Shown here: positions 1-26,559 of the stretch, one piece after another
Position numbering within the stretch: the stretch's first letter is position 1
Layout of the letters: every line of letters begins with the position of its first letter
Virus record (IMG/VR): IMGVR_UViG_3300015091_000009
Coordinates: 1-26,559 of that record
Source of the DNA: a virus
DNA length: 26,559 nt
Strand: one strand, 5' to 3'
Position numbers and translations under genes: made by a program
Notes under the pieces: model-generated
Told to the model about the DNA's origin: nothing
Seen by the model: only the letters and a program-made list of their open reading frames with translations
Database searches by the model: none

Positions 1-47
1 AGGTTACCTTTGGCAAAGGTACTTAATTAATAATTTTGGAGGTTTAA
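1..47 (+). promoter_or_regulatory. Leader and strong ribosome binding site of the first gene
   Basis: The first 26-30 bases are probably the 3' end of an upstream gene: one frame stops at 24-26 and another at 28-30, and the sequence does not decide between them. A strong Shine-Dalgarno, TTGGAGG at 36-42, lies five bases before the ATG at 48. No terminator or promoter is visible in this short stretch. Confidence 0.5.
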
Positions 48-878
48 ATGGCTTACCCTACAGTAAGTGCGCCTTACGGCTTAAAACCCGTAAATTTAAT
101 CGGTGGTCAAGTTTTTGCGGGTTCTACCCGTGAGTATGGTATTCAGTACGGATATGGCACTAGTATTTATTACGGTGATGTTGTTGCGTTAGCTCGTGGC
201 TTTGCTAACCGTGCTACAGTTGGTTCAACTGCAACTGCTGGTTCTACTGGTGTGTTCTTAGGTTGTTCATATACTAACCCAACAACTAAACAAAAATTGT
301 TTAGTCAATACTGGCCTGCAAACACTTTGGCTGGTGACGCTGTTGCAATTGTTGCAGATGACCCAGATTTAGTATTTAAAGCGGCGGTTTGCTCTGGTAC
401 TACTGTTATTGGTGCAACCAGTAAAGCTATGATTGGTCAAAATATGGCTATGATTGACAATACAGGTAACTCAAACACAGGTAATTCAGCTAACGCTGTA
501 CTAGCGGTTGTTGCATCAGGCGCTCCTGCTACAACTTCAGCTTTACCTGTACGTGTATTAGACGTAGTTAGTGAAACAGCAGTAGTTTTAAGTGTGCCTA
601 GTACATCTACTACGACTACAACTATCACTATCCCTGCTAGTCCTGTAGCTATCCCTGCTGGTTCGGATGTTTCTTTCATTGCATCTAACGGTCAAGTTGT
701 AGAAACAGGCTCGTTTGTAACAACTGCTGTAGCTGTTGGAGGTACATCTATCTCTTTGAACTTAGCATCAATCGTTACTATCCCTGCGTCAGCAACCATC
801 GTTCTTACACAATATACTGAAGTATTAGTAAAATTGAACTTTGGTATTTCAAGTTACTACACAGCGACAGCTGCATAA
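48..878 (+). CDS. Head-associated structural protein (decoration-like)
   Basis: A 276-residue protein immediately upstream of the capsid gene. The N-terminal pattern (APYGLKPVNLIGGQVFAGST, then a Tyr/Gly-rich stretch, then FLGCSYTNP and ADDPDLVFKA) is one I recognise from proteins next to the major capsid gene in many aquatic phages; a decoration or head-stabilising role is inferred from position. Residues about 178-254 form a Thr/Val/Ile/Ser-rich, probably all-beta segment. It separates the RVLDVVSETAV strand from the closing TEVLVKLNF strand and looks like an inserted domain, because those two ends read as one continuous core in relatives I remember. The start is set by TTGGAGG five bases upstream. 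There is no signal peptide or membrane segment. Confidence 0.7.
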   Translation: MAYPTVSAPYGLKPVNLIGGQVFAGSTREYGIQYGYGTSIYYGDVVALARGFANRATVGSTATAGSTGVFLGCSYTNPTTKQKLFSQYWPANTLAGDAVAIVADDPDLVFKAAVCSGTTVIGATSKAMIGQNMAMIDNTGNSNTGNSANAVLAVVASGAPATTSALPVRVLDVVSETAVVLSVPSTSTTTTTITIPASPVAIPAGSDVSFIASNGQVVETGSFVTTAVAVGGTSISLNLASIVTIPASATIVLTQYTEVLVKLNFGISSYYTATAA

Positions 879-890
879 GGGGATTAAAAA

Positions 891-1799
891 ATGGCAATTT
901 CTAGAGCACAGCTATTAAAAGAGTTATTACCGGGCCTTAACGCGTTATTTGGTTTAGAGTACGCACGTTACGGTGAGCAACATAAAGAAATTTATGAAAT
1001 CGAATCTTCTGAGCGTTCATTTGAAGAAGAAACAAAACTTTCTGGTTTTGCTGCAGCGGCAGTGAAAAACGAGGGTTCTGCTATTCAGTATGAAGCTGGT
1101 CAAGAAGCTTGGACTGCACGCTATAACCACGAAACAATCGCTCTTGGCTTCTCATTAACTGAAGAAGCTGTAGAAGATAACTTGTACGACTCATTGTCTG
1201 CTCGTTATACAAAAGCGTTGGCTCGTGCTATGGCATACACAAAGCAAGTAAAAGCGGCAGCTGTTTTAAACAACGGCTTCAACTCTGCTTATACTGGCGG
1301 TGACGGCGCATCATTGTTCTCAGCTTCACACTCATTAGTGTCTGGCGGTTCAAACTCAAACATCCCATCAACTCCTGCTGATTTAAACGAAACTTCTTTA
1401 GAAGCGGCTGTTATCCAAATCGCACAATGGACTGATGAACGTGGTTTGTTGATTGCTGCTAAACCTAAAAAATTGATTGTTCCACCTGCGCTTCAATTCG
1501 TTGCAACTCGTTTGCTCGAAACAGAGCAACGTGTAGGTACAACCGATAACGACATCAACGCGTTAAAAAACAACGGTTCTATCCCAGAAGGTTATACTAT
1601 CAATAACTTCTTAACGGATAACAACGCTTGGTTCTTAACCACTGATGTACCAAACGGTTTGAAACATTTCGTGCGTCAATCTCTTGTAACTTCATCAGAC
1701 ACGGACTTCGACACTGGGAACATGAGATACAAAGCGCGTGAACGTTATAGTTTTGGGTGGAGTGACCCGCTCGGAATGTACGGAAGTGCAGGCGCGTAA
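891..1799 (+). CDS. Major capsid protein (HK97-fold, Mu gpT-like)
   Basis: At 302 residues this is the best candidate for the shell protein. Features typical of small HK97-fold capsid proteins include the N-terminal helix (LLKELLPGLNALFGLEYARY), an acidic stretch (EIESSERSFEEE) followed by SGFAAAAVKNEG where the E-loop should be, then YNHETIALGFSLTEEAVED and a long helix ending in AAVLNNGFN. The C-terminal beta domain contains ERYSFGWSDPLGMYGS. It lies 12 bases after the preceding gene, with AAGGGG at 877-882 as ribosome site, and is followed at 1832-1856 by a strong terminator, as often seen after a highly expressed capsid gene. I see no separate prohead protease in this window. The assignment is from family pattern and position, not from a search. 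Confidence 0.88.
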   Translation: MAISRAQLLKELLPGLNALFGLEYARYGEQHKEIYEIESSERSFEEETKLSGFAAAAVKNEGSAIQYEAGQEAWTARYNHETIALGFSLTEEAVEDNLYDSLSARYTKALARAMAYTKQVKAAAVLNNGFNSAYTGGDGASLFSASHSLVSGGSNSNIPSTPADLNETSLEAAVIQIAQWTDERGLLIAAKPKKLIVPPALQFVATRLLETEQRVGTTDNDINALKNNGSIPEGYTINNFLTDNNAWFLTTDVPNGLKHFVRQSLVTSSDTDFDTGNMRYKARERYSFGWSDPLGMYGSAGA

Positions 1800-1807
1800 G
1801 CTTTACA
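1798..1807 (+). repeat. Direct repeat, left copy (AAGCTTTACA)
   Basis: AAGCTTTACA begins inside the capsid gene stop region and recurs exactly at 2696-2705, just upstream of the next structural gene. The two copies bracket the terminator and the first homing endonuclease. The repeat may be the scar of an insertion, but ten bases is short enough for coincidence. Confidence 0.45.
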
Positions 1808-1831
1808 AATCAAGTATTTAGCTAGATTAGG

Positions 1832-1856
1832 AAGCCCTCTTAGGAGGGCTTTTTTA
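1832..1856 (+). terminator. Rho-independent terminator after the capsid gene
   Basis: A perfect 8-bp stem, AAGCCCTC (1832-1839) with GAGGGCTT (1844-1851), closes on a TTAG tetraloop and runs into a T tract ending at 1855. It lies about 30 bases after the capsid stop codon and before the endonuclease gene. It is the only convincing intrinsic terminator in the window, so some read-through or a promoter downstream is needed for the remaining late genes. Confidence 0.9.
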
Positions 1857-1917
1857 TTTAATACTACGGTATTTGTTCAGTTCATGGTACACTACAGTTT
1901 TTAACTAGGGGGTGAAC

Positions 1918-2622
1918 GTGGCTAAAGGTATATATAAAATAATTAATGTTGTTAACAATAAGTTTTATGTAGGAAGTGCGGTAGATTTAAAACGGAGAAA
2001 AACTAGACATTTTTCAGAGTTACGGACTAACAAGCATAACAATAAACATTTACAGGCGGCTTGGAATAAATATGGAGAGTCAGCATTTATATTTGTTGTA
2101 GTAGAAGAAGCAGAAGAATCAGTAAACATATTAGATTTAGAGAATGTATGGTTAAAAGCTCATGTAGGGCAAGCTTACTGTTATAACATAGGAATAGATG
2201 CTGTAGCTCCTATGTTAGGGATGTCTGGGGTTCTTAGCCCTACGTTTGGTAGAAAACGCACTAAAGAAGAACTTATAGCACAAAGTTGGGCAGGGAAAAA
2301 ACACACAGAGGAGTCTAAAGCTAAAATACGAGCGTGGCTTATAAATAAACCTAAATCAGCGGAAACTCGAGCAAAAATCAGTAACTCTTTATTAGGGGAC
2401 AAAAATCATAATTATGGTAAACCTCGTAGTGACGGGTTTAAGGAAAAAGTTAGTAAACGAGTGCAGATGACTAAAGAAAACAACACTACAGATTATGCAA
2501 GTATAGTAGAACTTAGAGAAGCTACTGGACTAAAACCAGCCACAGTGAATAGAGCGTTAAAGTCAGGTAAACCCATTAGTAGAGGCCCATTTACTGGGTG
2601 TGTAATTCAATACTTAAAATAG
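1918..2622 (+). CDS. GIY-YIG homing endonuclease with NUMOD3 motifs
   Basis: A 234-residue site-specific endonuclease. From the chosen start, GIY is at 4-6 and YVG at 17-19, followed by Arg 26/27, His 31 and His 40; Glu 75 in LDLENVWL fits the catalytic metal-binding Glu, and YCYNIG supplies the conserved Asn. Residues about 106-175 hold NUMOD3-type DNA-binding stretches (TFGRKRTKEE, GKKHTEESKAKI, NHNYGKPRS), and about 190-230 a helix-turn-helix-like segment (ELREATGLKPATVNRALKSG). Two in-frame GTG codons exist, at 1912 and 1918. AGGGGG at 1907-1912 overlaps the first and sits five bases from the second, so 1918 is preferred. It occupies its own interval between capsid and tail genes, typical of a free-standing homing gene; no intron is evident. 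Confidence 0.88.
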   Translation: MAKGIYKIINVVNNKFYVGSAVDLKRRKTRHFSELRTNKHNNKHLQAAWNKYGESAFIFVVVEEAEESVNILDLENVWLKAHVGQAYCYNIGIDAVAPMLGMSGVLSPTFGRKRTKEELIAQSWAGKKHTEESKAKIRAWLINKPKSAETRAKISNSLLGDKNHNYGKPRSDGFKEKVSKRVQMTKENNTTDYASIVELREATGLKPATVNRALKSGKPISRGPFTGCVIQYLK

Positions 2623-2650
2623 TTGCATATTCAACCAATTGGTGTACTAT
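2623..2650 (+). promoter_or_regulatory. Possible sigma70-like promoter
   Basis: TTGCAT (2623-2628) and TACTAT (2645-2650) are separated by 16 bases, a weak match to the bacterial -35/-10 pattern. They lie in the 119-base gap after the endonuclease, where transcription would need to restart downstream of the capsid terminator. The -35 matches at only three of six positions, and late phage promoters may not follow this consensus, so this is tentative. Confidence 0.25.
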
Positions 2651-2695
2651 CAGCCTATATCTAGGAACTTAATTATTTGCGCAGATTGACCTAGC

Positions 2696-2705
2696 AAGCT
2701 TTACA
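2696..2705 (+). repeat. Direct repeat, right copy (AAGCTTTACA)
   Basis: Exact second copy of the decamer at 1798-1807. It lies 36 bases upstream of the start of the next structural gene and forms the right edge of the interval holding the terminator and first endonuclease. Confidence 0.45.
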
Positions 2706-2741
2706 CAAGACTGCGTATCTTACGTGTATTTGGAGATTAAA

Positions 2742-3221
2742 ATGGGTTTAGCATCACACTTAGGTCCTTGGAGACTTGGAACCGTACTTAACACTACTGG
2801 CACAACTGCTGGTACTATCCGTAACATGGGCGCAACTATTGTTGCTCAAAAAGCGGCTATCGCTTACGGCACTACTTCAGGTACAGCTTTTGTAATCCCT
2901 GCAGGTGCAACAATCACTGGTATTGCTTTATATTCATCAACGGCGTTTACGGGTACTGCCCCTACACTTACTGTGTCTGTTGCGGGTACTGCTGTTACTA
3001 CCGCAAATACGCTGACTTCTGGTACTGCATTTAATGGCTCTTTAACTCTAGCTCAAACTGCTGGTGCAGCATCTCTCTTATCTAACGTAGGAACTACGGA
3101 TGCGTCAGTAACCTATTCAATTGGCGGTTCTGCATTATCAGCCGGTGTAGGCGTCATCGTTGTATCGTATATGGTTAATTTATCTGACGGTACATACAAC
3201 CCAACTGCGTATACCGCATAA
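2742..3221 (+). CDS. Small Thr/Ala/Gly-rich structural protein
   Basis: A 159-residue protein opening MGLASHLGPWRLGTVLNTT, a beginning I recognise from uncharacterised virion-cluster proteins of aquatic phages. The rest is beta-prone and rich in Thr, Ala, Ser and Gly, with ATIVAQ near the N-terminus and VIVVSYMVNLSDGTYNP near the C-terminus; no catalytic motif, Cys pair or membrane helix is seen. A GTG at 2724 is in frame, but TGGAG at 2731-2735 is correctly spaced for the ATG at 2742, so the shorter form is chosen. A head-surface or head-tail role is inferred only from its neighbours. Confidence 0.7.
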   Translation: MGLASHLGPWRLGTVLNTTGTTAGTIRNMGATIVAQKAAIAYGTTSGTAFVIPAGATITGIALYSSTAFTGTAPTLTVSVAGTAVTTANTLTSGTAFNGSLTLAQTAGAASLLSNVGTTDASVTYSIGGSALSAGVGVIVVSYMVNLSDGTYNPTAYTA

Positions 3222-3308
3222 TTAATATTTAGGGGGTCAGAGTTGAGCGACCTTGACCTTAAATGAGAGCGCAATTTCCGCCCTATCTTTTTAAATAGGA
3301 GATTAATT
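3222..3308 (+). other. Intergenic region with possible weak hairpin
   Basis: This 87-base gap holds GGTCA (3234-3238 area) and its complement TGACC about 14 bases later, giving a short stem extendable with G-T pairs, followed by a T-rich stretch and the AGGAG ribosome site of the next gene. A TTG-initiated frame of only seven codons begins at 3243. No confident promoter, terminator or gene can be called. Confidence 0.3.
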
Positions 3309-3602
3309 ATGAGTATGCAATATGATGTCAAGAGTGCGCACGCGAGTGTTGCTGGTAGTTTATACGGTAGTCGAGTCCGTCTTAAAGGTTTTGTAGTAAC
3401 CCCAGCAGCTAGTACAGCGTCTACAATTACCTTTAAAGATGGAAGTTCGTCAGGAACTGCCCTATGTGAAATAGACATACCTTCTAACACAAATCCAATC
3501 CCGTTTTATGTAGCTATTCCTCAAGAAGGTATTTTATTTCAAGATGGGATTTATATGGCTCTTAGCGCGGCTGTAACCGGCGTGACTATCTTCTACGGGT
3601 GA
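3309..3602 (+). CDS. Small structural protein of unknown function
   Basis: A 97-residue, probably all-beta protein (LYGSRVRLKGFVVTP, TITFKDGSSSGTALCEIDIP, PFYVAIPQEGILFQDGIYM). The alternation of strands and Gly/Asp turns resembles small jelly-roll or Ig-like virion proteins of short-tailed phages, but I cannot name the family. AGGAG lies eight bases upstream of the ATG, within a leader (GGAGATTAATTATG) much like that of the gene at 2742. It has no membrane segment or obvious binding motif. A minor head or tail component is inferred from position. Confidence 0.7.
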   Translation: MSMQYDVKSAHASVAGSLYGSRVRLKGFVVTPAASTASTITFKDGSSSGTALCEIDIPSNTNPIPFYVAIPQEGILFQDGIYMALSAAVTGVTIFYG

Positions 3603-3605
3603 GCC

Positions 3606-3839
3606 ATGATGGACGACCAAATTAAACTTGCTGTTCATGAAAATGAGATTAAACACTTGCAAACTGATATGGATAAGTTGGTTAAAGATATGGAAGAGCT
3701 TAAAGCTTCCGTTGCTGAAATAGGTAAAACCCTTTCAGAAGCTAAGGGCGGATGGCAAGTTTTAATGGTTATGGGTGGGCTAGGTGCAGCGTTTGGTAGC
3801 GTTATTGGTTGGGCACTTGAACATTTCTCAGGTAAATAA
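3606..3839 (+). CDS. Coiled-coil membrane protein, XhlA/holin-like
   Basis: A 77-residue protein with two parts. Residues 1-48 are a charged heptad-patterned helix (HENEIKHLQTDMDKLVKDME). They are followed by one hydrophobic, Gly-rich segment at about 50-70 (LMVMGGLGAAFGSVIGW) and a short polar tail. This is the layout of the haemolysin XhlA family and of several phage lysis accessory proteins. It starts four bases after the previous stop codon; ATG at 3609 is an alternative. It lies 8 kb from the endolysin, so lysis is not certain; a membrane role in virion assembly or DNA entry is the alternative. Confidence 0.65.
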   Translation: MMDDQIKLAVHENEIKHLQTDMDKLVKDMEELKASVAEIGKTLSEAKGGWQVLMVMGGLGAAFGSVIGWALEHFSGK

Positions 3840-3840
3840 T

Positions 3841-4116
3841 ATGGCAAAGAAAGCTCCTGTATTAGCAGTAGGTAGAGGTGAGAAGCTTCCCGTCTCTAAG
3901 GGCGCAGGTCTTACAGCCAAAGGTCGTGCAAAGTATAATGCGGCTACTGGCTCTAATTTAAAAGCACCAGCACCAAACCCTAAAACCAAGAAAGATGCGG
4001 GAAGACGTAAGTCTTTCTGTGCACGTATGAGTGGTATGCCAGGTCCTATGAAAGATGAGAATGGTAAACCTACACGTAAAGCAGCATCTCTAAAACGGTG
4101 GAACTGCGGTGCCTAG
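3841..4116 (+). CDS. Small basic phage protein (DUF6321-like)
   Basis: A 91-residue Lys/Arg/Pro-rich protein. It reads VLAVGRGEKLPVSKGAGLTA near the start, then KYNAATGSNLKAPAPNPKTK, then a core with Arg-Lys-Ser-Phe-Cys and MSGMPGPMKDENGKPTRK, ending KRWNCGA. Both Cys residues fall in the C-terminal half. I recognise this pattern from short proteins of marine and freshwater phages, catalogued I believe as DUF6321; the function is not known to me. The ATG at 3841 follows the previous stop by one base. The reading frame is open further upstream, but only this start gives the family's usual N-terminus. The last eight bases overlap the next gene. Confidence 0.75.
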   Translation: MAKKAPVLAVGRGEKLPVSKGAGLTAKGRAKYNAATGSNLKAPAPNPKTKKDAGRRKSFCARMSGMPGPMKDENGKPTRKAASLKRWNCGA

Positions 4117-4570
4117 TACAAGTAAGAAACAACGTAATTTCATGGCTGCCGCCGCTCACAACCCAAGCTTTGCAAAGAAAGCGGGTATACCAGTAAGTGT
4201 AGCTAAAGAATTTAATCAGGCCGATAAAGGCAAAAAATTTAAAGAAGGTGGTAATGTGGCTAATTTAAAAAAGCTGTTTAAAGGTAAAGAAACTTATAGC
4301 GAAGAGCTTAAAGAAGGCAAAGCTATTAAGTCTGGTAAACTCACTCCTCAGCAATATGCTAAAGGTGAAAAGATGGAAGACTCTAAAAAGATGAAAGATG
4401 GCGGTAAGTGCATGGCTAAAGGCGGTGTTACTCGTGGTGATGGTTGTGTAACCAAAGGCCATACAAAAGGTAAACAAATGGCTATGGGCGGTAAATGCTA
4501 TGCTAAAGGTGGTGTTACTCGTGCAGACGGTGTCGCATCTAAAGGTCATACTAAAGGTAAAATGGTTTAA
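4109..4570 (+). CDS. Lys/Gly-rich protein with repeated GVTRGDG/KGHTKG tags
   Basis: A 153-residue, strongly basic protein of unknown function. The N-terminus (STSKKQRNFMAAAAHNPSFA, then KKAGIPVSVAKEF) looks like a small folded helical module that I recognise from other aquatic phages. The middle is a Lys/Glu helix (LKKLFKGKETYSEELKEGKA). The C-terminal third carries two imperfect 25-residue repeats, each reading GGK-Cys, AKGGVTR, (G/A)DG, then KGHTKGK. It starts at a GTG overlapping the previous gene by eight bases, with a weak GGTGG upstream. Cys residues within repeat 1 and at the start of repeat 2 could bind metal or crosslink, but nothing proves this. The same tag ends the protein at 4666-5622. 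Confidence 0.7.
   Translation: MPSTSKKQRNFMAAAAHNPSFAKKAGIPVSVAKEFNQADKGKKFKEGGNVANLKKLFKGKETYSEELKEGKAIKSGKLTPQQYAKGEKMEDSKKMKDGGKCMAKGGVTRGDGCVTKGHTKGKQMAMGGKCYAKGGVTRADGVASKGHTKGKMV
4400..4561 (+). repeat. Imperfect tandem 75-bp coding repeat
   Basis: Unit 1 (4400-4474) and unit 2 (4487-4561) each encode 25 residues beginning GGKC and ending KGHTKGK, separated by 12 bases (Gln-Met-Ala-Met). Differences are mostly at third codon positions plus a few substitutions (RGDGCVT against RADGVAS), so the duplication is old and the protein motif has been conserved. Confidence 0.85.
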
Positions 4571-4579
4571 GGAACTCTT

Positions 4580-4657
4580 ATGAAAAACAATAGAAAAAGA
4601 TTACGCATCTTAAACGCAGTTAAAGCTCCTAAACGTAAACAATGGCGTGAAGGTTAG
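4580..4657 (+). CDS. Candidate 25-residue basic peptide
   Basis: A short frame encodes MKNNRKRLRILNAVKAPKRK followed by QWREG. It begins nine bases after the previous stop, with AAGGAA (4569-4574) about five bases before the ATG, and it ends eight bases before the next gene. Eleven of the 25 residues are Lys or Arg. Its neat fit in the gap and good ribosome site support translation. No family is recognised, and the next gene's ribosome site could be the only constraint on its 3' end. Confidence 0.5.
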   Translation: MKNNRKRLRILNAVKAPKRKQWREG

Positions 4658-4665
4658 GTGATATT

Positions 4666-5622
4666 ATGGCTAATGCAGCTAATACGAGAAACGTAAGAAA
4701 CTCTAAGTCGCGTCAATACGCGCAAGACCGCAATAAGTTTGGTGGTAGTTCTGCGCCTAAAAAAGACTCTCCTAACTATGCAGATAAATCAATGCGTTCA
4801 TCAGCAGATTCAAGTGGTCAACCTAAAGGGTATTCTTCTGAACCAGCACCAAAAACTAAACCCTTTACTCGTACGCTAGAAACAGCAGACGCAGGTGGAA
4901 AGTACCCAGTTAAACCTAGTTCACCTAAAGTAGCTTCTGCTGGTGGAAGTAACATTATTAAACGCCCTTCTTCTGGATTAGCTACTAAAGCTGGAAAACT
5001 AGTTTTTGCTGGCGCAGATGCTGCAAAGTCAGGTAGGTTAGGTAGAACTGCTCAAATTATAGCCGGTGCGTTAGACCCTTCTGAATTAGGTGACGCGTCT
5101 CTGTCTAATGAAGCATCAGCACAAGCGGTTAAGGGCGGAGCATTTAAACAAGATTCTGAACCTAAGTCAAAAGCAACAACACCCGATGTAGCGTTTAAAT
5201 CGGAAGGCACTTCTCCGAAAACAGACTATAAACCGCTTAAAGATATGGTATCTGTAAAAGAAACACCAGCAGCAAGTAAACCTGCATTAAAGTCAGGTAC
5301 TAGTAAGCCTAAAGGTCCTACTGAAGGTGACCGCGCTAGAGCAGCTCTTAAAGAGTTTAAAGCTTGGAATGATTCTCGTGCACCGTTAGATTCAGATTCT
5401 ACTAAAGCAGAAGACATGAACACGCAAGGTAAGATTGAAGCTACTGAAGACCTCCCTGCAAACGGTATGAAAAAAGGCGGTATGACTAAGCGTCCACCTA
5501 AACCTGCTAAGAAAGTACCACCTAGAAAGTTTGCATCGGGCGGTAGTACATCACGTACATCGGCTTCTAAACGCGGTGATGGGTGTGCAACTAAGGGTCA
5601 CACTAAAGGAGTATATCGGTGA
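4666..5622 (+). CDS. Disordered Lys/Ser/Pro-rich protein with C-terminal tags
   Basis: A 318-residue protein almost entirely of low-complexity Ser, Lys, Pro, Ala and Thr, presumably disordered. A short Ala/Gly patch at about 105-140 (ATKAGKLVFAGADAAKSGRL) is the only candidate folded segment. The C-terminus contains NGMKKGGMTKRPPKPAKKVP, then KFASGG, then SKRGDGCATKGHTKGVYR, so both recurring tags of this genome are present in one protein. Function is unknown; a DNA-condensing, internal head or scaffold-like role would fit the charge but is only an inference. TAGGTGA at 4655-4661 is a modest ribosome site. The stop codon overlaps the GTG of the next small gene. Confidence 0.7.
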   Translation: MANAANTRNVRNSKSRQYAQDRNKFGGSSAPKKDSPNYADKSMRSSADSSGQPKGYSSEPAPKTKPFTRTLETADAGGKYPVKPSSPKVASAGGSNIIKRPSSGLATKAGKLVFAGADAAKSGRLGRTAQIIAGALDPSELGDASLSNEASAQAVKGGAFKQDSEPKSKATTPDVAFKSEGTSPKTDYKPLKDMVSVKETPAASKPALKSGTSKPKGPTEGDRARAALKEFKAWNDSRAPLDSDSTKAEDMNTQGKIEATEDLPANGMKKGGMTKRPPKPAKKVPPRKFASGGSTSRTSASKRGDGCATKGHTKGVYR

Positions 5623-5690
5623 GACCTTGCAGAGGTATGGGTGCTGTAAACCCTAAGAAGCTCCCTGGACGAAAAGGTAAAAAGAAATGA
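5619..5690 (+). CDS. Conserved-looking 23-residue Cys/Lys peptide
   Basis: A very short gene encodes MRPCRGMGAVNPKKLPGRKG followed by KKK. GGAG at 5608-5611 precedes the GTG start by seven bases. The start overlaps the upstream stop (GTGA) and its own stop overlaps the next start (ATGA). The RPCRGMG...NPKK..PG pattern is one I recognise from very short proteins encoded beside connector genes in podoviruses, which raises confidence that it is translated. Its role is unknown. Confidence 0.6.
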   Translation: MRPCRGMGAVNPKKLPGRKGKKK

Positions 5691-6331
5691 ATCATTATGC
5701 CTATATACATTGTAAACCAGATAATACGCCATTTTATGTTGGTAAAGGTACGCGTTTAAGATATAAGTTAAATCAAAAACGTAATGAGTATCATGGTCGT
5801 ATAGTGGCTAAATATGGTGCGCAAAATATAGGCATAGGTATTATTGAATGTTCTACTAGCAAAATTGCTTTATCGTTAGAAGTGGGTTTAATTAAATGTC
5901 TAAAAAGAATGGGCGTACCATTAGCTAATTTGACGGAAGGTGGTGAAGGTACAGTAGGCAGACCTATTACAGATTATGCTAAACAATGTATTTCTCAAGC
6001 AAATAGAGTGCGGGTAGTTTCTGATGAATCTCGTAAAAAAATAGGAGATAGACTTCGAAATACTACTAGGCCCGAACACTCTGATATAATGAAATCTAAA
6101 CAGCTGTGGGTAGGAGATAAAAATCCTTTTTATGGGTGCGGAGAACGGCAGGTTGGAGATAAAAATCATATGGCTAAAGCTGTCATTGGAACTCACCCAA
6201 CTAAAGGTATTATGGAATGGACTACTGTAAAAGCTGCAGCGGATTATCTAGGCGTATCAGATTCAGCAATATGCCAAGCACTTAAGAAATGCGGTAAATC
6301 AAAAGGATGGGCAATGGAGTATAAAGTATGA
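5687..6331 (+). CDS. Second GIY-YIG homing endonuclease
   Basis: A 214-residue GIY-YIG nuclease of a different branch from the one at 1918. YAYIHCKPDNTPFYVGKG (residues 4-21) carries the two nuclease half-motifs, followed by Arg 23/25, RNEYHGRIVAKYG (32-44) and catalytic-type Glu 65 in LSLEVGLIK; LANLTEGGEG supplies the conserved Asn. NUMOD3-like stretches follow at about 110-160 (DESRKKIG, GDKNPFYG, GDKNHMAK), and a helix-turn-helix-like module lies at about 180-205 (VKAAADYLGVSDSAICQALK). It is joined to both neighbours by 4-base ATGA overlaps, with no flanking non-coding DNA. It sits inside a late operon directly before the connector-like gene. It is intact, with no frameshift. Confidence 0.87.
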   Translation: MNHYAYIHCKPDNTPFYVGKGTRLRYKLNQKRNEYHGRIVAKYGAQNIGIGIIECSTSKIALSLEVGLIKCLKRMGVPLANLTEGGEGTVGRPITDYAKQCISQANRVRVVSDESRKKIGDRLRNTTRPEHSDIMKSKQLWVGDKNPFYGCGERQVGDKNHMAKAVIGTHPTKGIMEWTTVKAAADYLGVSDSAICQALKKCGKSKGWAMEYKV

Positions 6332-7062
6332 CAACTTCAGGAACAGCAAGTTTTAACCTTGACTTAGCCGAAATAGTAGAAGAAGCTTTTGAAAGATGTG
6401 GTCAGGAATTAAGGTCTGGTTATGATATGCGTACAGCTAGACGCTCGCTCAATCTTCTAACCATAGAATTTGCTAATCGTGGTATCAATTTATGGACGAT
6501 TGAAGAGGGTACAATTCCGCTAGTTCAAGGTCAAATTGTGTACAGCTTACCCGATGATACCATTGATTTACTAGACCATGTAGTGCGTACGGGTACAGGA
6601 CAAAACCAAGTTGATATTAATATTAACCGTATTTCGGGTTCAACTTACTCTACGATTCCTAATAAGAACGCGCAGGGCAGACCGATTCAAGTATGGATAA
6701 ACCGTCAAACTGGTGCAACTTACCCTGACGCAGCAGTAACCACTAGCAGAAAACCTCAGATTAATGTGTGGCCAACGCCAGACCAAGGTTCATTAGAATC
6801 GCCGTACTACACCCTTGTTTACTGGCGCTTACGTAGATTAGAGAATGCTGGCGATGCTGTTAATACTCAAGATATCCCATTTCGTTTACTTAACGCTATG
6901 GTAGCAGGACTTGCTAGTTATTTAAGTATGAAAATTGCTGGTGTAGACCCTAATCGTATTCAAATGCTTAAAGCAGACTACGAACAGCAATTAGACTTAG
7001 CGTTCTCAGAAGATAGAGAGAAGGCAAGTAGCCGCTTTGTTCCTCGGATTATGCACGTTTAA
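6328..7062 (+). CDS. Head-tail connector (adaptor) protein
   Basis: A 244-residue protein resembling the adaptor proteins that join the portal to the tail in short-tailed phages (tail tubular protein A / P22 gp4-like fold). The N-terminal helices (LAEIVEEAFERCGQEL, TARRSLNLLTIEFANRGINL) lead into a beta region (GTIPLVQGQIVYSLPDD, INVWPTPDQG, YYTLVYWRLRRL) and C-terminal helices with LASYLSMKIAGVDPNRIQML and KADYEQQLDLAFSEDRE. The LW..EEG...L..G...Y.LP pattern is the strongest family clue. It starts within the stop of the endonuclease gene, with GGAG nine bases upstream inside that gene. The exact family is uncertain; a connector role is likely. Confidence 0.65.
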   Translation: MTTSGTASFNLDLAEIVEEAFERCGQELRSGYDMRTARRSLNLLTIEFANRGINLWTIEEGTIPLVQGQIVYSLPDDTIDLLDHVVRTGTGQNQVDININRISGSTYSTIPNKNAQGRPIQVWINRQTGATYPDAAVTTSRKPQINVWPTPDQGSLESPYYTLVYWRLRRLENAGDAVNTQDIPFRLLNAMVAGLASYLSMKIAGVDPNRIQMLKADYEQQLDLAFSEDREKASSRFVPRIMHV

Positions 7063-7064
7063 TT

Positions 7065-7472
7065 ATGTCAGTTAAATACTCGTCAGGTAAGTGGGCACAT
7101 GGGTTCTGTGATAGATGCGGACAGCGCTATCAGCTTAAAGAACTTAAAAAGCTAACCATTAAGACTAAGGTAACAAATATACTTGTTTGCCCATCTTGTT
7201 TCGATTACGACCACCCACAGTTATTACTTGGCTTATACCCAGTTTATGACCCACAGGCGTTGCGTAATCCGCGCCCTGATACAAGCTATTACCAAGCAGG
7301 CTTAAATGGGTTACAATTGACCTTAACGGATAACGGTGTGCCTACAGACGGAAGTCGTATATTCCAATGGGGCTGGGCACCAGTTGGTGGCTCTTCACAG
7401 TTCGATGCAGCCCTTACACCTAATTACCTTGTTGCCAAAACTTCTGTTGGCACTGTTACCATCACAACATAG
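7065..7472 (+). CDS. Zinc-ribbon phage structural protein
   Basis: A 135-residue protein with a four-Cys zinc ribbon at its N-terminus: Cys 15 and Cys 18 in FCDRCG, Cys 42 and Cys 45 in VCPSCFDYDHPQ. A linker follows (PVYDPQALRNPRPDTSYYQA) and then a beta-rich C-terminal half (FQWGWAPVGGSSQF, TSVGTVTIT). The combination is familiar from short-tailed aquatic phages, where it lies beside the connector genes; its function is not known to me. The gene begins two bases after the previous stop. The ribbon may bind DNA or stabilise a small fold. Confidence 0.7.
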   Translation: MSVKYSSGKWAHGFCDRCGQRYQLKELKKLTIKTKVTNILVCPSCFDYDHPQLLLGLYPVYDPQALRNPRPDTSYYQAGLNGLQLTLTDNGVPTDGSRIFQWGWAPVGGSSQFDAALTPNYLVAKTSVGTVTITT

Positions 7473-7481
7473 AGAACGATT

Positions 7482-7619
7482 ATGTCAGGCAAAATTAAAA
7501 CAGAACCAACCCCTAAAGTAGCAGGCTATCCACAAACAGGCATTAAAACGTCTGGTGTTAAAACTCGTGGTAATGGCGCTGCAACGAAAGGAAAAATCGC
7601 ACGCGGACCGATGGCATAA
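7482..7619 (+). CDS. 45-residue Lys/Gly-rich peptide with TRGNGAATKG tag
   Basis: A short gene fills the gap between the zinc-ribbon protein and the next connector-like protein. The product begins MSGKIKTEPTPKVAGYP and ends in IKTSGVKTRGNGAATKG, KIARGPMA. This C-terminal pattern, (S/T)RG.GAATKG...RGPMA, is one I remember from tiny proteins of T4- and T7-like cyanophages and related viruses. It is a shorter version of the RGDG...KGHTKG tag at 4400-4561 and near 5563-5619. Its ATG lies nine bases after the previous stop, and its stop is two bases before the next start. Function is unknown. Confidence 0.65.
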   Translation: MSGKIKTEPTPKVAGYPQTGIKTSGVKTRGNGAATKGKIARGPMA

Positions 7620-7621
7620 CT

Positions 7622-8281
7622 ATGACGTACGATGAATTGTGTACATCTATTTCAGATTACGTTGAGAATACGTTCTCGACAGAGCAGATTGATGTCTTTA
7701 TTAAAGAGGCAGAGCAACGCATCTACAATTCAATTCAGCTTCCAGATTTACGCAAAAACGTAGAAGGGATAATAACTGATGGTAATAAATATCTGCAATG
7801 CCCTGGAGATTTCCTGTCAGCTTATTCATTAGCGGTAATTGATGCGGATGATAACTATACGTTTCTCTTAAACAAAGATGTTAACTTTATTCGCGAAGCA
7901 TACCCAAACCCTAATAGTACAGGAACACCTAAGTATTACGCTATTTTTGGTCCACGCTCTGACAATGTTAATGAGTTAACATTTATTTTAGGTCCTACGC
8001 CTGATACAGATTATAACGCAGAGCTTCATTATTTCTATTATCCGCCATCTATTACAAGTGTAGAATCTGATGGTATGACGTGGCTTGGGGATAATTTTGA
8101 TTCTGCTTTGTTATACGGGTCTATTTTAGAAGCTTATACCTATTTAAAAGGTGATGCAGACATCATGACTAATTACCGCCAACGCTACGAAGAAGCAATG
8201 AACCTACTCAATACACTGGCTACGGGTAAAGATAGAGGTGATGCATACCGTAACGGTCAAGCAAGGATACCTGTTAGATGA
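7622..8281 (+). CDS. Second connector/adaptor-like protein
   Basis: A 219-residue protein with an N-terminal helical module (YDELCTSISDYVENTFSTEQ, DVFIKEAEQRIYNSIQLPDL), a beta-rich middle (YLQCPGDFLSAYSLAVID, YYAIFGPRSDNVNELTFILG) and C-terminal helices (LLYGSILEAYTYLKGDADIM, YRQRYEEAMNLLNTLATGKD). The pattern FI..AEQRIY followed by a P-x-D-F-L strand is typical of a phage family usually placed at the head-tail junction. It differs from the protein at 6328, so the virion may have two connector rings or an adaptor plus a tail nozzle component. It ends RIPVR and overlaps the next gene by ATGA. Confidence 0.6.
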   Translation: MTYDELCTSISDYVENTFSTEQIDVFIKEAEQRIYNSIQLPDLRKNVEGIITDGNKYLQCPGDFLSAYSLAVIDADDNYTFLLNKDVNFIREAYPNPNSTGTPKYYAIFGPRSDNVNELTFILGPTPDTDYNAELHYFYYPPSITSVESDGMTWLGDNFDSALLYGSILEAYTYLKGDADIMTNYRQRYEEAMNLLNTLATGKDRGDAYRNGQARIPVR

Positions 8282-8694
8282 TAGTACAAGGCCAAACAAC
8301 CAGCTTTAAAAAAGAGCTTTACGAGGCTATCCATAACTTTGATACGGATACGTTTAAAATTGCTTTGTACACAGCTAATGCCACGCTTAATCAAAACACT
8401 ACTGAGTATACAGCTGTAGACGAAATTACGGGCACTGGGTATACAGCGACAGGTAAAGCATTAGTAAACCCAACAGTAAACGCCTCTGATGGGACTGCGT
8501 ACATTAGCTTTGATAATATCTCGTGGCCTACATCGAGTTTCACGACACGCGGTGCATTGATATATAATAGTTCTCAAGATGATAGGTCTGTGGCTGTACT
8601 GGACTTTGGTAGTGATAAAACAACAACTTCAACTTTTACAATAACCTTTCCGGCAAACACAGCGACTTCAGCTATTATCCGGTCATCTAATTAG
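8278..8694 (+). CDS. Conserved phage structural protein
   Basis: A 138-residue protein starting MIVQGQTTSFKKELYEAIHN, with DTFKIALYTANATLNQNTTE, GTGYTATGKALVNP, ISFDNISWPTSSFTTRGALI and a closing strand VLDFGSDKTTTSTFTITFP. I recognise this arrangement from a widespread virion-cluster protein of aquatic podoviruses whose role is undefined. It is beta-rich with no Cys or membrane segment. The ATGA overlap with the connector-like gene suggests coupled translation, and the position suggests a tail component. I cannot distinguish a tail hub protein from a decoration protein. Confidence 0.7.
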   Translation: MIVQGQTTSFKKELYEAIHNFDTDTFKIALYTANATLNQNTTEYTAVDEITGTGYTATGKALVNPTVNASDGTAYISFDNISWPTSSFTTRGALIYNSSQDDRSVAVLDFGSDKTTTSTFTITFPANTATSAIIRSSN

Positions 8695-8702
8695 GTAAAG
8701 AT

Positions 8703-9197
8703 ATGTATTTAGAATCAGTAAATGCAACAGGATGGTATGAAGTAAAATGTCTTGATGCTGATGGAAAATTAAAATGGGAAGACGGTATTAACAATATCGT
8801 TGTGACTGTAGGTAAAGCAAACTTACTAAACGTATTTCTTGCATCAGGTACACAGTCAGTACATTGGTATCTAGGGCTTGTTAATGGGGCTACTACTCCT
8901 ACTTATAACGATGCTGATGTAATGAACAGTCACGCAGGATGGACAGAAGACTTAAATTACTCACAGACCTCTAGACCTGAAGCGGTATTTGGTACGCCTA
9001 CAACTACTAATTCTATTACTAGTTCACAAGCTACGTTTAGCATTAACGCTAATGCAACAATTGCTGGGGCATTCTTAGTTAACAACAGTACTAAAAACGG
9101 AACGACAGGTACGTTATATTCTGCAGGAAGTTTTGCATCATCTCGTACCGTTATATCAGGCGATTCTTTGCTTGTAACTTATACAGCAGCAGTGTAG
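8703..9197 (+). CDS. Small beta-rich tail protein
   Basis: A 164-residue protein with YLESVNATGWYEVKCLDADG, KLKWEDGINNIVVTVGKANL, HWYLGLVNGATTPTYNDADV and a C-terminal beta region (SSQATFSINANATIAGAFLV, VISGDSLLVTYTAAV). The opening, a polar lead followed by an 'ADGK..W' turn and 'N.VVTVGK..LL', is familiar from phage proteins that always sit next to the family at 8278-8694. The two are probably partners in the same tail substructure; that is inferred from adjacency. AGGTAAAG upstream of the ATG is the likely ribosome site. Confidence 0.68.
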   Translation: MYLESVNATGWYEVKCLDADGKLKWEDGINNIVVTVGKANLLNVFLASGTQSVHWYLGLVNGATTPTYNDADVMNSHAGWTEDLNYSQTSRPEAVFGTPTTTNSITSSQATFSINANATIAGAFLVNNSTKNGTTGTLYSAGSFASSRTVISGDSLLVTYTAAV

Positions 9198-9206
9198 GAA
9201 ATCCCT

Positions 9207-9596
9207 GTGGCTGGCGGTTGGGGTAGTGGTAACTGGGGACAAGCTGGATGGGGTGACTCGGTTTACTATGAGAACGTATCAGAAAGTGTAACGGCTACGG
9301 GGTCTCCGCTAGGAGGGTTCCCTTACTCAGTAACTATAACAGAGAGCGCTAATGCTACAGGCGCTCCAAGTGCAACACTTACACAATCTGTATCTATAAC
9401 TGCAAGTGTTACTGCTACTGAATCATTTATTATAAATGAGATATACTCCGTATCAATAAGTGAGGCTGTAAGTGCTACAGGGGTATTTACTGCTCGGTTT
9501 TTATGGGAGCCTATAGATGATACACAGACTGCTGATTGGACACTCATTACCACAACACAAACCCCAACTTGGACACCCATTAACACATTAGGTTAA
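9207..9596 (+). CDS. Repeat-built tail protein with Trp-Gly N-terminus
   Basis: A 129-residue protein with three parts. Residues 1-17 are a Trp/Gly module (GGWGSGNWGQAGWGD) like one inside the gp10-like protein at 12868. Residues 20-99 are four consecutive units of exactly 20 residues, each near the pattern YSVSI(S/T)ESV(S/T)ATG plus a variable turn. Residues 100-125 repeat a Trp at 11-residue spacing (100, 111, 122) in a W-x-x-I/QTxxW pattern. The product is presumably an all-beta fibrous or spacer protein placed between tail and fibre genes. It starts at GTG 9207 with AGGAA at 9196-9200. No homologous family is named with confidence. Confidence 0.65.
   Translation: MAGGWGSGNWGQAGWGDSVYYENVSESVTATGSPLGGFPYSVTITESANATGAPSATLTQSVSITASVTATESFIINEIYSVSISEAVSATGVFTARFLWEPIDDTQTADWTLITTTQTPTWTPINTLG
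9264..9503 (+). repeat. Four tandem 60-bp (20-residue) coding repeats
   Basis: Units start at 9264, 9324, 9384 and 9444 without insertion or deletion. Aligned cores read VSESVTATG, ITESANATG, ITASVTATE and ISEAVSATG. The period is exact at protein level while the DNA has diverged, so it is a maintained structural repeat rather than a recent duplication. Confidence 0.8.
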
Positions 9597-9600
9597 AAAC

Positions 9601-11616
9601 ATGGCAACAACTAATTTTACAACCTCACTCAAGTTAGCGCTTCCTACCACGGGGGACTTAACGGGTACATGGGGACAGACAGTAAACGATAGTATTACTA
9701 CGCTACTTGATACAGCTGTAGCAGGTAATATTACAAAGGATATGGCTGCTTTAGGAACTGATTGGACGTTGACTTCTAATAACGGTGCAACAGACGAAGC
9801 TCGGTATGCTATTTTAATTCCTTATGGTACTACAGGGGCTACGCGGTCTATCTTTGCGCCTAAAGTATCCAAATCTTATATCGTAGTTAATAAGACCAAT
9901 GCATCTGTAATTATTCGAGGTGGCCCTACTTCGCCTACTACTGGGGTTACGGTTGCTACAGGGGCTACTGTTGTAGTTGCGTGGGATAGTAATTTAGCTA
10001 CGCCTGACTTTGTTGCAATTACACCTGCTTCTATTAGTGGCGTAGTTCCAGTAGCTAATGGTGGTACGGGACTAACTGCTGTAGGTACAACTGGTAATGT
10101 ATTAACAAGTAATGGAACTGCATGGGTATCAAGCCCTCCTTCTACCACTGTAACAACTGCTACTAATTTAGCAGGCGGAAGTGCGGGAACCATCCCTTAC
10201 CAATCAGCTTCAGGTACAACTGCTATGCTGGCTGCAGGTACAGCTACTTATGTTTTAACAGCTAACGGCGCGGCGGCACCTACTTGGCAACCTCCAACTA
10301 GTGTATCGGGGTATCTGCCACTAACTGGCGGCACGATGACGGGTGCACTTGAACTAGCTACCGGCACAGCCATAGCCAGCGCATCCACAGTCAACCTAAA
10401 CGCTGCAACAGGAAACCGCGTACACATCACCGGCACGACAGCAATTACTGCGGTAACTTTAACACGCGGTCCTAGAACAGTAATTTTTGATGGCGTTCTT
10501 ACATTAACACATAATTCTACAACTAATAATTTGCCAGGGGCTGCAAACATCACCACAGCAGCGGGTGACCGAGCAATTTACGAGAGTGATGGGACGACGG
10601 TTTATTGCATCAGCTACACAAAGGCTAGTGGTGCTGCGGTGGTTGGCGGTGCTACTTCGGTTGTCCGATCAGCACGCACAGCAAACACAATACTTGGCGT
10701 GTTGGATAACTCAACGCTGATCGACATCACTAGCGGTACATTCACGCAAACATTTACAGCAGCGGCAACGCTCGGCTCAGGCTGGTTTTGCTACCTACGC
10801 AATAGTGGCACTGGTGATATTACGCTCGACCCCAATGCTTCGGAATTAATCGACGGGCTGACAAGTTATGTGATGTATAGTGGCGAAACTCGGCTGGTGC
10901 AATGCGATGGTACAGCGTTTACTTCTGTTGTGCTGTCTCCGTTTTATCGAGCGTTTACCTCTTCAGGAACCTTTACTAAGGCTCCTGGGTATAGATACTT
11001 TGGTGGTCTAGCATGGGGTGGGGGTGCAAGCGGTAAGAAATCCAACAATATAACTTTAGCGTCTGCTGGTGGTGGTGGTGGTGGTTGCATAAACTTTCAA
11101 ATTCCATCTTCTGTTTTTGGAGCTACAGAAACAGCCACTATTGGGGCTGGTGGTGCGGCTAACGTGGCAGCCTCTGCAGCTAATTCAAACCCTGGAGGCA
11201 CTACAACATTGGGCGCATTATTTTCCGTTTTTGGAGGTTCAGACGGCAATGGGGGGTCAGTAATTGAAGACGTAAGAAATACTAATGCACAAACTGGTGT
11301 GGGCTATGAGGGTGCTTCTGAGGGCGGAACTTCTGTAAAAAATTTATCGTCTGTATTTGGGGGTGCAGCAGCTAGGGGTAATTGCGCTGGTGATTCTGGG
11401 AATAGCATATATGGTGGAGCTGCGGGTGGAGGACTTGATGCTGCTGCAACCCTTCGTGCTAACGGGACAAGCAAGTTTGGCGGTAATGGCTCTGCAGCAA
11501 GTTCGGTAGGCGTAGCTTCTTCTGGTGTTCAACCAGGTGGTGGAGGTGGAGCAACACAAATTGGTTCCAGCGGTGCTGGTGGTGCAGGTGAAATAAGAAT
11601 ATGGGGTATCGCATGA
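9601..11616 (+). CDS. Tail fibre protein with glycine-rich tip
   Basis: A 671-residue fibre and the likely receptor-binding protein. The N-terminus (TSLKLALPTTGDLTGTWGQT, VNDSITTLLDTAVAG) is a common phage fibre and tail-attachment start. Fibre signatures follow: ISGVVPVANGGTGLTAVGTT (about 147-166), GNVLTSNGTAWVSSPP (about 168-183) and YLPLTGGTMTGALELATGTA (about 238-257). The C-terminal ~200 residues carry a Gly-rich region (LAWGGGASG, SAGGGGGG, ATIGAGGAANVAAS, PGGTTTLGA, VQPGGGGGATQIGSSGAGGA) ending GEIRIWGIA. Such a tip resembles the polyglycine type-II helical sandwiches of fibre adhesins. The central part is unusually GC-rich for this window (see findings). The stop overlaps the start of a small accessory gene. 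Confidence 0.85.
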   Translation: MATTNFTTSLKLALPTTGDLTGTWGQTVNDSITTLLDTAVAGNITKDMAALGTDWTLTSNNGATDEARYAILIPYGTTGATRSIFAPKVSKSYIVVNKTNASVIIRGGPTSPTTGVTVATGATVVVAWDSNLATPDFVAITPASISGVVPVANGGTGLTAVGTTGNVLTSNGTAWVSSPPSTTVTTATNLAGGSAGTIPYQSASGTTAMLAAGTATYVLTANGAAAPTWQPPTSVSGYLPLTGGTMTGALELATGTAIASASTVNLNAATGNRVHITGTTAITAVTLTRGPRTVIFDGVLTLTHNSTTNNLPGAANITTAAGDRAIYESDGTTVYCISYTKASGAAVVGGATSVVRSARTANTILGVLDNSTLIDITSGTFTQTFTAAATLGSGWFCYLRNSGTGDITLDPNASELIDGLTSYVMYSGETRLVQCDGTAFTSVVLSPFYRAFTSSGTFTKAPGYRYFGGLAWGGGASGKKSNNITLASAGGGGGGCINFQIPSSVFGATETATIGAGGAANVAASAANSNPGGTTTLGALFSVFGGSDGNGGSVIEDVRNTNAQTGVGYEGASEGGTSVKNLSSVFGGAAARGNCAGDSGNSIYGGAAGGGLDAAATLRANGTSKFGGNGSAASSVGVASSGVQPGGGGGATQIGSSGAGGAGEIRIWGIA

Positions 11617-11918
11617 TTGCACATCAACTAGACGCAGGTGGCGTCATACTAAACACCATTGTTGTAGATACACTTAATGATTTTCCAAATTTGATTAACG
11701 CTTCCGTAGGTGGAGTGGTGGGAGATAGTTGGAACGGCGTAGAAATTGTTAAAAAACCGCGTGATGAAAAATCAAAAATCAAATCTGATATCGCAGCACT
11801 TGAAGCAACGATTACACCCAGAAGAACAAGAGAAGCTATTTTAGCCATCGACACAGTATGGCTTGCAGATGTGGAACTTCAAATTGGTCAACTACGCCAA
11901 CAACTAGCGGAGCTGTAA
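11613..11918 (+). CDS. Candidate tail fibre accessory/assembly protein
   Basis: A 101-residue protein encoded directly after the fibre, the usual place for fibre chaperones. The N-terminal half is MIAHQLDAGGVILNTIVVDT, then LNDFPNLINASVGGVVGDSW, a pattern seen in small proteins paired with fibres. The C-terminal half is a helical coiled coil (DEKSKIKSDIAALEATITPR, VELQIGQLRQQLAEL). Two starts are possible, 11601 and 11613; the latter forms an ATGA overlap with the fibre stop, as elsewhere in this operon, and is preferred. Chaperone function is inferred from position and shape. Confidence 0.55.
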   Translation: MIAHQLDAGGVILNTIVVDTLNDFPNLINASVGGVVGDSWNGVEIVKKPRDEKSKIKSDIAALEATITPRRTREAILAIDTVWLADVELQIGQLRQQLAEL

Positions 11919-11924
11919 TCCTTT

Positions 11925-12176
11925 ATGGAAATCCTTCAATTCATAACGGATGTTGGGTTTCCTATTGGTTCATCCTGCCTTGGGATGTACTTTGTGTTTC
12001 TGACGCTAAAGTTCCTGCTTGATAGCGTGCTTGAGAAGATTAAAAGCCTTATCGGTATTATTAAGCAGCTTGATAAACGAGTGACGGGGATGTCAAACGA
12101 CATCCTCAATATCGACAGTCTAGTATCGCAAGCACTCGAAATACCACCAGAAAAGCCAATCAAAAAGGTAGAATGA
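11925..12176 (+). CDS. Holin-like small membrane protein, copy 1
   Basis: An 83-residue protein with one hydrophobic segment at about 10-35 (VGFPIGSSCLGMYFVFLTLK), followed by an amphipathic, coiled-coil-prone tail (LEKIKSLIGIIKQLDKRVTG) and a charged end (PEKPIKKVE). It lies two genes before a GH24 endolysin and is ATGA-coupled to a second protein of the same layout. A single membrane helix plus charged tail matches small holins of the BhlA kind and similar lysis proteins. Its function would be to permeabilise the inner membrane so that the endolysin can pass. The holin call rests on size, topology and neighbourhood only. Confidence 0.6.
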   Translation: MEILQFITDVGFPIGSSCLGMYFVFLTLKFLLDSVLEKIKSLIGIIKQLDKRVTGMSNDILNIDSLVSQALEIPPEKPIKKVE

Positions 12177-12418
12177 TGGACGCTGAAGCAATTGCAAAAT
12201 ATATCAATGTGTATGGCTTTCCTATCGTAGCGGCTGGGGGTATGGGGTATATCGTGTACTTTGTTTGGATTTGGGTGACCACAATAGTTAAGCCGATTTT
12301 GCAAGAAGCTACTGATGCGTTAATTGAGTTAATTGACCAGATTCGCGTGCTAGATAATGATATGATACGTCTAAGTCAAAAGCTCACTACCATACTACTA
12401 ATGAGAGGGAAGAAATGA
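12173..12418 (+). CDS. Holin-like small membrane protein, copy 2
   Basis: An 81-residue protein with the same architecture as the one before it. A short helix leads into GFPIVAAGGMGYIVYFVWIW (about 15-34), then a coiled-coil-prone tail (ALIELIDQIRVLDNDMIRLS) and a basic end (RGKK). The shared GFPI motif, membrane segment and LI..I..LD.......D tail suggest the two are diverged duplicates. It is ATGA-coupled upstream and, through another ATGA, to the endolysin downstream. The pair may act as holin and antiholin or form a mixed pore; the sequence cannot say which is which. Confidence 0.62.
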   Translation: MMDAEAIAKYINVYGFPIVAAGGMGYIVYFVWIWVTTIVKPILQEATDALIELIDQIRVLDNDMIRLSQKLTTILLMRGKK

Positions 12419-12864
12419 AAATTGGTGCTGAAGGGTTAAAGTTAATTAAAGAGTTTGAAGGGTGCAAACTACTCTCTTATAAATGCCCAGCAGGTGTTTG
12501 GACTATCGGTATTGGCTCTACACGCTATGCAGACGGTAGCCCTGTAAAAGCAAACCAAGCTCTCCCAAATGAAGGAGCGGCATTAATGCTACTTACTAAA
12601 ACAGTAGCCGCCTATGAGCACACAGTAAATACGGTAGGTGTTGAGCTTACACAGAATGAGTATGACGCTTTAGTTTCTCTATGCTATAACATCGGCAGCG
12701 GGAACTTTGTTTCTTCAACGCTTGTCAAAATGCTTAAAGCGGGTGAACCTAAATCAGAAGTAGCCAAGCAATTCCTACGTTGGGACAAAGCAGGCGGCAA
12801 ACCACTCGCAGGCTTAACAAGACGTAGAAACGCTGAAGCTGAGTTGTTTTTAAAACAGGACTAA
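12415..12864 (+). CDS. Endolysin, GH24 lysozyme (T4/P22-type)
   Basis: A 149-residue muramidase that cuts the glycan backbone of peptidoglycan at lysis. The active-site block is residues 13-34, reading E-FEGCKLLSYKCPAGVWTI-GIG. By comparison with T4 lysozyme (E11, D20, T26), Glu 15 is the general acid, Cys 24 occupies the Asp position, and Thr 30 is conserved. Cys in place of Asp is known in some phage lysozymes of this family. Further signature stretches are NEYDALVSLCYNIGSGNF, SSTLVKMLKAG and GLTRRRNAEAELFL. Length matches single-domain GH24 enzymes. There is no signal peptide or signal-anchor segment, so export should depend on the holin-like proteins upstream. Confidence 0.93.
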   Translation: MKIGAEGLKLIKEFEGCKLLSYKCPAGVWTIGIGSTRYADGSPVKANQALPNEGAALMLLTKTVAAYEHTVNTVGVELTQNEYDALVSLCYNIGSGNFVSSTLVKMLKAGEPKSEVAKQFLRWDKAGGKPLAGLTRRRNAEAELFLKQD

Positions 12865-12867
12865 GAT

Positions 12868-15276
12868 ATGCCCATTAAGAAAATCCTAATGAAGTCAGGT
12901 GTAAATCGTGAAAATACACGGTATTACACAGAAGGCGGATGGTACGACTGCGATAAAGTTCGTTTTCGTCAAGGCTCACCTCAAAAACTAGGAGGGTGGA
13001 CTAGGATTTCTGACTCTACCTATACAGGTGTATGTCGGTCTTTATGGGCATGGGAATCTCTATACTCGGTTACACTTATCGGTGTAGGGACTAACGAAAA
13101 GTTTTATGTCTCTCGCGGAGGTAATTATTATGATATTACTCCTATCCGTACTGCAACTAATTTAACTTCTCCCTTTACAGCTACTACAGGGTCTAAAACT
13201 ATTGCAGTTTATGCACCTCTTCACGGCTGTATTAATGGTGATTTTGTAACGTACAATGGGGCTACGGCTCTTGGTGGTGCGATTACCACAACCATACTTA
13301 ACGCTGAGTTTCAGATAACTTACGTTGACGAAGACAACTATACAATTACAACTACAGCTACAGCAACCAGTGGAGACACTGGGCACGGGGGTACACCTCG
13401 CGCTGTCTACCAAATTAATATAGGTCCTGAGTATCAAACACCTTTATCTGGTTGGGGTACTGGAGGTTGGGGATTAGGTGCATGGGGTATAGGTGACCCA
13501 AGCCCAGAAGCAATACGCGTATGGTCTCAAAGTAATTATGGGGAAGACTTGATATTTGGTCGCCGTGGTGGAGCTATGTATTATTACTACGCTTCCAGAG
13601 GTGTTACGCCTTCTTTAGTTACTATAACTAATGCGTCTCCTGCGGTTGTTACTGTACCTCTTGATGTTATTACAGCGGCTAATCAGTATAAAGAAAACGC
13701 GCCTTTAATGTTTGATACTACAGGGGCTCTTCCTGCAGGGGTTACTACGGGTACTATTTACTATGTTCGTAACTACTTAAATGCAGGCGCATCGTGTACG
13801 TTTAATCTTTCTACTACGCCTAAAGGACCTTACGTTAACACTTCGTCAGCAGGGTCAGGTACGCACTCTATATCCATCCGTGCAGTACCACTTACTCAAA
13901 TTAACGGGGCATACGAAGAGAATCCAGTCACTATTACTATTGCAGTGCCAGCGGTCATAACGCTGACTGATACGGGTTCATACTCAGACGGTATGGGTAT
14001 ATATTTTGATTCGTCTGGTGCGCTACCCACAGGGCTTTCTACTGGGGTCATTTACTACGTTCAAAATTATGTAACAGCTTCTGGGGTATCTACGTTTAAT
14101 GTAGCGTTGACTCCTAATGGCACGTCAATTACTACAACGGGCACACAATCAGGCACTCAATATACTTATTTAGCTGTACCAGCAGTCCCTGTAATTCAAA
14201 ACTACATTGCTGTTTCAGATACCTATCGGTTTGTATTTGCTTTTGGGTGTAATGATTACGGTACAGAAGTTCAAAGTCCTTTGCTTGTACGCTGGTCTGA
14301 CCAAGAGAATGCGGCAATCTGGACACCTCTCACAACAAATCAAGCAGGGTCAATCACACTTACTCGTGGTTCTCAGATTATTACAGCGCTGCAAACTCGT
14401 CAAGAGGTTCTAGTTTGGACAGACTCCACGCTCTACTCTATGCAGTATTTAGGCTACCCGCTGGTGTGGAATGCACAGCTTATGGGAGATAATATCTCTA
14501 TTGTAGGTGAGAATGCAGCGGCGCTTGCTTCGGGTGTTGTGTATTGGATGGGGCGGGATAAGTTTTATAAGTATGATGGTCGTGTGCAGACTCTTAATTG
14601 TGACCTTAGAGAGTACGTATTTGGAAACTTTAACTCACTGCAAAATCTACAGACTTATGCGGGGACAAATGAAGGGTTTAATGAAGTTTGGTGGTTCTAT
14701 TGCTCAGAAAACAGTACATCAGTTGACCGCTATGTGGTTTACAATTACCTCGAAGACATATGGTATTACGGCACGATGGGTCGTACCGCTTGGCTCGATA
14801 CTGGGATTTTAGAGTTCCCTCTCGGTGCAACTTATGTTAATAATCTCGTAAATCATGAAAGCGGTGTTGATAATAATGAAGTAGCTAATACTGAGTCTAT
14901 CGAGTCTTATATTACAAGTTCTGAAGTTGATATTGATGACGGGCATCAATTTGTGTTTATTCGCAGGGTACTTCCAGATATAACCTTTAGGGGTTCAACT
15001 ACAGAAAACCCAACAGCTACGCTGTCTATTATGCCTATGTTAAACTCTGGTTCGGGGTATACAGACCCTGCATCTGTTGGAGGAAGTACGATTCCAGGAA
15101 ATGAAGCTGACGTAACGCGTACAGCCACTGTGCCTATTGAGCAGTTTACAGGGCAAGTCTTTATTCGTGTGCGCGGTAGACAGTTTGCCTTTAAGGTTTA
15201 TAACAACCAATTAGGTTCTATGTGGCAGATGGGTGCTATGCGGCTCGATATGAAGACTGATGGCCAACGAGGTTGA
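12868..15276 (+). CDS. P22 gp10-like packaged-DNA stabilisation/tail protein, enlarged
   Basis: An 802-residue tail protein. The N-terminus (GVNRENTRYYTEGGWYDCDK, VRFRQGSPQKLGGW) is the signature of the phage stabilisation family containing P22 gp10, which closes the portal channel and joins the tail needle or fibres to the head. Conserved late segments include WSDQENAAIWTPL, RQEVLVWTDSTLYSMQYLG, GRDKFYKYDGRVQTL and VFIRVRGRQFAFKVYNN. P22 gp10 has about 470 residues; this one is longer because of a beta insert at about 95-185, a Trp/Gly module at about 192-205 (GWGTGGWGLGAWG), and two related modules at about 257-342 and 361-438. It lies between endolysin and jelly-roll genes. Confidence 0.8.
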   Translation: MPIKKILMKSGVNRENTRYYTEGGWYDCDKVRFRQGSPQKLGGWTRISDSTYTGVCRSLWAWESLYSVTLIGVGTNEKFYVSRGGNYYDITPIRTATNLTSPFTATTGSKTIAVYAPLHGCINGDFVTYNGATALGGAITTTILNAEFQITYVDEDNYTITTTATATSGDTGHGGTPRAVYQINIGPEYQTPLSGWGTGGWGLGAWGIGDPSPEAIRVWSQSNYGEDLIFGRRGGAMYYYYASRGVTPSLVTITNASPAVVTVPLDVITAANQYKENAPLMFDTTGALPAGVTTGTIYYVRNYLNAGASCTFNLSTTPKGPYVNTSSAGSGTHSISIRAVPLTQINGAYEENPVTITIAVPAVITLTDTGSYSDGMGIYFDSSGALPTGLSTGVIYYVQNYVTASGVSTFNVALTPNGTSITTTGTQSGTQYTYLAVPAVPVIQNYIAVSDTYRFVFAFGCNDYGTEVQSPLLVRWSDQENAAIWTPLTTNQAGSITLTRGSQIITALQTRQEVLVWTDSTLYSMQYLGYPLVWNAQLMGDNISIVGENAAALASGVVYWMGRDKFYKYDGRVQTLNCDLREYVFGNFNSLQNLQTYAGTNEGFNEVWWFYCSENSTSVDRYVVYNYLEDIWYYGTMGRTAWLDTGILEFPLGATYVNNLVNHESGVDNNEVANTESIESYITSSEVDIDDGHQFVFIRRVLPDITFRGSTTENPTATLSIMPMLNSGSGYTDPASVGGSTIPGNEADVTRTATVPIEQFTGQVFIRVRGRQFAFKVYNNQLGSMWQMGAMRLDMKTDGQRG
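13636..14181 (+). repeat. Two diverged tandem beta modules inside the gp10-like gene
   Basis: Module 1 (about 13636-13893) and module 2 (about 13948-14181) share a strand, then FD(T/S)(T/S)GALP(A/T)G(V/L)(T/S)TG.IYYV(R/Q)NY, then STFN-type and G...T...G.GT/T..Y strands and an AVP end. Similarity is clear at protein level only. The boundaries are approximate. Confidence 0.7.
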
Positions 15277-15282
15277 CACTAG

Positions 15283-15912
15283 ATGAGTAACTTACCTCAA
15301 ACCCCCAAAGCACCGAGCTTACCTTTTGCTACAGTACAGTATGAGCAGCGGTATATTGACCAACTATGTAACGTACTGCGGCTTTATTTTAATCAGCTTG
15401 ATAACGTCATAAAGCAAATACTTAGCATAGGGGGAGGCTCTGTTATAAGTTTCCCAAACGGTAGTTTTTATTTGACTACGCAGCAGACGATACCTGTTAT
15501 AAACACAGCCTATGCTATACCGTTTAACAATACGGCTATATCAAACCAAGTTGCTATTGGAACAACTACATCACACATCGTAACCAGCGTGGCTGGGTAC
15601 TACAACTTTCAGTTCTCAGCGCAACTTGCTAAGACTTCTGGTAGTACGATGTCTGCATGGATATGGCCTAGAGTAAATGGGGTGGATATTGTTGATTCTA
15701 ATACTAAGCTTCAACTAACAGGGTCTGGGTCTTCTGAGCTTGTAGCGGCGTGGAATTTTGTGCTTCCTATGAACGCTGGAGATTATTTTGAGCTTTACTG
15801 GGCATCTGACCATGTTGACGTTATATTAAAAGCCGCTGCGAGTAATGCGTTCTCTCCTGCAATACCGCCAGTTATCCTTACCGCTACGTTTGTTTCGGCA
15901 CTATACTCATGA
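15283..15912 (+). CDS. Tail-associated protein with jelly-roll (C1q/TNF-like) C-terminus
   Basis: A 209-residue protein. A Pro-rich start (LPQTPKAPSLPF) and a short helix (YEQRYIDQLCNVLRLYFNQL) precede a trimeric-looking beta domain from about residue 75: GYYNFQFSAQLAKTSG, SAWIWPRVNGVDIVDS, WNFVLPMNAGDYFELYWASD, with a final hydrophobic strand VILTATFVSAL. This order of strands is typical of C1q/TNF-like jelly rolls found as phage fibre heads and baseplate adhesins. The N-terminal helix would trimerise it or dock it to the tail. It may be a second host-binding protein besides the fibre at 9601. No convincing ribosome site is visible. Confidence 0.6.
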   Translation: MSNLPQTPKAPSLPFATVQYEQRYIDQLCNVLRLYFNQLDNVIKQILSIGGGSVISFPNGSFYLTTQQTIPVINTAYAIPFNNTAISNQVAIGTTTSHIVTSVAGYYNFQFSAQLAKTSGSTMSAWIWPRVNGVDIVDSNTKLQLTGSGSSELVAAWNFVLPMNAGDYFELYWASDHVDVILKAAASNAFSPAIPPVILTATFVSALYS

Positions 15913-15939
15913 TATTATTAGCTAAACTTTGGAGGTATC

Positions 15940-16368
15940 GTGAGCGATTTAGCAACCCTTGGCAATATGCCAAAAATCTTAGAATTAGAAGCCCTTATGA
16001 AGGCTATGCCACAGGTAGAGTCTCCCGCACAGCACTATCATCTAGAAGGTGTTTACTGTCGGGCTCTTTTTATTCCTAAAGGCTGTTTGCTCACGGGTAA
16101 AATTCACAACCACGAAAGTATTGGTATTCTAGCTCAGGGTACACTTCGCATCACAAACGGTGAGACTTCTACAGTCGTTACCGCACCTTACATCACAGTA
16201 GATAAGCCCGGTATTAAAAGACTCGGCTACGCTGAAACAGATTGCACATTTATCACAGTTCATCGTTCAGATAAAACGTCTATGGAAGAGCTTGAAGAAG
16301 AGCTTGTTTCTAACTCGTTTGAAGAGTATGAACATAAAACACAACAGTTAATTGGGGAAAGTTTATGA
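15940..16368 (+). CDS. Cupin-like phage protein
   Basis: A 142-residue protein whose centre fits a small cupin barrel. GVYCRALFIPKGCLLTGKIH (37-56) is followed by NHESIGILAQGTLRITNGET, APYITVDKPGIKRLGYAETD and CTFITVHRS. His 56 and His 58 sit where cupins bind metal, and LAQGTLRI carries the usual Gly turn. The C-terminal tail is acidic and helical (MEELEEELVSNSFEEYEHKT). GGAGG at 15931-15935 lies four bases before the GTG start. Similar proteins are scattered in podovirus late regions; no reaction can be assigned, and a structural or sugar-binding role is possible. Confidence 0.68.
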   Translation: MSDLATLGNMPKILELEALMKAMPQVESPAQHYHLEGVYCRALFIPKGCLLTGKIHNHESIGILAQGTLRITNGETSTVVTAPYITVDKPGIKRLGYAETDCTFITVHRSDKTSMEELEEELVSNSFEEYEHKTQQLIGESL

Positions 16369-18065
16369 GTTGGGTAGGCGTAATGGTCGGCGTAGGGGTC
16401 GGCGCAGCTGCAGGTGGTGGTATGTCTGCACTTAATGGTGGTAGTACTGGAGATATTTTAAAAGGCGCACTTATTGGTAGTGCTACGGGTGCTGTTACTG
16501 GAGGTGTGGGTAGTGCTTTATCAGGCCCTGCAGCGGGCGCTGTAAGTGGTGGTGCTGTAGGTGGTGGTGCTGGCGGTACTGGCGGTGCTGTTGGTGGTGG
16601 TACTGGCGGTGCTATAGGTAGTACAGGGTCTACTATCGCTACTACTACAGCTGACCAGTTAGCCCAACAAGCCGTTCAACAAGGGGTATCCAAAACAGCT
16701 GAACAGGGGATTGCATCAGCAGCTTCTAACGCAATACCTTCTACTTTTGGTAGTGGGCTTGGTACTGGAGGTACTGAAGTAGTTGGGAGTAGTGTAGGTG
16801 GTAATCTTGGTGCATCAGGTAATCTTGCACTAAACAACGCTCTTACGGCCAGTAGTGTAAATGCAGGTGAAGCTGGTGCAGTAGGCGGAGCGGCTGGGGG
16901 TGCAGCCCCCACAACATTTATTCCACAAGAAGGCTTAGGTGGGGTGGTAGATAAAGGAGTATCTCCTAATGCTGCTGCAGGGTATAAACCTCCAATAGAA
17001 TCTACATGGGGTCAACGATTAGCCGATACGATGGGTGCTGATTTAGGTACAGTAGGTAATAAAGTTGCCGGAGGGGCAATCCAAAACTCAGTATATGGCG
17101 CGGGTATTGGAGGTCTTTCTGCTGCTGCACAAGGCAAAGATATTGGTAAAGGTATGTTAACTGGGGGTGCTGCTGGTGGATTTGGTGGTGCTGTTGGTGC
17201 AGAGTTAGGTCAAGCTGGCGGTGCTGTTGGTGAGTTTGCTACTGCTCATCCTACAATTACAGCTGGGGGTATTAGTGCATTGGCTGCTCCTGTTATGGAT
17301 GCTACGTTCCAACCTTCTGAGCAATTTGCAGATACATCATCTCCGTTCAATACTAAATGGCGTATGAGTAAAGACTACAAGCCTTATATTTCTAAAAACG
17401 GTGCGTTCCCTTATGCAGAAGGCGGTATTACTGACTTAGATGTATATGACCAAACTCCAAAAATGCAAAGTCCTGGAACGCTCGACATTCCTAACCGTAA
17501 TGAAGTAGCAAACAATCAAGGGTACATGGGCGACTCTGTACAAATGATGGCACGCGGGGGTATGGCGTATGCAGATGGCGGCGTTTTAGGTGCTTTGCCG
17601 GGAAGCGATATTATGAAGAGCGTATATGATACGACTCCAGGGGATATGATATCCCCTGATTTAACTAAGTTCTTATTTGGTACGCCTGATGACCAATTAA
17701 CAGAAGAACAGAAAGCTAAGAAGAAAGAGTTGTTAGCGCAACAAGGTCAAGCACAAGGTATGGCACACGGTGGTATTTCTGATTTAGGAGGGTATTCTGA
17801 TGGTGGACGACTGCTTAAAGGCCCTGGCGATGGCGTTTCTGACGATATTCCTGCTTCTATTGGTGGTAAGCAACCTGCTCGATTGGCTGAAGGGGAATTT
17901 GTGGTTCCTGCTCGTATCGTATCTGAATTGGGTAATGGTTCAACAGATGCTGGGGCTAAACGTCTCTACCAAATGATGGAGCGTATTCAGTCAGACCGCA
18001 AAAAAACAACTGGTAAGGGTAAGTTTTCAGATAACCCTAAAGCCTACAAACACTTGCCAGCATAG
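16365..18065 (+). CDS. Gly/Ala-rich internal virion-type protein with GPGDG C-terminal domain
   Basis: A 566-residue protein. Residues 1-90 are an extreme Gly/Ala zipper (VGVGVGAAAGGGM, GAVSGGAVGGGAGG), likely membrane-active; further Gly-rich patches fall at about 240-310. The second half bears repeated tags, YAEGGI, MMARGGMAYADGG and GMAHGGISDLGGYSDGG. From 481 a compact C-terminal domain follows: GRLLKGPGDGVSDDIPASIG, PARLAEGEFVVPARIVSELG, GNGSTDAGAKRLYQMMERI, then a basic tail. I recognise this GPGDG...GEFV(V/I)PA...LGNGS domain from large uncharacterised phage virion proteins; its function is unknown to me. Membrane-interacting ejection protein is the working guess. Confidence 0.6.
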   Translation: MSWVGVMVGVGVGAAAGGGMSALNGGSTGDILKGALIGSATGAVTGGVGSALSGPAAGAVSGGAVGGGAGGTGGAVGGGTGGAIGSTGSTIATTTADQLAQQAVQQGVSKTAEQGIASAASNAIPSTFGSGLGTGGTEVVGSSVGGNLGASGNLALNNALTASSVNAGEAGAVGGAAGGAAPTTFIPQEGLGGVVDKGVSPNAAAGYKPPIESTWGQRLADTMGADLGTVGNKVAGGAIQNSVYGAGIGGLSAAAQGKDIGKGMLTGGAAGGFGGAVGAELGQAGGAVGEFATAHPTITAGGISALAAPVMDATFQPSEQFADTSSPFNTKWRMSKDYKPYISKNGAFPYAEGGITDLDVYDQTPKMQSPGTLDIPNRNEVANNQGYMGDSVQMMARGGMAYADGGVLGALPGSDIMKSVYDTTPGDMISPDLTKFLFGTPDDQLTEEQKAKKKELLAQQGQAQGMAHGGISDLGGYSDGGRLLKGPGDGVSDDIPASIGGKQPARLAEGEFVVPARIVSELGNGSTDAGAKRLYQMMERIQSDRKKTTGKGKFSDNPKAYKHLPA

Positions 18066-18074
18066 GAGACAGAC

Positions 18075-19340
18075 ATGGCAGCAAAAAAAGCAGCAACACC
18101 TTATGCATATAAATATGTAGCACCTAACGCTAAAAATGCAGGGAAAGCTACAGGCGCAGTACCGACTAAAGACCAGGCTAAACAAGGATTAATAGACCAA
18201 CAAAAAGGTATTATATCTTTACAGAATATATACTTGAAGTCAGGTACTCCTGCTCAAAAAGCGGCTGCTCAAGGTAAAATAGATGCCGCTAATAAACAAA
18301 TTGATACTTATAAGTCTAAAGATTTTGTTATGAGTAATACGGACTATATGAATAGTCCTCAAATGCAAATCTTTACTAGTAACCCTAATAACGTAAAGTT
18401 TCTTAACAATAGTACTGACCCATCGGCGGTATCGTTTAGAGCAGACCAACTTAAAGCACAGTATGGCGGTGTTCTAGGAGCCGATGGTAAGCCTGCGTTT
18501 GATGATAAGTATTTTACAGGACTTGCTTCTGGTAAGTATGACCCTAAAGCTTTCAATGCAGACTTATCAAAGATTGCTACGGCAGAGATGACTAACCCTA
18601 ATTACGGTACTGACTATACTAAGGTAGCTGGCGGTACAACGGGGAAAATATACCAAGGAGATTTGGCTAAACTAGCTGGGGACCCTGCAGCACTGATAAA
18701 AGCTCAAGCAGCTAATAAAGCTGCTATTGATGCAGCTAAAACAAAAACAGACGCGGATAAACTCAAAGTTGACCCAAATAAATTAGCTATATCTCAAAAA
18801 GCCTATGATGAAGATTATAAACCCTTTACAACAGATACTTCTGGGTATAATTCGATGTATACCGGGACTCCTAATAAAAGGCTTACGCAAAGTGCAGCAG
18901 ATACAGATGCTAACGCTTCTCTTGATAGAGGTATTGCATCACTAGCAAAAGCTAATATGCCTTCGACTGCTCCTGCTACTGGAGGGGCGCCAAGCACTGC
19001 GCCTGTTTTAAATAACGTAGCAAGAGTAGCTCCTGGAACTACAGGGCTACCTACAACAACACCTGGACTAATATCTGCACCAACAGCGCCAGTAGGGTAT
19101 GTTCCACCCAAATTACAAAGTACTGCACTTAATACAGCGCCTGTAGGGAGTTTGCCGCTTACTACGCCTGGGATTATAGGGCTTCCACCAAAACCTGTGG
19201 TGCCTCCTGTTACTCCTACTAAAATGAAAAAAGGTGGTATTGCCACGCTACCGGCAACTAATAAGTTTGTTGAGAAATCTCGAAAAGTACCCATGACAGG
19301 TATTGCTAAATCACTTGGTGTTAAGATGGGTAAAAAATGA
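18075..19340 (+). CDS. Low-complexity virion-cluster protein with Pro-rich tail
   Basis: A 421-residue protein with no recognised enzyme domain. Residues 1-285 are Lys/Ala/Asp/Tyr-rich and mainly helical (QAKQGLIDQQKGIISLQNIY, AAQGKIDAANKQIDTYKSKD). From about 295 to 385 it is Pro/Thr-rich with repeated phrases of the type TTPG(L/I)I and APV. It ends MKKGGIATLPATNKFVEKSR, then MTGIAKSLGVKMGKK, so it carries the genome's GG(I/M)A tag near the C-terminus. AGGAG (18064-18068) overlaps the previous stop and is well spaced for the ATG. It overlaps the GNAT-like gene by ATGA. An internal-virion role is inferred from the block it belongs to. Confidence 0.6.
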   Translation: MAAKKAATPYAYKYVAPNAKNAGKATGAVPTKDQAKQGLIDQQKGIISLQNIYLKSGTPAQKAAAQGKIDAANKQIDTYKSKDFVMSNTDYMNSPQMQIFTSNPNNVKFLNNSTDPSAVSFRADQLKAQYGGVLGADGKPAFDDKYFTGLASGKYDPKAFNADLSKIATAEMTNPNYGTDYTKVAGGTTGKIYQGDLAKLAGDPAALIKAQAANKAAIDAAKTKTDADKLKVDPNKLAISQKAYDEDYKPFTTDTSGYNSMYTGTPNKRLTQSAADTDANASLDRGIASLAKANMPSTAPATGGAPSTAPVLNNVARVAPGTTGLPTTTPGLISAPTAPVGYVPPKLQSTALNTAPVGSLPLTTPGIIGLPPKPVVPPVTPTKMKKGGIATLPATNKFVEKSRKVPMTGIAKSLGVKMGKK

Positions 19341-19762
19341 AAGTAGCTCCCGTTTGCACAGACTACGTTCATCAGACATGGCCTAAAGTAAAAGACTTTC
19401 TTTTAGCTGGAATACTTGAAGGTGCGGATACCGCGCATCAAAATAATGTATATAATATAGACCATGTACTGGGCTATGTAGCTTCTGGTGAATGGGAGTT
19501 ACTTGTTGCTGTTGATGAGGACAATACCATTCATGGAGCTGCTACAGTATCTTACGTAAATTACCCTTTGCACAGAGTAGCGTTTATTACTTCTATTGGC
19601 GGTAAGTTTGTGTGTACAAAAAGCACAGTAGCTCAGATGAAAGACTTTTTAAAATTACGTGGGGTAACGATGATACAAGCTTACGGCAGAGAGTCTATAT
19701 CCCGCTTGTGGCAACGCCATAACTTTAAACCCCGCAGTACTCTACTGGAATTGCAATTATGA
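19337..19762 (+). CDS. GNAT-like phage protein (T7 gp13-type internal protein possible)
   Basis: A 141-residue protein with the strand-helix order of an N-acetyltransferase fold: WPKVKDFLLAGILEG helix, EWELLVAVDEDNTIHGAATV strand pair, HRVAFITSIGGKFV strand, TVAQMKDFLKLRGVTMIQAY helix and strand, then GRESISRLWQRHNFKPRSTL ending. No clear acetyl-CoA loop (Q/R-x-x-G-x-G/A) is visible; GGKFVCTK lies in that position, so catalysis is doubtful. Similar proteins are encoded amid internal virion protein genes of T7-like phages (gp13 position). It overlaps both neighbours by ATGA. A catalytically inactive structural or assembly role is as likely as acetylation. Confidence 0.6.
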   Translation: MKVAPVCTDYVHQTWPKVKDFLLAGILEGADTAHQNNVYNIDHVLGYVASGEWELLVAVDEDNTIHGAATVSYVNYPLHRVAFITSIGGKFVCTKSTVAQMKDFLKLRGVTMIQAYGRESISRLWQRHNFKPRSTLLELQL

Positions 19763-21543
19763 TTATTAAATATTGGAAAGAAGTATTCAGCACATTCATT
19801 GTGCCTAAATTCTATGGTGGTGGTGGCGGTCAAACCTCTACGTCTCAAGTATACCAACGTAATATCCCTAAAGAGTTAGCACCTTATTATAATGTGCTCT
19901 TAAACTCGGCTATGAAACAAGCGTTTACTACTAAAGATAACCCTAACTCAAATCCTCCTTTAAAAATTACCCCGTATCAATCATGGTATGGAGATGGTAA
20001 CCATAGCGTAGCAAATAAATATAACCCTCCAACCTCTATGGCTAAAGGCGGCGAAGTTAAACATTTTGCAGATGGGAATTTAGTTAGTCAGATTCAAGAC
20101 GTTACGGGCATTCAACCTTATACGCCTTTTGGGTCTTACACTACACAAGATGCTTCTGGTAAGGATGTAACCTCAGTAGACCCTAATGCTTACGTTGCAG
20201 GGATGTCCCCTTTGCAACAAGGGGCTATAAACAGTGCTATTAACTTAGAAACACCAAGTCAATTTGGTACAGCTACTAAGATGGCTACTGCAGCGGGTAT
20301 GGGTGGTCTCGATACAGTTGGGAAAGCACTTGATTACGGTCAACAAGGTAACGCTGCGGGGGTTAATGCAGCTAACTTAGGGCTTAATGCAGCAGATGTG
20401 GCTAATGCAAACGCGTCTACTTTAGGTAGTGGGGCTTTAGGTTACGGTCAACAAGGCGTAGAAGCGGGTATAAATGCGGGTAATATTGGCACAAATGCAG
20501 CTAACGTAGCTGCACAAAATGCGAGTACATTTGGTAACCAAGCCTTAACTTATGGGCAAGCGGGTAGTGCTGCGGGTAGTCAGTATGGTAAAGACGTACA
20601 AGACATCAATAAAGTTAAACCCTACATGAACCCTTTTTTGGATCAATCATTAAAGCCACAGTTAGCGCTAATGGATCAGCAAAACGATATCGCTAACCAA
20701 AAGGCAAATTCTCAAGCTGCTCAAGCTTCGGCTTATGGTGGTAGTAGACAGATGGTAGCTAACTCTCTTAATGACCAATCTAACCGTTTAGCGCAAGCCA
20801 ACTTAGTAGGGAGTGCCTATAACCAAGCATTTAATACTGCTAACCAAAATATGCAGAACGCTGCAAACCTTGAATTACAAGGAGCGCAGACAGGTTTGCA
20901 AGGTGTTAATACAGGACTTAGTGCGGGTCAATATGGTCTTCAAGGTGCGCAAACTGGGATTCAAGGTCAACAAGCTGCTATGCAAGGTGCCCAAACTGGG
21001 CTTTCAGGCGTTAACACAGGTATTAGTGCGGGGCAGTATGGGCTTCAAGGAACTCAAGCAGGGATTCAAGGTCAGAGTACAGCTATTCAAGGTGCTAACA
21101 CAGGACTTCAAGGTGTTAGTGGTGCGCAGTCTGGGTATGGTTTAGCTAACTCAACAGCATCTAACTTAGCAGGTATTGGAACAAGTGAACTCGGAGCTAA
21201 CCAATCTATTATCAACCAGCAAAATCAATTAGGCGACCAACAACGTCAGATTGAACAAGCTAAAAAAGATGCGGTTAAAGGGGCTTATGAAACATCACAG
21301 AACTACCCTTGGCAATCTTTAGGTCAAGTATCTAATATGCTTAACGGCGTACCTACTACAAACGTAGATGTAAGGTCAGCTAACCCTAATATAATTTCTC
21401 AAACATTAGGTACTATTCCTGCTATAGCAGGGGCTATTGGGTCGAAAAAGAAAGGTGGTGTAATTAAAAAGCCTAAAGTTAAAGCTCAGGGTAGTGGTAT
21501 CGGTGACTTGGCTGTGTACAATGCAATGAAAGGGGGTAAATAA
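19759..21543 (+). CDS. Repeat-rich putative internal/ejection virion protein
   Basis: A 594-residue protein. After a short hydrophobic start come a Gly run and the tag SMAKGGEVKHFADGN (about 93-107). Residues 190-270 contain 36-residue repeats (ALDYGQQG..AG.NA). The core from about 288 (KPYMNPFLDQSLKPQLALMD, SAYGGSRQMVANSLNDQSNR, AQANLVGSAYNQAFNTANQN) is a motif set I recognise from large virion proteins of aquatic podoviruses. Twelve heptads follow at 373-456 (LQGAQTG type). The C-terminus has IPAIAGAIGSKKKGGVIKKP and GSGIGDLAVYNAMKGGK. There is no enzyme motif. Delivery with the genome or assembly of a DNA conduit is inferred from family and position. Confidence 0.62.
   Translation: MIIKYWKEVFSTFIVPKFYGGGGGQTSTSQVYQRNIPKELAPYYNVLLNSAMKQAFTTKDNPNSNPPLKITPYQSWYGDGNHSVANKYNPPTSMAKGGEVKHFADGNLVSQIQDVTGIQPYTPFGSYTTQDASGKDVTSVDPNAYVAGMSPLQQGAINSAINLETPSQFGTATKMATAAGMGGLDTVGKALDYGQQGNAAGVNAANLGLNAADVANANASTLGSGALGYGQQGVEAGINAGNIGTNAANVAAQNASTFGNQALTYGQAGSAAGSQYGKDVQDINKVKPYMNPFLDQSLKPQLALMDQQNDIANQKANSQAAQASAYGGSRQMVANSLNDQSNRLAQANLVGSAYNQAFNTANQNMQNAANLELQGAQTGLQGVNTGLSAGQYGLQGAQTGIQGQQAAMQGAQTGLSGVNTGISAGQYGLQGTQAGIQGQSTAIQGANTGLQGVSGAQSGYGLANSTASNLAGIGTSELGANQSIINQQNQLGDQQRQIEQAKKDAVKGAYETSQNYPWQSLGQVSNMLNGVPTTNVDVRSANPNIISQTLGTIPAIAGAIGSKKKGGVIKKPKVKAQGSGIGDLAVYNAMKGGK
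20326..20559 (+). repeat. 108-bp (36-residue) tandem coding repeat
   Basis: Unit 1 is 20326-20433, unit 2 is 20434-20541, and a truncated third unit begins at 20542. Each begins AL.YGQ.G and continues ..AG(V/I)NA.N(L/I)G.NAA.VA..NAST(L/F)G. The period is exactly 36 codons, with DNA drift mainly at third positions. Confidence 0.85.
20875..21126 (+). repeat. Twelve phased heptad-codon repeats containing a 105-bp duplication
   Basis: From 20875, twelve consecutive 21-base units encode heptads of the form (L/I/M)-(Q/S)-G-x-x-x-(G/A), such as LQGAQTG, LQGVNTG, IQGQQAA and LQGTQAG. Within them 20896-21000 and 21001-21105 are diverged copies of a five-heptad block (L.GVNTG, (L/I)SAGQYG, LQG.Q.G, IQGQ..A, .QGA.TG). 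The frame is kept throughout. Confidence 0.88.
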
Positions 21544-21544
21544 G

Positions 21545-23338
21545 ATGATGGAATCACCTTCAAAATATTCTGTAGAGCAGTTGCTTAAAGCACGTCAAGA
21601 TGGCGTGCCTGATTATATTGTTGTGCCGATGATACAGAAAGCGATGGCTGAGAAACAAGCCTCGCAAAATCAGCAAGCTATGCAACAAGGCGCACAGAAA
21701 CCCCCTACAGTAGCCCAGCAAGTATTAAGTTCAGCTGCTCAGACGATGTCTAAAGAAAAGCAGTTAGAGGGTATGCCTGACATCCCAACTGAAGACTACA
21801 GTGTAACGCCCAAAGGTACGGGTAAACACCCGATGGCTGATGTGCAAGAAGAGATGGGTGAAGAGCCAGAGCAGATGGCAGCTGGCGGTATCGCTGCACT
21901 TCGCAGCGGACTACCTAATGAATATGCAGGTGGCGGCATTATTGCGTTTGCTAATGGTACTGATGACAAAGGTGTACCTGAAGCTGTTGATATTGTTGCT
22001 AATGACCCTGAGCATTTTAGTAGAACTAATGCATTTGGTGGTATCTCTGAAACAGACCCTAAAACAGGAAAGCAACACGTCAAGCACTGGGCTAATGGTG
22101 TTGATAGTTTAAATGCTGAACACGCTAATATTAAAGAAGACCACGGTATGACAGTTAGAGACCGTGAACTAAAATATTATGGTCATGATAAATCTCCAGA
22201 GCAACAGGCTCAATACCTTAAAAACTTCGAGCAGTTCTCTGGCGTACCACTAGATACTAAGATTAACAAAGATGACCCTGAATTAATCAAGAAGATTGCA
22301 GCAGGTACATTTAAACAAGAGCAGGGATTAGATGTTCCTCCCTCCGCGCAAGATGCAATTTTGTCAGGTAAGCCTTATCGAGTTAAAGGTCGTGATGGAC
22401 AAGCAGCACCAGCCAAGGAAGCGCCTAAAGGTATTGCATCATTAGTTCAGCCTCAAGCTGCTTCGCCGCTTGATTTGTCAGAGTTAGAAAACTTAAAGTC
22501 TACATCAGAAGACCGTGATATAAATGCTCAGATGGCTAAAGCTGAAAAACTCTACGGTACTAACCCAGACTACGAAAGACGTGCTAAATCCTACGATGAG
22601 CAGGAAACTAAGCTTAAAGGTGATGACGATAAAGCCATGTGGAAAGCGCTCATGCACGCAGGTATTGGTATGATGAGTGGTAAGTCTCCTAACTTTATGT
22701 CTAACTTAGCATCGGGTGTTACTGCTGGCGCTGAAGACTACGAAAAAACTAGAGAAGATATTGATGCTAAAAAAGCGCATCTTGCACAACTTCGGGATGC
22801 TCTGGGTGATGCACGCCGCCAAGAAAGACTTGCAGTTGCTAAGTACGGTGCAGATAGTGTTCAAGCATCTAAAGCTTCAGATAAAGCCCTTGCATTGGAA
22901 GCGGCTAAAATTAAAGCATCTCGCGGTGAAAAGGAATTATCTGCTGAAGTACAAGGACAAGCTAATGCTATTAGAGCGGCTGAATTACCTTCTGAAATTG
23001 GGTATAAAGAAGCGGCGGCGGCGGCACAGTTAGCTAATGCGGCTGAATCAGCGTATAAATCAAGTCCTGAAGGTAGAAGGAAAGAAGACTTAAAAACCCT
23101 TACTGACAATATAAAATCCTCCGAGACTGTCCTCAATAGCGGGTATTCTTCTGATGCAGATAAGGATGATGCTAGACAACGTCTTAAAGAGTACCATGAA
23201 CAATATAAACTTTTAACAAATATGCCTACATCCCCAACCGCTACCCCTAAAGTAGATATAGGCCCTAAAGGGTATGTCCCTGAGATTACTAGTGGACAAC
23301 AAAAGTTATTGGATATGTACGCAAGTAAACCTAAATAA
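21545..23338 (+). CDS. Internal virion protein with lysozyme-associated-type domain and coiled coil
   Basis: A 597-residue protein in several parts. Residues 1-40 are helical (YSVEQLLKARQDGVPDYIVV). At 111-138 are the tags MAAGGIAALRSG and YAGGGIIAFANG. About 145-260 resembles a domain found in phage peptidoglycan-associated proteins: NAFGG near its start, HWANGVDSLNAEHANI, YYGHDKSPEQQAQYLKNFEQ, FSGVPLDTKINKDDPELIKK, ending FKQEQG. At about 364, MWKALMHAGIGMMSGKSPNF is a motif I recognise from large aquatic-phage virion proteins. A long coiled coil follows (about 385-520). It begins at ATG 21545 or 21548 after AAGGGGG. No catalytic Glu can be assigned, so cell-wall cleavage is unproven. Confidence 0.6.
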   Translation: MMESPSKYSVEQLLKARQDGVPDYIVVPMIQKAMAEKQASQNQQAMQQGAQKPPTVAQQVLSSAAQTMSKEKQLEGMPDIPTEDYSVTPKGTGKHPMADVQEEMGEEPEQMAAGGIAALRSGLPNEYAGGGIIAFANGTDDKGVPEAVDIVANDPEHFSRTNAFGGISETDPKTGKQHVKHWANGVDSLNAEHANIKEDHGMTVRDRELKYYGHDKSPEQQAQYLKNFEQFSGVPLDTKINKDDPELIKKIAAGTFKQEQGLDVPPSAQDAILSGKPYRVKGRDGQAAPAKEAPKGIASLVQPQAASPLDLSELENLKSTSEDRDINAQMAKAEKLYGTNPDYERRAKSYDEQETKLKGDDDKAMWKALMHAGIGMMSGKSPNFMSNLASGVTAGAEDYEKTREDIDAKKAHLAQLRDALGDARRQERLAVAKYGADSVQASKASDKALALEAAKIKASRGEKELSAEVQGQANAIRAAELPSEIGYKEAAAAAQLANAAESAYKSSPEGRRKEDLKTLTDNIKSSETVLNSGYSSDADKDDARQRLKEYHEQYKLLTNMPTSPTATPKVDIGPKGYVPEITSGQQKLLDMYASKPK

Positions 23339-23348
23339 CAGGTATTTT

Positions 23349-26300
23349 ATGGCAACTATAGAAGATATTGGCACAGCTTTAGAAAATGCGCACGCGGCGG
23401 GGGATATAGAGGCAGCTACAGAGTTGGCTAACCTACTTCGCAATTCTCTAGAAGCTCAAAAAGCATTGCCTGACGAACGTAATGAATTTGCAAAGGGTAT
23501 TGTGTCAGGGGCTGCTGGAGTAGCTAGAGGGTTTGTAGGCACACCGCTAGAGGATATCGGTAAGTCTTATAATATGCCTAAACTAGAAGAGTTTGGTAGA
23601 GGTGTTCGTGAGAAAGCCAAGAGTATAGAAGACTACGATGCGAGTAACATCCATTCTGTAGAAGACGTTATGCACCACCCTATCGATGCCCTGCAAACAA
23701 GCATAGGTTCGATTATTCCTCAGATAGCCCCTACTCTGGCTGCTACTGGGGTTGGCGCTGCTGGCGGCGCTGCGTTAGGTGCTTCTTTTGGTCCTGTAGG
23801 CGCTGGTATTGGCGCTATTGGTGGTGGTATAGCTGGCGGCCTTGGAGCTGGAGGCGTACAAGAGTATTCTGAGATTCGTGAAAAGCAACGTGAGCACGGG
23901 CAAGAAGATATTGGTAAGGCTATTGAGTACGCTACCCCTGCTTCGCTTTTAGAATTACTTGCAACCTACCTAGAAACTAAGAGTACTAAACTTCTTCCTG
24001 CGCCTTTACGTACCGCGATTATTGATGGTGCTATGAAGCGTATCGGTACAGCGGGTGTTGCAGAAGCAGGCACAGAGTATATTCAAACTGCGCTTGAGCA
24101 GTTAGGTGCAAGTGAAGATATCACGACTCCAGAAGCTAGTGAAGAGCGTAATCTCAGTGCAGTACTTGGTGGTCTTGGTGGTGCAGGTCTTAGAGGTGGT
24201 ATCGAAACAGTTGGTAAAATATCCGGCACACCAGAAGCTACTACACCTACAGAACCTGTAGAACCTACAGAAGAGCCAGAAGTAACACCCTCACCAGCAG
24301 GTCAGCCTGCTGCAGGTACACCTCTACCTGACAGAAACGATGTTAATATATACGAAGGTGTCGAAGCTGCGGGTGTAGACCCGTTTGAGCATGATGAGCT
24401 TTTTGATGAGCTTATACATCCGAGACATTATGAATCCCCTGAATCTATAGATAAATTAGAAGAGCACCTTAATGCAAACCCTGAAATCCTCCCTAAAGAT
24501 TTTGATGACAGTCTGTGGGCAGAACATATTGCAAAGCAAAGAACACGGTTTGAGAACGTAGCACCTAAAGAAGAGGTTAAGGCAGAAGCGCCTACTGAAG
24601 AAGCTGTTACAGAAGAACCTGAAGAGAAAGCAGAGGAAGATACTAAGTTCCAAGCCGTACATATCCCCTACGAATCTTCAGAAACCCCAGGGCAAAGAGG
24701 AGCCTCGCATTATATTAACTATGCGGGTCGGATGATGACTGTCCGAAATATCAACGATACACTTGTGCCTTTCTACCTAAGCACAGGAAGTGGAGGTAAA
24801 AAGAATGTAGCTTCTGGTAAATGGTATCCTTTCTTTGGTGTAGGTAAAGATGGCTGGATAAATAAAACCAGTGAAGCGGATATGAACTCTTATTATGGGA
24901 GCCCTGCACTTAAAGCTGCTGCTGAACATCTAGACAATACAGTGGGTGATATTCGTAATGATACTACTGTACCGAAAGTAGGTGCTGAAGGTAAGCACAT
25001 GGACTTCATTAACTATGGACTTACCCCAACAGATTTCAAATCCCCTGACACCGTAGGTAGAGTTAAAGAGAACGTAGATAAAATAGTTAGTGCTGTTGAT
25101 ACCCCTAAAGAACCTAAGCCTTCTGTGTCTAAATCAAGTGCCTATACAGGACACACTGTGGAGTCACTGCAACCTCATCTCACACCAGAGATGAAGCGTC
25201 TTATCGAGAGCGGTAAGCTTACTTTGCATGATACGAAAGATACATTGCCCGGCGAAGGACATCCAGATAACGTACAGGGTCTTACAACACCCGAGGGTGA
25301 GGTGCATCTTGTTGCCGATAAGTTAACCCCAGAGGCGCTACCTAAAGTGGCGATGCATGAGATGGGTGTGCACGTTGGTATGAAAGGTATGGTGGGTGAT
25401 AAAGTCTGGGGTGATTTAACGTCTCAAGCTCTGACTACTAAGGGCAAAGCGTTTGACCGTGCACGTCAGTCTGTCCCTGAGAATACACCAGAGCACTTAA
25501 AAGGCGAAGAGACCCTAGCATACCTAGTTGAGAACGCGCCTCATCTACCCATAGTAAAACGTGCAGTATCAGCAATTAAAAACTGGGCACGCACTACATT
25601 TGGTGTAAGACTTAGCATCACCGAGTCAGATATCCACCACCTTGCAGCTAAAGCACTGCGTAGAGAATCTAAAACTTCTAAACGCTCTACACGCGAAGGT
25701 ACAGCTTACGCTCAAAAACCTAGAGAGAATTCTCGTATAGGTATGCCTCATGAACAAATATTAAAACGCGTACCAGAACTCACTGAATCTGCAAAGAAGA
25801 TGATGAATATGCTGTACGATAACAATATGCTTGTTAGAGGTACAAAAGCGATTTTAGTTAAAGGGGTATCCAATAAGGATATTGAAGACTTTGCTTTATC
25901 TAACCCAGAGTTTAGAAAGTTAGCAGAAGCACATGACGCTTTAGTTGAAAAATATAAACCCGTTGAGCCTTACCAATCTCTGCCTACCCCTGCTACAGAA
26001 GGTGAGATGCAAGAAGCTCTAGCTAATTCTAAAACTCCTAAAATAAATCAACCTATTCCAGACGGGTATAAAGTAAAACTACGCTTAGATATACCGGCGT
26101 ATAAAAACGAGGGTATATGGGTGGTAACTGCCCATGAAGGAAATGCTAAAAAGAATTCTATATTTGATGTAGATGTAGGTAAGGCCATTGGCTATTACGG
26201 TCACGCCGTTGCGGATAATCCTAAATTTAGTATTGAGGAAGCAAATGCGTTAAAAATAGCTGACACATCGCATGATAAAAACCCTTTGGCTACGGTTGAT

Positions 26301-26559
26301 GGTGAATACGTTAATATGTCTGCTAAGGAAGCTAAACGATTAGCGGATGAAGCAATGACTGATCCTGATTGGGTGCAAGTGGGTATGGACCCAGAACGTC
26401 ATTCGTACTTCTACGATAGAAAAACTATGCAACCTATAAAATCGGGTTCAAGAGTTATTCAAATTGGAAGTATTCTGATGGTAAAAAACCCTGTATACGG
26501 TAAAAAATCAGAGTACGTGTACTCAGTTAAACCTGATATAGATAAATGGGCGGATAGTG
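23349..26559 (+). CDS. Giant polyvalent-type protein, 3' end outside window
   Basis: An open frame of at least 1070 codons runs to the end of the window without a stop. In order: an N-terminal helical region (MATIEDIGTALENAHAAGDI); a Gly/Ala zipper membrane segment at 118-169; a helical region with GTEYIQTALEQLGA; a Pro/Glu linker (about 290-430); a domain at about 433-545 with VPFYLSTGSGG and KWYPFFGVGKDGWINKTSEA; a region at about 625-790 with MHEMGVHVGMKGM (His 670, Glu 671, His 675) and EETLAYLVENAPHLP; and a C-terminal domain from about 903 with LRLDIPAYKNEGIWVV and QVGMDPERHSYFYDR. This multi-domain layout matches phage polyvalent proteins, thought to be delivered with DNA into the host. 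HExxxH resembles but does not equal the zincin HExxH. Confidence 0.72.
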   Translation, partial: MATIEDIGTALENAHAAGDIEAATELANLLRNSLEAQKALPDERNEFAKGIVSGAAGVARGFVGTPLEDIGKSYNMPKLEEFGRGVREKAKSIEDYDASNIHSVEDVMHHPIDALQTSIGSIIPQIAPTLAATGVGAAGGAALGASFGPVGAGIGAIGGGIAGGLGAGGVQEYSEIREKQREHGQEDIGKAIEYATPASLLELLATYLETKSTKLLPAPLRTAIIDGAMKRIGTAGVAEAGTEYIQTALEQLGASEDITTPEASEERNLSAVLGGLGGAGLRGGIETVGKISGTPEATTPTEPVEPTEEPEVTPSPAGQPAAGTPLPDRNDVNIYEGVEAAGVDPFEHDELFDELIHPRHYESPESIDKLEEHLNANPEILPKDFDDSLWAEHIAKQRTRFENVAPKEEVKAEAPTEEAVTEEPEEKAEEDTKFQAVHIPYESSETPGQRGASHYINYAGRMMTVRNINDTLVPFYLSTGSGGKKNVASGKWYPFFGVGKDGWINKTSEADMNSYYGSPALKAAAEHLDNTVGDIRNDTTVPKVGAEGKHMDFINYGLTPTDFKSPDTVGRVKENVDKIVSAVDTPKEPKPSVSKSSAYTGHTVESLQPHLTPEMKRLIESGKLTLHDTKDTLPGEGHPDNVQGLTTPEGEVHLVADKLTPEALPKVAMHEMGVHVGMKGMVGDKVWGDLTSQALTTKGKAFDRARQSVPENTPEHLKGEETLAYLVENAPHLPIVKRAVSAIKNWARTTFGVRLSITESDIHHLAAKALRRESKTSKRSTREGTAYAQKPRENSRIGMPHEQILKRVPELTESAKKMMNMLYDNNMLVRGTKAILVKGVSNKDIEDFALSNPEFRKLAEAHDALVEKYKPVEPYQSLPTPATEGEMQEALANSKTPKINQPIPDGYKVKLRLDIPAYKNEGIWVVTAHEGNAKKNSIFDVDVGKAIGYYGHAVADNPKFSIEEANALKIADTSHDKNPLATVDGEYVNMSAKEAKRLADEAMTDPDWVQVGMDPERHSYFYDRKTMQPIKSGSRVIQIGSILMVKNPVYGKKSEYVYSVKPDIDKWADS

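Follow-up and report, generated by a model that had tools for sequence, protein, structure and literature searches.

A phage polyvalent protein with an HExxxH metallopeptidase domain, and junction tags that vary with the metallopeptidase family

The last gene of the window, as the whole 26,559-nucleotide stretch of viral DNA analysed here is called, encodes what is, judged from its relatives, a phage polyvalent protein, and within it a domain that is most likely a zinc metallopeptidase (MPTase). The junctions between the modules of such chains carry short tags, and the type of tag agrees with the family of the resident MPTase, an agreement that appears not to have been described previously. 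The tags may be cognate self-processing sites, a reading to which we assign an even chance; metal binding, catalysis, cleavage at the tag, its timing and the location of the window's protein in the virion are inferred.

The reading frame, described in an earlier note as open over the last 3.2 kb, indeed runs for 1070 codons on the plus strand without a stop up to the window end (Table 1). Because the window covers the entire IMG/VR record (26,559 bases), the truncation of the frame is the end of the contig. A second possible in-frame start, an ATG at 23274, lies upstream; the start was assigned to 23349 because the homologues L002 and L003 begin at its equivalent (MATLDDIGEAL). Head, virion structural and tail-fibre genes precede the polyvalent gene, which is thus encoded with virion genes and is the last of their block. 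Two homing-endonuclease genes are located amid the structural genes, at window positions 1912–2622 and 5687–6331 (PHROG 314).

Beyond the point at which the window ends, the relatives meet no early stop and extend about 900 residues further, with additional domains, to end in LPD38; it is on this continuation that the polyvalent identity, already proposed in the earlier note, is based. L003 (on a 64.8 kb contig) is a full-length homologue of 1814 residues that contains LPD38, L005 likewise has LPD38, and L004 combines LPD23, a second HExxH site (HEIQH) and LPD38, with the LPD38 and LPD23 domains of these close relatives scoring above the Pfam cut-offs. In L004:2-5341 the module with LPD23 and HEIQH immediately follows the HExxxH domain. 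No LPD domain is found within the 1070 residues of the window, and LPD38 and LPD23 sit in the continuing part of the relatives. The last residues of the window, YSVKPDIDKWADS, are closer to YSVKPEVDEWAKS of L003 than to the corresponding parts of L004 or L005, and the complete protein is probably ~1,970 residues long. The coding strand switches after the polyvalent gene.

The modules at residues 436–600, 603–775 and 896–1050 are each shared or lost independently among relatives, so that the chain has at least the three domains expected of it and these are unrelated to one another. The glycine-zipper segment of the earlier note was located at about residues 129–170, where a glycine-rich stretch is matched weakly by PHROG families of tape-measure and virion proteins. 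IMG/VR contains at least 582 stretches related to residues 896–1050, hereafter the C-domain, for which Pfam gives no confident match; the C-domain also occurs in short proteins adjoining the portal in the Roseobacter phages CRP-9 and CRP-207. The contig that L002 shares with L051 looks chimeric: the window's neighbour protein is joined there to a start resembling a tape-measure protein, and an MPTase fragment lies on the opposite strand.

Table 1. Features of the polyvalent protein gene in the window (positions are those of the window; residues are those of the protein)
Feature	Residues	Position	Strand	Basis
5' part of the polyvalent protein gene, ended by the contig end	1070 codons	23349..26558	+	Reading frame; full-length homologue L003
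Glycine-rich (zipper-like) segment	129–170	23733..23858	+	Sequence; weak PHROG matches
Exchangeable module	436–600	24654..25148	+	Present in L002, L013 and L021; missing from L003
Linker KPSV, degenerate	590–593	25116..25127	+	Aligned by eye with K[FY]SV of L041/L042
Zincin-like metallopeptidase domain	603–775	25155..25673	+	63-row alignment, AlphaFold2, PHROG 10089
HEMGVH, predicted zinc ligands and general base	670–675	25356..25373	+	Alignment, AlphaFold2
Glutamate pair; E721 predicted third zinc ligand	720–721	25506..25511	+	E721 in 63/63, E720 in 57/63
Linker TAYA, degenerate	785–788	25701..25712	+	Relatives have TA[FY]S / R[FY]S at this site
Widespread phage domain (TQVGMDPxRHSYFYD), C-domain	896–1050	26034..26498	+	IMG/VR relatives
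Junction tag YVYSV, S type, candidate processing site	1056–1060	26514..26528	+	Tag comparison

The MPTase domain is matched by PHROG 10089 (DarB-like) with E=2e-17. Its motif MHEMGVH places H670, E671 and H675, and EETLAY follows at residues 720–725. The earlier note had seen in these a likely metal site, and the comparison of homologues agrees: H670 is invariant in the 63 aligned rows and E671 and H675 are each kept in 62 (the glutamates are given in Table 1), a near-invariance because of which the HExxxH site can be taken as more than a chance occurrence. The spacing is HExxxH in 49 rows and HExxH in 14, the former always paired with E/HExLAYL and the latter always with EE[FV][GA]AY, with zero exceptions. 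In the MPTase tree, the rooting of which is uncertain, the HExxH rows form a single clade nested among the HExxxH rows; this sister clade, to which a virion protein of Burkholderia phage JC1 belongs, shares the fold and has the classic motif, shorter by one residue. The AlphaFold2 model comprises a sheet of three strands (624–627, 642–646 and 652–655), the motif helix and then a glutamate helix, and a model of an HExxH homologue has identical topology at higher confidence. H670, E671 and H675 share one confident helix and E721 lies on the following one, both helices being in high-confidence blocks; at the level of topology the model thus agrees with the clustering of H670, E671 and H675 that the earlier note required. 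Two homologues, L050 (HKAGVH) and L079 (HEAFQ), have a broken site in chains that retain R[FY]S tags.

Searches of the PDB by fold and by profile yielded no significant match for the MPTase domain; the best entry, 4l7a (a putative zinc peptidase), had E=0.47 and probability 0.12, and the fold match to a solved zincin is thus not significant. No match was obtained in PADLOC or NCBIfam, and a search of genome contigs for the MPTase family found nothing. In M49 dipeptidyl peptidase III, an exopeptidase of different architecture, HExxGH with a downstream EExxAE provides the same HExxxH spacing plus glutamate, although this family was unmatched by sequence or fold in the MPTase-domain searches.

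Among the closest known systems are the phage-type polyvalent proteins with zincin-like MPTase domains of Iyer 2017 (PMC5512222), which share with the present one a multi-domain chain ending the virion block, an MPTase hub, LPD38 and LPD23 (here in close relatives) and, in one set of MPTases, the HEXXXH variant, as a result of which HExxxH was rejected as a new motif. That paper proposes self-processing, but neither a linker motif nor a site is named in its text; the agreement between tag and MPTase is absent there, and a search for 'polyvalent proteins' with 'linker motif' in an incomplete literature collection returned no paper. JC1 gp69 and BcepIL02 gp70, DarB-like giant virion proteins of Bcep22-like Lessieviruses, belong to the same MPTase family (34–38% identity over the domain) and have an R[FY]S tag after the MPTase domain, but differ in having the classic HExxH, a length of about 4,500 residues and other cargo modules. 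CsCl-purified virions of phage JC1 yielded 51 unique peptides of gp69 (PMC9144972). The N4 virion RNA polymerase, with its C1 domain (PMC12633501), is likewise an ejected giant virion protein that contains an HExxH domain; it differs from the window's protein in this HExxH spacing and is packaged unprocessed (PMC5512222).

Among relatives with MPTases that are 80–92% identical, the N-terminal part, the 436–600 module and all sequence after the MPTase can differ entirely. By this comparison the MPTase is a conserved hub with flanks that are exchanged wholesale, which we report as new. Junctions were defined as the ends of BLAST homology between chains, and all class tripeptides were scanned with repeated 6-mers masked. 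At these breakpoints [RK][FYW]S ranked first of 948 tripeptides (48 near and 16 far, odds ratio 6.7, p=5e-13), and it ranked first again, of 749, in independent LPD38 proteins without the window's MPTase family (p=8e-7); p-values here and below are too optimistic because the rows are related. The post-MPTase linkers, otherwise unrelated, contain [FY]S in 25 of 43 distinct cases (for example TAFS, TSYS and ARFS), and tags occur at many junctions within one chain. For 28 MPTase-less proteins, which also differ in length and architecture, [RK][FYW]S was not enriched (0.8x expectation). In the window the only clear tag is YVYS (1056–1059), those beside its MPTase being degenerate. The tag codons are diverse, with 59 different nonamers in 91 tags and serine codons of both families, from which it follows that selection acts at the protein level; a role as a DNA recombination site was rejected on the same grounds. 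The idea that the linker docks as a strand into the active site had weak backing from a first model but was not reproduced in a second, which leaves the linker unordered, and was dropped.

The type of tag changes with the MPTase. It had been predicted beforehand that proteins with HExxGH-type MPTases would show [LIVM][FY]Q at their junctions. In the VHEFAH clade this tripeptide ranked first of 1103 (p=1e-13) and [RK][FY]S was at chance. In the flHETGHFF clade the [FY]Q prediction failed as stated; the wider [LIVM]xQ[PGSA] is enriched there (211 near versus 150 expected), and [LIVM]xQ fits instead. The tail of the C-domain ends in [FY]S in 27/27 chains with the window's MPTase family, RHESIH, NHEIIH or VHEAYH, and [FY]Q in 11/11 chains with HExxGH-type MPTases, 2 of these 11 tails holding both dipeptides and being assigned by position; neither dipeptide is present in 22 of 28 tails from MPTase-less chains. 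In the MPTase-less L207, L212, L221 and L234, the C-domain often has [FY][AN] at its end in place of S or Q, and then a GG-rich stretch. In a second cargo, the tail of which in our reading looks like that of ADP-ribosyltransferase modules, 19/19 tails are of the S type (for example PDIRYS) and 14/14 of the Q type (for example PNILNQ), each matching the MPTase (p=1e-9). The cargo-tail tests were framed after the pattern had first been seen, and the effects of MPTase family and of phage lineage cannot be fully separated. The distribution of Q tags on the C-domain tree implies a minimum of 7 changes, 4 of them forced by supported branches, and that on the poorly resolved tree of the second cargo implies 7, with 2 forced. 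C-domains that are about 82% identical (L173 versus L175, L179 and L189) differ in their tags as their MPTases differ. When profiles are compared, the two HExxGH clades fall together at 99.7%, as do RHESIH and NHEIIH at 99.8%, with cross-matches between S and Q types of at most 63%.

This match of tag to MPTase would be expected of a protease that cut its own chain at the linkers: a motif that recurs at junctions and suits the protease of the same chain is a feature of self-processing polyproteins with cognate sites. The window protein would be carried in the virion and then ejected. In its MPTase, H670, H675 and E721 would bind zinc and E671 would serve as the general base, and the enzyme would cut its own or sister chains at the linker tags, either during assembly or after ejection, releasing separate parts. 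For the window's MPTase family the tag would be [RK]-[FY]-S-[aliphatic] or, in a looser form, [FY]S, and for other MPTase families [LIVM]-x-Q, often [LIVM][FY]Q. A processing code in which MPTases of the HExxxH and RHESIH types go with [RK][FY]S and those of the HExxGH types with [LIVM]xQ could, in our estimate, equally well prove right or wrong. Cargo modules brought in by recombination would acquire the matching tag, and the mosaic giant proteins would thereby stay cleavable in the manner of viral polyproteins. Against self-processing stand the tags kept by the broken-site L050 and L079, the degenerate tags adjacent to the window's own MPTase, the unordered linker of the second model and the failed [FY]Q prediction for the flHETGHFF clade. 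A further counter-example is the N4 virion RNA polymerase, which is packaged uncut despite its HExxH domain (Iyer 2017, PMC5512222); a protein need not be cut because it contains an MPTase.

The broken-site members would also suit tags that act as docking or packaging signals, or that are cut by another protease of phage or host, and that follow phage lineage and not the MPTase, from which lineage is not cleanly separated. Against this, tags occur at many junctions of one chain, the S type is shared by MPTase families that are unlinked and belong to different phages, and the tails of cargo domains have switched repeatedly in step with the MPTase; we consider this explanation rather unlikely. 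The loss of a site residue in two members, and an extra residue that breaks the usual i, i+4 spacing, could also indicate that the HExxxH domain is catalytically dead and has a structural role. We consider this highly improbable, given site residues that are near-invariant over deep divergence and a motif spacing that is paired with its glutamate motif without exception in 63 rows. The M49 peptidases, in which HExxGH is combined with EExxAE, are active.

The MPTase could instead be an injected effector that cuts host proteins, such as defence factors, with the tags being merely linkers or other sites. Iyer 2017 (PMC5512222) gives a host-cutting effector as a possibility, and the nearest PHROG family is labelled DarB-like antirestriction, but that label derives from other parts of a 4,600-residue family. 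The MPTase is the constant hub while the other modules vary. Host-targeting domains usually diversify. Since an effector would also leave the agreement between tag and MPTase family unexplained, we judge this account distinctly unlikely; the view of the protein as the window's best candidate for a new effector thus finds no support for a host-directed role, and the evidence leans to self-processing.

Whether polyvalent proteins are cut into parts by their own MPTases, and at which sites, has been a question since such cutting was proposed in Iyer 2017 (PMC5512222). Because the tags change along with the MPTase family, exact sites can now be predicted for many phage proteins, and the question of whether and where the chains are cut becomes directly testable. 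As processing sites, the tags would also mark module boundaries, helping to find effector domains, and could lead to new sequence-specific proteases.
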